The notes beneath the pieces are model-generated. The model was given only the letters and a program-made list of their open reading frames with translations. It did not search any database and was not told where the DNA came from. Source: Collimonas sp. PA-H2 (GTDB lineage: Bacteria; Pseudomonadota; Gammaproteobacteria; Burkholderiales; Burkholderiaceae_D). From it: DNA of 64,000 nucleotides. The stretch lies in assembly GCF_002564105.1 (NCBI RefSeq), contig NZ_PDBX01000001.1, positions 1,488,001 to 1,552,000 of the forward strand, given 5' to 3'. Position numbers and translations under genes: made by a program. Each line of letters opens with the position of its first letter. The first letter of the stretch is position 1. Below are positions 1 to 64,000 of the stretch, piece after piece.

Positions 1-344
1 GCCAGCGCCGCCGTCAAAGGACGGATCGCGGTGCCGGCGTTGCCCATGAACAGATCGGCCTGGTGCACCGGAAAGGCGCCGCCACAGCCGTGCACAGTAT
101 AAGTCTGGGTGCCTTCCGCTTGTTCCCAGGCGACACCCAGCTTTTTGAGCGCAGTCAGCATCACCAGCGTATCGTCCGAGGCCAGCAAGTCGTGGATTTG
201 CGTGGCTCCGTTGGCCAGCGCGGCCAGCAGCAAGGTGCGATTGGAAATACTTTTCGAACCCGGCAGCCGCACCGTGCCGTGCACTTGCGCTACCGGATGC
301 AAATCCAGGTATTCGGGATAACTCTGTTTACGTTGCATAGTCAT
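1..344 (-). CDS. aroA: EPSP synthase, N-terminal part (cut by window edge)
   Basis: 3-Phosphoshikimate 1-carboxyvinyltransferase joins PEP to shikimate-3-phosphate in the sixth step of the chorismate pathway. Only about 114 N-terminal codons lie in the window. The reverse strand reads [15 protein letters not shown], then the signature [10 protein letters not shown] (residues 27-36) for phosphate and PEP binding, and near the edge [12 protein letters not shown], both diagnostic of AroA. The ATG at 344 overlaps the tyrA stop (TAATG arrangement); a second in-frame ATG at 338 is possible. It is the last visible gene of the gyrA-serC-pheA-hisC-tyrA-aroA run and is probably translationally coupled to tyrA. 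Confidence 0.95.
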
Positions 345-1243
345 TAATCGCCACCTTCCTTGTTCTGTTGTTCTGCAGCCTCGATGGCGCTGATCCAGTT
401 GTGCCTTGCCTGCTGCGCGTTGCTGTAGATCGCTTCCAGCGCCGGGCCGTCGCCGGCTGCCAGCAAGCCGCGCAAACGGCTCAGCTGAATCATGTAAGCA
501 TCCAGCTCGCCCAGCAAGGCGCTTTGGTTGGCCAATGAAATATCACGCCACATTTCCGGCGACGAGCCGGCGATGCGGGTGAAATCGCGAAAACCGCTGG
601 CCGCGTATTGAAACAGCGAAGCCGCATGCGGCTTGTTGGCAATGTCGTCCACCAGCGCATACGCCAGCACATGCGGCAAATGGCTGACCGCTGCAAACAC
701 AGCATCGTGCTGCTGCGCCGACAGTTGGTGGATCAGGGCGCCGCACTGCTGCCAGGCAGTGGCCACCCTGGCCACATCCGCGGCCGAATTTTCCGGCAGC
801 GGCGCCAGCACCACTTTCTTGCCGACATACAGCTCCGCCAGCGCGGCCTCCGGGCCATTCTGTTCGCGGCCGGCAATCGGATGACCGGGAACGAACTGGC
901 CGATCTTGCTGCCCAGCGCAGCACGCGCCGCCAGCGCCACGTCAGACTTGGTGCTGCCGGCGTCGGTGACGACGGTGCCGGCTTGCAGATGCGGCGCGAT
1001 GCCAGCCAGGATGGCGCCGGTCTGCGCCACCGGCGCGGCGATCAGGATCAGGTCCGCATCGGCGACAGCATCAGCCACGCCGTTGGCGATCTGATCGATG
1101 ATTCCCAATTCCTTCGCGCGCTGCAAAGTCGTGAGATGGCGGCCGACGCCGACGATCTGCTCCGCCGCACCGGCTTTTTTCAAAGCCAGGGCAAAGGATC
1201 CGCCGATCAGTCCGACACCGAAAATTGCGATTTTCTTGAACAC
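344..1243 (-). CDS. tyrA: prephenate dehydrogenase
   Basis: Oxidises prephenate to 4-hydroxyphenylpyruvate with NAD(P)+ in tyrosine synthesis. The 299-residue protein starts [16 protein letters not shown], a Rossmann GxGxxG nucleotide-binding loop at residues 9-15. The GHPIAGRE segment (His121) matches the catalytic histidine region of the TyrA family. There is no chorismate mutase domain; that activity is carried by pheA two genes upstream. The stop overlaps the aroA start, and a gap of about 39 bp separates it from hisC, so it sits inside the aromatic cluster. The length is normal for a monofunctional TyrA without an ACT domain. Confidence 0.95.
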
Positions 1244-1282
1244 TAGCGTTGCTTCAATAAAGATTAATCAGGACCCTGCCGC

Positions 1283-2389
1283 TCAGGCCAGCAGTTTCTT
1301 CAATGCGTCGATGAATGCCGCGTTCTCTTGCGGCAGGCCGATGGTGACGCGCAGCCATTGCGGCAAACCGTAGTTGGCGACCGGGCGCACGATGATGCCC
1401 TGCTTCAGCAACGCCAGGTTGACGCGCGCGCCGGCGCCTTCGTCGGCGCCGACCTTGACCATCACGAAGTTGCCGAACGACGGCACATATTCCAGGCCCA
1501 GCTCATCGAAGGTTTGCGTCAGTTGGCGGTAGCCGTCGCGGTTCAGCTGCGCGCTGCGCTGCAGAAACTCGGTATCGTTCAAGGCGGCCACGGCCGCAGC
1601 CTGGGCCAGCGAGTTGACATTGAACGGCTGGCGGATGCGGTTCAGCAAATCGGTGATCACCGGTTGCGCGATGCCGAAGCCGATGCGCAGGCCGGCCAGG
1701 CCATAGGCCTTGGACATGGTGCGCGACACCAGCAGGTTCGGATACTTGCGCACCCAGGAGATCGACTCGTATTGCAATTCCGGCGGCAGGTACTCGTTAT
1801 AGGCCTCGTCCAGCACCACCACGATCTGCGGCGGCACGCGCGCCAGGAATGCTTCCAGCTCAGCGGCCGGAATGAAGCTGCCGGTAGGGTTATTCGGATT
1901 GGCGATAAAGATCAGCTTGGTGTCGGCGGTGATCGCATTAGCCATCGCCTCCAGGTCATGGCCATAATCCTTGGCCTTGACCACGATGGCGCGGGCGCCG
2001 ACCGCCTGCGTCGCCAGCGCATACACGACGAAAGAATATTCGGCATACATGGCGGCTTGCCCGGCTTGGACGAAAGCATGGGTCGCCAGCTCCAGGATGT
2101 CGTTGCTGCCATTGCCCAGCGTAATCCACTCTACCGGCACGTCGTACTTGGCTGTGATCGCGGCTTTCAGGTCGAAGCCGTTGGCATCCGGATAGCGGCC
2201 GATGTCGGCCACTGCCTTTTGCATGGCCAGGCGCGCCGACTCCGGCATGCCCAGCGGGTTTTCATTGGAGGCCAGCTTGATGATCTTGGCTTCGTCCAGG
2301 CCGAATTCGCGCGCTACTTCGGCAATCGGCTTGCCGCCCTGATACGGGGCGATAGCACGTACATACTCTGGACCAAATTGAATTGACAT
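1283..2389 (-). CDS. hisC: histidinol-phosphate aminotransferase (HisC family)
   Basis: PLP-dependent class I/II aminotransferase of 368 residues. The family transaminates imidazole-acetol phosphate in histidine synthesis and often also aromatic 2-oxo acids. Visible motifs are NPNNPTG (164-170), DEAYNEY (194-200) and the Schiff-base lysine in SRTMSKAYGLAG (Lys227). It lies between pheA and tyrA, as in many betaproteobacteria, where this copy supplies the last step to phenylalanine and tyrosine. A dedicated hisC in a his operon may exist elsewhere, so the in vivo substrate (histidinol phosphate, prephenate or phenylpyruvate) is inferred from position. Confidence 0.9.
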   Translation of the reverse strand: MSIQFGPEYVRAIAPYQGGKPIAEVAREFGLDEAKIIKLASNENPLGMPESARLAMQKAVADIGRYPDANGFDLKAAITAKYDVPVEWITLGNGSNDILELATHAFVQAGQAAMYAEYSFVVYALATQAVGARAIVVKAKDYGHDLEAMANAITADTKLIFIANPNNPTGSFIPAAELEAFLARVPPQIVVVLDEAYNEYLPPELQYESISWVRKYPNLLVSRTMSKAYGLAGLRIGFGIAQPVITDLLNRIRQPFNVNSLAQAAAVAALNDTEFLQRSAQLNRDGYRQLTQTFDELGLEYVPSFGNFVMVKVGADEGAGARVNLALLKQGIIVRPVANYGLPQWLRVTIGLPQENAAFIDALKKLLA

Positions 2390-2429
2390 TGTCTGCTTTC
2401 AGGACGAAATATTGAACGAGATAATTAGG

Positions 2430-2453
2430 TAAATGAGTTAAGTAAATGAGCTA
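2430..2453. repeat. short imperfect direct repeat between pheA and hisC
   Basis: TAAATGAGTTA is followed two bases later by TAAATGAGCTA in the 88-bp pheA-hisC gap. It may be a small slippage duplication. No function is evident. Confidence 0.4.
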
Positions 2454-2477
2454 AATAAGTGCCTGCCCAGGCGCCGC

Positions 2478-3551
2478 TCAAAAGCTGCGCGGATACGATC
2501 CGAGCAGCTTGTAGAACGCCGCGTTCTGCTGCAGTTCGTCAAGTGCCTTGGCTACCTTCTCGTCTGCCGCATGGCCTTCGACGTCGACATAGAAATAGTA
2601 TTCCCATGCGCCCATGCGCGCCGGCCGAGACTCAAAACGGGTCATCGAAACGCCATGCTTGGCGAGCGGCGCCAGCAGTTTGTAGACGGCGCCGGCCTTG
2701 TTCGCCACCGACAGCACCAGCGAAGTCTGGTCCTTGCCGCTGGCGCCGTTCTGCAGACGGCCAACCACGGCGAAGCGGGTGCGGTTGTGCGGGTCGTCCT
2801 GGATATTCGCGCTAACAATCTGCAAATCGTATTTTTGCGCAGCCATCTCGCCGGCGATCGCCGCCACGGCTTCATTTTCGCTGGCCATGCGCGCCGCTTC
2901 GGCATTCGACGCCACCGCCTGCCGTTCGATATTCGGGTAGTGCTGGTTGAGCCAGGCATTGCATTGCGCCAGCGCCTGCGAATGGGCGCAAATGCGGGCG
3001 ATGCCGGCCATCGTGCCTTCCTTGGTCATCAGGCTGTGATGCACCGGAATCGACACTTCGCCGCTGATGTTGAGCGTGGTTTGCAGCAGCAGGTCGAGGG
3101 TGCGGTTGATCACGCCTTCCGACGAGTTCTCGATAGGCGCCACGCCGAAGTCGGCGGTGCCAGCTTCCGTCGCGCGGAATACTTCGTCAATCGAGACGCA
3201 CGGCAGGCCTTCCACCGCGTGACCGAACTGCTGGTACACCGCCTGTTCGCTGAAGGTGCCGGCCGGTCCCAGGTAAGCTACCGTCACGCGCTTTTCCAGC
3301 GCGCGGCAAGCCGACATCACTTCGCGAAAAATGGTCTGTACATCGCCGCCTTGCAGCGGTCCGGGATTGCGTTCGGCGACCTTGAGCAAGACCTGCGCCT
3401 CGCGTTCTGGACGGAACACGGGGGCATTGGTTTCAGCCTTGACGTGGCCGACCTCTTGCGCGATTTTCGCGCGTCGGTTCAGCAAGGCCAGGATTTCGGC
3501 GTCAATCGCGTCGATCTGCTGACGCAAGGGTAGGAGTTTGTCTTCGCTCAT
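2478..3551 (-). CDS. pheA: bifunctional chorismate mutase / prephenate dehydratase (P-protein)
   Basis: Converts chorismate to prephenate and then phenylpyruvate. The N-terminal AroQ mutase domain (about residues 1-90) contains LRQQIDAIDAEILALLNRR. The dehydratase domain begins at VAYLGPAGTFSEQAV. The C-terminal ACT domain has the ESRPARMGAWEYYFYVD segment that binds phenylalanine for feedback inhibition. The ATG at 3551 (MSEDKLLPLRQQ, 357 aa) is preferred because the mutase domain begins there; the frame is open upstream to a GTG at 3590, which would add 13 residues. The gene lies 83 bp downstream of serC in the same direction. Confidence 0.94.
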   Translation of the reverse strand: MSEDKLLPLRQQIDAIDAEILALLNRRAKIAQEVGHVKAETNAPVFRPEREAQVLLKVAERNPGPLQGGDVQTIFREVMSACRALEKRVTVAYLGPAGTFSEQAVYQQFGHAVEGLPCVSIDEVFRATEAGTADFGVAPIENSSEGVINRTLDLLLQTTLNISGEVSIPVHHSLMTKEGTMAGIARICAHSQALAQCNAWLNQHYPNIERQAVASNAEAARMASENEAVAAIAGEMAAQKYDLQIVSANIQDDPHNRTRFAVVGRLQNGASGKDQTSLVLSVANKAGAVYKLLAPLAKHGVSMTRFESRPARMGAWEYYFYVDVEGHAADEKVAKALDELQQNAAFYKLLGSYPRSF

Positions 3552-3634
3552 GTTTGTTTCTATCTCTGGTTCTACTACCGGGTCCGGCACACATCGGCAA
3601 CCGCTTGCCGCAAAAGCGCGCGCAACATGGCACG

Positions 3635-4741
3635 CTAGCCGCGCCGCTTTTCAAATTCCTTCAGATACGCCACCAGCGCGTGCACCCCTTCCAAAGGCAT
3701 GGCGTTATAGATCGAAGCACGCATGCCGCCTACCGATTTATGGCCCTTCAGCTGCAGCAAACCCTGCTCCTGGGCGCCGCTCAGGAATGATTCGTTGAGC
3801 GTTTCATCGGCCAAGAAGAAAGGCACGTTCATGCGCGAGCGGCAGCTGCTGGCGATCTTGGTCCGGTAGAAGTCGGTGGAATCCAGGTAGTCGTACAGCA
3901 GTGCCGCCTTGGCGATATTGCGCTGCTCCATCGCAGCGACGCCGCCCTGCTTCTTGAGCCACTGGAACACCAGCCCGGCGATGTAGATCGCATAGGTTGG
4001 CGGCGTGTTGTACATCGAATCGTTGTCGGCGACGATTTTCCAGTTAAAGGCGGAGGGACAGGCCGGCAAGGCATGGCCGAGCAAGTCTTCACGCACCACC
4101 ACCAGCGTCAGTCCGGCGGGGCCGATGTTCTTTTGTGCGCCGCCATAGATCACGCCGTATTTGGAAACGTCCACCACACGCGACAAGATGTGCGACGACA
4201 TGTCGGCCACCAGCGGTGCGTCGTTTGTTTCAGCGGCGACATCAGGCGTGAACTGGTATTCGACGCCGTCGATGGTTTCATTGGTGCAGATATGCACGTA
4301 AGCCGGATCCTTGGACAGCTGCCAGCTGTCGCGCTCGGGAATCTGCGCGAAATGGCTGTCTTCGGAAGAAGCGGCGACATTAACGTTGCCGTAGCGCCGC
4401 GCTTCTTTCAGCGACTTGGTCGACCACGAACCGGTGTTGATGTAATCGCTGGTCGCCGGCTGGGCGCGACCGCCGCGCCCCAGCAGGTTGAGCGGAACAA
4501 TCGCATTCTCGGCAATCGCGCCACCCTGCATGAACAGAAGCGTGTAGTTGTCCGGCACCGCGAACAGTTCGCGGAAATCGTGCTGCGCGGCGGCCAGGAT
4601 AGACATGAATTCCTTGCCGCGATGACTCATCTCCATCACCGACATGCCGCTGCCCTGCCAGTCCAGCATTTCAGCAGCAGCTTGCTGCAGCACCTCTTTT
4701 GGCAACACGGCAGGACCAGCAGAAAAATTATAGATAGGCAT
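3635..4741 (-). CDS. serC: phosphoserine aminotransferase
   Basis: Transaminates 3-phosphohydroxypyruvate to phosphoserine (serine synthesis) and 3-hydroxy-4-phosphohydroxythreonine (PLP synthesis). The 368-residue protein begins [18 protein letters not shown], typical of SerC. It has FMQGGA at 70-75 and the PLP lysine in [11 protein letters not shown] (Lys204). Length and motifs are complete. It sits between gyrA and pheA in the betaproteobacterial supra-operon and shares PLP dependence with HisC and, distantly in this window, PdxH. Confidence 0.95.
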
Positions 4742-4891
4742 GATGAATGTCGTCAGATAAAGAACCGGGATTGCAGAAACTACGTAGAACTGATTTGAAA
4801 ACTGTGGTCCAGCGATGGCGTTACTGTGTTGTTGCTTTATGGTGAATCAAACCTGCGCGGCCCAGGCTGGCTGAGCCGCGCATTGCCTGCT

Positions 4892-7561
4892 TTACTCCGA
4901 TGCTGCGTCGGGAGCATCGCCTGCTTCAGCGCTGCCGCCCGCCTCAGCGCCTGCATTCGCTTCCACTTCCGCATCGACCTCGGCGTCCGATTCGACCACG
5001 CGCTGCAAACCGCTCAGCTTGGTGCCGTCTTCCACCGCGATCAGCGTGACGCCCTGGGTAGCGCGGCCCATTTCGCGGATTTCCGCGACACGGGTGCGTA
5101 TCAGGACGCCGCCAGTAGTGATCAGGATGATTTCATCGCTAGGTTCCACCAGCGTTGCCGCCACCACCTTGCCGTTGCGTTCGCTGGTCTGGATCGCGAT
5201 CATGCCCTTGGTGCCGCGGCCGTGGCGCGTGTACTCGGTGATCGGAGTACGTTTGCCGAAGCCGTTTTCAGTCGCGGTCAACACCGATTGCTGTTCGTTT
5301 TCGGCGACCAGCAGTGCAATGACTTGTTGTCCTTCTTCCAGGTTCATGCCGCGCACGCCGCGCGCGGTGCGGCCCATCGGACGCACATCGTTTTCGTCAA
5401 AGCGCACTGCCTTGCCGGAATCGGAGAACAGCATGACGTCATGCTGGCCATCGGTCAGCGCGGCGCCGATCAGGAAGTCGCCTTCATCCAGGTCGACCGC
5501 GATGATGCCGGCCTTGCGCGGATTGCTGAAGTCGGACAATGGCGTTTTCTTGACAGTGCCGAGACTGGTCGACATAAAGACATAACGGTCTTCAGGGAAG
5601 CTGCGGTTGGCGCCCGACAATGGCAGCACCACCGTGATCTTCTCGCCATCCTGCAGCGGGAACATGTTGACGATAGGCTTGCCGCGTGAGTTGCGCGAAC
5701 CTTGCGGTACTTCCCAGATCTTCAGCCAGTACAGACGGCCGCGATTGCTGAAACACAGGATGTAGTCGTGGGTATTGCCGACGAACAGCTGGTCGATCCA
5801 ATCGTCTTCCTTGGTCGCCATCGCTTGCTTGCCGCGGCCACCGCGCTTCTGCGCGCGGTATTCGGAAACAGGCTGCGCCTTCATGTAGCCGGTATGCGAC
5901 AAGGTCACCACCATGTCTTGCGGCGTGATCAGGTCTTCCGTGCCGAGATCGGTAGGATTGTGCTCGATCTGCGAACGGCGCTCATCCTTATTGCCGATGC
6001 CGTATTCGTTCTTGGCTGCGGTCATCTCGTCGGTGATGATGACGGTGACGCGTTCCGGCTTGGCCAGGATATCCAGCAAGTCGGCGATCTGCGCCATCAC
6101 GTCTTTGTACTCGTTGACGATCTTGTCTTGCTCCAGGCCGGTCAGGCGCTGCAGACGCATCTGCAGGATTTCCTGCGCCTGGTCGTCCGACAGGCGATAC
6201 ATGCCGTCAGTCTGGATGCCGTAATGCTTAGGCAGGTTTTCGGGACGGAAGGACTCGATACCGCCGATGTTTTCATCGCCGGTGCGAGCCAGCATTTCGC
6301 GCACCATGGAAGAATCCCAGGCACGCGCCATCAGTTCGGATTTCGCTACCGGTGGCGTTGGCGCCGCCTTGATCAGGGCGATGAAATCGTCGATGTTCGC
6401 CAGCGCTACCGCCAGGCCTTCCAGCACGTGGCCGCGCTCGCGCGCCTTGCGCAGTTCGAACACGGTACGGCGCGTCACCACTTCGCGGCGGTGCGACAGG
6501 AAGCATTCCAGCATCTGCTTCAGGTTCAGCAGCTTAGGCTGGCCATCCACCAGGGCGACCATGTTCATGCCGAAGGTGTCTTGCAGCTGCGTTTGCTTGT
6601 ACAGGTTGTTGAGCACAACCTCGGCCACTTCGCCGCGCTTGAGCTCGATCACCACGCGCATGCCGGACTTGTCCGACTCGTCGCGCAGGTCGGAAATGCC
6701 TTCCAGCTTCTTGTCGCGCACCAGCTCGGCGATGCGTTCCAGCAAGGCCTTCTTGTTTACCTGGTACGGCAGTTCGTCGATGATGATCGCGGTGCGGCCT
6801 TCACGTCCGAATTCTTCGAAGTGCGTCTTGGCCCGCATCACCACACGGCCGCGGCCGGTGCGGTAACCGTCGCGCACGCCGGAGACGCCATAGATGATGC
6901 CGGCGGTCGGGAAATCCGGCGCCGGGATGATTTCGATCAGCTCGTCGATGGTGCAATCGGCGTTGCGCAGCACATGCAGCGCGCCGTCGATCACTTCGGT
7001 CAGGTTGTGCGGCGGAATGTTGGTCGCCATACCCACCGCGATCCCGGAGGAACCGTTGATCAGCAGGTTAGGAATGCGGGTCGGCAACACCGACGGTTCT
7101 TTTTCCTTGCCGTCGTAGTTCGGCACGAAGTCGACGGTTTCCTTGTCGAGGTCGGCCAGCAGCTCGCCGGCGATCTTGTCCAGGCGGCACTCGGTGTAAC
7201 GCATCGCCGCGGCGCCGTCGCCGTCGATCGAACCGAAGTTGCCCTGGCCGTCGACCAGCATGTAGCGCAGCGAGAACGGCTGCGCCATCCGCACCAGCGT
7301 GTCGTAGATCGAAGCGTCGCCATGCGGGTGATACTTACCCATGGTTTCACCGACCACGCGCGCGCATTTGACGAACGGGCGATTCCAGACGTTGTTCATT
7401 TCATGCATGGCGAACAAGACCCGGCGGTGCACCGGCTTGAGGCCGTCGCGCACATCCGGCAGCGCACGGCCGACGATCACGCTCATGGCGTAATCGAGGT
7501 AGCTCTTGCGCATTTCTTCTTCGAGGGAAATCGGGATAGTTTCTTTAGCGAATTGATCCAT
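4892..7561 (-). CDS. gyrA: DNA gyrase subunit A
   Basis: Catalytic breakage-reunion subunit of the GyrA2B2 topoisomerase that introduces negative supercoils. The 889-residue protein has the catalytic tyrosine in [10 protein letters not shown] (Tyr122, identical to the E. coli number) and the GyrA box QKRGGRG at the start of the C-terminal beta-pinwheel, which separates gyrase from topoisomerase IV ParC. The tail is long, acidic and Ala/Glu-rich. The quinolone-resistance region reads [11 protein letters not shown]: position 83 is Ala, 84 Ser and 87 Asp, whereas most enterobacteria have Ser83. It is the first gene of the minus-strand cluster, followed by serC after 150 bp. Confidence 0.97.
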
Positions 7562-7825
7562 TTAGCGAGTCGGCCAATCTTTACTTGGGTTGATCAATAT
7601 AGAACCGGCGTTCCCCGGCGATCTGCCAGTGGCTGGCGAAATGCGGCTTGAAACGCAGGTATAACCGGGTGATTTTAGCACGTGGAAGTGGCAGTTCTGG
7701 CTTTTCAGGCAAGGCGCGGCAGGTCAAAAACCTGCTGCCGCAAAAAAATATGTTTAAATGCCGCCTTGCCCGGCTTTTGGGGATCGCCATATGCACCCCG
7801 CGCCATTTCTATCAGGAAATAATTT

Positions 7826-8500
7826 ATGCGTCATACGATTGCGCTGAGCCTATTGTTAGGCTCGGCTTGCGGCTTTGCGGCCAGTTCTACCCTTGCCCAG
7901 ACTACCGATATCCAGGCCGCGCCTGGCAAAAGTGCCTATCTGCAAGACGGCCGCGGGCCGGTGGTGCGCAGCCAGGATGGCCTGTGCTGGCGTTCGAGTT
8001 ATTGGGACGCCAACGATGCCGTCGCCGGCTGCGACGGCGAACTGGTGTCGCCGGTGATGAAAACCATCGCGCCGGCGCTGGCCGCAACTCCCGCAATTTC
8101 CAATGAGCAACCTGCGGCATCGGCTGTGGTCGCTCAATGTGAGTTCACTTTGGCCAGCGATAGCATTTTCAGCTTTGGAAAAGCAATCCTGAGCAAGGCT
8201 GCCAAGCAAGAAATTGATAAAAACACCATTACAAAACTGGTAAATTGCGGCGACGCCAAAGTCATTCTGGTGACCGGCTACACCGATCACCTTGGAACAG
8301 ACGCATATAACAGGAAGTTATCGATGCAACGCGCCGCCAGCGTCGCCAGTTACCTAAAAAGCAAAGGCGTAAGCAACAGGATAGAGACAAACGGCGCCGG
8401 CGCGGCCGCACCGATAGTGACATGCAGCAACAAACTCAGCCTCAAGAAACGCATCGCCTGCCTCAGCCCGAACCGCAGAGTGGTAGTAAAAATACAATAA
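7826..8500 (+). CDS. OmpA-family envelope protein, cysteine-rich divergent paralogue
   Basis: A 224-residue predicted secreted protein. A signal peptide (MRHTIALSLLLGSACG..., cleavage near residue 24) precedes a short domain DIQAAPGKSAYLQDGRG...GLCWRSSYW...GCDGE, closely shared with the next gene. The C-terminal OmpA-like domain has the peptidoglycan-binding features TGYTDHLG, NRKLSMQRA and a final NRRVVVKI. Unlike the next gene it lacks the Pro/Ala linker and carries four extra cysteines (CEF, NCGD, TCSN, IACL), which suggests disulphides in the periplasm. It probably tethers to peptidoglycan. There is no N-terminal beta-barrel of E. coli OmpA type. The exact role is unknown. Confidence 0.8.
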   Translation: MRHTIALSLLLGSACGFAASSTLAQTTDIQAAPGKSAYLQDGRGPVVRSQDGLCWRSSYWDANDAVAGCDGELVSPVMKTIAPALAATPAISNEQPAASAVVAQCEFTLASDSIFSFGKAILSKAAKQEIDKNTITKLVNCGDAKVILVTGYTDHLGTDAYNRKLSMQRAASVASYLKSKGVSNRIETNGAGAAAPIVTCSNKLSLKKRIACLSPNRRVVVKIQ

Positions 8501-8785
8501 TTTCAAAATAAAATAGATACTTTGCTTGCGTCGATGTAATATGTCGGCCGTGGTGATGTTTTCATAATGTTATGTTGTATGAAAACAACGAAGCAGGCAA
8601 AACGTGTGCTGGATCATTTGGCATCCTTCGCTAGCGCTTGCTGCCTGTGGCAGAATGATGGTCAAGTTCATTGCGTATGGTCAATCCCACACGTAACGGC
8701 CTGAACCACGTGGTACTATCCAATTTTTGATGTCGTATATTAGTTGCGCAGTTAATCTGCGGATATCTCAACCGAGAGGAGAAAC

Positions 8786-9418
8786 ATGAATAAATTAGCA
8801 AAACTCGTCTTCGCTGCGTCCGCAGTCGTCGCACTCTCTGCCTCTGCGCAGGAAATCAAAGATATCCAGGCGGCTACTCCTAACAGCGCCTACGTGCAAG
8901 ATGCACGCGGTGTAATCGCACGTGACCCGTACGGTCTGTGCTGGCACACCGGCTACTGGACACCAGCTGACTCGGTTCCAGGTTGCGATGGCGAAATCGC
9001 TCAAGCTGCACCAGCTCCAGTTGCACCAGCACCAGCTCCAGTTGTTCCAGCACCAGCTCCAGTATCGCAAAAGGTTACTTTCGCTGCTGACGCATTCTTC
9101 GACTTCGACAAAGCTGTCCTGAAGCCAGAAGGCAAAGCCAAGCTGGACGACCTGACATCGAAACTGGGCGCAATCAACCTGGAAGTTATCATCGCTGTTG
9201 GTCACACTGACTCGGTCGGTTCCGTTGCTTACAACCAGAAGCTGTCGGTTCGCCGCGCTGAAGCTGTCAAGGCATACCTGGTACACAAGGGTATCGAATC
9301 CAACCGTGTTTACACCGAAGGTAAAGGCAAGTCGCAACCAGTCGCTGACAACAAGACTGCTGCCGGCCGCGCTAAAAACCGTCGCGTTGAAATCGAAGTT
9401 GTTGGTACAAGCAAGTAA
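8786..9418 (+). CDS. OmpA-family outer membrane/peptidoglycan-associated protein
   Basis: A 210-residue protein with a signal peptide cleaved after LSASA (residue 21). A short N-terminal domain with GLCWHTGYW...GCDGE precedes a Pro/Ala/Val linker ([19 protein letters not shown]) and a canonical OmpA_C domain: [33 protein letters not shown] and [12 protein letters not shown], including the Asp and Arg that bind diaminopimelate. A strong ribosome binding site (GAGAGGAGA) lies just upstream of the ATG, and a strong terminator follows. Repetitive codon choice (CCAGCTCCA, GGTT) suggests high expression. Together with the preceding paralogue it forms a tandem pair; ubiG and gph follow, as in many Burkholderiales. 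Confidence 0.88.
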
Positions 9419-9452
9419 TTGCTACCAGCAAACAATCGATTCAGACTCGATC

Positions 9453-9480
9453 AAAACCCCGCCTCGGCGGGGTTTTTTTT
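9453..9480 (+). terminator. rho-independent terminator of the ompA-like gene
   Basis: A stem CCCCGCC/GGCGGGG with a 2-base TC loop and eight T follows the ompA-like stop by 34 bp. The stem is GC-rich, so termination should be efficient. Confidence 0.92.
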
Positions 9481-9485
9481 CGTAT

Positions 9486-9533
9486 AAAACATGTCGTAGA
9501 GTGGGCATCTGCGCCCACCCTGCGACATGTTTT
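9486..9533. repeat. REP-like palindrome
   Basis: Outer arms AAAACATGTCG and CGACATGTTTT (11 bp, exact) enclose an inner GTGGGC...GCCCAC hairpin. The core resembles the GTAGGGTGGGCA repeat at 16885-16983, so it looks like a degenerate single copy of that family. Confidence 0.6.
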
Positions 9534-9570
9534 AATCGGACAACAAACCGCAACACCCGACTTTCCAGCT

Positions 9571-10278
9571 ATGATTCAACCTATGAACGCAGACCCATCA
9601 GAACTCAAAAAATTCAGCGACCTGGCTCACCGTTGGTGGGATCCGGAGTCGGAATTCCGCCCGCTGCATGAAATCAACCCGTTGCGCCTGGAATGGATCA
9701 ATTCGCGCGCCTCGCTGGCTGGCAAGAAGGTACTGGATATTGGCTGCGGCGGCGGCATCCTGGCGGAATCGATGGCGCGCAAAGGCGCAACCGTCACCGG
9801 CATCGACCTGTCGGACAAGGCATTGAAGGTAGCTGACCTGCATAGCCTGGAATCGGGCATCCAGGTCCGTTACGAAAAGATCGCCGCGGAAGACATGGCT
9901 AGCCGCGAAGCCGGACAGTTCGATGTGGTGACCTGCATGGAGATGCTGGAACACGTTCCAGATCCGGCCTCCATCGTGCGCGCCTGCGCGACGCTGGTGA
10001 AACCGGGCGGCCAGGTGTTTTTCTCGACCCTCAACCGCAATCCGAAGGCCTACCTGCAAGCGGTGCTGGCGGCCGAATACCTGTTGCGCATGCTGCCTAA
10101 AGGCACGCACGACTATGCCAAGTTCATCACGCCAGCCGAACTGGCGCAGTTTGCCCGCAACGCCGGCCTGAGCGTCGATGTCATGCGCGGCATGAGCTAT
10201 AACCCGCTGACGCTGATCTATTCGCTCAACCAGGACGCCAGCGTCAACTATCTGATGGCGTGCACCAGGCACGCCTGA
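9571..10278 (+). CDS. ubiG: ubiquinone biosynthesis O-methyltransferase
   Basis: SAM-dependent methyltransferase that performs the two O-methylations of ubiquinone synthesis. Family hallmarks are [20 protein letters not shown] and the INPLRLEWI block near the N-terminus, motif [13 protein letters not shown] and the following GIDLS, and the late segment GMSYNPLT. The 235-residue length fits UbiG. Two in-frame ATGs (9571 and 9583) are close; neither has a clear Shine-Dalgarno sequence, and the second (MNADPS) matches the usual family start. gph follows at 94 bp, the standard ompA-ubiG-gph order of this group. Confidence 0.94.
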
Positions 10279-10372
10279 ACCGGTCATTCTGCAATCCAGC
10301 CCTGACCGGCGTGGCTATATAGCGCATGCGCTGTATGCCATCTGCCATTTTCATGCACTCTAGGAACCGATC

Positions 10373-11035
10373 ATGTCCCTGCCAATCCCGCGCGCCATCC
10401 TGTTTGACCTTGACGGCACGCTTGCCGACACTGCACCGGATCTGGCAGGGGCGCTCAACCGCCTGCGCAATGACCGCGGCTTGAGCAGCACGCCTTACGA
10501 GCAATTGCGTCCGCATACTTCAGCCGGTGCGCGCGGCATGATAGGCGCCGCCTTCGGTTTGAAGCCGGGCGACCCGGATTATGAGGAATTGCGCGTTGGC
10601 TTCCTGGCTCACTACGCGGCCGCGCTAGCGGTCGACAGCACCCTGTTCGACGGCATTCCTGCGCTCTTGAAAGAACTGCGCCAGCGTCAACTGGGCTGGG
10701 GCGTGGTGACCAACAAGGCGGCCGTATTCACCGATCCGCTGGTGGCGCAGATCGGCCTGGCAGATGCCGATTGCGTCATTTCCGGCGACACCACCGCGCA
10801 TTCGAAACCGCATCCTGAACCATTGCTGGAAGCCGCGCGGCGTCTCAATCTGCAGCCGCAGGAGTGCTGGTATGTGGGCGACGACCTGCGCGATATCCAG
10901 GCCGGCCGCGCCGCCGGCATGGCCACCGTCGCCGCCGCATGGGGTTATTGCGGCGAGAGCGAACCGGGCAGCTGGCAAGCCGACGCCCTGATCGATACGC
11001 CGCTGCAATTGCTGGCGTTGCTGCCACAGCAGTAA
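10373..11035 (+). CDS. gph: phosphoglycolate phosphatase (HAD family)
   Basis: Dephosphorylates 2-phosphoglycolate formed during repair of 3'-phosphoglycolate DNA ends and by metabolic side reactions. The 220-residue HAD hydrolase has motif I FDLDGTLADT (nucleophile Asp12, acid Asp14), motif II in GVVTNKA, motif III Lys in KPHPEP and motif IV GDDLRDIQAG. The position directly after ubiG is typical. Some members of this subfamily accept other sugar phosphates, so substrate specificity rests on family and context. Confidence 0.9.
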   Translation: MSLPIPRAILFDLDGTLADTAPDLAGALNRLRNDRGLSSTPYEQLRPHTSAGARGMIGAAFGLKPGDPDYEELRVGFLAHYAAALAVDSTLFDGIPALLKELRQRQLGWGVVTNKAAVFTDPLVAQIGLADADCVISGDTTAHSKPHPEPLLEAARRLNLQPQECWYVGDDLRDIQAGRAAGMATVAAAWGYCGESEPGSWQADALIDTPLQLLALLPQQ

Positions 11036-11197
11036 CTTTTTTACGAAAACCCGGTCATACGCCTGCGTAGATTGATGGCCGGCGCTGGATCGACTGCCTG
11101 GCGGCTTGCCATAAGCAGTTTCAAAGACTTTAATAAAATAGCGAGCAAGACTGTCTGACGGTATATTGTTGACATGATTGCCCATAAGGAATAAAAA

Positions 11198-14100
11198 ATG
11201 GCAAACCTCCCTCGCCCTTCCTGGCTTCCACGCGCCATCCGCTGGACCGGCATTACCGTCGCCGTCCTGCTAGTACTGGCGCTGATCAGCTGGCTGGCGG
11301 TGCCGCCGGTCGCTAAGCACCTGGTTGAACAGCAGGTCGAAGCCCAGATCGGACGCAAGGCCAGCGTCGGCAAGATCGCTTTCAATCCGTTCACGCTCAC
11401 GCTCACAGCCACCGATTTCACACTGTACGAACCCGACAAGACCACACCTGCCTTTTCCGCCGGCACGCTGCTGGTGAACGCCTCCTCGGCTTCGCTGTTC
11501 CGCCTGGCGCCGGTGCTGAATGAAGCCCAGCTGATCAATCCCAAGCTGCATATCGTGCGCACCAGCGCCGACGGCATCGGCCGCTACAATTTTTCGGATG
11601 TGATCGACCGCATCCTGGCGATGCCCAAGAGCGACAAGCCGGCCTTGTTTTCAGTCTCGAATATCCAGCTGCAAAACGGCTCGATCAAGTTCGACGACAA
11701 AGTGACCGACAAGCTGGTCGATATCGAGGCGCTGAATATCGGCCTGCCCTACATTTCCAATTTCGCCAGCAAAGTGGACACCTTCGTCCAGCCGCACGTA
11801 TCGGCCAAGATCAACGGCACGCCGTTCGACCTCAAGGGCCGCACCAAACCGTTTTCCGGCAGCCAGGAAACCTCGCTGGCGATCGATATCGAGCAACTGG
11901 ATGTCGCCAGCTATGTCGCCTTTTCCCCGGTCGCGCTGCCGCTGGCGATCCAGAGCGCCAAACTATCCACCAAGCTCGACCTGACCTTCGTCCGCAACAA
12001 GGACAAACCCGAAGTGCTGCTCTCCGGCGGCTTGCAGCTGGCAGATCTGGCGCTGGCCGATAAGAACGCGGCGCCGCTGCTGAAAGCGCAAGCCATCAGC
12101 GCGCAGATCGGCAAACTGAATGTCCTCAGCGGCGCCGCCGCACTCGACCTCATCGACATCCAGAAGCCGGAAGTCTGGGTCAACCTGAACGCCAACGGCA
12201 GCCTCAACTGGGCGGCCCTGAGCACGCCTGCCGCCAAGCAGGAAATCGTCAAGGATGCGCCAAAGAAGACCGCCGCTGCGCAGCCGCCGATGAGCCTGGC
12301 CAAACTCAGCATCCACGACGGCATAGTGAACTGGAAGGACGCCGCCAATGCTTCGCCGGCGCTGGACCTGCAAGTCAAGAACGTCGCCCTGGAGGCGTCC
12401 CGGCTGTCGATGGCGGCCGACGCCAAGCCAGCCACAGTGACGCTCTCCACCGGCACCGATACCGACCAGCACATCCAGTTCATCGGCCAGATCACGCCGG
12501 CCAAGGCGATAGTCGCCGGCAAGGCCAGCATCAAGGCCTTGTCGCTGGCGGCCTACCAGCCCTATGTCAACCGCTCGCTGGCGGCGGTCTTGTCCGGCCA
12601 GCTGTCGCTGGACACCCTGCTTGCCATCGAAGGCGGCCGCATCCAGCTGCATCAGCTGGGCATAGCTGTGGACGACCTCAAGGTTGCGGCTAAAAGCAGC
12701 GCCGGCGGCAGCATCGCGGCCAAGAAAATCAGCCTGGAAAACGCTAGCCTGGATACCCAGGCGCATACATTCAACGCCGCCGCCTTACGCCTGGCCGGCA
12801 TCGAGGGCGACGTCCGCCGCGACGCCCAAGGCAAACTCAACCTGCAGCAATTCATCGCGCCCGCCGGCGCTGCCAACAAGAGCAACAAGAGCGCGCCGAG
12901 TGCGCCAGCCAAACCCAGCGGACCGGACTGGGTCGCCAACCTGAACCAGTTTGCCGTCACCGACAGCAGCGTCACCTATCTCGACAATGCAGTGAAGCCG
13001 GCGGTCAAGCTGCGTGCCGACGGCCTCAACCTGAGCGCGGAGAATGTCTCCAGCAAGCTCGACAAGCCGATCAAGGTCGCCCTGCGCACCCAGCTCAACA
13101 AGAGCGGCAAACTGGCCGTCGACGGCAGCCTCGCCGCCCAGATGAAATCGGTTGCGCTCGACATCGATGCACAAAACCTGCCGGTGCCGGCGCTGCAGCC
13201 TTACTTCACCGACTACCTGAACGTAACGCTGAGCTCGGGCCTGGCGAGCAGCAAAGGCAAGCTGTCGCTGGTGCTGCCTAGCGGCCGCCAGGAAATGGTG
13301 ACCGGCTATAACGGCAACCTGCGCCTGGCCAATTTCCGCGTGCTGGACAAGGAAAATTCGGCGGATTTCCTGAAGTGGAAAATGCTGGAAGTCAGCGGCA
13401 TCAATGCGAATATCGGCGGCCCGCGCCAGAACGTCACGCTGGCGAAAATCGCCCTGAGCGATTTCTATGCGCGCATCATCCTGTCCGAATCTGCCAAGCT
13501 GAATCTGCAAGACATCGTGGTCTCGAAAAACGCTCCGGCCGACGCGCCGAAGCCGTCCCTGACTTCGGCCGAGGCGGGCGAAGGCATGGGCCAGGGGACG
13601 CAAAAGGTCACCAAGCCGACCGCCGAAGGCACCACCACCGTCGCCCCCATCACCGTCGCGCCGCCTAAAGAGAATGCGCCGGTGATCAAGATCGGCCAGG
13701 TAGTCATCAAGGGCGGCAACATCAACTACACCGACAACTTCGTCAAGCCGAACTACACCGCCAACATGACCGGCATGAACGGCACCGTCGGCGCGATTGC
13801 ATCCGACAAGCCGGCGCCGGCGCCGATTGACCTCAACGGCAAGATCGACAACGATGCCCCAGTCGCCATTTCCGGCTCGCTCAATCCCCTGTTCAAGCCG
13901 ATGTTCCTCGACATCAAGGCCAGCGCCAACGGCGTCGAACTGCCGCGCCTGACGCCGTATGCAGCGAAGTACGCCGGCTACGCCATCGAAAAAGGCAAGC
14001 TGTCGATGGACGTTACCTACCACATCGAAAACGACAAGCTGGTGGCGGAGAACAATGTACGCATCGACCAGCTCACCTTCGGCGACAAGATCGACAGCCC

Positions 14101-14875
14101 GACCGCCACCAAGCTGCCGGTGCTGCTGGCAGTGGCCTTGCTGAAAGACCGCAACGGCCAGATCAACATCAACCTGCCGATTTCCGGCACCCTGTCGGAC
14201 CCGCAGTTTTCGATAGGCGGCATCATCGTCCGCATCTTCATCAACCTGATCGTCAAGGCAGTGACTTCACCGTTTGCGCTGATCAGCTCCGCCTTCGGCG
14301 GCAGCGGCGGCGATGAACTCGGCTACGCAGAATTTGCGCCTGGCTCGGCCACCCTCAGCGCCGCCACCCAGGGCAAGCTGGACACCATCGCCAAGGCGCT
14401 GATTGACCGTCCGGCCCTGAAACTTGACCTGATCGGCCGCGTCGATCCGAAAACCGACACCGACGGCGTGCGCCAGCAAGTCCTCAACCGCCAGCTGAAA
14501 CAGCTGAAACAGAAGGACTCGGTCGACCAGAGTGAAGATACGCAATCGGACGACGTCACCTTGACCGACGCCGACAAGGACAAGTACATGGGCAAGGTGT
14601 ATAGCGCCGGCAAGTTCGACAAGCCGCGCAACGCCATCGGCTTCGCCAAATCGCTGCCGACCGCGGAAATGGAAAAATTGATCGTCGCCAACACGCCGAT
14701 CACCCAGGATGCGCTCAGCGCCCTGGCCACCCGCCGCGCCGAAGCGGTGCGCAAATACCTGGAAACCAAGGGCAAGATCCCGCTGGAACGGATTTTCCTG
14801 ATCGCGCCGAAGCTGACCGCCGACGGCATCAAGGACAAGGGTGCGCCGAACCGTGTAGATTTCGCCCTGAAATAG
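11198..14875 (+). CDS. AsmA-like / DUF748 envelope protein with split OmpA-like C-terminus
   Basis: A 1225-residue protein with one N-terminal transmembrane helix (about residues 17-37) and a very long periplasmic part made of repeated beta-rich segments of DUF748/AsmA type (for example SVGKIAFNPFTLTLTATDFTLYEPD and LDIEALNIGLPYIS). The family is proposed to bridge the two membranes and move lipid or help outer membrane assembly; that role is inferred here. The last 190 residues look like an OmpA-type fold: EFAPGSATLS...LDLIGRVDPKTD, then an insert of about 75 residues, then TRRAEAVRKYLE, ERIFLI and NRVDFALK. RBS AAGGA precedes the ATG. It ends 77 bp before ssrA. Confidence 0.8.
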   Translation: MANLPRPSWLPRAIRWTGITVAVLLVLALISWLAVPPVAKHLVEQQVEAQIGRKASVGKIAFNPFTLTLTATDFTLYEPDKTTPAFSAGTLLVNASSASLFRLAPVLNEAQLINPKLHIVRTSADGIGRYNFSDVIDRILAMPKSDKPALFSVSNIQLQNGSIKFDDKVTDKLVDIEALNIGLPYISNFASKVDTFVQPHVSAKINGTPFDLKGRTKPFSGSQETSLAIDIEQLDVASYVAFSPVALPLAIQSAKLSTKLDLTFVRNKDKPEVLLSGGLQLADLALADKNAAPLLKAQAISAQIGKLNVLSGAAALDLIDIQKPEVWVNLNANGSLNWAALSTPAAKQEIVKDAPKKTAAAQPPMSLAKLSIHDGIVNWKDAANASPALDLQVKNVALEASRLSMAADAKPATVTLSTGTDTDQHIQFIGQITPAKAIVAGKASIKALSLAAYQPYVNRSLAAVLSGQLSLDTLLAIEGGRIQLHQLGIAVDDLKVAAKSSAGGSIAAKKISLENASLDTQAHTFNAAALRLAGIEGDVRRDAQGKLNLQQFIAPAGAANKSNKSAPSAPAKPSGPDWVANLNQFAVTDSSVTYLDNAVKPAVKLRADGLNLSAENVSSKLDKPIKVALRTQLNKSGKLAVDGSLAAQMKSVALDIDAQNLPVPALQPYFTDYLNVTLSSGLASSKGKLSLVLPSGRQEMVTGYNGNLRLANFRVLDKENSADFLKWKMLEVSGINANIGGPRQNVTLAKIALSDFYARIILSESAKLNLQDIVVSKNAPADAPKPSLTSAEAGEGMGQGTQKVTKPTAEGTTTVAPITVAPPKENAPVIKIGQVVIKGGNINYTDNFVKPNYTANMTGMNGTVGAIASDKPAPAPIDLNGKIDNDAPVAISGSLNPLFKPMFLDIKASANGVELPRLTPYAAKYAGYAIEKGKLSMDVTYHIENDKLVAENNVRIDQLTFGDKIDSPTATKLPVLLAVALLKDRNGQININLPISGTLSDPQFSIGGIIVRIFINLIVKAVTSPFALISSAFGGSGGDELGYAEFAPGSATLSAATQGKLDTIAKALIDRPALKLDLIGRVDPKTDTDGVRQQVLNRQLKQLKQKDSVDQSEDTQSDDVTLTDADKDKYMGKVYSAGKFDKPRNAIGFAKSLPTAEMEKLIVANTPITQDALSALATRRAEAVRKYLETKGKIPLERIFLIAPKLTADGIKDKGAPNRVDFALK

Positions 14876-14910
14876 GGTTGCGGCGGGTAACTTTCAATCC
14901 TGGCAAGCCG

Positions 14911-14940
14911 CTGACAGGAAAGCCCCAAGTGCGCTACAAT
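14911..14940 (+). promoter_or_regulatory. sigma-70 promoter of ssrA
   Basis: CTGACA (14911-14916) and TACAAT (14935-14940) are spaced by 18 bp and lie 12 bp before the predicted mature tmRNA 5' end, a good match to -35 and -10 elements. Confidence 0.7.
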
Positions 14941-14952
14941 AGGAGTCTGCTT

Positions 14953-15315
14953 GGGGGCGACCTGGTTTCGACGTGGGTTACAAAGCAGCGCAGGGCATAC
15001 CGAGGACCGACTACCTCGTAAATACAATCGGAATAGATCTAACTGCAAACGATAACTCGTACGCACTAGCCGCTTAATAACCGGTTAGCTCTACACCATC
15101 TCGTCCCTGGGGTGGGCTGGTAAAACAGCAGTAGAGTCATTTACAGGGAATCGCTGTTAGCCGGGTTACTTGGCTGACAGTTAAATTTAGGTGACTCGCC
15201 TGAACGAAGCGTGTGCGTCCGCGTCGGCTGGGTTAAATCAAATGACAGCACTAAGTATGTAGAACTGTCTGTAGAGGACTTGCGGACGCGGGTTCGATTC
15301 CCGCCGCCTCCACCA
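14953..15315 (+). ncRNA. ssrA: transfer-messenger RNA (tmRNA)
   Basis: A 363-nt one-piece tmRNA that rescues stalled ribosomes. The 5' end GGGGGCGACC pairs with the 3' CGCCTCC to form the tRNA-like acceptor stem, followed by ACCA, so CCA is encoded. The T-arm GGTTCGATTCC is clear. The resume reading frame at 15045-15077 encodes the degradation tag ANDNSYALAA and ends in TAA, with the conserved ALAA terminus recognised by ClpXP-type proteases. It has its own promoter and terminator. The 3' end is partly duplicated about 1.5 kb downstream. Confidence 0.97.
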
Positions 15316-15322
15316 CCAATAC

Positions 15323-15351
15323 AAAAGGTCACCCAACGGGTGGCCTTTTTT
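15323..15351 (+). terminator. ssrA terminator
   Basis: AAAAGGTCACCC and GGGTGGCCTTTT form a 12-bp stem (one G-T pair) with a tight loop and a six-T tract. The ISL3 element is inserted right at the end of the T-tract, leaving the hairpin intact. Confidence 0.9.
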
Positions 15352-15353
15352 AT

Positions 15354-16667
15354 GGTTCTTCACGGATTACCGGGATAGGCGGCTTTAATCTTCAGGAAGA
15401 AGAAGGCGCTATCCCGGTATCCGTATGCCATGCGCTTCATCACTTTGATGCGATTGTTAATTCCTTCGAGCTGCCCTGTGTGCATCGGCCAGCGTACCCT
15501 GGCTATGATTCCACGCCAGTAGATTTTGAGCTTTTTGGCAAATTTCTGTAGTGGCTCGATGCTACTGTCATGGGCCATCTTTAGCCAGGCGCGCCAGGCG
15601 TTGCGCCAATGCCAAGCGCTAGTGGCCTGCCATAGTTCCTTCAGACTGGCCTTCATAATGTAGACCGTCATCAATGCTTTGTTTGCAGCTAGCAGTTCGT
15701 CCAATTTCGGCTGCTGCTCGGACGGCACGTTGCTGCGATTGCGCAACAACAGCCATCGGGCGCGCTTGACGACACGCCTCATAGGGAGATCGCCTTTAAG
15801 GCGATTGGCCTCGTCCACGCGCACCCTGTCGATCACCTCCCGACCGTATTTGGCAATCACATGAAACAGGTCGTAGACCACTCTGGCTTGCGGGCAATGC
15901 AGCTGGACTTCGAGGTCGAAAGCCGTATTCATGTCCATGGCCACTGCCTTTATATCGGCGCAACGCGCCGGCCCTAGCCATTCACAGAACACGCGAATTG
16001 CCTCTCTGCTACGACCCTCGCCAACCCAGAGAACGCGGCGCGTGTCGGCATCGAGGACAACCGTGGCATAGCGATGTCCTTTGAACAGCGCGAATTCATC
16101 CATCACTAGCCTGGTTGGCTGGGCGTCAGGCAGCTCAGCCAATTTACCCTCCAGGCGTTGTCGGTCGATCTTGCGCACCGTTTCCCAGTGCAGCCCGGAC
16201 AGCTTGCAGACGTGAGCCGCAGGTAGCTTCTCGCACCATAGACCAACGAATTGGGCCAGACGCTGAGTAATGCGTGCGTGCCGATCCAGCCACTTCACAC
16301 GCTCGGTGCGTGTGCCACAGGAATCGCAGCGCAGCCGCCGAAGATTCACCTGCAGCCACACAGAATCGCCGAGCATCGGCATGTCACGTATGGTGCGCCA
16401 GTAGGTCTCGTGAACTTGGGAACAAGATTGCTCACAGCCGGAGCAAATCATTGGCGCGCCGTCAGTGGGCACAAGGCTGATCCAAGTGCCGTCGTCGCGT
16501 CGGTCAAAATTCCAGACGCGAAAGCCTTCCCAGAATGGGAGGTCAAGATTATTATCCGTCATTGAAAGCGGTGGGGTTGGGTAGAAACTGTTGGTCGCAC
16601 AACAAGTTTAAACTTACTTCACCGCTTTCCCATTTCTAGATTACTTCCCGATAATCCGTGAAGAACC
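15354..16667 (-). mobile_element. ISL3-family insertion sequence, 1314 bp, intact
   Basis: Imperfect terminal inverted repeats begin GGTTCTTCACGGATTACCGG on the left and, read inward from the right, GGTTCTTCACGGATTATCGG. Both ends are flanked by the exact 8-bp direct repeat TTTTTTAT (15346-15353 and 16668-16675), the target-duplication length known for ISL3 elements. It holds one transposase gene on the minus strand that appears complete, so the insertion looks recent and potentially active. The target was the T-tract of the ssrA terminator. Confidence 0.95.
15360..16562 (-). CDS. tnpA: ISL3-family transposase
   Basis: DDE-type transposase of 400 residues with no stop or frameshift. An N-terminal zinc-finger/HTH region has CSGCEQSC and a second pair in RCDSCGTRTERV. 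The catalytic core is visible as VMDEFALFKGHRYATVV (first Asp), KAVAMDMNTAFDLEV (second Asp) and HTGQLEGINNRIKVMKRMAYGYRD (Glu), the last block being the hallmark of ISL3 transposases. The coding end lies inside the left inverted repeat, as is common in compact IS elements. Confidence 0.95.
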   Translation of the reverse strand: MTDNNLDLPFWEGFRVWNFDRRDDGTWISLVPTDGAPMICSGCEQSCSQVHETYWRTIRDMPMLGDSVWLQVNLRRLRCDSCGTRTERVKWLDRHARITQRLAQFVGLWCEKLPAAHVCKLSGLHWETVRKIDRQRLEGKLAELPDAQPTRLVMDEFALFKGHRYATVVLDADTRRVLWVGEGRSREAIRVFCEWLGPARCADIKAVAMDMNTAFDLEVQLHCPQARVVYDLFHVIAKYGREVIDRVRVDEANRLKGDLPMRRVVKRARWLLLRNRSNVPSEQQPKLDELLAANKALMTVYIMKASLKELWQATSAWHWRNAWRAWLKMAHDSSIEPLQKFAKKLKIYWRGIIARVRWPMHTGQLEGINNRIKVMKRMAYGYRDSAFFFLKIKAAYPGNP

Positions 16668-16688
16668 TTTTTTATTGGTGTTCGACGT

Positions 16689-16743
16689 GACAGGTATCGA
16701 GCCCGTGGCCGGAACGGACGCGGGGCGAAGACAGGGTTTCGGC
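16689..16743 (+). repeat. 55-bp dispersed repeat, copy 1
   Basis: Matches the copy at 18999-19053 at 47 of 55 positions without gaps. The conserved 3' half reads GGACGCGGGGCGAAGACA. The 5' half pairs imperfectly with it (CCCGTGGCC/GGACGCGGG), so it can form a REP-like hairpin. Confidence 0.75.
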
Positions 16744-16790
16744 AAGCATGCTTGCCGCTGTCTGAGCGGTTTTCGCCTGCAGGCGAAAAC
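16741..16790. repeat. two perfect palindromes in tandem
   Basis: GGCAAGCATGCTTGCC (16741-16756) and a 22-bp perfect palindrome at 16769-16790 with core CGCCTGCAGGCG lie 12 bp apart, between the IS and the second ssrA-like segment. Their function is unknown. Confidence 0.7.
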
Positions 16791-16796
16791 CAGGGA

Positions 16797-16837
16797 GATT
16801 CCCGCCGCCCCCAATACAAAAGGTCGCCCGAAGGGTG
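16797..16837 (+). repeat. partial second copy of the ssrA 3' end (left part)
   Basis: GATTCCCGCCGCC, then CCCAATACAAAAGGTC and a GCCC..GGGTG hairpin start repeat the ssrA T-arm, acceptor and terminator region beginning at 15296. About 5 bases around the acceptor/CCA are missing, so it is not a functional tRNA-like end. The copy continues at 17017 after the inserted element. Confidence 0.75.
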
Positions 16838-16838
16838 T

Positions 16839-16873
16839 AATGCCGTTCAGTCAAGACTGAACGGCATTTTTAT
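16839..16873. terminator. terminator-like hairpin at the left end of the MITE
   Basis: AATGCCGTTCAG and CTGAACGGCATT form a perfect 12-bp stem with a 6-base loop, followed by TTTTATT. It could terminate plus-strand transcription. Confidence 0.65.
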
Positions 16874-16884
16874 TTGCGGAACTC

Positions 16885-16983
16885 GTAGGGTGGGCACTCC
16901 GTGCCCACGCGGACGAGCCGGGGCACGAATGTCAGGGACACGAATATCCATGATACTGCGTGGGCACGGAGTGCCCACCCTAC
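16885..16983. repeat. REPIN-like inverted pair inside the MITE
   Basis: Two 26-bp arms (16885-16910 and 16958-16983) are exact reverse complements. Each starts GTAGGGTGGGCA and contains the nested palindrome GGGCACTCCGTGCCC. They are separated by 47 bp. Confidence 0.85.
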
Positions 16984-17016
16984 GCCATGTCGTTCTGCCC
17001 TAACTGAATAGCATTA

Positions 17017-17054
17017 GCCCGAATGGTGGCCTTTTGCATTGGTGTTCAACGGCT
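17017..17054 (+). repeat. partial second copy of the ssrA downstream region (right part)
   Basis: GGTGGCCTTTTGCATTGGTG followed by TTCAACG matches the sequence that would have continued from the ssrA terminator (15341-15353, then 16676-16687) before the IS inserted. With 16797-16837 it rebuilds one contiguous second copy. Confidence 0.7.
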
Positions 17055-17963
17055 TCAACGGTGGCCGGCAGATACCTTGATAAAATCGATAAACGCTCGC
17101 AAAGGAGCCGGCACCAGGCGGCGTCCTGGATAATAAAGAAACGGCCCCGAAAAGCGCGGCCACCATGGTTCGAGCACGGCTTCAAGTGCGCCGCTATCAA
17201 GATGGGGACGCAGCCAGTCCTCGAAGAGATAAAAAATGCCGCTGCCTGCGATTGCCGCTTCAACGGCGAGATCCGCGCCTCCCCCCGCCTGTACGATAAG
17301 CGGCCCTGTCGGATCAATTCGTAATACTTCTCCGTTCCGCTCAAACTCCCACGGCGGCATTGATCCACTGGAAAAGCGGCCGCGCAGACACGCATGGTCG
17401 AGCAGTTCGCGTGGATGTTTCGGCCGGCCATGCTGATCAAGGTAGGCGCTGGAAGCGACGGTGGCAAAGCGCTGGACGCGCGGCCCGATCGGCACCGCGA
17501 TCATGTCCTGTTCCAGCCTCTCGTCGTAGCGGATGCCGGCGTCGCACCCGGCCGCTATGACATCGACAAAACTGTCCTCGGTGAGGACCTCCAGTTGAAT
17601 GTCGGGATAGGCGGCGAGAAATGGCGGTACGATGCTGCCCAACACCAGCCGCGCCGCACTGACTGGCACGTTGAGGCGCAAGGTGCCGGCTGGCCTGTCG
17701 CGGAAACCGTTCACTACATCGAGTGCGGACTCCATTTCGCTCAGGGCCGGACTGAGCCGCGCTAGCAGGCCCTCACCCGCTTCGGTCGGAACCACGCTGC
17801 GCGTTGTGCGATTGAACAGCCGCACACCAAGCTGCGCCTCCAGGCGGCGTACCGCCTCGCTGAGCGCGGATGCGCTGCTGCCGCTTGCGCGCGCGCCATC
17901 GCGAAAGCCTTTGGCGCGCGCCACCACCACAAAGGCGTTGAGATCTCCCAGATCAACCTTCAT
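17055..17963 (-). CDS. LysR-family transcriptional regulator
   Basis: A 302-residue regulator with an N-terminal winged HTH (MKVDLGDLNAFVVVARAKGF, then SASALSEAVRRLEAQLGVRLFNRTTR) and a C-terminal effector-binding domain of periplasmic-binding fold. The start at 17963 is chosen because the HTH begins there; the frame stays open upstream to 18485 but that extension overlaps the divergent gene. It is transcribed away from an aldo/keto reductase 111 bp off, the usual arrangement for a LysR regulator controlling its neighbour. The effector is unknown. Confidence 0.92.
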   Translation of the reverse strand: MKVDLGDLNAFVVVARAKGFRDGARASGSSASALSEAVRRLEAQLGVRLFNRTTRSVVPTEAGEGLLARLSPALSEMESALDVVNGFRDRPAGTLRLNVPVSAARLVLGSIVPPFLAAYPDIQLEVLTEDSFVDVIAAGCDAGIRYDERLEQDMIAVPIGPRVQRFATVASSAYLDQHGRPKHPRELLDHACLRGRFSSGSMPPWEFERNGEVLRIDPTGPLIVQAGGGADLAVEAAIAGSGIFYLFEDWLRPHLDSGALEAVLEPWWPRFSGPFLYYPGRRLVPAPLRAFIDFIKVSAGHR

Positions 17964-18003
17964 TTGTTCGCAGCTCCACTGTTCGCCAATCCGCACAACC
18001 CGT

Positions 18004-18019
18004 ATTGATTGTACCCAAT
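18004..18019. promoter_or_regulatory. candidate LysR binding site
   Basis: ATTG-N8-CAAT lies midway in the divergent LysR/reductase gap and fits the interrupted-dyad pattern of LysR boxes. A single site is weak evidence. Confidence 0.35.
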
Positions 18020-18074
18020 TATCGTGGGAGCGGAAAAAGCCTACCATGGATCGTCTTTCATTTACAGGAGCACA

Positions 18075-18956
18075 ATGATGTCTGATATCCAACCATCCAC
18101 TAGCTTTGTACTTGGCGGCCGCACCGTAAAGCGACTTGGCTATGGCGCCATGCAGCTTGCCGGACCTGGCGTATTCGGTCCTCCCAAGGATAGTGACGCG
18201 GCACTGGCCGTGCTGCGCGAAGCCGTCGCGCGCGGGGTGAATCACATCGACACCAGCGATTTCTACGGCCCTCACGTCACTAACCAGTTGATCCGCGAGG
18301 CGCTGCATCCTTATCGAGACGATCTGGTCATCGTCAGCAAGATCGGCGCCAGGCGCGGCGACGACGGTTCGTGGATTCCAGCCATGTCGCGCGCAGAACT
18401 GACCCAGGCGGTCCACGACAATCTGCGCAATCTTGGTCTGGATGTGCTCGATGTGGTTAACCTGCGCAGCATGTTCGGTATCCACGGACCTGCCGAAGGC
18501 TCAATCGAAGAGCCGCTCACGGTGCTGGCCGAGCTCCAGCGCCAGGGTCTGGTGCGCCACATCGGACTGAGTAATGTGACTCCTGAGCAGATCGCGGAAG
18601 GACGCCGTATCTGCGAGATCGTCTGCGTGCAAAACCATTACAACGTGGCTCATCGGAAAGACGATGCCCTGATCGACAACCTTGCACGCGACGGTATTGC
18701 ATACGTACCTTACTTTCCGCTCGGCGGCTTTACCCCGCTGCAATCTTCTACCTTGTCGGATGTGGCTGCGCGTCTCGGCGTCACATCCATGCAGGTCGCG
18801 CTCGCCTGGCTGCTTCGTCGTGCGCCCAACATCCTTCTGATCCCCGGCACCTCATCTGTCGCGCACTTGCAGGAAAATCTGGCGGCAGGCACCTTGGCGC
18901 TGCCCGACGATGTGATAAAAGAATTAGACCAGGTAGCGAGCATCAGCGCTGCTTGA
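18075..18956 (+). CDS. aldo/keto reductase
   Basis: NAD(P)H-dependent oxidoreductase of about 293 residues with a TIM-barrel fold. Signature elements are GYGAMQLAGPGVFG, the active-site Asp in NHIDTSDFYGPHVTN (Asp and Tyr of the tetrad), the Lys in VIVSKIGARRG, and the C-terminal cofactor segment IPGTSSVAHLQENL. The RBS AGGAG (18066-18070) supports a start at 18075 or 18078 (MMSDIQPS) rather than the open frame from 18009. It is divergent from the LysR gene, which probably controls it. The natural substrate is unknown. Confidence 0.9.
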   Translation: MMSDIQPSTSFVLGGRTVKRLGYGAMQLAGPGVFGPPKDSDAALAVLREAVARGVNHIDTSDFYGPHVTNQLIREALHPYRDDLVIVSKIGARRGDDGSWIPAMSRAELTQAVHDNLRNLGLDVLDVVNLRSMFGIHGPAEGSIEEPLTVLAELQRQGLVRHIGLSNVTPEQIAEGRRICEIVCVQNHYNVAHRKDDALIDNLARDGIAYVPYFPLGGFTPLQSSTLSDVAARLGVTSMQVALAWLLRRAPNILLIPGTSSVAHLQENLAAGTLALPDDVIKELDQVASISAA

Positions 18957-18998
18957 CGCCGTACAAATGCCCATCGGGCAAAGTTGTCCGCATTTGAT

Positions 18999-19053
18999 GA
19001 CAGATTTCGACCCCGCGTCCGGCATGGACGCGGGGCGAAGACAAGGTTTCGGC
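18999..19053 (+). repeat. 55-bp dispersed repeat, copy 2
   Basis: Same orientation as the copy at 16689. Here the palindrome is perfect: CCCGCGTCC-GGCAT-GGACGCGGG. It lies 42 bp past the reductase gene, so the two copies bracket the LysR/reductase pair. Confidence 0.75.
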
Positions 19054-19254
19054 GACAACCCAAAGCATTTGTCAAAGTCCGCTCCGGGTCAAAGTGGGCG
19101 GCACGCAACAGCTATCATTCATGCTCGATTATTCCGTATACAAACTTTCCACTCAGACATAGAATCCGATGCTGCTGAGCATCGCAGCAATGTCTCTGCC
19201 ATTGTCATCATGGATAGACATGAACTACATTCAATTCATTCTGGGAGTCTTCTT

Positions 19255-20070
19255 GTGAAGCGTTACGCCGGTGTTGTTGCATGCATTTTTGTCTATTTCA
19301 TTGCCATCGTAGGGGGCTTGATACCCGCCAAGGAAAGCCGCGCGGATGCGATGGACGATATCCAGAGCCGGCGCGCGATTCGCGTCGCAGTGCCAAAAGA
19401 TACGCCGCCGTTCGGCGCGGAAGGCCAGTACAAGTCGCTGGAAGGATTCGATATCTCGATCGCCAAGATGATTTCGCTGGAGCTGGGAGTCAAGCTCGAC
19501 ATGGTGCCGCTGGTCAGCGCGGACCGCATTCCTTCGCTATTGAACCACCATGTCGACATAGTGATTTCCAGTCTCGGTAAAAACCCGGAACGCCTGAAAC
19601 AGATCGACTTTTCACAGGCATACGCGCCGTTTTACCTGGGTGTGTTCGGCGCTCCCAACCTCGACGTAAAAAATGCCGCTGCTCTGTCCGGCAAGACTAT
19701 CGCCGTGCTCAAGGATTCGATCGAAGATACCGAGTTGAGCAAGATTGCACCGCCTTCCGCCATCATCAAGCGTTTCAGCACCAGCAAGGAAGCAGAGAAA
19801 TCCTATCTGCAAGGAGAATCCAAGCTGCTGGCCGCCGGCAACGTGCTGATTTCCGCCTTTACCAAGGAACAGGCGGAAGCAACCCAGCTGAAGATCGTGT
19901 TGAAGGATTCGCCATGCTTCATCGGCGTTAACAAAAACGAAACCGCCCTGCTGAACAAGATCAACGCCATGCTGAGCAACATCAAGAAAAACGGCATGCT
20001 CAACGTCAATGCCCAGCGCTGGTTCAAGGCGCCCTTGCCTGACAGCGTATTGCGTAGCGGGCTCGAATAA
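19255..20070 (+). CDS. family-3 extracellular solute-binding protein
   Basis: Periplasmic amino-acid-type binding protein of 271 residues. The GTG at 19255 is chosen because GGGAG lies 7 bp upstream and a signal peptide (VKRYAGVVACIFVYFIAIVGG) follows directly; the frame is open to 18967 but without secretion features. The domain shows AIRVAVPKDTPPFG, LEGFDISIAKMISLELGVKLDMV, DIVISSLGKNPERLKQIDFSQAY and LSGKTIAVLKDS, all typical of SBP_bac_3 (polar amino acid or opine binding). No permease or ATPase genes adjoin it, so it is an orphan, and a terminator follows. Confidence 0.87.
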   Translation: MKRYAGVVACIFVYFIAIVGGLIPAKESRADAMDDIQSRRAIRVAVPKDTPPFGAEGQYKSLEGFDISIAKMISLELGVKLDMVPLVSADRIPSLLNHHVDIVISSLGKNPERLKQIDFSQAYAPFYLGVFGAPNLDVKNAAALSGKTIAVLKDSIEDTELSKIAPPSAIIKRFSTSKEAEKSYLQGESKLLAAGNVLISAFTKEQAEATQLKIVLKDSPCFIGVNKNETALLNKINAMLSNIKKNGMLNVNAQRWFKAPLPDSVLRSGLE

Positions 20071-20095
20071 GCGAAGCGGCTGTCTGCGGCGAATG

Positions 20096-20125
20096 AAAAG
20101 GGGTTCCGTCAGCGGAACCCCTTTT
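20096..20125 (+). terminator. terminator after the solute-binding protein gene
   Basis: AAAAGGGGTTCCG and CGGAACCCCTTTTT form a strong stem with a small loop and a T-run. Confidence 0.9.
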
Positions 20126-20237
20126 TCCATTTCTGAGATTCTGATCTTATTGATTCTGCCGGCGCCGCCGAGGCGCGATCGGCCGCCAAAGATGTGGTAA
20201 GTTCGGGACATGACACTTGATATGCAGGAGAACCGAC

Positions 20238-20564
20238 ATGCCAACCGCAAGCTTGAGTGGCGAAATCATCACCGGCTGGGACAGCTTCCATAGCGAATCG
20301 GCCAAAGCGTTCGGTTTCCCCGAATTCTATGGCCGCAACATGAATGCCTGGATCGATTGCCTGAGCTATCTGCGCGACGAGGACGGCATGAGCAAATTCC
20401 GCCTCACGGAAAACGAGGTGCTGAACATCGAAGTGCTGCACAGCGATAAACTGCGCCAGCGCGCCGCCGAAATTATCGAAGAGCTGGAATTCTGTATTGC
20501 TGCGATCAACGAGCGCTATGACGATTATGGCGAAAAGCCGGCGCTGAAACTGATCCTGCGCTAG
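20238..20564 (+). CDS. barstar-family ribonuclease inhibitor, no barnase adjacent
   Basis: A 108-residue cytoplasmic protein of the barstar fold, which binds and blocks secreted barnase-type RNases. The diagnostic segment is SAKAFGFPEFYGRNMNAWIDCLSYL, matching the FGFPxFYGxNxxAxxDCL helix-loop of barstars. The C-terminal helix has EIIEELEFCIAAIN. ATG 20238 is preferred, with AGGAG 7 bp upstream. No barnase or other RNase gene lies in the window, so the partner is distant, lost, or belongs to competitors (immunity). Confidence 0.82.
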   Translation: MPTASLSGEIITGWDSFHSESAKAFGFPEFYGRNMNAWIDCLSYLRDEDGMSKFRLTENEVLNIEVLHSDKLRQRAAEIIEELEFCIAAINERYDDYGEKPALKLILR

Positions 20565-20579
20565 CGCCAGAGTGGGGAC

Positions 20580-21398
20580 TTAATCGATCAGGTGGTCGCC
20601 ATCGTAGAACGGATATGGACCGTCAAATTCTCCGATATAGGCGGTGTGACTGATCAAGCCATGATCGGCATCCCACAGGTGCAGTTGAAACGCCGGCGGC
20701 TCCATCACGAAGCGGGATTCCGCCTGCGGGCTCAGATCCAGCGCTACCTGATGCGCAACGCCGGGACCGGTCGAGGCGATGCTGCCGCCAAAACGCACCT
20801 GGATGGCGCGGTGCAAATGGCCGCACAGGAGCCGCTCTACCTGCGGATGACGCTGCACCACGGCAGCCAATGCCTGCGGATCTGCCAATCCTATTTTATC
20901 CATGTGGCCGATGCCGGTATGAAACGGCGGATGGTGCATGACGATGACGGTCGGCTTGTGCGGCTGCGCCGCCAGCACCTGATCCAGCCATATCAAGCTA
21001 TCGGCGGCCAGTGCGCCGCTGCTGGATTGCGGAATGACCGTATCCAGCGCCACGATGCGCAGCGCATGATCGTCGATCACGTATTCGATTCTGTCGTGGC
21101 TTTGCTGCAGATATAAGTGCTCAGGAAAGGCCGCCCTCAAGCTGCTGCGTTCATCGTGATTACCGGGAATCAGATAGTACGGCAGCTCCAGCGCTTGCAG
21201 CAGCTGGCGCAGGAATGCGTATTCTTCCGGCAAACCGAAATCCACCAGATCGCCGGTCATCACCACGGCGTCGGGCCGCTGCCTGAGCCCATTCACCTGC
21301 GCGATGCAGCGCCGCAGGCTTTCCGCTGTATCGACGATGCGATAGGATTTCTTGCCATGCGCCTTGATATGCAAATCGGAAATCTGGCAAAGAATCAT
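20580..21398 (-). CDS. calcineurin-like metallophosphoesterase (phosphodiesterase)
   Basis: A 272-residue binuclear metallophosphoesterase related to CpdA/GpdQ. All metal motifs are present in order: CQISDLHI, VVMTGDLVD, IPGNHDE, VVMHHPPFH and LLCGHLHR. The family hydrolyses 3',5'-cAMP, glycerophosphodiesters or other phosphodiesters. Its ATG overlaps the stop of the ABC ATPase (ATGA), so it is translated as the last gene of the LacI-ABC operon. This points to a phosphodiester or phosphorylated compound as the transported substrate; that link is an inference. Confidence 0.88.
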   Translation of the reverse strand: MILCQISDLHIKAHGKKSYRIVDTAESLRRCIAQVNGLRQRPDAVVMTGDLVDFGLPEEYAFLRQLLQALELPYYLIPGNHDERSSLRAAFPEHLYLQQSHDRIEYVIDDHALRIVALDTVIPQSSSGALAADSLIWLDQVLAAQPHKPTVIVMHHPPFHTGIGHMDKIGLADPQALAAVVQRHPQVERLLCGHLHRAIQVRFGGSIASTGPGVAHQVALDLSPQAESRFVMEPPAFQLHLWDADHGLISHTAYIGEFDGPYPFYDGDHLID

Positions 21399-22456
21399 GC
21401 TGTCGCCTCATCCTGGAAATGCAACAAGGCGTGCTCAGGAACGCGCAATGCGATGCGTTCACCCACTTGCCAGGATGCGCCGCGGCCGGTGTCGACCACC
21501 ACCGCTTGCTCGGCGCCGACATCGACCAGCAGGCGGGTGCGGTCTCCCAGGAAGAAGGTTGACAGAATTTCTCCCTGCATGTTGGCAGCATCCATGTCAG
21601 CGGCAACAACCTCGACATCTTCCGGCCGGAACATCAGCGTCGCCCGCAGCCCGGCGGACGACGTATCGCATGACAGCTGGCCACCGCCAAAGCGCAGCTG
21701 ACCGTCGCTGACGACGCCGCTCACGCGGTTCATGGTGCCGATGAAATCGGCGACAAAATGGCTGGCGGGACGATAGTAGATATCCTGCGGACTGCCAATT
21801 TGCGCGATCTTGCCGCGTTCCATGACCACCACGCGATCGCCCAATGCCATCGCCTCGCTCTGGTCGTGAGTCACATAGATGGCGGTGATGCCGAGCTTGC
21901 GCAGCAGCTGGTTGAGATCAGCGCGCAGCGTTTCACGCAGCTTGGCGTCGAGTGCAGTCAAGGGCTCGTCCAGCAGCAATACCCGGGGTTCGACCGCCAA
22001 CGCGCGAGCCAGGGCGACCCGCTGTTTCTGGCCGCCCGAGAGCTGGTCGATGCGGCGCTGGCCTAGCCCTTGCAACTGCACCATCTGGAGCAGGGCTTCG
22101 ATTTTTTCCAGGCGCTGAGCGGCCGGCATCTTACGGATTTTCAAGCCGTAGGCGATGTTTTCGCCGACCGTCATGTTGGGGAACAAAGCGTAATTCTGAA
22201 ACACCATGCCGACGCCGCGCTTTTCTATCGGCAAGGCGGTAACGTCTTCGCCACCGAACAGAACCTGGCCGCCGGCATCGGGAAATTCCAGGCCGGCGAT
22301 CAGACGCAGAGTGGTGGTTTTGCCGCAGCCGGACGGCCCTAGCAACACCACGGTTTCACCGGGATGGATTTCCAGCTCTATCGGCTGCAGCGCCTGCGCG
22401 CCGTTGGCGAAGGTCTTGGCGCACTGTATCAATTTGATGGAAACGGCATTCTTCAT
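21395..22456 (-). CDS. ABC transporter ATP-binding protein (PotA/UgpC-like)
   Basis: Cytoplasmic ATPase of a binding-protein-dependent importer, 353 residues from ATG 22456. That start overlaps the upstream permease stop as ATGA; the frame is open 12 codons further but inside the permease gene. Walker A GPSGCGKTT, Q-loop FQNYALFPN, signature LSGGQKQRVALARAL, Walker B LLLDEPLTALD and the switch THDQSEAMAL are all intact. A C-terminal TOBE-type domain follows (MFRPEDVEVV...). It is most like the putrescine, iron or glycerol-3-phosphate type ATPases. Confidence 0.93.
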   Translation of the reverse strand: MKNAVSIKLIQCAKTFANGAQALQPIELEIHPGETVVLLGPSGCGKTTTLRLIAGLEFPDAGGQVLFGGEDVTALPIEKRGVGMVFQNYALFPNMTVGENIAYGLKIRKMPAAQRLEKIEALLQMVQLQGLGQRRIDQLSGGQKQRVALARALAVEPRVLLLDEPLTALDAKLRETLRADLNQLLRKLGITAIYVTHDQSEAMALGDRVVVMERGKIAQIGSPQDIYYRPASHFVADFIGTMNRVSGVVSDGQLRFGGGQLSCDTSSAGLRATLMFRPEDVEVVAADMDAANMQGEILSTFFLGDRTRLLVDVGAEQAVVVDTGRGASWQVGERIALRVPEHALLHFQDEATA

Positions 22457-23256
22457 AAACGGACTCTTGAGCGTGTGGTGTGCGTCACCCATTGCGTGGC
22501 GACCAGCAGCGGAATGATCATCACGAAGAAAATCAACGTATAGGCGGAGCCGACTTCCAGCCGCATCGAGGCATAGCTGTCGGCCAGCCCGACCGGCAGC
22601 GTCATGGTCAGCGGCGTATGCAGCATCCAGGTGATATTGAACTCGCCTATCGACAAGGTCACCACCATCAGCGCACCGGCCAGGATGCCGGAAAATACAT
22701 TAGGAATCACGATGCCGAAAAAACGCTGCGTCAAGCCGGCTCCGAGGCTGGCCGCGGCTTCTTCCAGCACCGGCAACTGCGCCGACTGCATCACCGCCAG
22801 CACCGGGCGCACCATGAACGGCAGCGTGAACAGTACATGGCCGACCAGGATGAACAGCAGGCTGCCGCGGAATTCACGATACTGGCCGTAGGCCATGATC
22901 AGCGCCAGCGCTGTAGCCAAGCCTGGCACAGCGACTGGCATCATCAGCAATTCTTCGATGGCGCGCGCCAGACGGCTGTTGCCGCCGTTATGGCGCGCCA
23001 GCATGTACGCCAGCGGCACACCAACCACCGTGGTGACGACCAGGCAGGCCAATGCGATTACTATCGAGCGCCAGATGGTTAGCTGGTAGGCATCCCAGAC
23101 CTGCACTATCCAGCGCACGGTAAAACCGCTGGACCAGCCGATGAAAAAATTATCGGTGATCCCTGCCAGCATCGACAGGATGATGGGGACGATCAGGAAA
23201 GCGCATACCAGCAGGGTGAAGCCGAGCTGGAGATAGAAGCGGAATGATTTCTGCAC
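22453..23256 (-). CDS. ABC transporter permease 2
   Basis: Inner membrane subunit of 267 residues with about six predicted helices. The EAA loop EEAAASLGAGLTQRFFGIVIPNVFSGILAGAL contacts the ATPase. It uses a GTG start preceded by AAAGGAGATAAG. It overlaps the ATPase start by 4 bp and follows permease 1 by 12 bp, so the two permeases form a heterodimeric channel of PotC/CysW type. Confidence 0.92.
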   Translation of the reverse strand: MQKSFRFYLQLGFTLLVCAFLIVPIILSMLAGITDNFFIGWSSGFTVRWIVQVWDAYQLTIWRSIVIALACLVVTTVVGVPLAYMLARHNGGNSRLARAIEELLMMPVAVPGLATALALIMAYGQYREFRGSLLFILVGHVLFTLPFMVRPVLAVMQSAQLPVLEEAAASLGAGLTQRFFGIVIPNVFSGILAGALMVVTLSIGEFNITWMLHTPLTMTLPVGLADSYASMRLEVGSAYTLIFFVMIIPLLVATQWVTHTTRSRVRL

Positions 23257-23268
23257 CTTATCTCCTTT

Positions 23269-24108
23269 CTAAGTCGCGGCGCCGGCGGCATTGCCTGACC
23301 AGGAACGCGCCAACGCCAGCACCAGCCAGGTCATCACTCCCAGCACAATCGACAGCGCCGCTGCCATCGCAAAATTGGCATAGCTGGTAAATTCGTTATA
23401 GATCGCCATCGGCAGCACATCGATATTGGTGGCCAGCGTAAAAGCCGTGCCGAAAGCGCCGACGCTAGTGGCGAAGCAGATCGCACCGGATGAGATCAGT
23501 GCCGGCGCCAGCGCCGGCAGCACGACGTTGGCGAATACCTGCAAGGGATTCGCGCCCAGCGAACGGGCCGCCTCTTCCAGCGCAGGATCAAGCTTCTCCG
23601 CGGCAGCCATGATCGTCAGGATGACGCGCGGAATCGAAAAATACAGATAACCGAGGAACAGGCCGCCGAGCGAATAGGCGAATACCCAGGCATCGCCGAA
23701 CAGCCAGCTGCTGACGGCGCCGATCAAGCCCTGGCGCCCGGCCAGCATGATCACCATGAAGCCGACCACCACGCCGGGAAAAGCCAGCGGAAAGGTCAGC
23801 ATGGCGAGCAGCAGTGCTTTGCCGGCGAATCGGTTGCGCTGCAAGAACAGGCCGACCAGCGAAGAGATCAGCAAGGTGGCCAGGGTCACCGCCGCCGACA
23901 GCAGCAGCGTCGAAATCAGACTCATCAAATAATGATGATTGGTCAGCACCGCAAAATATGCCGCGATGCCGGTCGGACCGCTGGCCCCAACCGCTACCAG
24001 ACGCAACATTGGCAGCAGCCAGAAAGCCAGGAACAAGGCCATGCCCGGCAAGGCAAACAGCAGGTACAGCCGGCGCTGCGGACGCCGCTTCGACAGCTTG
24101 ATGGTCAC
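23269..24108 (-). CDS. ABC transporter permease 1
   Basis: Inner membrane subunit of 279 residues with six or so hydrophobic helices and the EAA motif EEAARSLGANPLQVFANVVLPALAPALI. Its ATG overlaps the stop of the solute-binding protein gene (ATGA), giving tight coupling. It is of PotB/CysT type. Confidence 0.92.
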   Translation of the reverse strand: MTIKLSKRRPQRRLYLLFALPGMALFLAFWLLPMLRLVAVGASGPTGIAAYFAVLTNHHYLMSLISTLLLSAAVTLATLLISSLVGLFLQRNRFAGKALLLAMLTFPLAFPGVVVGFMVIMLAGRQGLIGAVSSWLFGDAWVFAYSLGGLFLGYLYFSIPRVILTIMAAAEKLDPALEEAARSLGANPLQVFANVVLPALAPALISSGAICFATSVGAFGTAFTLATNIDVLPMAIYNEFTSYANFAMAAALSIVLGVMTWLVLALARSWSGNAAGAAT

Positions 24109-25112
24109 CGCACTTCTGCCTGATAACGTTCGCTGAATGCGCGCTGGGCCTCGGCCATCTTGCCGTAATCGACCGACCTGGCACGTGCATATTCGGTCGC
24201 CGGCAGGAAGTGCGACTGGGCTTCCTTGGAAATCGCGGAAGCGCGCACCGGCCGCAGATAGGCATTGGCCCAGATCGCCTGGCCCTCATTGGATAGGAGG
24301 AAATCCAGCACCTTCTTGGCGTTGGCCGGATTCGGGCCATTTTTAACCAGGCTGACAACGTAAGGCACGGTCAGGGTTCCTTCGCTGGGGATGACGAAAG
24401 CGACGTTGGCTTTGTCCTTGTATCTGGCGCGGTAGGCATCGAAGTCGTAGCCGAACAAAATCGGAATCTCACCCGACAGCAGGCGCGCATACGAAGTCTG
24501 CTTAGGGACGATAGGCTGGTTCTTTTGGAGCGCCTTGAAATAGTTGATGCCCGGTGTGAAGTTGTCCAGCGTGCCGCCCAAGGCCTGATTGATCGCCACT
24601 GCGCCGACGTAGCCGACGAAGGCGCTGGCCGGATCGAGGTAGCCGATCAAGCCTTTGTATTCCGGCTTCTGCAAATCCTGCCAGGAGCGTGGCACCGGCT
24701 TGCCCTTGAGTGCATCGACGTTCACCATCAGTCCCATGGTGCCGGAATGGATGGTGAACCAGTAGCCGTCCGCATCCTTGAGCTCGTTCGGGATCTCATT
24801 CCAGCCGGCAGGCTTGTACGGGGCGGTCACTTCTTTCTTTTTCGCTTCAATGCCGAAGGTCACGCCGACATAGGTGAAGTCAGCCACCGGACTGGCCTTT
24901 TCAGCAATGATCTGCGACAGCGACTGACCGCTGTTCTTGTTATCGGGCGGCACCGTGATGCCGGTCTTGTCCTTGACGGCCTTGATCTGCGACGCCCAGT
25001 CCGCCCACTCGGGCGGACAGTTGTAGCAAATCGCATTCTGGGCGCCGGCATGGACCGATGCGGCCAGGCCGATGGCGGCGACCATGGTGTGGAAAACACG
25101 TGCTAAGCGCAT
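24105..25112 (-). CDS. ABC transporter solute-binding protein
   Basis: Periplasmic receptor of 335 residues with a signal peptide (MRLARVFHTMVAAIGLAASVHAG). The mature start carries an unusual CYNCPPEWADW segment with two closely spaced cysteines. The fold resembles the iron/putrescine binding proteins (SBP_bac_1/8 type): DFTYVGVTFGIEAKKK, HSGTMGLMVNVDAL, GYLDPASAFVGYV and VPYVVSLVKNGPNPANAKKVLDFLLS. AAGGAAG precedes the ATG. It is the second gene of the operon, 26 bp after lacI. The ligand is unknown; the terminal phosphoesterase hints at an organophosphate. Confidence 0.88.
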   Translation of the reverse strand: MRLARVFHTMVAAIGLAASVHAGAQNAICYNCPPEWADWASQIKAVKDKTGITVPPDNKNSGQSLSQIIAEKASPVADFTYVGVTFGIEAKKKEVTAPYKPAGWNEIPNELKDADGYWFTIHSGTMGLMVNVDALKGKPVPRSWQDLQKPEYKGLIGYLDPASAFVGYVGAVAINQALGGTLDNFTPGINYFKALQKNQPIVPKQTSYARLLSGEIPILFGYDFDAYRARYKDKANVAFVIPSEGTLTVPYVVSLVKNGPNPANAKKVLDFLLSNEGQAIWANAYLRPVRASAISKEAQSHFLPATEYARARSVDYGKMAEAQRAFSERYQAEVR

Positions 25113-25138
25113 GCTGCTTCCTTTCTGTGTTGGCGGGA

Positions 25139-26167
25139 TTAGTTGGGAGTTGCGAACGGTTTGACCGAGGCGCCGATGCGGACGATATGCGGCAATATGT
25201 GCGACGCGGCAGGCGGATGGCCATCTTGCTGTTCTTCGATCGCCATCACCAGCGTGCGCAATGCCAGTCCGCCGATCTGTTCGGATGGCTGTTCGACACT
25301 GCTCAGCATCGGATCCATCAGCTCGCCCAGCGGGATGCCGTCGAAACCCATCACCGAGACATCATCCGGCACACGCAAGCCGAGTGCGCGCAGGTCGCGC
25401 ATTACGCTCAGGGCCAGCAAGTCATTGGAACAAAACAAGGCGCTCGGCCGTTGCCAGGGATCGCGGAATGTCTGCAGGTATTCGTGCGCAAGCGAAGTGT
25501 AGGTGTGGCGCGCAACTTCGATCGGCGCCAGCGGCGCCAGGCCGTGCTGCTGCATCGCCTGCAGGTAGCCGTGATAGCGCTGCAAGGCGCGGTCGGACGC
25601 GTGGAACTGGCCGGCCAGCATCTGGATGCGGCGGTGGCCAAGCTTGATCAGATGGCTGACCGCGTCATAGGCGGCGGCGTGGTTATCGACTGACACCGAT
25701 GGCCGCGCGCCCCGTTGCGGCTGGTTATACACCAGCACATATGGGATCTGTTCCCGCTCAAGCACATCCAGCGTGATACTGGCTTCGGCATCGGCGACAG
25801 TCAGGATGACGCCATCGACGCGGTGCGCCAGCAGCAGTTCCACCGCCGCCGCTTCATCCTGCTGACGGTATTCGGTGGCGGTGAACATGACCGAATAATC
25901 GCGCTGGCGCGCCGCCGTCTCGATACCCTGCAGACATTGCGCAAACACTGTATTGGACAAGGTCGGCACCACCACGCCGACCGTGTGCGAGCGGCCAGCG
26001 CGCAGATTGCGCCCGGTGAAATTCGGCCGGAAGCCGAGCGCCTCGATGGCTTGATTGACCTTGCTGGCGGTATCGACGCTGACCGAATCGGGCTGATTTA
26101 ACAGGCGCGATACGGTGGCGATGGAAACACCGGCTTCTAGAGCAACTTGCTTGATGGATGGACGCAC
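25139..26167 (-). CDS. LacI-family repressor of the ABC operon
   Basis: A 342-residue regulator with an N-terminal LacI HTH (SIKQVALEAGVSIATVSRLLN) and hinge helix, then a sugar-binding-protein-like effector domain (VGVVVPTLSNTVFAQCLQGIE ... VDGVILTVADAE ... MGFDGIPLG). The GTG at 26167 (VRPSIKQV) is chosen because it puts the HTH at the usual distance from the N-terminus and leaves the 20-bp palindrome outside the coding region; the ATG at 26209 would place the operator within the gene. It is the first gene of the operon, so it is most likely autoregulated together with the transporter. Confidence 0.9.
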   Translation of the reverse strand: MRPSIKQVALEAGVSIATVSRLLNQPDSVSVDTASKVNQAIEALGFRPNFTGRNLRAGRSHTVGVVVPTLSNTVFAQCLQGIETAARQRDYSVMFTATEYRQQDEAAAVELLLAHRVDGVILTVADAEASITLDVLEREQIPYVLVYNQPQRGARPSVSVDNHAAAYDAVSHLIKLGHRRIQMLAGQFHASDRALQRYHGYLQAMQQHGLAPLAPIEVARHTYTSLAHEYLQTFRDPWQRPSALFCSNDLLALSVMRDLRALGLRVPDDVSVMGFDGIPLGELMDPMLSSVEQPSEQIGGLALRTLVMAIEEQQDGHPPAASHILPHIVRIGASVKPFATPN

Positions 26168-26178
26168 GATGCAACCCG

Positions 26179-26198
26179 TGATGTAAACGTTTACATCA
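26179..26198. promoter_or_regulatory. LacI-type operator palindrome
   Basis: TGATGTAAACGTTTACATCA is a perfect 20-bp palindrome with the central CG and AAACGTTT core typical of LacI/GalR operators. It lies 11 bp before the GTG start of lacI. Confidence 0.85.
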
Positions 26199-26324
26199 TG
26201 CCGATGCATTGTTACGCGCTCATGACCGCATCACTGTCTGCCGGGTTAAATCGATTGGTGTGGTATTGCCCGCTTGTGTTGAGGGTGCCGACTTTTTACG
26301 AAAGATACGGCAGCCTGGTTTTTG

Positions 26325-26786
26325 TCAGCGTTCGGGACGAAGATAGTAAATATCCCACTCTTCTTCTGCGAGGAACTCAAAACCGTGTCGCTGATAGAAA
26401 CGATTAGCGTCGCTTCCTCTCAAGGCGCCTACCCGCAGTGGCAAAGCCAACGCATCCGCTTCCTTGAAAACCTGGGCTAGCACGGCTGCGCCGATTCCTT
26501 GTCCTTGGCGGTCTGGCAGAATATAGAGGTGGTCCAGCAACAGTTGATTTTCGACGGGCTTGACAACGACAAAGCCGAGGCGCTGCTCTTCGAAGACGAT
26601 ATGCCTTGTGTGCACCGCCGAAAAGGCAGAACGGAAACGTTCTCTGGCGCGCAGCGGATCAAAGCGGCCAACCCGTTCCAGGCTCTCGCGCATGGCGGTA
26701 ATGCGCAAGGCCACCAGCTCTTCAAAATCCGCTTCAACGGCCTGGACCAGGGTGGCGCTTGCTTTAATCACTGCAGACATTGGCAC
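26325..26786 (-). CDS. GNAT-family N-acetyltransferase
   Basis: A 153-residue acetyltransferase. The acetyl-CoA binding motif is RQGQGIGAAVLAQVF after the LLLDHLYILP strand, and the C-terminal motif B is SDANRFYQRHGF. The start is ATG 26786 or 26780 (MSAVIKAS). It is transcribed separately from the LacI operon, convergent with nothing obvious. The acceptor substrate (amine, peptide or small molecule) cannot be told from sequence. Confidence 0.85.
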   Translation of the reverse strand: MPMSAVIKASATLVQAVEADFEELVALRITAMRESLERVGRFDPLRARERFRSAFSAVHTRHIVFEEQRLGFVVVKPVENQLLLDHLYILPDRQGQGIGAAVLAQVFKEADALALPLRVGALRGSDANRFYQRHGFEFLAEEEWDIYYLRPER

Positions 26787-26919
26787 TTTCAGAATTTTCC
26801 CGCGGTAGATTCGTCCATTTTATCCCAATCCATCGTGCTGGCCGCTGGCGCGGCAAGAGCTGCTGGAGTAGCCTGTACATATCGCCATGTACTTGCAGTG
26901 GCTATTCACAGGTTACCCT

Positions 26920-27780
26920 ATGGAAAAGACCGCATTTGTATTCGCCGGCGGCGGCAGTCTTGGCGCTATTGAAGCGGGCATGCTACGTGAGCTCATCGCT
27001 TCCGGAGTGCGGCCGGATTTCCTGGTCGGCGCCTCTGCCGGCGCCATCAATAGCGTGTTCTTTGCCTATCAGCCACACTCTGCCGGCTCGCTCCGCCTCG
27101 AATTCCTTTGGCGCGGCATCCGTCGCGAGCAGATCTTGCCGTGGTCATTTCTTTCCTTGCTGGGGGCTTTTCGCGGGCGCGGGACGCACCTGGTCAGTTC
27201 GGGGAAATTGCGCGAGTTGCTGTACGAACACTATGGCAACCGCAAGCTGGAAGATGCGGATCTCCCTGTGCATGTGGTCGCCACCGAGATGAAAACCGGT
27301 AATGAAGTCGTGATTTCATCGGGTTCTGCAGTGGACGCGGTACTTGCCAGCACGGCGATCCCCGGGGTATTTCCACCGGTCGCACTGGACGGCAACATGC
27401 TGATCGATGGCGGCGTCGCCAACAATACCCCCATTTCCACCGCGATCCGCTTGGGCGCCACGCGTGTCATCGTGCTGAGCACTGGATTTACCTGCGCCGA
27501 ACGGCGTCCGCCGAAAGGAGCGCTTGAGCATGCCATGAGTGCGCTCAACCTGCTGGTGGCGCGGCAACTGGTATCGGATCTGGAGCGTTGGGCATCGCAT
27601 GCGGCGATCGCCGTGGTTACTCCCTTATGTCCATTGGACGTTTCACCGTACGACTATAGCCAGTGCGGCTTGCTGATAGACCGGGCGGCAGCCGAAACCC
27701 GTCTCTGGCTGGAGGCAGGAGGACTGGATAATCACGAAATTCCAGGGGGACTCAGGCCGCATTCCCATGATGCTGAATAG
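26920..27780 (+). CDS. patatin-like phospholipase
   Basis: A 286-residue serine lipase/acyl hydrolase. From ATG 26920 it reads MEKTAFVFAGGGSLGAIEAG, the glycine-rich oxyanion loop; then FLVGASAGAIN with the GxSxG nucleophile (Ser39), and LIDGGVANNTPIS with the catalytic Asp163 of the DGG motif. The Ser-Asp dyad is therefore complete. The frame is open 11 codons further but the family start is the chosen one. No signal peptide is seen, so it is probably cytoplasmic or secreted by other means. It lies just before the rRNA terminator and faces the rRNA operon. Confidence 0.9.
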   Translation: MEKTAFVFAGGGSLGAIEAGMLRELIASGVRPDFLVGASAGAINSVFFAYQPHSAGSLRLEFLWRGIRREQILPWSFLSLLGAFRGRGTHLVSSGKLRELLYEHYGNRKLEDADLPVHVVATEMKTGNEVVISSGSAVDAVLASTAIPGVFPPVALDGNMLIDGGVANNTPISTAIRLGATRVIVLSTGFTCAERRPPKGALEHAMSALNLLVARQLVSDLERWASHAAIAVVTPLCPLDVSPYDYSQCGLLIDRAAAETRLWLEAGGLDNHEIPGGLRPHSHDAE

Positions 27781-27910
27781 ATTTAGCGTTTGAGTTGCTA
27801 TTTACGGTGTTGAAGCGGGCTTTGCAGCGTTGAATCCCACTGGTTTTCAGGGGGGGGTTGGCTTTGGCGTGTTCATTTTTGCGGTCTTTTACAAATCGAT
27901 CGCGCAAAGC

Positions 27911-27950
27911 AAAAACCCTCTGCAAGGTAAGTTGCAGAGGGTTTTTTAAT
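27911..27950 (-). terminator. rRNA operon terminator
   Basis: AAACCCTCTGCAA and TTGCAGAGGGTTT form a 13-bp or longer stem with a 6-base loop. The T-rich tail on the minus strand follows the 5S gene; A/T tracts on both sides allow bidirectional use with the patatin gene. Confidence 0.9.
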
Positions 27951-27954
27951 AAAA

Positions 27955-28068
27955 GCCTGACGATGACCTACTTTCACACTGGTTGCAGCACTATCATCGG
28001 CGCAAATTCGTTTCACGGTCCTGTTCGGGATGGGAAGGGGTGGTACCAAATCGCTATGGTCATCAGGC
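27955..28068 (-). rRNA. rrf: 5S ribosomal RNA
   Basis: Reverse strand starts GCCTGATGACCATAGCGA and ends GTAGGTCATCGTCAGGC, with the terminal stem pairing. It contains the conserved CCCATCCCGAACAGG loop. Ends are approximate to a few bases. Confidence 0.95.
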
Positions 28069-28262
28069 ATAACTTGTAACCGCTGCTTGTTCTCCAGTAG
28101 GAGCAACAAACAACGCAATCTAGAAGAAGTAGTTTTTTATACCGAGCTCACTAGGGTGAGTGAGCCCGGTTGGGTATGAATGTCCAAACGGTGTTGCTAT
28201 CTTTGATGGATAGTCACCTAGGCAAACAAAAAAGCTCATCATATAACCTGCTAAGGTTATAG

Positions 28263-31133
<2,871 letters not shown>

Positions 31134-31464
31134 CTATAACTTTAGCCTCTAGCTGCGTTCACAGCTAAAAAGCGGTTATAGAGGTATTTCTATGAGTTTA
31201 GCGTTTGCCGTATCCAAAGTGTTATCGCATTCTCCATGCAGCTTGCGCCCATGGAGTCTTTTGAGAACTCTTTACATACTTTTTGATTTGATACAATCAT
31301 ACCCATCCACAACAATGTCTTGTCATGGACGAATCTTTACTACTTCTTCTAGATTGTTAAAGAACGGTAAAACCAGTGATCTTAAAAAGACCAAACCTAA
31401 ATCCCAGCGCGCTACTGCGCCGACTTAGGTTTGATATTTCTTGCTTCTTCTCACCAAGGAAACT
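31134..31464 (-). other. spacer between tRNA-Ala and 23S rRNA
   Basis: A 331-bp transcribed spacer with no gene. It contains a boxA-like antitermination element and probably the RNase III processing stem of 23S rRNA. Confidence 0.7.
31353..31365 (-). promoter_or_regulatory. boxA-like antitermination element before 23S
   Basis: The minus strand reads GTTCTTTAACAAT, matching the Nus-factor boxA consensus found in rRNA leaders and spacers. Confidence 0.6.
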
Positions 31465-31540
31465 TGGTGGAGGTTGACGGGATCGAACCGACGACCCCCT
31501 GCTTGCAAAGCAGGTGCTCTCCCAGCTGAGCTAAACCCCC
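31465..31540 (-). tRNA. alaT: tRNA-Ala (UGC)
   Basis: 76 nt with encoded CCA. Acceptor GGGGGTT pairs with AACCTCC, the anticodon loop is TTTGCAA (anticodon TGC), and the T-arm has GGTTCGATCC. It is the usual second spacer tRNA of a betaproteobacterial rRNA operon. Confidence 0.97.
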
Positions 31541-31549
31541 GAAACTTTA

Positions 31550-31626
31550 TGGTGGGTCTGGTTGGGCTCGAACCAACGACCCCCGCGTTATCAACACGGT
31601 GCTCTAACCAACTGAGCTACAGACCC
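31550..31626 (-). tRNA. ileT: tRNA-Ile (GAU)
   Basis: 77 nt with encoded CCA. Acceptor GGGTCTG pairs with CAGACCC, the anticodon loop is TTGATAA (anticodon GAT), and the T-arm is GGTTCGAGCC. It lies between 16S rRNA and tRNA-Ala. Confidence 0.97.
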
Positions 31627-31746
31627 GCTTGGATCAGTACGAGCCTACCATCAACTCCAGCGCTTTCACGCCGCAGCCTTTGACCGATACCTGTTCTTCT
31701 TTATTAACAGACGATAAGTGTGGACGCTTAACTTTCATGCAAACTC

Positions 31747-33282
<1,536 letters not shown>

Positions 33283-33731
33283 AATCTCTGTTTTGTGGCA
33301 TTGCTGCCTAGCATCTCTGCTATCGCTCACTCAAAATACTGACAGGCCACTTCTTTGCAGAAGCGCCTATTTTCTTCTTTTGTGAACATTTAATGTTTTA
33401 AGTTATACGCTCCTGATTTACATCAGCAGCGCTGCACTTCCATCAAACGCCCACACTTATCGACTGTTAATTGTTAAAGAACCTTCTACTTCGCGTCACC
33501 GTCTTACCGGTTCGCGTCGCTGTCAAATCGTTTTGTTTGTCAGCAGCAGAGAGATGAGATTATGTAGCGTTTCAAGTTTTTCGTCAACTACTTTTTTACT
33601 TCTCACCGAAAAACTTTTTACTTCCAACACAACCTGCAACCCGCTTTTTTCCCCTCAAACTTCGCGCTCAAATCAGCCTCAATTCCTTGCTGCTGCTTCG
33701 CTTCTTTCGCGTCGTTCTCAACGGGAGGCGA
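33283..33731 (-). other. rRNA operon leader
   Basis: About 440 bp between the predicted P1 promoter and 16S rRNA. It holds the boxA-like element and the TGTGGGCGTTTGATGG-type leader common in Burkholderiales. No coding sequence is credible. Confidence 0.7.
33469..33483 (-). promoter_or_regulatory. boxA element of the rRNA leader
   Basis: The minus strand reads GGTTCTTTAACAATT, the Nus antitermination boxA pattern, about 190 bp before mature 16S rRNA. A matching element precedes 23S. Confidence 0.65.
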
Positions 33732-33760
33732 ACTATAGCAACCCCCTCAATTCCCCGCAA
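33732..33760 (-). promoter_or_regulatory. rRNA operon promoter P1
   Basis: On the minus strand TTGCGG and TATAGT are spaced by 17 bp, followed by a GC-rich TCGCCTCCCG discriminator typical of stringently controlled promoters. Upstream (33765-33805) is an A/T-rich tract suited to an UP element. Confidence 0.75.
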
Positions 33761-33858
33761 GTACTTTTAACCAAATTCTTTAAAATATTTCGATTTATTT
33801 GATTTAGCCGTATTACGGGGCATTCCTCGCTACTAAATACGCCCTTATTAGTAGCAGC

Positions 33859-34563
33859 TTATGCATCCACCGAATTCAATACCGCCCAACGGGCGGCGCT
33901 GACGCCCTTCTCCAGGCTGATCCGGCTGACAATCTGCTCCAGCTGCAAATGATTGCTGGCAGAAGTAATCAGGTCGGCCCGTACTTCCAGCTGCGTGCCG
34001 GACGCCAGGTCCTCGCTATGCAGCGACTGCACTACCAGGTGCGGCATGCCATTCAGCATATGCAGCATCAAGGTGCGTACCTGCACCTCATCTTCCGGCC
34101 GGCATACTATAGAGAGACGATACACTTGCTCGGTTTCCGTCGCGCTATGCAGATCCTGGCGGTTGATCATATGGGAGACGCCACGCAGCAGCACGTTCGC
34201 GCCCAGGATGGCGGCGGCGCCGATGGCAGCTTCCAGCGCGTGTCCAAGTCCGCACAGCACGCCGACCGCGGCCGAACACCATAAAGTAGCAGCAGTATTC
34301 AGACCCCTTACATTGATCCCTTCGCGCATGATGACGCCGGCGCCAAGGAAGCCGATACCGGATACGACATAAGAGGCAATCCGTGTTGCTCCCTGCGGAT
34401 CCGACTCGAACGCGGAAACCATCACGAACAGCGCGGCGCCAATCGATACCAGTGCATTCGTGCGCAAACCCGCCATGCGCTGGCGCATCTGACGCTCGGC
34501 GCCGATCAGGGAACCCAGGGTCAGGGCAAGCAATACGCGCAGGGTAAATATTTTCCAATCCAT
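33859..34563 (-). CDS. MgtC/SapB-family membrane protein
   Basis: Inner membrane protein of 234 residues from ATG 34563 (MDWKIFTLRVLLAL; AAAGG upstream). About four or five N-terminal helices include SLIGAERQMRQRMAGLRTNA and the conserved ASYVVSGIGFLGAGVIMREG, followed by a soluble ACT-like C-terminal domain. MgtC proteins support growth in low Mg2+ and, in pathogens, restrain the F-type ATPase. The open frame extends 35 codons upstream with no family similarity. The ligand and role here are inferred. Confidence 0.9.
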   Translation of the reverse strand: MDWKIFTLRVLLALTLGSLIGAERQMRQRMAGLRTNALVSIGAALFVMVSAFESDPQGATRIASYVVSGIGFLGAGVIMREGINVRGLNTAATLWCSAAVGVLCGLGHALEAAIGAAAILGANVLLRGVSHMINRQDLHSATETEQVYRLSIVCRPEDEVQVRTLMLHMLNGMPHLVVQSLHSEDLASGTQLEVRADLITSASNHLQLEQIVSRISLEKGVSAARWAVLNSVDA

Positions 34564-34873
34564 CTTCGCTACCTTTCTGCATGCATCGCCATGCGCACGG
34601 CATGGCGGCATTTCGTTGGCGCCCGGCGCCGCTTCAGGAATTGAAGAACAGCCGGCCAGGCAAGTCAAAAACGGATGGGGGATAAATGGATGATGCGGAA
34701 ACGCATCTCCGGGATGCTACAGCGCGTCAATTCACTGGGTGTAGCGATGAATGCTTGCTAGCAGGTGAAATGCAAGGGGCTGAGCGCCCATCCGAGGGTA
34801 CTGGTACAACTGTCCAAAATCGGGTCTCCTGCAAACATAGTCCACAGGATTCTATTTAGACAGCATGGGCAAG
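34564..34873. other. intergenic region tcdA-mgtC, no gene seen
   Basis: 310 bp between two minus-strand genes. No tRNA, convincing ORF, terminator or recognisable riboswitch is visible. It may hold the mgtC promoter and leader. Confidence 0.5.
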
Positions 34874-35725
34874 TCAAGCGACGGGCGCGGCATCTGCTGC
34901 CAGCTTGCGCAAGACATGGCCGGCGGCAACCAGGCCGAAAGTAGCCGTCACTACCACCGCCGAGCCGTAGCCGGCGCAATTCAGACCGGTAACGCCCGGC
35001 GCTGTATCGGCATCGACCGCGCAAGCCTGCTCGACCAGCGGCGCGCTGATGGGCTCGGTGGAAAATACGGCGTCGATGCCGAAGCGAACCTTGTCGCCGC
35101 GCGGGAAGCGATATTCCGAGCGCAAGCGCTTGCGCACCTTGGCCAGCAGCGGTTCCTGCTCGGTTTTCGCCAGGTCGCGCACTTCGATGCAGGTGGCGTC
35201 GACCTGGCCGCCGGCGCTGCCGATGGTGATCAGGCGTATCCCTTTGTCGCGGCAATAGGCAATCACCGCCGCCTTGGCGCGCACATTGTCGATGGCGTCG
35301 ATCACGTAGTCATAGCGCCCTTCGCCTATCATTTCCGGCAGATTGTCGGCGCTGATGAAATCTTCCACCTCGGTGACATGGCAGTAAGGATTGATCTGGG
35401 CGATACGCGCCGCCAGCGCGCTCACCTTGGCCTGGCCGAGCGTATCTGTCAGAGCATGAATCTGGCGATTGATATTGGATTCAGCCAGATTATCGAGGTC
35501 GATCATGGTCAGATTGCCGATGGCGCTGCGCGCCAGGGCCTCGATCGCCCAGGAGCCAACCCCGCCGACACCGATCACGCACACGTGCGCCTGCAGGAAG
35601 CGGGCCAGAGCGGCGGCGCCATACAAACGGCCGATGCCGCCGAAACGGCGGTCGAAATCAATCTCGTCAAGATCGACAGCGGTGGGAACAGAGACGCCGG
35701 AAGCGCTGGCTACAGATGAGGACAT
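34874..35725 (-). CDS. tcdA: tRNA threonylcarbamoyladenosine dehydratase
   Basis: E1-like enzyme that uses ATP to cyclise t6A37 of ANN-decoding tRNAs to ct6A. The 283-residue protein from ATG 35725 has the Rossmann loop VIGVGGVGSWAIEALARSAIG (residues 50-70), then LTMIDLDNLAESNINRQIHAL and the DYVIDAIDNVRAKA block, all diagnostic of TcdA/CsdL. The C-terminal GYGSAVVVTATFGLVAAGHVL is the usual hydrophobic end. The frame is open 23 codons further upstream but those residues are not family-like. Confidence 0.92.
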   Translation of the reverse strand: MSSSVASASGVSVPTAVDLDEIDFDRRFGGIGRLYGAAALARFLQAHVCVIGVGGVGSWAIEALARSAIGNLTMIDLDNLAESNINRQIHALTDTLGQAKVSALAARIAQINPYCHVTEVEDFISADNLPEMIGEGRYDYVIDAIDNVRAKAAVIAYCRDKGIRLITIGSAGGQVDATCIEVRDLAKTEQEPLLAKVRKRLRSEYRFPRGDKVRFGIDAVFSTEPISAPLVEQACAVDADTAPGVTGLNCAGYGSAVVVTATFGLVAAGHVLRKLAADAAPVA

Positions 35726-35955
35726 GATGGGCAACTGAAAGTGAAACGACGGGCATTCGACAAGATAAGCCAGGACAAACTTGATACAGATCAAACTGGA
35801 TATCGCTATTGCTGCTATTTTACCGGCTCTGCATGACGGATCACTTTTGAAGTGCTTTAATATAAGTAGATAAGTAGATCGTCAGCCGTCGAGAAATTAT
35901 CAAATAAGCATTCATCCCTGGATGAGCGCTCCCATCCAATTACGAGATATCCACC

Positions 35956-36504
35956 ATGCCCAACGCACTGATAGCCACCGCGCCAGATTTCAGCCAGCCG
36001 ATTGCGGTGCTCAAGCATTGCCATGACCGCATACGCAAGCAGCTGGAAACGCTGCAAAACCTGCTCGATCACCTGCCGCAGCACGGCAATGACGCCCAAG
36101 CCCAGCAAGCCGCGCATAGCGTCATGCGCTATTTCAACCAGGCCGCTCCGCATCATCACGCAGATGAAGAAGTCGACCTGCTGCCGATGCTGACCACGAC
36201 CGCCAGCGGCGAGGACGCCGCCCTGCTGCAAAAGCTGATGCCGGAAATCATGGCCGAGCACCAGCAGATGGATGACCTGTGGCAGGTGCTCAACCTGCAA
36301 CTGGCGCCGATCGCCGATGGCGCAACGGCCACCCCGGCATGCCAGCTGTCGCCACAAGACGTCCAGCAATTTTCCGCCATCTATTCCGCCCACATGGAAA
36401 AAGAAGAAACCTGGATCGCACCGATGGCGAAGCGGCTTTTCAGCACACAGCAGATGCAGCAGTTAGGGGCAGCCATGCAGCAACGCCGAGGTATTCCAGC
36501 ATGA
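35956..36504 (+). CDS. hemerythrin HHE-domain protein
   Basis: A 182-residue four-helix-bundle protein with candidate di-iron ligands in HCHDRIR (around residue 23), [12 protein letters not shown] (66-71), EHQQMDDLW and [12 protein letters not shown]. Such proteins bind O2 or NO or help iron-sulphur and redox homeostasis. Its stop overlaps the pdxH start (ATGA), so the two are co-translated; PLP formation by PdxH uses O2, which makes the pairing suggestive. The function is inferred. Confidence 0.85.
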
Positions 36505-37172
36505 ACAACAAAAACCCGCAAAATCAACAGATAGACAAATCGATTGCGGACCTGCGCATCGACTATAGCCAGGCCAACCTGTCGGAAGCCGACACCGCGG
36601 CCGACCCGATTACCCAGTTCAGAAAATGGTTTGAAGAAGCCATGCGCGCGGAAGTACCGGAAGCCAATGCGATGAGCCTGGCGACCGTCGGCAGCAATGG
36701 CCGGCCCTCGTCGCGCATCGTGCTGATCAAGCATTTCGATGAACAGGGCTTCACATGGTTTACCAATTTTGAAAGCCGCAAGGGCCACGACCTGGAGGAA
36801 CATCCCTACGGCGCCTTGCTGTTCCACTGGGTCGCCCTGGAACGCCAGGTGCGCATCGAAGGCCGCGTCGAAAAAGTCAGCGACAGCGAAAGCGACGCCT
36901 ACTTCAACAGCCGGCCCTTGCGCAGCCGGCTAGGCGCGATCGCCTCGGCGCAAAGCGAGACCATCGCCAGCCGCGAACTGCTGGAAGCAGAGTACGCCAA
37001 GGCCGAACAAAAATTCGGCGACCATCCGCCGCGCCCAAAACATTGGGGCGGCTACAGACTTTTTCCGGATACGGTAGAATTTTGGCAAGGACGCCGGTCA
37101 CGTTTGCACGACCGGATTTTGTATACCTTGGACGCAGATGACAAGTGGCTGCGACAACGCCTGCAGCCTTAG
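36501..37172 (+). CDS. pdxH: pyridoxamine/pyridoxine 5'-phosphate oxidase
   Basis: FMN enzyme that makes PLP from PNP or PMP using O2. The 223-residue protein from ATG 36501 shows [71 protein letters not shown] and the C-terminal [13 protein letters not shown] signature with the RLHDR end that binds PLP. All blocks are intact. The start overlaps the hemerythrin stop, and cfa follows after 63 bp. Confidence 0.96.
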
Positions 37173-37235
37173 TCACTAGGTCACCGGTCGACGCTGACCG
37201 CTTGGTACAAGTATTTAATTACCGGAGGAGAAATC

Positions 37236-38447
37236 GTGTTCTGGGAAAAAAAGCTTGAAAACTGGGTTAATGATATTCGTCACCGAGCTGCAATACCGCT
37301 ACGGCTGGAATTATGGAATGGTCAGCGTTTCGACTTCGGCAACTATGCGGCACCAGAGGTCACCGTGCGCGTGCCGCATGTGTCGGCGCTGAGTTACCTG
37401 CTGACGCCATCGCTCGCCAATCTCGGCGAGGCTTACGTCGAAGGAAAAATCGAAGTCGAAGGAAAAATCAAGGAGATCATCGCTGTCGGCAATGCGCTGG
37501 CGGCCAATTCGCTCAAGGCGGACGGCAAGTTCGCCCGCATCACCCGCACCTTCCGTCACAACAAGGAGAAGGACGCCGAGGCGATCCGCTATCACTACGA
37601 CGTCTCCAATGATTTCTACAAGCTGTGGCTGGACCAGAACATGGTGTATTCCTGCGCCTATTTCGAGCATGGCGATGAAGACCTGGATACCGCCCAGCTC
37701 AAGAAAATCGATCACATCCTGACCAAGATCCAGCTCCAACCGGGCCAGACCCTGCTCGATATCGGCTGCGGCTGGGGTGCGCTGGTGCTGCGGGCAGCGC
37801 AGAAATTCGGCGCCAGGTGCGTCGGCGTCACCCTCTCGGAAAACCAGTACGCGCTGGCACAGGAACGGGTGGCCAAGGCCGGCCTGCAGGACCAGATAGA
37901 AATCCGCTTGCAAGACTACCGCGATGTCACCGGCAGTTTCGACCGCATCACCAGCGTCGGCATGTTCGAGCATGTCGGCCTGGTTCATCTGCCGATGTAT
38001 TTCTCGCGCATTCGCGAATTGCTGGCCGATGACGGCATCGCCATGAATCACGGTATCACCACCACCGACATCGACAACGGCGAGACGCCTTATGGCGGCG
38101 GTGAATTCATCGAAAAATATGTTTTCCCGCATGGCGAACTGCCGCATATCGGCACGGTGCTGAAAACCATGCAGCAAGGCGGACTGGAAGTATTCGATGT
38201 GGAAAACCTGCGGCGCCACTATGCCAAAACCTGCGGCATCTGGGCCGACAACCTGGAAGCGCATGCCGATGAGGTCAGGAAAGCGACCGACGACCGACGC
38301 TTCCGTATCTGGCGCATTTACCTGGCGGGGAGTTCCTACGGCTTCGAACGCGACTGGATGTCGCTGTACCAGGTGGTCTGCCGCAAAGCCGGACGCAGCG
38401 CCGGCACGCTACCCTGGTCGCGCGATTACATTTACCAAGGTAAGTGA
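37236..38447 (+). CDS. cfa: cyclopropane-fatty-acyl-phospholipid synthase
   Basis: SAM-dependent methylene transfer to unsaturated acyl chains in the membrane. The 403-residue protein uses a GTG start with a strong GGAGGAG upstream. It shows YHYDVSNDFYKLWLD (119-133), the conserved Cys140 region VYSCAYFEHGDEDLDTAQ, SAM motif LLDIGCGWGALVLRAA (173-188), and SVGMFEHVG. Length and motifs match CFA synthases. In proteobacteria it often responds to acid or stationary phase; the promoter here was not resolved. Confidence 0.94.
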   Translation: MFWEKKLENWVNDIRHRAAIPLRLELWNGQRFDFGNYAAPEVTVRVPHVSALSYLLTPSLANLGEAYVEGKIEVEGKIKEIIAVGNALAANSLKADGKFARITRTFRHNKEKDAEAIRYHYDVSNDFYKLWLDQNMVYSCAYFEHGDEDLDTAQLKKIDHILTKIQLQPGQTLLDIGCGWGALVLRAAQKFGARCVGVTLSENQYALAQERVAKAGLQDQIEIRLQDYRDVTGSFDRITSVGMFEHVGLVHLPMYFSRIRELLADDGIAMNHGITTTDIDNGETPYGGGEFIEKYVFPHGELPHIGTVLKTMQQGGLEVFDVENLRRHYAKTCGIWADNLEAHADEVRKATDDRRFRIWRIYLAGSSYGFERDWMSLYQVVCRKAGRSAGTLPWSRDYIYQGK

Positions 38448-38456
38448 GCCAAGTGA

Positions 38457-38490
38457 ACCATCCGCTGCGCTCACCGGCGCAGCGGATGGT
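38457..38490. terminator. shared terminator of convergent cfa and msrA
   Basis: ACCATCCGCTGCGC and GCGCAGCGGATGGT form a perfect 14-bp stem with a 6-base loop between two converging genes. The T-tract is short, so its strength is uncertain. Confidence 0.65.
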
Positions 38491-38492
38491 AT

Positions 38493-39023
38493 TCAACGAA
38501 TCACTTTATCGATGAACACCTTACGCAGCTTCGCCACTTTCGGCGCCACCACAAAAGCGCAATAACCTTGCAAGGGATGTTGGCGGAAGTAATTCTGATG
38601 GTAATCCTCAGCCTTGTAATAGGTTTCCGCGGCGCTCAGTTCAGTGACGATGGGCGCATCCCACACATTCGCCATTTCCGCGACAACCTGTTCCGCCGCC
38701 TTCTTCTGCTGCGGCGACTGGTAATAGATCGCCGAGCGGTATTGGGTGCCGACGTCATTGCCCTGGCGGTTCAAGGTAGTCGGATCGTGGATCGTGAAGA
38801 AAATTTCCAGCAACTCGCGATAACTGATCTGCTCGGTATCGAATGTCACTGCCACCACTTCGGCATGGCCGGTGGTGCCCTCGCACACCTGCTCATAGCT
38901 GGGATTTGCAACATGGCCGCCGGTGTAGCCGGACTCGACCTGCTCCACCCCTTTTATTTCCTGATAAACCGCCTCCAGGCACCAGAAGCACCCACCCCCT
39001 AATACCGCAACTTCCTTAGTCAT
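38493..39023 (-). CDS. msrA: peptide-methionine (S)-S-oxide reductase
   Basis: Repairs the S-epimer of methionine sulphoxide. The 176-residue protein starts MTKEVAVLGGGCFWCLEAVY with the catalytic GCFWC. It continues with VESGYTGGHVANPSYEQVC and the HAEVVAVTFD and IHDPTTLNRQGNDVGTQYRSAIYY blocks typical of MsrA. There is no fused MsrB domain and no signal peptide, so it is cytoplasmic. It converges on cfa and lies upstream of ompW with its own direction. Confidence 0.95.
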   Translation of the reverse strand: MTKEVAVLGGGCFWCLEAVYQEIKGVEQVESGYTGGHVANPSYEQVCEGTTGHAEVVAVTFDTEQISYRELLEIFFTIHDPTTLNRQGNDVGTQYRSAIYYQSPQQKKAAEQVVAEMANVWDAPIVTELSAAETYYKAEDYHQNYFRQHPLQGYCAFVVAPKVAKLRKVFIDKVIR

Positions 39024-39125
39024 GGCCGCTACTCCCCTGGTACAAAATCGACACTTTCACTTTAACGCAATCTGCACCGTCTTGTCGACGGAGAAATACA
39101 TTATCGGCCAAGCGCTGCAACAGAC

Positions 39126-39161
39126 GAAAAAAAGCCCCGCAAGACCATGCCCTGCGGGGCT
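39126..39161 (-). terminator. ompW terminator
   Basis: On the minus strand AGCCCCGCA and TGCGGGGCT form a 9-bp stem, followed by seven T. Confidence 0.9.
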
Positions 39162-39187
39162 CTTTAAGATAAAACTTAACCAGCGAT

Positions 39188-39904
39188 TTAGAACTTGTAG
39201 CCGACGGTCAGCACGGAAACCAAAGGATTCAGAGTGATTTTAGTCGTGGCGTGTGTCGTGGTTCCATCGCTATGGTGAGTAGACAGATCAGCCTTGGTGT
39301 CCAGCGGGACATAGGACAGCGAGAAGTTGGCGGACCAGTTCTTGTCGAAATTATAGGCCATACCAATGTTCGCGACCGGCACAAACGAGCTGCTCAGATC
39401 CGCGCTGGTGGACGCGCCGGCGTCGCCGCCTGCCAGCAATCCGGTCAAGCTGTTAGTCAGCTTGATGTTCGAGTACCAGACGTAAGCAGCGCCGGCGCCG
39501 ACGTAAGGACGGAACTGGCTGTTAGCATCGCCGAAGTAATACTTGGCCAATACTGCCGGGCTCCATTGTGTGGCGGTACCGAGCTGACCCAGACCGTTGA
39601 GCGTACCTTCGCCAGCGAGCTTGAACTTCGGTGGGATGCCCAGATCCGCGGTTACAGCGATATTGTCAGTGAAAAAGTGCGTGAACTGCAGAATCACGGT
39701 ATCAGCGTTGGAAACGTGCGCGCCGCTGCCTGGAAGGGTGGTGCTGCCGAGCTTCAGCGGCTCGCTGGACTGGTTCAGGCCGATGTGCGCCCAACCGAAG
39801 TTCACCACATTGTCGCCCGTTTGCTGCGCCATGACAGGCGCTGCGCATGCTGCCAGCAAGGACAGGGCCGCCAGCTTCGGCAATACGTTGAATTGTTTTT
39901 TCAT
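39188..39904 (-). CDS. ompW: OmpW-family outer membrane protein
   Basis: An eight-strand beta-barrel porin of 238 residues with a signal peptide (MKKQFNVLPKLAALSLLAACAAPVMA). Family features are NVVNFGWAHIGLN at the mature start, the FTHFFTDNIAVTADLGIPPKFKL block, the LAKYYFG and FRPYVGAGAAYVWYSN segments, NIGMAYNFDKNWSANFSLSYVPL, and a C-terminal Phe (VLTVGYKF) for BAM recognition. OmpW proteins pass small hydrophobic compounds and are often redox- or salt-regulated. A single gene with its own terminator. Confidence 0.93.
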   Translation of the reverse strand: MKKQFNVLPKLAALSLLAACAAPVMAQQTGDNVVNFGWAHIGLNQSSEPLKLGSTTLPGSGAHVSNADTVILQFTHFFTDNIAVTADLGIPPKFKLAGEGTLNGLGQLGTATQWSPAVLAKYYFGDANSQFRPYVGAGAAYVWYSNIKLTNSLTGLLAGGDAGASTSADLSSSFVPVANIGMAYNFDKNWSANFSLSYVPLDTKADLSTHHSDGTTTHATTKITLNPLVSVLTVGYKF

Positions 39905-40168
39905 ATGTCTTCTCCAAGTTTCACTTCATTTTTAGTAGCGGACTTTGCCTGCATCAGATGCAGTACAAATCCATTTGTGGCACTTTGCAATTCTGGCTGG
40001 ACCAGACAGCGCTCTGTTCTTCAACTTCAACCATCGGAGCAGAAGGGATACACGATGCAAACATCCCGGCTCGGCTCCATTCCCGAAAAGAACGCGCGTG
40101 CTATTCTTTTTTTTACACTATGCCAGCTTTAGAATGATTTGACTATAGTTGTAGCTTTTTTACCGCAA

Positions 40169-41233
40169 TTATTTTTTGAAACCCGTTTTAAAACCCGCCA
40201 GGACGGCAGAGGAGTCATGCGCAGCGCGGCGCAAACGGTCATTAATCCCCTGCCAGGCCTGATCCGATGGAGGTGCTTCGACCACGATCAGGTCAGCGGC
40301 CGCGTGATCCATGTTGCGCAACGCAGCATACAGATCGTGGGCATAGGGCTGCGGCGCCGCAGCCATGGCGCATTGCGCCGCCAGCGGCGGACCGCCGGCA
40401 GTCACGGCGGCCGGCGAATAAGAGATCAGCGCCAGGCTTTGTCCGGCCAGGTGCAGTTGCAGCAGCGTTGCCGCCAGTTGCGGCGGCGCCACCAGCAGCA
40501 CCGGAGTGCGCGGCGCATAGTGCGATTCCAGCGTGCCGGAAGCGCGCGGCGCGGCCGCATCCGCGGCTTGCACCGCAACCCCAAGCACCGCGCCGATTTG
40601 CGCAGCGCTGATATGGCCGGGCCGCAGCAGCACCGGCCCGTGCGACGCCATACGCGACAAATCGATGATGGTCGATTCGATCCCGACTTCGCTCTGACCG
40701 CCATCCAGGATGCAAGCGATGGGACTGTCGCCGTCGGTATCGAATTCGTCGCGCACGTGCTGCGCGGTAGTCGGACTGACATGGCCGAACTTGTTAGCCG
40801 AGGGGCCGGCAATGCCGCCCTTGCCGCCTTTGAATTCGCGCAGCAAAGCCTGCGCCACCGGATGCGACGGACAGCGCAAACCGACCGAACTCTGACCGCC
40901 CGAAACCTGCGCCGGAATATGTGCCGCACGCTCCAGTATCAGCGTCAGCGGTCCCGGCCAGAACGCCGCGATCAGCGCATGCGCCTGTGGCGGAATGGCA
41001 TCGGCCCAATAACTGATGTCGGCTTCCGGAGCCACGTGGACAATTACCGGGTGATTGGAGGGACGCCCTTTAGCGGTATAAATGCTGGCAACCGCCGCCG
41101 CATTCTCGGCATCCGCTCCCAGTCCGTACACCGTTTCGGTCGGAAACGCCACCAGCTGGCCCGCTTCCAGCTTGCGCGCCGCCAGCTTAATGGCTTGCAT
41201 GTCGATAGTCGCGTCCGCCATGGCATTCTTCAT
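40169..41233 (-). CDS. tsaC: L-threonylcarbamoyladenylate synthase (Sua5 type)
   Basis: Makes threonylcarbamoyl-AMP for the t6A tRNA modification, upstream of the TcdA step found elsewhere in this window. The 354-residue length marks the long Sua5 form. The YrdC domain has VAFPTETVYGLGADAENAAAVASIYTAKGRPSNHPV, WPGPLTLILE, SVGLRCPSHPVA and GPSANKFG. The C-terminal Sua5 domain follows LRPGHISAAQIG. Its ATG directly follows the purK TGA, so it belongs to the pur operon. An alternative start is ATG 41221 (MADATID). Confidence 0.92.
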   Translation of the reverse strand: MKNAMADATIDMQAIKLAARKLEAGQLVAFPTETVYGLGADAENAAAVASIYTAKGRPSNHPVIVHVAPEADISYWADAIPPQAHALIAAFWPGPLTLILERAAHIPAQVSGGQSSVGLRCPSHPVAQALLREFKGGKGGIAGPSANKFGHVSPTTAQHVRDEFDTDGDSPIACILDGGQSEVGIESTIIDLSRMASHGPVLLRPGHISAAQIGAVLGVAVQAADAAAPRASGTLESHYAPRTPVLLVAPPQLAATLLQLHLAGQSLALISYSPAAVTAGGPPLAAQCAMAAAPQPYAHDLYAALRNMDHAAADLIVVEAPPSDQAWQGINDRLRRAAHDSSAVLAGFKTGFKK

Positions 41234-42448
41234 TCAGGTGGCGATGCCGAGAATGGCGCAGGCAGCGGCCAGCTGCTGCTGTGCTTCCGCCAGGGTCGGG
41301 GCGATGAAAGTGATATGCCCCATTTTGCGGGCGCGGCGCGCCTGTGCCTTGCCGTACAAATGCAGATGCGCCGCCGGCAGCGCCAGGATCTGGTCCCAGG
41401 CCGGTTCGCGCGCCTGCTCGCTGGCGCCGTCAAACCAGATATCACCGAGGATGTTGAGCATCACCGCCGGCGAATGCTGGCGGGTATCGCCCAGCGGCAT
41501 GCGCGCCATCGCCCGCACCTGCTGCGCAAACTGGCTGGTGACGCAGGCATCCATGGTGTAGTGGCCGCTGTTATGCGGACGCGGCGCCATCTCGTTGACC
41601 ACCAGCGAACCATCCTGCAAAACGAAAAATTCAATGCATAGCACGCCGACATAAGCCAGCTGCTCGATGATGACCAGCGCCGCATGCTGCGCGCGCTTGG
41701 CGGTTTCGTCGCACACATTCGGGCCGGGTACCGTGGTGGTGAACAGGATGCCGTCGCGATGCACGTTTTCGGCAATCGGATAGACCACGGCCTTGCTGTC
41801 AGCGCCGCGCGCCACCAGCACCGAAACTTCATACGCCAGCGGCAGCATCTTTTCCAGCACGCAGGCCACCCCGTTCATGCCGGCGAACGCCGCGCGCAGC
41901 TCGTCCAGGCTACGCACCCGTGCCTGGCCCTTGCCGTCATAGCCGAGGCGGACGGTTTTCAAAATACCGGGCAGCAGATCGGCCGGCACCTGATCGATAT
42001 CGGTTGCCACAGCGATCAGCTGATGCGGCGCCGGCAGCACAGTGGACTCCTTCGCGCAAGCAGTGAAGAAACGCTTTTCCACCATGCGGTCCTGGGCCAC
42101 CGAAACGCTGGCCGCGGCCGGCGCCACAAAACTGTTATGCGCCAGCAGCGCCAGGCTGTCGGCGGCGACATTCTCAAACTCGGTGGTCACCGCGGCGCAC
42201 AGGCTGGCCATCTCGCCCAAGGCGAGCGCATCGCTGTAGTCAGCCAGGAAGTGGCGATCGGCGACGTGCCCGGTCGGACAATCCTGCTCCGGTTCCAGCA
42301 CCGCTACCTTGTAGCCCATGGCTTGCGCTTCATGGGTGAACATGCGGCCCAGCTGGCCGCCGCCCATCACGCCCAGCCAGGTTGGCGGCGTGGTAGTCGG
42401 AACAATCGGATCGATGACGTCGTGCAGTTTGTGTTCCATACTGCTCAT
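41234..42448 (-). CDS. purK: 5-(carboxyamino)imidazole ribonucleotide synthase
   Basis: ATP-grasp enzyme that carboxylates AIR to N5-CAIR. The 404-residue protein has the N-terminal preATP-grasp [42 protein letters not shown] and the metal/ATP block [30 protein letters not shown]. The ATG overlaps the purE stop (ATGA). The family start probably begins near TWLGVMGGG, so the first 20 residues form an extension. It works with PurE next door. Confidence 0.95.
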
Positions 42449-42954
42449 ACCGGTGGCAATTTCATATCAAGGGCAATCTGTGTCTGCTTGGCGCGGAACG
42501 CCAGCAGCTTGTCGGCCAGCGCCTGGTCGGTGGTGGCCAGCATGGCGACGGCGGATAGTGCGGCATTGGCGGCGCCGGCTTCGCCGATGGCATAGGTGGC
42601 GACCGGAATGCCTTTCGGCATCTGCACGATCGACAGCAAGGAATCCTCGCCGCGCAGATACTTGGACGGTACTGGCACGCCGAGTACCGGCACAATGGTC
42701 TTGGCGGCGATCATGCCTGGCAGGTGGGCAGCGCCGCCGGCGCCGGCGATGATGGCGCGCAAGCCGCGCTCGCGCGCGCTTTCCGCGTAGGCAAACATCT
42801 GGTCCGGCATGCGGTGCGCCGAAATCACCTGCGCTTCGTGGGCGACGCCAAACTCGGTGAGAATGGCGACTGCGTGCTGCATCACGTCCCAGTCCGAGGA
42901 CGAGCCCATGACGACGCCGATTACCGGCTTGCTAGCAGTATCCTTGGTCATCAT
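42445..42954 (-). CDS. purE: N5-CAIR mutase (class I PurE)
   Basis: Rearranges N5-CAIR to CAIR. About 169 residues with [22 protein letters not shown] and [18 protein letters not shown], the substrate-binding loops of class I PurE, then [29 protein letters not shown]. The ATG at 42954 (or 42951) overlaps the purC stop; a TTG one codon earlier is in frame but less likely. The purC-purE-purK-tsaC genes abut or overlap by 1-4 bp, so they form one transcription unit. Confidence 0.95.
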
Positions 42955-43850
42955 CAATCCTTCAGCGTTTCGCCGGTCAGGCTGAACAGCGCTTCGCGGT
43001 ATTTGGCGCCGGTTTTTTCGATGACGTCATCCGGCAGCGTCGGCGCCGGCGCGGTCTTGTTCCAGCTGGTGACGGTTTCCAGGTAATCGCGCACGAACTG
43101 CTTGTCGAACGATGGCGGCGAAATGCCGACCTGGTAGCTGGCAGCCGGCCAGAAGCGCGAGGAATCGGCGGTCAACACTTCATCCATCAGGTGCAAGACG
43201 CCATCTTTGTCGAGGCCGAATTCAAACTTGGTGTCGGCGATGATGATGCCGCGCGTCGCCGCGTAGTCGGCCGCGGTCTTGTACAGCGCGATGCTGACGC
43301 TGCGGATTTTCTCGGCCAGTTCCTTGCCGATGCGGCTTTCCATGTCGGCAAAGCTGATGTTTTCGTCATGCTCGCCCATTTCGGCCTTGGCCGCCGGGGT
43401 GAAGATAGGCTCGGCCAGCTTGGCGGCCTGCTGCAAACCCGCCGGCAGGCTGATGCCGCAGATGGCGCCGGTGGCCTGGTAATCCTTCCAGCCGGAACCG
43501 ATGATATAACCACGCACCACCGCCTCGACCATGATCGGCTGCAGGCGTTTCGCCACGACCGCGCGGCCGCGCACCTGCTCCACCTCATCCGGCGCCACGA
43601 CCGATTCCGGCGCTATCCCGGTCAGGTGGTTAGGCACGATCGCCGCCAGCTTGTCGAACCAGAAGTCGGACATGCGGTTCAAGACCTTGCCTTTGCCCGG
43701 GATCGGCTGGTTCATGATGACGTCGAAAGCCGACAAGCGGTCCGAGGTGACGATCAGGATCTTGTCTTCACCGACGGCATAGTTTTCGCGCACCTTGCCG
43801 CGGCCCAGCAATGGCAATGAGGTAATGGTGGATTGATAGAGGCTTGTCAT
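42954..43850 (-). CDS. purC: SAICAR synthase
   Basis: Condenses CAIR with aspartate using ATP. The 298-residue protein from ATG 43850 ([23 protein letters not shown]) is of the longer form. Motifs include [50 protein letters not shown] and [16 protein letters not shown], with [15 protein letters not shown]. The frame is open 14 codons upstream without family similarity. It is the first gene of the pur operon, 107 bp after fba. Confidence 0.95.
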
Positions 43851-43957
43851 GGTTATTCCAAAAGTCAGAAAACCAGGCAGAGAACGATGCAAGCATCATC
43901 CTGCGCCTGGTAAGTTATCGCGCCAAGCCTTGCCTGGCGCCGGTACCACACTATTTA

Positions 43958-45022
43958 TTACTGAACGATCTGCGCCAGCTCGCCCTTCTTGTATTTCTCA
44001 GCGATCTTTTCCAGCGACACCGGCTTGATCTTGGCAGCCTGGCCTTCGCAGCCGAACGCCAGGAAACGGGCCTTGACCACAGCCTTGGCTGCTTCACGCG
44101 CCGGCTTGAGGTAATCGCGCGGATCGAACTTGCTTGGATTTTCGATCAGGTAGCGGCGGATCGCGCCGGTCATCGCCAGACGGATATCGGTATCGATATT
44201 GATCTTGCGCACGCCGTGACGAATCCCTTCCTGGATTTCTTCCACCGGCACGCCGTAGGTTTCCTTCATGTCGCCGCCGAATTCGCGGATTTCCGCCAGC
44301 AGTTCCTGCGGCACCGACGAGGAACCGTGCATCACCAGGTGTGTGTTAGGAATGCGGGTGTGGATTTCCTTGATGCGTTCGATCGCCAGGATGTCGCCAG
44401 TAGGCTTGCGCGAGAACTTGTAGGCGCCGTGCGATGTACCGATCGCAATCGCCAGCGCGTCGCACTGGGTCAGCTTGACGAAATCGGCCGCTTGCGCGAC
44501 ATCAGTCAGCAGCTGTTCGCGGGTCATCTTGCCGTCCGCGCCGTGGCCGTCTTCCTTGTCGCCCATCATGGTTTCCAGCGAACCGAGCACGCCCAGTTCC
44601 GCTTCCACGGTGACGCCGATGGCGTGCGAGAACTCGACCACCTTGCGCGAAACTTCGACGTTGTATTCATAGCTGGCGACCGACTTGCCGTCTTCCATCA
44701 GCGAACCATCCATCATCACCGAAGTAAAACCGGACTTGATCGCAGCCATGCAGACTGCCGGCGACTGGCCGTGGTCCTGGTGCATGACGACCGGGATGTG
44801 CGGGAAAGCTTCTACCGCGGCTTCGATCAGGTGGCGCAGGAATGCTTCGCCGGCATATTTGCGGGCGCCCGCAGAGGCTTGCATGATGACCGGCGCGCCG
44901 ACTTCATCGGCAGCCTGCATGATGGCAGTGACCTGCTCCAGGTTGTTGACGTTGAAAGCAGGCAGGCCGTAGCTGTTTTCAGCAGCATGGTCCAGCAATT
45001 GACGCATGGATACGAGAGGCAT
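43958..45022 (-). CDS. fba: fructose-bisphosphate aldolase class II
   Basis: Zn2+-dependent aldolase of glycolysis and gluconeogenesis. The 354-residue protein has [41 protein letters not shown] with zinc-binding His, [19 protein letters not shown] and [11 protein letters not shown]. The presence of the class II metal sites and absence of class I lysine chemistry make the class clear. It follows pyk and pgk in the same direction, separated by REP-like palindromes. Confidence 0.96.
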
Positions 45023-45069
45023 GTTGTACTCCGATAATAGAAACTTGTAGTGCTACCTGTTACCACGTC

Positions 45070-45143
45070 ATTCCCGCGTACGCGGGAATCCATTCTGGCG
45101 ACTACGCTAAGGCCGTAACATGGATCCCCGCGTACGCGGGGAT
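45070..45143. repeat. REP-like palindrome pair between pyk and fba
   Basis: ATTCCCGCGTACGCGGGAAT (45070-45089) and ATCCCCGCGTACGCGGGGAT (45124-45143) are each perfect 20-bp palindromes, 34 bp apart, flanked by GTC and GAC in inverted order. They fit the widespread ATTCCC-N8-GGGAAT class. Confidence 0.85.
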
Positions 45144-45172
45144 GACGCCGTACTGAAAAATTTGCTTAAGCA

Positions 45173-46606
45173 TTAATACTCGCCGATCTTCATGATCTTC
45201 AGCGCATTGGTGCCGCCGATCTGGCCCATAGGTTCGCCCCATGTCACCACCACCAGATCGCCCAGCTGCACCACGCCCTTGGCCAGCAACAGATTCTGCG
45301 CAGCCTTCAGCACCGCTTCGCGGTCGTTCGACTTGGCCAGCTCGAAAGTCTGCACATTGCGGTACAAGGCAGCCTTGCGCTGGGTAGCAATGCTTGGGGT
45401 GATGGCGAAAATAGGGATATCGATGTTGTGACGGCTCATCCACAGCGCGGTCGAACCCGATTCAGTCAGGGCGGCAATCGCCTTGACGCGCAAATGATGG
45501 GCGGTAAACAGGGCGCCGTAGGCAATCGACTGGTCGACCCGGGTGAAACGGACATTGAGGAAATCGGCATCCAGCTTGCAGTCTTCCGACTTTTCGGCTT
45601 CCAGGCATATCGCCGACATCGCTTCCACCGTCTCTACCGGATATTTGCCGGAAGCGGTTTCAGCGGAAGTCATCACGGCGTCAGTGCCGTCCAGCACAGC
45701 GTTGGCGACGTCGGACACTTCGGCGCGGGTCGGCACGGCGTTGACGATCATCGATTCCATCATCTGCGTGGCGGTGATCGCCAGCTTGTTGGAGACGCGC
45801 GCCATGCGGATCATGCGCTTTTGCAGCGCCGGCACGGCGGCGTTGCCGACTTCCACCGCCAGGTCGCCGCGGGCCACCATGATGCCGTCGGAAGCATCGA
45901 GGATTTCCTGCAGTACCGGGATCGCTTCCGCGCGTTCGATCTTGGCGATCATCATCGGCTTGTGGTCGTAGGCTTCGCCGGCGACGTTGGCCAGCTGGCG
46001 CGCCATTTCCATGTCGGTGGCGTTCTTCGGGAAAGACACCGCAACATAATCCGCCCTGAAACTCATGGCGGTCTTGATGTCGTCCATGTCCTTGGCGGTC
46101 AGCGCCGGCGCCGACAAGCCGCCGCCCTGGCGGTTGATGCCCTTGTTGTTGGACAGCTCGCCGCCGATCTTGACGATGGTGTGGATTTCATTGCCGAGGA
46201 TTTTCTCGACCGTCAGCACGATCAGGCCATCGTTCAGCAACAGCACGTCGGCCGGCTTGAGATCGCGCGGCAAGGCCTTGTAGTCGAGGCCGACGCGTTC
46301 CTGGCTGCCCATGCCGCAATCGGCGTCGAGAATGAATTTCTCGCCGTTCTTCAACTCGATCTTGCCCTGCTCGAACTTGCCGACGCGGATCTTCGGTCCT
46401 TGCAGGTCGGCCATGATGGCGACCTGCTTGCCGCAGGCAGCGGCGACTTCGCGCACCAGCTTGGCGCGGTCGATATGGTCTTGTGCCTTGCCATGCGAAA
46501 AATTCAGGCGCACCACATCGACGCCGGCGACGAACATGCGCGCCAGTGTGTCAGCATCGCTAGATGCAGGTCCGATGGTGGCGACGATCTTGGTAGCTCT
46601 TTGCAT
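45173..46606 (-). CDS. pyk: pyruvate kinase
   Basis: Transfers phosphate from PEP to ADP in the last step of glycolysis. The 477-residue protein has ATIGPASSDADTLARMFVAGVDVVRLNFSHG at the N-terminus. The signature MIAKIERAEAIPVLQEILDASDGIMVARGDLAVEVG carries the catalytic Lys and Mg2+-binding Glu. ATQMMESMI and TDAVMTSAETASGKYPVE follow, then the C-terminal allosteric domain. It lies between pgk and fba, separated from each by about 150 bp containing REP-like pairs. Confidence 0.96.
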   Translation of the reverse strand: MQRATKIVATIGPASSDADTLARMFVAGVDVVRLNFSHGKAQDHIDRAKLVREVAAACGKQVAIMADLQGPKIRVGKFEQGKIELKNGEKFILDADCGMGSQERVGLDYKALPRDLKPADVLLLNDGLIVLTVEKILGNEIHTIVKIGGELSNNKGINRQGGGLSAPALTAKDMDDIKTAMSFRADYVAVSFPKNATDMEMARQLANVAGEAYDHKPMMIAKIERAEAIPVLQEILDASDGIMVARGDLAVEVGNAAVPALQKRMIRMARVSNKLAITATQMMESMIVNAVPTRAEVSDVANAVLDGTDAVMTSAETASGKYPVETVEAMSAICLEAEKSEDCKLDADFLNVRFTRVDQSIAYGALFTAHHLRVKAIAALTESGSTALWMSRHNIDIPIFAITPSIATQRKAALYRNVQTFELAKSNDREAVLKAAQNLLLAKGVVQLGDLVVVTWGEPMGQIGGTNALKIMKIGEY

Positions 46607-46658
46607 GGAAAACCTTTCAATACAGCATGGATGAATGTGTAGCTATTCCATCTCCGTC

Positions 46659-46738
46659 ATTCCCGCGAACGCGGGAATCCATTTTCATCACCTTAGTTAG
46701 CAACTTGGATTCCCCAGCTTGCTGCCCGCGTTCGCGGG
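46659..46738. repeat. REP-like palindrome pair between pgk and pyk
   Basis: ATTCCCGCGAACGCGGGAAT (46659-46678) and CCCGCGTTCGCGGG (46725-46738) are inverted relatives of the pair at 45070. The flanks GTCATT and GGATGAC repeat the same pattern. Confidence 0.85.
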
Positions 46739-46767
46739 GATGACGGGGTGACCGAATATCCCTCTAA

Positions 46768-47970
46768 TTAACCAGCGCGTTGCAGCAGAATTTCAACCGC
46801 CGGCAAGGTCTTGCCTTCCAAAAATTCCAGGAAAGCGCCGCCGCCGGTGGAGATGTAGCCAATCTTGTCAGTGATCTGGTACTTGGCGATCGCCGCCAGC
46901 GTATCGCCGCCGCCGGCAATCGAGAACGCCTTGGAGCCGGCAATCGCCAGCGCCAAAGTTTGCGTGCCCGCGCCGAACTGGTCGAACTCGAACACGCCGA
47001 CCGGGCCGTTCCAGACCACGGTGCCGGCCTGGGCGATCTGCGCCGCCAGCGTCGCCGCTGTCTGCGGACCGATATCCAGGATCAGGTCGTCGTCTTCAAC
47101 ATCGCTGACTTTCTTGATTGTTGCCGCGGCAGTCGGCGAGAATTCCTTGGCGCACACCACGTCCACCGGAATCGGCACCGAGGCGCCGCGCTTGGCCATC
47201 ATCTCGATGATGGCCTTGGCTTCGTCCACCAGATCAGGTTCCGCCAGCGATTTGCCGATCTTCAGGCCGCTTGCCAGCAAAAAGGTGTTGGCGATGCCGC
47301 CGCCGACGATCAGGTTGTCGACCTTGTCGGCCAGCGCCTTCAATATAGTCAGCTTGCTCGATACCTTGGAGCCGGCGACGATCGCCACCAGCGGCCGCGC
47401 CGGCTGGTTCAGGGCCTTGCCCAGGGCATCCAGTTCAGCCGCCAGCAAAGGGCCGGCGCAGGCCACAGCTGCAAATTTTGCGACGCCGTGGGTAGTAGCC
47501 TCGGCCCGGTGCGCGGTGCCGAATGCGTCGTTGACATAGATATCGCACAGCTTGGCGATCTTTTGCGCCAGCTCGTCGCTATTCTTTTTCTCGCCCTTGT
47601 TGACGCGGCAGTTTTCCAGCAAGACCACCTGCCCCGGCGCCACTTCCACGCCGTCGACCCCGCTGTCTACCCAATTTTGGCGCAGCTCAACCGGCTGGCC
47701 CAGCAGCTCCGCCAGGCGCTTGGCGATAGGCGCCAGCGAATCTTCCGGCTTGAACTCGCCTTCGGTCGGACGGCCCAGGTGCGATGTCACCATCACCGCG
47801 GCGCCGGCATCCAGCGCCTGGCGAATCGCCGGCACCGAAGCGCGCACGCGCGTGTCTTCAGTAATATTGCCCGCGGCGTCTTGCGGCACATTGAGGTCGG
47901 CGCGGATAAAAACACGTTTGCCTTGCAGCTGGTGTTGCGCGATCAAATCGCTTAGTCGATTGAATTTCAT
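46768..47970 (-). CDS. pgk: phosphoglycerate kinase
   Basis: Reversible phosphate transfer between 1,3-bisphosphoglycerate and ADP. The 400-residue protein has [57 protein letters not shown] and [14 protein letters not shown]. The C-terminal nucleotide-binding block is [15 protein letters not shown], followed by [14 protein letters not shown]. It is the first of three glycolytic genes (pgk, pyk, fba) in one direction. Confidence 0.96.
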
Positions 47971-48281
47971 GTCGATCAGACAATATCAGTGAGGAAAAGC
48001 CGCTATTTTACTCCAGCAGCCACTGTCAAAACACCGTTTTCGGCGGCTGCCGCTGCGCAAACGACATATGGCTGAAACCAATATTCTACAGAGTAGGGCG
48101 CATTGAATCCGTTAAAATGTCACTTTACGCTCTAAGAACAGATGAAATAGTTCTGTTGCATCGCTGCCGGCTGGTATTAGCGGCCAGCATGGCATTGTTA
48201 TGTATTAAATAATAAATGAGCCGGTAAAACGCAACGCTCATTAATTCTGATTTCATTTATTCGATGACTGGAGATTTGAAC
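47971..48281. other. divergent pgk-ilvE intergenic region
   Basis: 311 bp holding the promoters of two divergent genes. A small dyad AATGAGC (48215-48221) / GCTCATT (48236-48242) lies 40 bp before ilvE and could bind a regulator. No gene is seen. Confidence 0.45.
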
Positions 48282-49208
48282 ATGTCCATGGATGACCGCG
48301 ACGGCAAGATCTGGAAAGACGGCAAATTAATCGACTGGCGCGACGCCAACATCCATATTCTGACCCATTCGCTGCATTACGGCATGGCGGTGTTCGAGGG
48401 CGTGCGTGCCTATAAGACCGATCAGGGTCCGGCGATTTTCCGCCTCAAGGAACATACCCAGCGCCTGCTGAACTCGGCCAAGATTTTCCAGATGCAAGTG
48501 CCTTACGACCTGCAAACCCTGATCGACGCCCAGATCGCCGTGGTCCGTGAAAACCAGCTGGAATCCTGCTATATGCGGCCGCTGATCTGGATCGGCTCGG
48601 AAAAGCTCGGCATCGCCGCCAAGGGCAACACCATCCACGTCGCCATCGCAGCCTGGCCGTGGGGCGCCTATCTGGGCGAAGACGGCCTGGCGAAAGGCAT
48701 CCGGGTCAAGACCTCCTCTTTCAGCCGCCACCACGTCAATGTCTCGCTGGTGCGCGCCAAGGCCAGCGGCTACTACATCAATTCCATCCTGGCCAATCAG
48801 GAAGCGCTGACCGACGGTTACGACGAAGCCTTGCTGCTGGATACCGACGGCTACGTTTCCGAAGGTTCCGGCGAAAACGTGTTTATCGTCAGGAACGGCA
48901 AGATCTACACGCCCGACCTGGCTTCCTGCCTGGACGGCATCACCCGCGACGCCGTGCTGACCATGGCGCGCGACAGCGGCATCGAAGTCATCGAAAAGCG
49001 CATTACCCGCGATGAAATGTATTGTGCCGACGAAGCCTTCTTCACCGGCACCGCGGCGGAGATCACGCCGATCCGCGAACTCGACAACCGCGCCATCGGC
49101 GAAGGCAAGCGCGGCCCCATCACCGAAAAGATCCAGTCCATGTTTTTTGAAGTGGTGGCGGGCAAGTCGGACAAATATCAACACTGGCTTACCGTGGTTG
49201 GAAAGTAA
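48282..49208 (+). CDS. ilvE: branched-chain amino acid aminotransferase
   Basis: PLP fold-type IV transaminase for the last step of leucine, isoleucine and valine synthesis. The ATG at 48282 (MSMDDRDGKIWKDGKLIDW, 308 aa) has GGAG 8 bp upstream and matches family length; ATG 48264 is an alternative. Motifs include HSLHYGMAVFEGVRAY, the Schiff-base Lys160 in VRAKASGYYINS, EALLLDTDGYVSEGSGENVF and EAFFTGTAAEITPI. The small zinc-finger gene follows after 43 bp, as commonly seen in betaproteobacteria. Confidence 0.95.
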   Translation: MSMDDRDGKIWKDGKLIDWRDANIHILTHSLHYGMAVFEGVRAYKTDQGPAIFRLKEHTQRLLNSAKIFQMQVPYDLQTLIDAQIAVVRENQLESCYMRPLIWIGSEKLGIAAKGNTIHVAIAAWPWGAYLGEDGLAKGIRVKTSSFSRHHVNVSLVRAKASGYYINSILANQEALTDGYDEALLLDTDGYVSEGSGENVFIVRNGKIYTPDLASCLDGITRDAVLTMARDSGIEVIEKRITRDEMYCADEAFFTGTAAEITPIRELDNRAIGEGKRGPITEKIQSMFFEVVAGKSDKYQHWLTVVGK

Positions 49209-49251
49209 GCCGGCATCAAGCAGTCAGAGCACACGTCACTAGGAGCAGTAA

Positions 49252-49452
49252 ATGAACACAGCAACAAGCCCGCAAGCAGTAGTTGAACTAGACGGCAAGG
49301 ATTTGCCGGCACACTGCCCCAACCCGCTGATGCCGACCTGGTCCTCGCATCCGCGCGTGTTCCTCAACCTGGATAGCAGCGGCAGCGCCAAATGCCCCTA
49401 CTGCGGCACGCAATACCGCCTGAAACCGGGCGCAGTCGTCAAAGGACACTGA
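49252..49452 (+). CDS. small zinc-finger protein (zf-CHCC type)
   Basis: A 66-residue protein related to the zinc-finger domain of the mitochondrial complex I subunit NDUFS6. Possible ligands are Cys in LPAHCPNP, His in SHPRVFLNL, and Cys-Cys in AKCPYCGTQYRL, giving a CHCC pattern. Family members lie after ilvE in many betaproteobacteria; their role is not established. A terminator follows immediately. Confidence 0.88.
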   Translation: MNTATSPQAVVELDGKDLPAHCPNPLMPTWSSHPRVFLNLDSSGSAKCPYCGTQYRLKPGAVVKGH

Positions 49453-49455
49453 TCG

Positions 49456-49480
49456 AAAAGGGAGCGTGGCTCCCTTTTTT
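49456..49480 (+). terminator. ilvE operon terminator
   Basis: AAAAGGGAGC and GCTCCCTTTTTT form a stem with a 3-base loop and six T, directly after the small zinc-finger gene. Confidence 0.9.
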
Positions 49481-49534
49481 GATACTGCCAAAGTGTTGTG
49501 CCAGTGGTTCAATCCGGGTGAGTTGGGAGGCAAT

Positions 49535-49966
49535 ATGCCGCATGTCAAATTTATGCACGGTTCAGCAGAAGAAACCGAAACCGCTTTTTACGACGCCATG
49601 AGCCGCGCCGACATCGAGGCCATGATGGCGCTCTGGGCCGATGACGACGAGATCGTCTGCGTCCATCCGAATGCACCGCGGCTGCATGGCCATGCGGCGA
49701 TCCGGGCCGCCTTCGAAGCCCTGTTTGAACGCGGTGGCGTGCATATCCGCGCGCGGCAACTGCATGTGACTCATAATATGTCGACCAGCATTCATAACCT
49801 GGTGGAAGAGCTGCATCAGGCCAGCGACTCAGACCGCGACATGCACATCCTCGCCACCAATGTCTACATGAAAACCCCACGCGGCTGGCGCATCGTGCTG
49901 CATCACGCTTCGGTCGCGCCCGGGGCGGCGCCTGAAGAAACGGTATCGAGCGCCACCTTGCATTAA
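49535..49966 (+). CDS. SnoaL-like / DUF4440-type protein
   Basis: A 143-residue cystatin/NTF2-like fold protein. From ATG 49535 (GGGAGG upstream) it reads MPHVKFMHGSAEETETAFYDAMSRADIEAMMALWADDDEIVCVHP, the common SnoaL_3 pattern with the WADDDEIVCVHPNAPRLHG block, and ends with GWRIVLHHAS. Such proteins are often annotated as ketosteroid-isomerase-like but rarely have shown activity. The frame is open 23 codons upstream into the terminator; that part is not used. Confidence 0.83.
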   Translation: MPHVKFMHGSAEETETAFYDAMSRADIEAMMALWADDDEIVCVHPNAPRLHGHAAIRAAFEALFERGGVHIRARQLHVTHNMSTSIHNLVEELHQASDSDRDMHILATNVYMKTPRGWRIVLHHASVAPGAAPEETVSSATLH

Positions 49967-50099
49967 AAAGTGGCGCTCAGCACGGTAAAGACTTATTGTG
50001 GGACAGAGCCGCCCGGGTAGGGTTTATAAGTCGCCGCCATGCGACGAATTACACTTCTCGTGCAGCTCTGCCCCCAACTGATCAGGCTATAGCTTTCGT

Positions 50100-51071
50100 A
50101 TGAGCACTTCGATTTTCCCCGCGTCTTATCCGGCGCCGCTATGGCTGCCAGGCGGCCATCTGCAGACCATTTACCCCGCCACCTGCATCAGCAAGCCGCT
50201 AGTCGCTTACCGCCGTGAGCGCTGGGATACGCCGGACGGCGATTTCATCGACATCGATTTCGTCGACGGCCAGCCCGGACAACCGCTGGTGGTGCTGTTC
50301 CACGGCCTGGAAGGTTCATCCGACAGCCATTACAGCCGCGCCCTGATGGCGCAACTGGCCAAGCTGGGCTGGTCCGGCGCGGTGCCGCACTTCCGCGGCT
50401 GCTCGGGTGAAATCAACCAGGCGCCACGCTTTTATCACTCGGGCGACGCCGAGGAAGTCGACTGGATCCTGCGCCGGCTGGCGGCCAGCCGCGCGGAAAA
50501 GCAGTTCACCAAGTTCTACGCCACCGGCGTTTCGCTGGGCGGCAACGCGCTGCTGCGCTGGCTGGGCGAATCGCAGAATGAAGCCAAGATCGTCGACGCC
50601 GCCTGCGCCATCTCGGCGCCGCTCGACCTGGCCGGCGGCGGCGAAGCTTTGTCGCACGGTTTCAACATGGTGTATACGCGCTCTTTCCTGCGCACCATGA
50701 AAAGCAAGTCGCTCGACAAGCTACAGCAATTCCCGCGCCTGTTCGACCGCGAAAAAATGCTGCGCTCGCGCGACCTCTACGAATTCGACAACATCGTCAC
50801 CGCACCGCTGCACGGCTTCCGCAATACCGAAGACTACTGGCACCGCGCCAGCGCCAAGCTGGTGATGAACGATATTACGATCCCGACGCTGGTGCTCAAC
50901 GCCAAGAACGACCCCTTCCTGCCGCCGCGCCACCTGCCGCCCAAAGCCGCCGCCAGCGTCACCCTGGAATATCCGGAACAAGGCGGCCACGTCGGCTTCG
51001 CCGTCGGCAACCCACCCGGCCGCCTGGACTGGCTGCCGCAGCGCATGCTGCGCTTTTTGCAGGAAAGCTGA
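50100..51071 (+). CDS. YheT-family alpha/beta hydrolase
   Basis: A 323-residue alpha/beta hydrolase of the conserved YheT/ABHD1 family. It has LWLPGGHLQTIYPA at the N-terminus, the oxyanion strand VVLFHGLEGSSDSHYSRALM, RGCSGEIN and the nucleophile elbow ATGVSLGGNALLRWLGE (Ser in GVSLGG). The acid is in LNAKNDPFLPP and the His in EQGGHVGF. The triad is complete. The substrate is unknown; esterase or lipase activity is likely. The next gene begins 1 bp after the stop. Confidence 0.9.
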   Translation: MSTSIFPASYPAPLWLPGGHLQTIYPATCISKPLVAYRRERWDTPDGDFIDIDFVDGQPGQPLVVLFHGLEGSSDSHYSRALMAQLAKLGWSGAVPHFRGCSGEINQAPRFYHSGDAEEVDWILRRLAASRAEKQFTKFYATGVSLGGNALLRWLGESQNEAKIVDAACAISAPLDLAGGGEALSHGFNMVYTRSFLRTMKSKSLDKLQQFPRLFDREKMLRSRDLYEFDNIVTAPLHGFRNTEDYWHRASAKLVMNDITIPTLVLNAKNDPFLPPRHLPPKAAASVTLEYPEQGGHVGFAVGNPPGRLDWLPQRMLRFLQES

Positions 51072-51072
51072 G

Positions 51073-51669
51073 ATGGACCAGATCGTCCTCCAAGCCATGC
51101 AGAAATGGCCCAATGTCCCGGCCTGCTATGGCTGGCTGGCGCTCGACGCCCGCGGCGCCTGGCGCATGCGCGATGAACAGACGCAAAAACAGAACCTGCC
51201 CGGCGACAAGATCATGCACACCGCGCTGGTCGGCTTCATCAACCGCAACTACAAGGCGGATGAGCAAGGCTGCTGGTATTTCCAGAACGGCCCGCAACGG
51301 GTCTACGTAGATCTGGCGCTGACGCCCTACATCGCCCATACCGATCCGCTGCAAGGTTTTGTTTTGCAAACCGGCGCAGCAATGTCGGCCGTGGATTCCG
51401 TCATGCTGACCGAAGAAGGCCGGCTGCTGCTGGCCGCACCCGGCCAGGTCGCAGCAGTCGACGACCGCGATCTTGCGCAATGTCTGACTCAGCTACGCAT
51501 GGACGGAGAAATCGTCAGCGACGAAGCCCTGCTGGAATGGCTGGCAACACAAACGGACAAGCGCGTCCTGACCTGGCAACAGGCAGAAACAACAATCCCC
51601 GTCACAAGAATCGCAGCCAAAAATATCGCCTCAGCTTTTGGTTTTGTACCAAAACCAAGACAAACCTAG
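51073..51669 (+). CDS. conserved protein of unknown function (198 aa)
   Basis: I do not assign this protein to a family. It starts MDQIVLQAMQKWPNVPACYGWLALDARGAWRMRD, with an apparent core of FINRNYKADEQGCWYFQNGPQRVYVDLALTPYIAH and a later small helical region. There is no signal peptide, membrane helix or known catalytic motif. It begins 1 bp after the YheT hydrolase, so the two are coupled and possibly work together. The sequence looks like a betaproteobacterial DUF2946-type neighbour, but that name is a guess. Confidence 0.75.
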   Translation: MDQIVLQAMQKWPNVPACYGWLALDARGAWRMRDEQTQKQNLPGDKIMHTALVGFINRNYKADEQGCWYFQNGPQRVYVDLALTPYIAHTDPLQGFVLQTGAAMSAVDSVMLTEEGRLLLAAPGQVAAVDDRDLAQCLTQLRMDGEIVSDEALLEWLATQTDKRVLTWQQAETTIPVTRIAAKNIASAFGFVPKPRQT

Positions 51670-51734
51670 TCAATCGGGGTCAGAGTTTTTTTACGACAGC
51701 CTCATCGTCGTAAATTACTCTGACCCCGATTGAC
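51669..51734. repeat. 66-bp hairpin repeat of the GGGGTCAGAGT class
   Basis: Arms GTCAATCGGGGTCAGAGT and ACTCTGACCCCGATTGAC are exact complements, with a second inner stem TTTACGAC/GTCGTAAA. AATCGGGGTCAGAGT motifs are typical of sequences moved by REP-associated tyrosine transposases. It lies between two converging genes and probably also terminates transcription. Confidence 0.8.
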
Positions 51735-51764
51735 GGCCCACGAAACACACCCCTCAGCGCAGCG

Positions 51765-53270
51765 CTAGCGCTCTTTGGAAGCCTTCAACTCATCCTTCCA
51801 CCGCTCCTGCAACTCCCGCTCCCGCGCATCAATCATCGACTGGTCATAAAACTCCGCATCAGGCGAATTCCGCGCAATCTTTAACTGATCCAAAGCCGCC
51901 GGCACACTCCCCGTCAACACATAAGACTCCGCCAAAGCCATATGCTGCAAAGCCCGCTTGCCCTGCGCCGAATACGCCTTGGCCAGCAAATCCTGCACAT
52001 CCGCATCCTGCCGGTACAGCTGCGCCTGCTCGCGCAGATACTTGGTCGCCTCATCCAGGCGCTTGGAAGCAATCAAAACCCGCGCATACTGATGAGCAAG
52101 CCCGCGCGATAAGGGATATTGCAGCTGCGCCTGCTGCACCAGCTTCAAGGCATCCGCCTCGCGCTTGGTCGCCAGCATGATCTCAATCCCCAGGTCGGTC
52201 AGCACCAGGCTCTGCTTGGCCGGCGCCGTCGCAGCGACGGCTTCCTGCAGCAACTGTTCCGCCTGGCCATAATCTTCCCGCTTGAACGCCAGGAAAGCCA
52301 TGCCATACTTAGCCGCGACAATCTGCTGCTTGGTGTTTTGCTTGAGCTGCGAATCGAAGACATATTGAGCGTCGCGCCGCCCCTGCTCGGTATCGTCCTG
52401 CAACACCCGCACACGCGCCCGTATCAGCTGGAAATCCAGGCTATCGGCATGCTGCCGGTAACGCTGCTCGCGGATCCGCGCTTCGATATCAGCGATACGC
52501 TCGCTGGTCAGCGGATGCGTCAGCAGATACGGCGGAACGGCATCCGAATAATTGCGGGAAGCCGTTTGCATGCGGCCAAAAAACGCCACCATGCCGCTGG
52601 TGTCAAAACCGCCCGCGTCCAGTATCGACAAGCCGATACGATCCGCCTCGCGCTCGGCATCGCGGCTGAAGTTCAACTGGCGCTGCAGCGCCAGCCCGGT
52701 GCCGCCCATCATCACCGCCGCTCCGGCATCACCGCTGCCGCGCATCGCCAGCGCCCCCAGCAGCATCGCCGCCAGTGCAATCATCGAGTCCTGCTTCTGG
52801 CTGCCCAACATGCGCGCGATATGGCGCTGCGCCACATGGCCGATTTCATGCGCCAGCACCGAAGCCAGCTCCGATTCGCTTTGCGCAGCCAGCAGCAAGC
52901 CCGAATGCACGCCGATAAAGCCACCCGGCAAGGCAAACGCGTTCAAGACCGGATCGCGCACCGCAAAGAAAAAGAAATCGAAACCCGCCTCGCCGCGCAC
53001 TTCAGGCCGCGCCGCGACCAGGGTCCAGCCGAAGGTGTTCAGGTACTCCAGCAAAGGCGCATCGTTCATGTAGTCCGGATCGCGCCGGATATCGTGCATG
53101 ACCTCCTCGCCCAGCTTGCGCTCCATCAGCGGGGACAGCGATTCCCGCGAGCTATCGCCCAGAGTCGGCAGATTTTGCACCGCCGTTGCAGGCATGGGCG
53201 GCAAGGCGCAACAGACGCTGAGCAGCGCCGCCAATAGTGTCCGCTGTGGAAATTGCATGGGTCGCGTCAT
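51765..53270 (-). CDS. M48 metalloprotease with TPR domain (BepA-like)
   Basis: Periplasmic protease/chaperone of 501 residues related to E. coli BepA (YfgC), which helps LptD assembly and degrades misfolded outer membrane proteins. A signal peptide covers about residues 1-30. The protease domain has NAFALPGGFIGVHSGLL, the zinc site HEIGH (141-145) and the third ligand in DAEREADRIG. The C-terminal half is TPR-like helical repeats. It is divergent from moaC with 132 bp between. The alternative start is ATG 53258. Confidence 0.9.
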   Translation of the reverse strand: MTRPMQFPQRTLLAALLSVCCALPPMPATAVQNLPTLGDSSRESLSPLMERKLGEEVMHDIRRDPDYMNDAPLLEYLNTFGWTLVAARPEVRGEAGFDFFFFAVRDPVLNAFALPGGFIGVHSGLLLAAQSESELASVLAHEIGHVAQRHIARMLGSQKQDSMIALAAMLLGALAMRGSGDAGAAVMMGGTGLALQRQLNFSRDAEREADRIGLSILDAGGFDTSGMVAFFGRMQTASRNYSDAVPPYLLTHPLTSERIADIEARIREQRYRQHADSLDFQLIRARVRVLQDDTEQGRRDAQYVFDSQLKQNTKQQIVAAKYGMAFLAFKREDYGQAEQLLQEAVAATAPAKQSLVLTDLGIEIMLATKREADALKLVQQAQLQYPLSRGLAHQYARVLIASKRLDEATKYLREQAQLYRQDADVQDLLAKAYSAQGKRALQHMALAESYVLTGSVPAALDQLKIARNSPDAEFYDQSMIDARERELQERWKDELKASKER

Positions 53271-53402
53271 CGAGTGCTGGCTAGTGTCAAAATCACGATG
53301 CTATGATACTAACAGAGGATAATTGTTCCACATTCAGCAAATGGCGCCGGCCGGCTAAAATCCGGGTCACGCCAGACCGCATCATCTAAAGAAAATACCG
53401 CC

Positions 53403-53903
53403 ATGACCAACAAAACCCCGGCAGCAGCCAAGCTGACCCACTTCGATTCAACCGGCCAGGCGCACATGGTCGATGTCGGTAGTAAAAGCGACACGCACCG
53501 CATCGCCGTCGCCAGCGGCTGCATCCGCATGAAAGCCGAAACATTGGCATTGATACAGTCCGGCACGGCAAAGAAAGGCGATGTGCTGGGGATTGCGCGC
53601 ATCGCCGCCATCATGGCCACCAAACGCACCAGCGACCTGATCCCTCTTTGCCATCCTTTGGCATTGACACGGGTGACGGTTGATTTCAGTATCGATGAAG
53701 GCGCTTCCAGCATTAGCTGTCATGCGCAGGCGGAAACGGTGGGCAAGACTGGCGTGGAAATGGAAGCGCTTACTGCTGTGCAGATCGGCTTGCTGACTAT
53801 CTATGACATGTGCAAGGCAGTGGACCGGGGGATGGTGATTACCGATGTGCGGGTGATGGAAAAGCACGGCGGCAAGTCGGGGGACTGGATGGCAGAGTCA
53901 TAG
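53403..53903 (+). CDS. moaC: cyclic pyranopterin monophosphate synthase
   Basis: Second step of molybdenum cofactor synthesis, acting with MoaA. The 166-residue protein has the family segments [51 protein letters not shown] and [31 protein letters not shown], the last with the catalytic Asp/Lys region. Complete length. It is a single gene here, away from other moa genes in the window. Confidence 0.96.
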
Positions 53904-53975
53904 GCCCATCTGCATGGCTTGTTGCGCTTGCGGCGGATTAAAACCGGAAAATAGCCCAAGCCTTGCGCATCCCAA

Positions 53976-55484
53976 TTAAAAATATCCACCCAGCCAGATT
54001 CGTGGCCGTGATATTGGATCAGCATAGATGTCTTGCTGCAGATTTTGCTCTTCATACAACTTCAGATTGCCGATCTCCGGCCACAGGCCGTTGCCAAGAA
54101 AATAGAGCAAGGTCAGCAAGCCCGCTATAGTGAATACCCGGGTTACCGGTGACAGACGCAGTGTCGCCTCGGCCTGTGGCGATCTCAGGGAGGCAAGCCA
54201 GCCCCATGTAATGCCGATATACAGCGCAATCCACAATTGGCTGGTCGGCATCACGATCAAACCCGATACCAAACCGTCCACCAGGATCGCCACGGCGGCG
54301 GTCAGCAACGCCGCCAGCGTCAGGCGATTTTCCCGGTCCGCCGGCAGCAGGTATCGGCGTACTCCCTGTAGCTTCCGAAGCCCAAGCGCAAGCGCCGCGA
54401 CAAGGCAAAGAAAGGCTGGAATGCCCCATTCACAAGCAATCTGCGCTACCCAGTTGTGAGGATGCGCACCAGCTTGCACAGTGCGCCCGAAATGAGCGAA
54501 GTGCAAAGGCCCGGCCCCCAGCCATGGATGCCCAAGCATGATTTCCCAGGCCCTTATCCATAAAGGCCAACGGCCGGAATCGGGATTTTCCATAGTCCTG
54601 CCGGCGACGGCGAACAGAAATCCGAACGGCTGCAAACCTAATGTAAGAGGAATCAATACGTAAAACAAAAGATAGACCGCCATCCCTGCAAGGGCCGACC
54701 ACAACATCACCCGGGACCATGGCAGCGCATCTTTGCGTAGAAAAATCCAGGTCACGCCGACGCCGGCCAACATGCCAATGAAGGTGCCGCGTCCGGCTGA
54801 AACATACAGTAATGTCCACCATACCGATGTGACTACCCAGGCAAATATTTTTTTCCTGCTGTCATCGCTACGGCATATAAACAGACCGAGCAGCGGGAGG
54901 GTGATTGTTTGAACGTGATTGAGGAAGCGGTAATTGTCAAAGCCAGACACGAATATGATATTGGCCGGCTGGCCGCCGGCATTGACTATGGCAATGTAGT
55001 TGATGATTTCTATAAAAATATAGAACGCGCTTCCCAAGCCGCACACCAGCAATATCCTATCCAGCAGGATGCTGCCCTTATCGCGTATTTCCATGGCGAT
55101 CAAGGACGACATGACGACAAGCAGCAACAGGTTCGACCATTCCAGCAAAGCATGTCGCGGCGAATAGGCAATCGCGCTGGATGCCAGGCCGAGTGCAAAG
55201 AACAAGGCCAGGAAACTCAGCATGCGATAGTCGTGCAAGGGCCGGAATTTTGCGCCAGGTTTCAGCAGCAGAAGAGCCACGCAGGAAAAGCTGGTCAGCA
55301 CCAGGCAAAAGATTTCCAGAATCCGTTGATTGTCGTGAAATCCCGCGCCCGGGACCAAAGCAAAGGACAAAAGCGGACTGATTGCTGCGATGACCGCGAC
55401 GACGACGGCAAGGGATAATCCGGATGCAACCGTCAATGTCGCATCAGTCGCCGGCATATCTGACGTACGTTGGGCATTCAACAC
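53976..55484 (-). CDS. O-antigen ligase / Wzy-family membrane protein
   Basis: A 502-residue inner membrane protein with 10 or more helices and Wzy_C hallmarks: RFLNHVQT (186-193), GRGTFIG (231-237), the large periplasmic loop GHPWLGAGPLHFAHFG (318-333) and HPHNWVAQIACEWG (341-354). Such proteins join polysaccharide chains to lipid A or act in chain polymerisation or protein glycosylation. It follows the PglL-type gene by 31 bp and is probably co-transcribed. The acceptor is unknown. Confidence 0.85.
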   Translation of the reverse strand: MLNAQRTSDMPATDATLTVASGLSLAVVVAVIAAISPLLSFALVPGAGFHDNQRILEIFCLVLTSFSCVALLLLKPGAKFRPLHDYRMLSFLALFFALGLASSAIAYSPRHALLEWSNLLLLVVMSSLIAMEIRDKGSILLDRILLVCGLGSAFYIFIEIINYIAIVNAGGQPANIIFVSGFDNYRFLNHVQTITLPLLGLFICRSDDSRKKIFAWVVTSVWWTLLYVSAGRGTFIGMLAGVGVTWIFLRKDALPWSRVMLWSALAGMAVYLLFYVLIPLTLGLQPFGFLFAVAGRTMENPDSGRWPLWIRAWEIMLGHPWLGAGPLHFAHFGRTVQAGAHPHNWVAQIACEWGIPAFLCLVAALALGLRKLQGVRRYLLPADRENRLTLAALLTAAVAILVDGLVSGLIVMPTSQLWIALYIGITWGWLASLRSPQAEATLRLSPVTRVFTIAGLLTLLYFLGNGLWPEIGNLKLYEEQNLQQDIYADPISRPRIWLGGYF

Positions 55485-55515
55485 ATTGCTTCCTTAGAAT
55501 ACTGCACTAACACGC

Positions 55516-57297
55516 TTATTTTTGTGACGCCGCCTCAGTCGCCCATTTTGAAAATACCGTCAGATTTTCATTGTTTGCGAGGCGGGCGGTGTGCTGGAGT
55601 ACGCCAAGCATTTCAGGCGTCCGCTCCGGGAATATTTTCTTCATCCGCAAGAACGTTGTCTGCGCCTCGGCATCGCGTCCGGACATCGCCAGATAGATAC
55701 TTTGACGCACAATCACGTTATTGTCGATCATGGTGTTCAACAGGCGTTGGTTAAGCGCCATGTTTTCCGGCAAATTCTCACCATTCAGGATGCGGCCGGT
55801 ACTATCGATATAGTCTACATAAGGCTTGAGGAAGAATTTGCTCGGCATTTGCGCAATTTCTTTCAGTTCCGCAGCGCGCAAAGCACGCGAGTAGTAATTG
55901 ACGGTTCTTCTGCCATACATATCGGTCACGTAGATGGCTTCAAAAAAGGAGTAAAACAGAACCCCGATGGCCACAAAACTGGTTCCTTTGACAATTACGT
56001 TGATCAGCGTTGGCGGGAATTTTAGGCGTACGGCGCTCGACTCGAACATCCCGGCGAGAACGCCGAGCGGCAGCAGGAAATAAGCGTACCAGAGCGGATA
56101 TTCGACCATGCTGTGCAGACCGAGAATGATGATCACGCCGAACACAAACTGCTTTTCAGGCGAAGATGGAAACTTCAGGAACCTCAGCAGCCACAACCCT
56201 ACAATGGACAAGACCGCGACGGTACAGAAAATGCCGGTTTCAGCAAGCAATTGCACGACAATATTATGAACGTGGTTGGCAGGCATGGTCGGCAGCACAT
56301 CTGCTTTCAGGAACTCATAGGAAGCCAGACGTCCCCATCCGATACCGAACCAGGGCGACTCCTTGAAAAGCGACCAGCCTATATGCAATAAGTCCAGGCG
56401 CCCGCTCCAGCCGGTATTTAGTCGCTCGGACGCCGTGGTAAATTCGGATCCCAGATAGTGAAAGATAACGTGCAATGCGTAACTCAACAGCAGATAGATC
56501 AATGGCATGCCGCAAACCCAGATGGTGCGGCGAGGCGGGTTGCCGTTAACGCTGGCGCTCATGGGGAAAAACCAGAACAGCGCACTCAGGGAAAGCACGT
56601 AAATAAAACCACTGCGTTGACCAGTCAAGATCATCCCGGCAAACAAGAGAAATGCAAAAGGCAGATAGAGACTCAGTCGAACCTTGCCGCGAGATCGCAG
56701 GTAGTGTGCCGCAGCCCAGCCGATTGCCAGGTAAGTGGCAACGTGATTGGTTTGACCGATATTACCGTATGGATTGTGACCCGTAACTCTCGGCATCATA
56801 AACGGCATGCGGGAAAAATCTTGCCATGGCAGTTGTACAAATTGCACCGCAACAGTATAAGCAGCTCCAACGATAAAAAATACCGCGAGATATAACATAC
56901 CCCGCTCAACCAAGTCTCGTTGTCGCAACCAATACCCCAGTTGAACCGCAGCACATAAACTGACGAAATAGCAGATCGGCAGGAGGACTTGCTGCACGTA
57001 TTCGGGTGGGCGAACAACTGACTGAATTACTGTAAACACAAGCAAGAACAGACCGGCCAATGAAATTTCCGGGATAATTGATTGACGTATGCCTTTGCCA
57101 TGAAAGCAGGCAATAAGTAGAGCTACCCACAACACTAAAAAAGATTGCCATTCGGCAAACAATGATGAAATTGGCGCTTCATGATATGGCTGAACAAATG
57201 GCAGCAGACAAAGTAATCCGAGTAAAGCCAATATCCAATTAGTTGTGTCGATCTGCTTCAATTTCTCTGCTCCATTTACTCTTACATCAGCTTGCAC
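55516..57297 (-). CDS. pglL: PglL-type O-oligosaccharyltransferase
   Basis: A 593-residue membrane protein with about 12 helices that would transfer a glycan from undecaprenyl pyrophosphate to Ser or Thr of periplasmic proteins. PglL hallmarks are GNIGQTNH (178-185), TGQRSG (225-230), NHVHNIVVQLLAETG (341-355) and HSMVEYPLWYAYFLLPLG (395-412). A C-terminal soluble TPR-like region follows (SKFFLKPYVDYIDSTG...). Directly upstream is the pilin gene, the expected acceptor. Base composition is more A/T-rich than neighbours in the first third. Assignment as pilin glycosylase is inference from context. Confidence 0.85.
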   Translation of the reverse strand: MQADVRVNGAEKLKQIDTTNWILALLGLLCLLPFVQPYHEAPISSLFAEWQSFLVLWVALLIACFHGKGIRQSIIPEISLAGLFLLVFTVIQSVVRPPEYVQQVLLPICYFVSLCAAVQLGYWLRQRDLVERGMLYLAVFFIVGAAYTVAVQFVQLPWQDFSRMPFMMPRVTGHNPYGNIGQTNHVATYLAIGWAAAHYLRSRGKVRLSLYLPFAFLLFAGMILTGQRSGFIYVLSLSALFWFFPMSASVNGNPPRRTIWVCGMPLIYLLLSYALHVIFHYLGSEFTTASERLNTGWSGRLDLLHIGWSLFKESPWFGIGWGRLASYEFLKADVLPTMPANHVHNIVVQLLAETGIFCTVAVLSIVGLWLLRFLKFPSSPEKQFVFGVIIILGLHSMVEYPLWYAYFLLPLGVLAGMFESSAVRLKFPPTLINVIVKGTSFVAIGVLFYSFFEAIYVTDMYGRRTVNYYSRALRAAELKEIAQMPSKFFLKPYVDYIDSTGRILNGENLPENMALNQRLLNTMIDNNVIVRQSIYLAMSGRDAEAQTTFLRMKKIFPERTPEMLGVLQHTARLANNENLTVFSKWATEAASQK

Positions 57298-57409
57298 GCA
57301 CTCTAGCCCAAGGTCTCGCTCACATTGTCAGCGGCAAGCAGATATACAGGCGCCGACAACAAAGCTTAGGGTGATTGCCTATATAAAATATTGGAAATAG
57401 GAACTTAGT

Positions 57410-57439
57410 AAAAAAAAGCCCCTCTCGAAGAGGGGCTTC
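57410..57439 (-). terminator. pilin terminator
   Basis: Minus-strand AAGCCCCTCT and AGAGGGGCTT form a stem with a minimal loop, followed by a run of T. It separates the pilin transcript from pglL. Confidence 0.9.
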
Positions 57440-57495
57440 ATCACGGAAGGCACAGCACTCAGCAACGCCAATCGTACATAAACTGGTCGCTAATA

Positions 57496-57978
57496 TTAGG
57501 AACCGTTCAGTTTAGTTGTAACATAATTCGAAGCAGCTGTGTTTGTGAAGCTGCCAGGAACAGCAGCCCATTTGAGGACTGTATCACCCGCACTAGGAGC
57601 CGCAGTAAATGTAATTGTCGCAGTTGTTGGGACACCAGTACCCAAAGGAGCGCTGGTACCATTCAATGTAGCAGTAATAACACCTGTAGCCCCCCCAGCA
57701 ACAGCAAAGGTCGCTTCCTTGGTACCAATAACTTTGACTCCTGCACTGGTCAAATCCGTCCCTGCAGGAAATACGCCATTTGCCTGGTAAAACTCAGCAG
57801 CGGCCAGCTCGAGGGGAGCAACGGCGCTAGCCACATTCGCCAATTTAGCGCGCAATGTGTAGTCTTGATACTGAGGAATCGCCACAGCGGCCAAGATGCC
57901 GATAATCGCTACAACGATCATCAATTCGATCAGGGTAAAACCGCGCTGTGCACGTTTAATCATTTTCATCGATTTCAT
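57496..57978 (-). CDS. pilA: type IV pilin (major pilin candidate)
   Basis: A 160-residue class IVa prepilin. The short leader ends at Gly13, then mature [20 protein letters not shown] begins with the Glu5 needed for assembly, cut and N-methylated by PilD. The C-terminal half is rich in Ala, Thr, Gly and Ser ([20 protein letters not shown]) and has no cysteine, so the usual disulphide-closed D-loop is missing. The last residue is Ser (KLNGS). GGAG lies 7 bp before the ATG. A sigma-54 promoter lies upstream and a PglL gene downstream. Confidence 0.93.
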
Positions 57979-58034
57979 TTGTTTCTCCGGTTAATAAAAA
58001 GGGGGGCTTCACTACTTCACTACACGGGATATAC

Positions 58035-58050
58035 AGCAATGTCTGTGCCA
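58035..58050 (-). promoter_or_regulatory. sigma-54 promoter of the pilin gene
   Basis: On the minus strand TGGCACAGACATTGCT matches the -24/-12 consensus TGGCAC-N5-TTGC exactly, about 57 bp upstream of the pilin ATG. In other bacteria pilA is activated at such promoters by PilR. Confidence 0.88.
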
Positions 58051-58501
58051 GTGGAAAATCTCGGACTTTCAAAGACTTGTGCTTGGAAAAGTGAGGAAAT
58101 TTGGCAGATTTGCGATGTGAAGCTGACAAAGTTTGTCACAAAGAAACTATGATTATTCGTCATTCATGGCCCTATCCTAGATCTGACGTATATGCGACTA
58201 CCTAAATATGAAATGCGGCAAAACATGCCCCTCCAGTTTCATCAATTACCAAGGTAAATAAAACTGGCGTTAAGCTTAAATGCAGAGACCAAGCCATATC
58301 GCAGAGCAATTTCGTTATTAGATAAGCAATTGCTATCGTCTTCATTAGCAAGCCGGCATAACTGATTTGATTGCTACCAGCCGCGTCGTCCTCGCGGAAG
58401 CGAGGGCACATCTTAAGATCAGCTTGGATTCCCGCTTGCGCGGGAATGAAGGGGCGGGAGTAAAGCGGTGAGGAATGTGCTGCGTATCGATTCCACAGCG
58501 C
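58051..58501. other. upstream region of the pilin gene
   Basis: Apart from the REP-like pair at 58390-58447, nothing is recognised. It is A/T-rich and may hold activator sites such as PilR boxes. A 69-codon open frame at 58202-58411 is not credible. Confidence 0.5.
58390..58447. repeat. REP-like palindrome pair
   Basis: CCTCGCGGAAGCGAGG (58390-58405) and ATTCCCGCTTGCGCGGGAAT (58428-58447) lie in inverted arrangement. The second belongs to the same class as the repeats at 45070 and 46659. Confidence 0.75.
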
Positions 58502-59104
58502 TTAGACGGCTTTCCAGGAAAATTTCATCAGGGTCCCGGCAATATCAATTACATCTTCATCCTTGAGCGGCCGTGCACCGGCACTCAATGGCGTGTCGTT
58601 GACACGGGTATAAGTCTGCCCTTCAACGTGGGTCAGTTCATAACCATGCGGCCGCCGCGTCACAATCGCGACCTGGATACCAGGACGGCCAATCGTCGTC
58701 AATACTTTGGTCAGCAACATCTCCTTGCCGGCGCTAGGCCCGTCCAGCACGGTAATGGTGGCATCCGGCCGCGGCACTGGAAACATCTTGGGCCGGTTGT
58801 CCTTGATTTCCTCATCCGTATCCACCTGGTACAGCAATTTGTACCTTGCCATCTGGATCACATCATTGTGCTGCAAAAAGTGCTTGGTAACCGGATGGCC
58901 ATTGACCTGGGTGCCGTTGGTGCTGTTGAGGTCTTCCAGAAACGAGTCGTTGTAGATAGTGATGATGACCGCATGCTCGCCGCTGATGGCGAGGTTGTCG
59001 ATGACCAGGTCATTGTGGGCGCGGCGGCCGATGGTGGTGCGCTCTTTGGTGAGCGTCATCTCTTGTATTACGGTGCCGCCTTTGGTCAGGATGATCTTCG
59101 CCAT
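58502..59104 (-). CDS. FHA-domain protein with second FHA-like half
   Basis: A 200-residue cytoplasmic protein. The first half is a clear FHA domain that binds phosphothreonine peptides: TIGRRAHNDLVIDNLAISGEHAVI (Gly, Arg and Ser-His) and FLEDLNSTNGTQVNG (the Asn-Gly motif). The second half repeats the pattern weakly: TVLDGPSAGKEMLLTKVLTTIGRPG ... TRVNDTPLSAGARPLKDEDVIDIAG, and lacks the Ser-His, so it is probably a degenerate FHA repeat. It lies downstream of a PP2C gene. No Ser/Thr kinase gene is nearby. Confidence 0.88.
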   Translation of the reverse strand: MAKIILTKGGTVIQEMTLTKERTTIGRRAHNDLVIDNLAISGEHAVIITIYNDSFLEDLNSTNGTQVNGHPVTKHFLQHNDVIQMARYKLLYQVDTDEEIKDNRPKMFPVPRPDATITVLDGPSAGKEMLLTKVLTTIGRPGIQVAIVTRRPHGYELTHVEGQTYTRVNDTPLSAGARPLKDEDVIDIAGTLMKFSWKAV

Positions 59105-59328
59105 TCCTATCTCTCTTGGGAAACGCTATCTGTAAGTTGATTAAAACAATATCCTGGCGGCTATTGGTGCTGGCGCTGCTCTCACAATTCACACATCGGG
59201 CCGTACATGTCTTCACATACCCCAGTTTAATGTTGTTTTGGGGCAATCGTACTCAAAATCCGGGATTTATGTTGCGGCCCTGGCCGTTGCGCCGCCCACG
59301 GCCTGTGCTGGCAATTTAACAATGGCAC

Positions 59329-60105
<777 letters not shown>

Positions 60106-60255
60106 GTTCGGTGAAAAAAGATGATACAGATTAGGCGATTGCCAGATTACAAGCATTTTCCTTGGTTCTGCCGGGGACGGCAAGACATATTGCAGTATCT
60201 CCAGGCGCCGGCTTCAAGATGCCATAGCCGCGCCGCACAGGAAATTGTGCGGCCC

Positions 60256-60285
60256 AATAAAAAAGGGAGCCGAAGCTCCCTTTCC
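60256..60285 (-). terminator. sucCD operon terminator
   Basis: On the minus strand GGGAGC and GCTCCC form a short stem with a TTCG-type loop and a run of six T, downstream of sucD. Confidence 0.88.
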
Positions 60286-60338
60286 TGCCTGGCCGGCTGA
60301 CACCACGCCGGCCAACCGTTTTGCTGGTTATGCGACGA

Positions 60339-61220
60339 TTACAGCATCGCCTTCAGCAGACGCGCCATTTCCGAAGGATTCTTGGTCGTGGTGATGCCAC
60401 AGGCTTCCATGATGTCCAGCTTGGCTTGTGCTGTGTCAGCGCCGCCCGAGATCAGCGCGCCGGCATGGCCCATGCGCTTGCCCGGAGGAGCGGTGACGCC
60501 AGCGATGAAGCTGACCACTGGCTTCTTCATGTTGTCCTTGATCCAGTAAGCGGCATTCGCTTCGTCTGGACCGCCGATTTCGCCGATCATGATGACTGCA
60601 TCGGTTTCAGGATCGTCGTTGAACATCTTCATGATGTCGATGTGCTTCAAGCCGTTGATCGGATCGCCGCCGATGCCGACTGCCGACGACTGGCCCAGGC
60701 CCAGTGCGGTCAATTGACCGACTGCTTCATAAGTCAGGGTGCCGGAGCGCGAAACCACGCCGATACGGCCCTTCTTATGGATATGGCCCGGCATGATGCC
60801 GATCTTGATTTCGTCCGGTGTGATCAGGCCTGGGCAGTTAGGGCCCAGCAGCAAAGTCTTGCTGCCGGCTTTTGCCATGCGGTCTTTCAAGGCCAGCATA
60901 TCGCGCACTGGAATGCCTTCGGTGATGCAGATCGCCAGGTCTAGTTCGGCTTCAACTGCTTCCCAGATCGCTGCTGCCGCGCCTGCTGGCGGCACGTAGA
61001 TCACCGAAACGTTGGCGCCGGTGGCGGCCTTGGCTTCGGAAACGTTAGCGAAAATCGGGATGCCTTCGAAATCTTCACCTGCTTTTTTCGGGTTCACGCC
61101 GGCGACAAATGCGTTCTTGCCGTTTGCGTAATCGCGGCAGCCGCGGGTGTGAAATTGACCGGTCTTGCCGGTGATGCCTTGGGTGACGACTTTAGTGTCT
61201 TTGTTGATCAGGATCGACAT
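60339..61220 (-). CDS. sucD: succinyl-CoA synthetase alpha subunit
   Basis: Catalytic subunit of the TCA-cycle enzyme that couples succinyl-CoA cleavage to nucleotide triphosphate formation. The 293-residue protein has the CoA-binding start MSILINKDTKVVTQGITGKTGQFHT, NCPGLITPDEIKIGIMPG, SRSGTLTYEAVGQLT, GIGGDPINGL and the phosphorylated His in GKRMGHAGALISGG. It follows sucC by 19 bp, with a terminator at its end. Confidence 0.97.
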   Translation of the reverse strand: MSILINKDTKVVTQGITGKTGQFHTRGCRDYANGKNAFVAGVNPKKAGEDFEGIPIFANVSEAKAATGANVSVIYVPPAGAAAAIWEAVEAELDLAICITEGIPVRDMLALKDRMAKAGSKTLLLGPNCPGLITPDEIKIGIMPGHIHKKGRIGVVSRSGTLTYEAVGQLTALGLGQSSAVGIGGDPINGLKHIDIMKMFNDDPETDAVIMIGEIGGPDEANAAYWIKDNMKKPVVSFIAGVTAPPGKRMGHAGALISGGADTAQAKLDIMEACGITTTKNPSEMARLLKAML

Positions 61221-61239
61221 AGTTGTTCCTTGTTATTTA

Positions 61240-62406
61240 TTACTTACCGTTAGCAGCAGCAACAACCTTCTGCGCCGCTTCTTCCATGCTGTCCGCCGAG
61301 ATGATCGGCAGGCCGGAGTCGGCCAGCATTTTCTTGCCGATTTCTTCGTTGGTGCCCTTCATGCGGACCACCAGCGGCACTTTCAGCGAAACGGCTTTGG
61401 ATGCGGTGATGACGCCTTCGGCGATCACGTCGCAGCGCATGATGCCGCCGAAGATGTTGACCAGGATGGCTTTCAGGCCTGGGTTCTTCAACATGATCTT
61501 GAAGGCTTCAGTCACTTTTTCAGCAGTAGCACCGCCGCCGACGTCGAGGAAGTTGGCTGGCTCGCCGCCGAACAGCTTGATGGTGTCCATGGTGGCCATG
61601 GCCAGGCCGGCGCCGTTCACCAGGCAGCCGATATTGCCGTCGAGCGAGATGTAAGCCAGGTCGAACTTGGAAGCTTCGATTTCAGCTGGATCTTCTTCAT
61701 CCAGATCGCGGTAAGCGACGATTTCCGGGTGACGGAACAGGGCATTGGCGTCGAAGTTGAACTTGGCGTCCAGGGCGATGACCTTGCCGGAACCGGTGAC
61801 GATCAGCGGGTTGATTTCCGCCAGCGAGCAATCGGTATCCCAGTAAGCCTTGTACAGACCTTGCAACTGAACGCGCGCATCGGCGATCGAACCGGCAGGA
61901 ACGCCGATCAGGGTGCTGATGCTGTCAGCTTCAGCATCGGTCAGGCCGGTAGCCGGATCGATGACAACCTGGTGGATCTTTTCCGGATGGCTGGCTGCGA
62001 CTTCTTCGATGTCCATGCCGCCTTCGCTGGATGCCATCAGCACCACGCGCTGGCTGACGCGGTCGGTGACCATGCTCACATACAGTTCTTGCTTGATGTC
62101 AGCGCCTTCTTCGATCAGCAGGCGACGCACTTTCTGGCCTTCAGGGCCAGTCTGATGCGTGATCAGCTGCATGCCGAGAATCTGGTTGGCGTATTCGCGC
62201 ACTTGTTCCAGCGACTTGGCAACCTTGACGCCGCCGCCCTTGCCGCGACCGCCGGCATGGATCTGAGCTTTGACTACCCAAACCGAACCGCCGAGTGTTT
62301 CGGCTGCCTTGACCGCGTCATCGACGCTCAGGCACGGGATGCCACGCGGTGTTGTCACTCCGAACTGGCGGAGAATTTCTTTACCCTGATACTCATGGAT
62401 TTTCAT
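61240..62406 (-). CDS. sucC: succinyl-CoA synthetase beta subunit
   Basis: ATP-grasp subunit of 388 residues. It has [69 protein letters not shown] and the [18 protein letters not shown] and [15 protein letters not shown] segments that bind nucleotide and CoA or face the alpha subunit. sucD follows immediately and the DUF2889 gene precedes it, so the three share an operon. Confidence 0.97.
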
Positions 62407-62426
62407 GCGAGCTTCCCTTCTGACAC

Positions 62427-63032
62427 TTAATTAAATGAAATTGCTTGGTTGGATAAATGAGTTTGTTGGTCTACTTCGGCTGGTGGGCTGATTGCCCACT
62501 TCGGATAATATTGGGCGACGACTGCGCCTTCACTACGTAAAGCATGACAGCGGTCGAGCTGGGGCGGCTTGCCCTGTCCGGCGGCAGCATCGGCGCCGCG
62601 GTCTATCTCGCCGCCGAAAGCCTGCAAGGCGGCGGTCGGCAAGATTTGCGCCAGCTCGGTTAAATGGGTGCAACCCAGGGCGCCGCCGATGCGCTCCTTG
62701 AGCATATAACGGAAGCCCTTGACCAGGCTCAGGCCGACCAGGGTTTTATACGCGGGGTTGATGGTATTGCAATAGCCCTGATACGGCACCGCTTCCGAAT
62801 TTGCTTCAACCTCGACGATGGTGAACTGGCGATCCAGCGTCAGCCGCAGCCACAGGCTGTGCAGCGGCGCGCCTGCGGGCAAGTTGCCGGCAGGTAAAGT
62901 AAGGTCGAAAGGCTTGGTATCGGTCAGGTGCGCATCCAGTTCCCACAAGCCGTCGTCGCGCACAAATGCTTCGATGTGAATCGCGCGGGTGTGCTTCAAC
63001 GCTCGGCGGGAAATGGATGGTGTCAGAGACAT
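62427..63032 (-). CDS. DUF2889-family protein
   Basis: A 201-residue protein of a family of unknown function. The N-terminal pattern [33 protein letters not shown] is its signature, followed by [44 protein letters not shown]. No signal peptide or membrane helix. Its stop is 20 bp before sucC, so it is probably the first gene of the sucCD operon. Confidence 0.88.
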
Positions 63033-63286
63033 AATGGTGGACTTATTTGCGTGTCGTTACCACAGTTTCTATGGTAACTGCCGCTCCTGCGGTTTGCAAA
63101 AAACCCCAAAAGTGTAGCACAGCTTCGCTGGCTTAGCGATGTTGACGGACAGTTGCAAAATAGCCATCAACGGCGTTCGCCATGGAATCAGCTGGAGAAA
63201 CAAGAAGGCGCAAGATAGAAAGCAGTATGAGCATGCTGCCGGTTTTGTCGCATTTCAATCACATATATAAATGCAGCGCTTCGCTC

Positions 63287-63748
63287 TCAGCAATCTTCAG
63301 CGTCCTCATCCCCGCCTTTTACCGCTGCCTGTATGGCCCGATGAGAAAACCCGCGCTGCAGCAGGAAGCGCATCTGCTTGGCCCGTTCGGCAGCGTCCGC
63401 CGGCGGCTGATTGAATTTCTTGCGCCAGACCTCGCGCGCGCGCGCGACTTCGCCGCTGGCCAAGTCTGCCTTGATGTCCACCAGTGACTCGGCGTCAATC
63501 CCGTGGCTTTGCAATTCGGAGAGGATGCGGCTGTTGCCGTAGCGATGGGCGCGGCGGTGGATCAGTGATTCGGAGAAGCGCGATTGCGACAGCAGCTTGG
63601 CGGCTTCCAACGTGTCGAGCAAGGCTTCGATGTCGTCGCCTTCCTGTGCATAGCGCGCCAGTTTGCGCGCCAGTTCCAGGCGGCTGTGTTCGCGTGCCGA
63701 TAGATAGCGCAGCGCCCTGCCCTTCAGGCTGATTTGCAGTTTGGCCAT
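63287..63748 (-). CDS. recX: regulatory protein RecX
   Basis: Binds RecA filaments and limits RecA recombinase and co-protease activity. The 153-residue protein is built of three-helix repeats: [63 protein letters not shown] and [18 protein letters not shown]. It directly follows recA (about 180 bp), the standard recA-recX arrangement. Confidence 0.94.
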
Positions 63749-63835
63749 CTCCGCTTTCCGAGTAATGCGTATTAAGTATCAAGTAGCGCTGGTTATGTAC
63801 TTTATGTACTGTATGTGCAGCTCGCTACAAACAAC

Positions 63836-63880
63836 AACGCCTTTCAAAAACCCGTTGCGCGGAATTTTATGAAAGGCGTT
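63836..63880 (-). terminator. hairpin between recA and recX
   Basis: AACGCCTTTCA and TGAAAGGCGTT are exact complements with a 23-base loop. It may attenuate recA read-through so that recX is made at a lower level. Confidence 0.6.
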
Positions 63881-63931
63881 TTCTTTGACTACCCAGCCGG
63901 CTTAATTGCTTAAGCGAGGCCGGCCAGGATG

Positions 63932-64000
63932 TTAGACCGGCTCTTCAGCCTTGGCCGCGGCCGCAGCAGCGGCTTTATTGGCCTTGGCAGCGGCTTTGTC
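63932..64000 (-). CDS. recA: RecA, last 22 codons (cut by window edge)
   Basis: The reverse strand ends KANKAAAAAAKAEEPV and a TAA stop. A Lys/Ala/Glu-rich tail is typical of betaproteobacterial RecA, and recX lies just downstream. The identity comes from context plus this tail, since no catalytic part is in the window. Confidence 0.75.
   Translation of the reverse strand, partial: DKAAAKANKAAAAAAAKAEEPV

Follow-up and report, generated by a model that had tools for sequence, protein, structure and literature searches.

In E. coli, tandem repeat units lie behind tyrT and tyrV. Copies of the tyrV 3' end stand at +158, +336, and +514 in strain K-12, and each unit contains GC hairpins and an inverted copy of the T-arm and closes by repeating the final 19-20 nt of the RNA, from the T-loop to CCA. 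When a tyrV unit is folded, the direct and inverted copies pair with each other, leaving CACCACCA. RtT RNAs are described as released from the tyrT transcript and as affecting the stringent response (PMC4986893). Mobile elements have also been connected with short structured sequences: the nine copies of ISRm22, an insertion sequence (IS) of the IS4 family, are reported to lie in REP elements (PMC1525189), and SPRITE is a MITE with a terminator-like structure (PMC10969869).

We analyzed a window of 64,000 nucleotides of Collimonas sp. PA-H2 (genome G000, C1:1488001-1552000) that contains ssrA, the gene for tmRNA (Table 1). The initial annotation had described two direct copies of the ssrA 3' end and its terminator, each split by a different mobile element. 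Alignment without the inserts confirmed the pair (66 nt vs 60 nt), with a few substitutions in copy 2. That copy 2 is shortened at the acceptor/CCA also stands, but its left part is missing 6 nt there rather than about 5. With the ssrA end as query, copy 2 was recovered in a whole-genome search at E 1.7e-4, and second copies in congeners were recovered at E 1.6e-16 (G010), 1.1e-15 (G002), and 4.0e-9 (G005); therefore, the second copy is not a chance match. The spacer between the IS and the second ssrA 3' end is about 110 bp. The repeated ssrA end is part of a larger unit, together with a structured element and a decayed further copy. We consider it probable that the second ssrA tail is the end of a local, RtT-like tandem repeat unit, and that an IS and a terminator-seeking MITE arrived later.

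Table 1. Features at and behind ssrA, in positions of the window
Feature	Position	Strand	Evidence
ssrA (tmRNA), tag ANDNSYALAA	14953..15315	+	ARAGORN; Rfam RF00023, 224.9 bits
Copy 1: ssrA 3' end from T-loop to CCA, terminator 1, TSD TTTTTTAT	15296..15353, resumes 16676-16683	+	
ISL3-family IS	15354..16667	-	inverted ends, TSD, transposase domain
Structured element of three hairpins: P1 (with part of the T-arm inverted), a (bulged), and b (palindromic)	16695..16790	+	covariance model R1, 91.6 bits; covariation in relatives
Left part of copy 2, with GATTCCCGCCGCC and the left half of terminator 2, including left TSD (16826-16837)	16797..16837	+	
179-bp MITE, TIR type TAATGCYRTTCAGTT, in apex of terminator 2	16838..17016	+	
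Right part of copy 2, made up of the right TSD (17017-17028) followed by the right half of terminator 2 (17029-17047)	17017..17047	+	
LysR-type regulator ORF	17055..18485	-	Pfam; homologous DNA in G005
Aldo/keto reductase ORF, cargo partner of LysR	18009..18956	+	PF00248, E 4.4e-53
Decayed further copy of the 5' part of the element	18998..19053	+	86% over 56 nt

In this reading, one unit comprises the ssrA sequence from the T-loop to CCA, an intrinsic terminator, an inverted piece of the T-arm, two to three GC hairpins, and the T-loop-to-CCA sequence again. The family would thus have a small RtT-like repeat unit behind ssrA, and the second ssrA 3' end would mark where this unit stops on its 3' side.

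Fourteen congeners were compared. In three of them (G005, G002, and G010), ssrA is followed by terminator 1, the spacer, a second 3' end, and terminator 2, and both the IS and the MITE are absent; G010 carries a third 3' end in addition to two whole units. The annotation had placed both inserts after the repeats, and the G005 tract, which is the same without either insert, agrees that they are younger. One unit each is present in G003, G009, and G012. The terminator is present and the spacer element absent in G006, and other DNA stands right behind the ssrA CCA in G001, G004, G007, G008, G011, G013, and G014. Overall, the element adjoins ssrA in 7 of the 15 genus genomes (the window's included) and is displaced in an eighth, G014.

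Farther downstream, the LysR-type regulator and the aldo/keto reductase lie as cargo between terminator 2 and the decayed further element in G000, with homologous DNA in G005. The flank beyond the decayed element in these two genomes is common to other congeners. A similar reductase 3' end precedes the shared flank in G009, without the decayed element, and in G003, G012, G004, and G011 there is no room for the pair between ssrA and the shared flank. The G000 array can be read as one whole unit, a second unit that would have been cut by the cargo, and a decayed remnant.

Local duplication had been offered as the alternative to an island, and it fits better. Near-identical whole units of 162-225 bp are repeated in tandem in four genomes, G010, G090, G103, and G125. 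Between successive units, 174/179 positions are identical in G010, 161/166 in G125, 159/162 and 162/162 in G090, and 225/225 and 205/225 in G103. Duplication in tandem was probably by slippage or unequal crossing-over. As in RtT-type repeats, the units repeat the 3' end of the RNA gene in front of them. At least 17 nt of the direct ssrA 3' copy are kept in only 8 of the 33 family loci and 2 of the 6 genus loci tested (in the control, the best of 20 shuffles per target reached at most 12). In G110, one match to covariance model R1 adjoins ssrA and five more lie about 6.7 kb from it at 186-bp spacing; a reverse transcriptase and an rve-type gene are among the ORFs between ssrA and this distant array. 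In this reading the unit would be inherited vertically.

The structured element between the copies is conserved and covaries strongly: 21 sequences, chosen for clear elements so that they report on structure among elements and not on frequency, were aligned over four helices in three hairpins. Cells changed on both sides numbered 113, as against 34.3 (sd 4.4) after shuffling, and 91.6% of cells were paired, as against 31.6-42.8% in slid versions. Because template switching can keep palindromes perfect, this covariation is not proof of an RNA. The window element folds moderately better than shuffles (z -2.66). The G005 tract reaches z -10.16, but in its best fold the two terminators pair with each other and enclose the element; the repeats are therefore also competitors of the simple hairpins.

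A family survey for tmRNA covered 145 genomes and, with fetches, gave 110 ssrA loci (L089-L198). R1 matches were found in at least 94 of the 145 family genomes (28 candidates scored per genome) and in at least 5 of 184 class genomes, the window's own included (22 candidates scored per genome). At ssrA itself, 33 of the 105 family loci outside the genus have an R1 match (E <=0.01), which starts 46-95 nt behind the CCA. The other 72 have none at this threshold; one of these, L102, ends 3 nt behind the CCA and so could not show a match. In 9 of the 109 loci scored, an inverted copy of the ssrA T-arm (score >=17) lies no more than 300 nt downstream of ssrA.

Seven genomes (G061, G062, G030, G123, G128, G146, and G007) hold 23 to 28 dispersed R1 matches each (28 scored), mostly away from ssrA, so the hairpin core alone is not specific to ssrA. 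The dispersed copies that we viewed have hairpins a and b in common and are devoid of the ssrA parts, and ARAGORN placed an RNA gene in one of 40 loci fetched, namely ssrA itself. We read these copies as REP-like relatives of the hairpin core. Sub-threshold Rfam matches such as those to ftsZ-DE and microRNA families were taken as chance, and the tmRNA_permuted match over ssrA and its surroundings was taken as chance or as ssrA itself.

The ssrA units share with the E. coli repeats their tandem arrangement behind an RNA gene, and with the tyrV units also the closing copy of the last 19-20 nt of the RNA from the T-loop to CCA, the inverted T-arm copy inside the unit, and the GC hairpins. The period, 178 bp in E. 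coli, is 178 bp in G002 and 179 bp in G010. They differ in the RNA gene, in the bacterial class, and in having an intrinsic terminator inside each unit. Folding of inverted against direct copy varies: ACCA stays unpaired at the closed ends of the G002 and G010 units, the ends are paired in L130 and L156, and others fold otherwise. Rfam holds an RtT family model; RtT was absent from the Rfam matches of the window (gathering threshold), of positions 15250-19200 (E <=5), and of 20 loci (E <=0.5), and R1 does not match the E. coli RttR region. The ssrA unit is built like an RtT repeat; the layout is common to both, the sequence is not, and we do not claim membership. By analogy, the most likely role of the unit as RNA would be that of a back-up transcription stop combined with a putative tRNA-like, CCA-ended fragment cut from read-through transcripts, much as RttR reportedly derives from the tyrT operon. 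More tentatively, the family might possess a tRNA-like, CCA-ended, structured small RNA behind ssrA that was amplified in tandem, with an origin separate from that of the RtT repeats at E. coli tyrT. Among the literature matches listed, no ssrA-downstream repeat or terminator-seeking MITE was recognizable from titles and the starts of abstracts.

The two inserts belong to different families. That copy 1 is split by an ISL3 element is borne out by a target site duplication (TSD) of 8 bp, TTTTTTAT on either side (15346-15353 and 16668-16675), and by a transposase ORF of 400 aa (15360-16562; DDE_Tnp_ISL3, E 2.4e-64); the ends of the element are 22 bp long and 95% complementary. Eight bp is the usual TSD length for ISL3 elements, and the transposase and the TSD together place the insert in this family. 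The IS sits downstream of both the hairpin and the T-run of terminator 1, which leaves ssrA with an apparently intact terminator of its own. In the proposed sequence of events, the IS would have entered later behind this T-run, and the MITE would have entered the hairpin apex of terminator 2.

The split of copy 2 by a 179-bp MITE was likewise upheld, with a 12-bp TSD (GCCCGAAGGGTG/GCCCGAATGGTG, 11/12 matching). A search of G000 returned 177 matching pieces, about 36 copies by count. Of 36 loci examined, 35 had both ends and 33 were clear cases, in which the best TSD length was 12 (29 loci) or 13 (4 loci). A run of four T follows on the right flank in 34 of 35 sites (4.2% of random window positions), a stem of at least 5 is centered on the TSD in 28 of 35 (20.7%), and stem and T-run occur together in 28 of 35 (1.1%), the control (n = 3000 random positions of the window) being a coarse one. 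At its left end, the window MITE has a terminator-like hairpin of its own, then Ts. G000 has 78 MITE-end matches, but none of them form a pair spaced by 1-3 kb, and a full-length partner is thus not seen in this genome.

An IS with the same terminal inverted repeats (TIRs) as the MITE is present in G013 (C19:414980-416394; L071:9980-11394). It is 1415 bp long, encodes a 441-aa transposase of the IS4 family (NF033592, E 1.9e-80), and, like the window MITE, begins with a terminator-like hairpin. This IS abuts the right half of the terminator of a displaced ssrA unit; because its left flank is other DNA and no 12-bp TSD was found at its flanks, this copy alone does not prove the target. From the TIRs common to both elements and the sites that it occupies, we assign the window MITE to an IS4-related family that lands in terminators. 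Its place in copy 2 follows from this target choice and not from the history of an island. ISRm22 is reported in REP elements, whereas this MITE family goes into the apex of intrinsic terminators, with a 12-bp TSD. SPRITE and the window MITE both have a terminator-like structure; unlike SPRITE as described in that report, the window MITE has a terminator as its insertion target as well.

Three other origins of the second copy were considered. First, the element could be a REP/REPIN-type palindrome that was moved by a RAYT transposase and settled beside ssrA, with the ssrA copy hitch-hiking. REP/REPIN sequences and the ssrA element are both short bulged palindromes, some preceded by GTAG, with dispersed copies in several genera, and PF01797 matches occur in 18 of 20 genomes. 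By eye, the bulge is common and a number of copies have G-N-A-G before the palindrome; the tetranucleotide is GTAG in some copies and GAAG, GCAG, GGAG, or another in the rest. However, the ssrA element is fused to the ssrA 3' end and a terminator, and no R1 match (E <=0.01) was found at 14 Y1_Tnp loci, of 42 matches listed, the window genome's own lying outside the 14. G000 has one R1 match among 28 scored candidates, and the fixed position and inverted T-arm at ssrA would be left unexplained. We rejected mobilization by RAYT on the 14 loci checked, and we regard this origin as unlikely.

Second, copy 2 could be a degenerate second tmRNA gene, a whole-gene tandem duplication shrunk to its ends. 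The element contains GGGGCGA...GGTTTCG, which looks similar to the 5' end of ssrA, and CGCCTCCACCA, whole or in part, closes many units. In G083 a second partial tmRNA match stands beside ssrA and has an R1 match to itself (L195, G083:C1:1765935-1767691), which suggests that the entire ssrA locus was duplicated there. Yet the 5' resemblance is short and judged by eye, and the only Rfam tmRNA matches in the element on the ssrA strand are those that include ssrA's own end, which makes this origin highly doubtful. A second, weaker tmRNA match also lies 2.4 kb from ssrA on the same strand in G066 (G066:C1:60756-61090).

Third, the two copies could be attL and attR of a tyrosine-integrase island at ssrA, a reading with which the initial annotation had found them consistent; the island would here have been lost down to about 130 bp. 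The att cores of tRNA-type sites run from the T-loop to CCA, as the direct copy does, and the repeat covers the 3' end of an RNA gene. That ssrA is an island site was supported in relatives, where it is occupied and where, in four genomes, an integrase lies between ssrA and a displaced unit. These are G157 (ssrA C94:197647, integrase C94:231823, unit C94:234231), G134 (ssrA C22:188275, integrase 222319, unit 224365), G099 (ssrA C1:179761, integrase 180956, unit 200589), and, on the minus strand, G160 (ssrA C1:319647, integrase 318170, unit 312695). We viewed the far junctions in G157 and G099 and the DNA directly behind ssrA in G134, G099, and G160. Given this position of the integrase, the inserted elements use the end of ssrA proper, and the unit remains outside them. 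Such cases are of the kind that the initial annotation had called for, and in them the repeat unit is not part of the island. In a fifth relative, G014, other DNA follows ssrA (C41:73743), and a full tract of terminator 1, element, and terminator 2 lies 62 kb away on the same contig (C41:11.5-11.8 kb). None of the 17 PF00589 matches of G014 is on the contig with ssrA; the insert may be an island.

These displaced units, which lie outside the inserts in all five relatives, speak against the assignment of copies 1 and 2 as attL and attR. The loci examined included none with an island bounded by these two repeats; in the five relatives the inserts separate ssrA from the unit. What stands between the copies is, moreover, a conserved element that many genera have at a constant distance from the ssrA end. 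Nor was the expected integrase gene found adjoining one repeat, as none of the 17 PF00589 matches of G000 (E <=1e-5) falls within the window. An island scar is therefore disfavored and very improbable, and there is an equally slight chance that an ancient island seeded the first duplication. Most probably, the second tmRNA tail copy is one end of a small folded repeat unit, found behind the tmRNA gene in about a third of the relatives checked, rather than a trace of a lost island. Separately, 28-33-bp copies of the ssrA 3' end occur far from ssrA in G000 (C1:3590033, 510649, 3728728, 4108476, and 4107469) and in G005 (C1:4351387, where an integrase match ends about 0.7 kb upstream). No tRNA gene was found at these far copies in either genome, and they are possibly relocated or stacked junctions of other islands.

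A repeat pair at the 3' end of tmRNA is usually read as an island scar, and it can be an RtT-like unit left outside the inserts; therefore, calling an att footprint on the basis of repeats only can lead to error. The 33 family loci and those of the genus, with arrays of two to six units, provide a comparative set for testing RttR-like repeats. For a MITE, landing in the apex of a terminator and bringing its own terminator-like hairpin would be a low-cost insertion strategy. If the units do give rise to a CCA-ended small RNA, reiterated RNA-gene tails with a self-pairing inverted copy would be a general route to regulatory or decoy RNAs.
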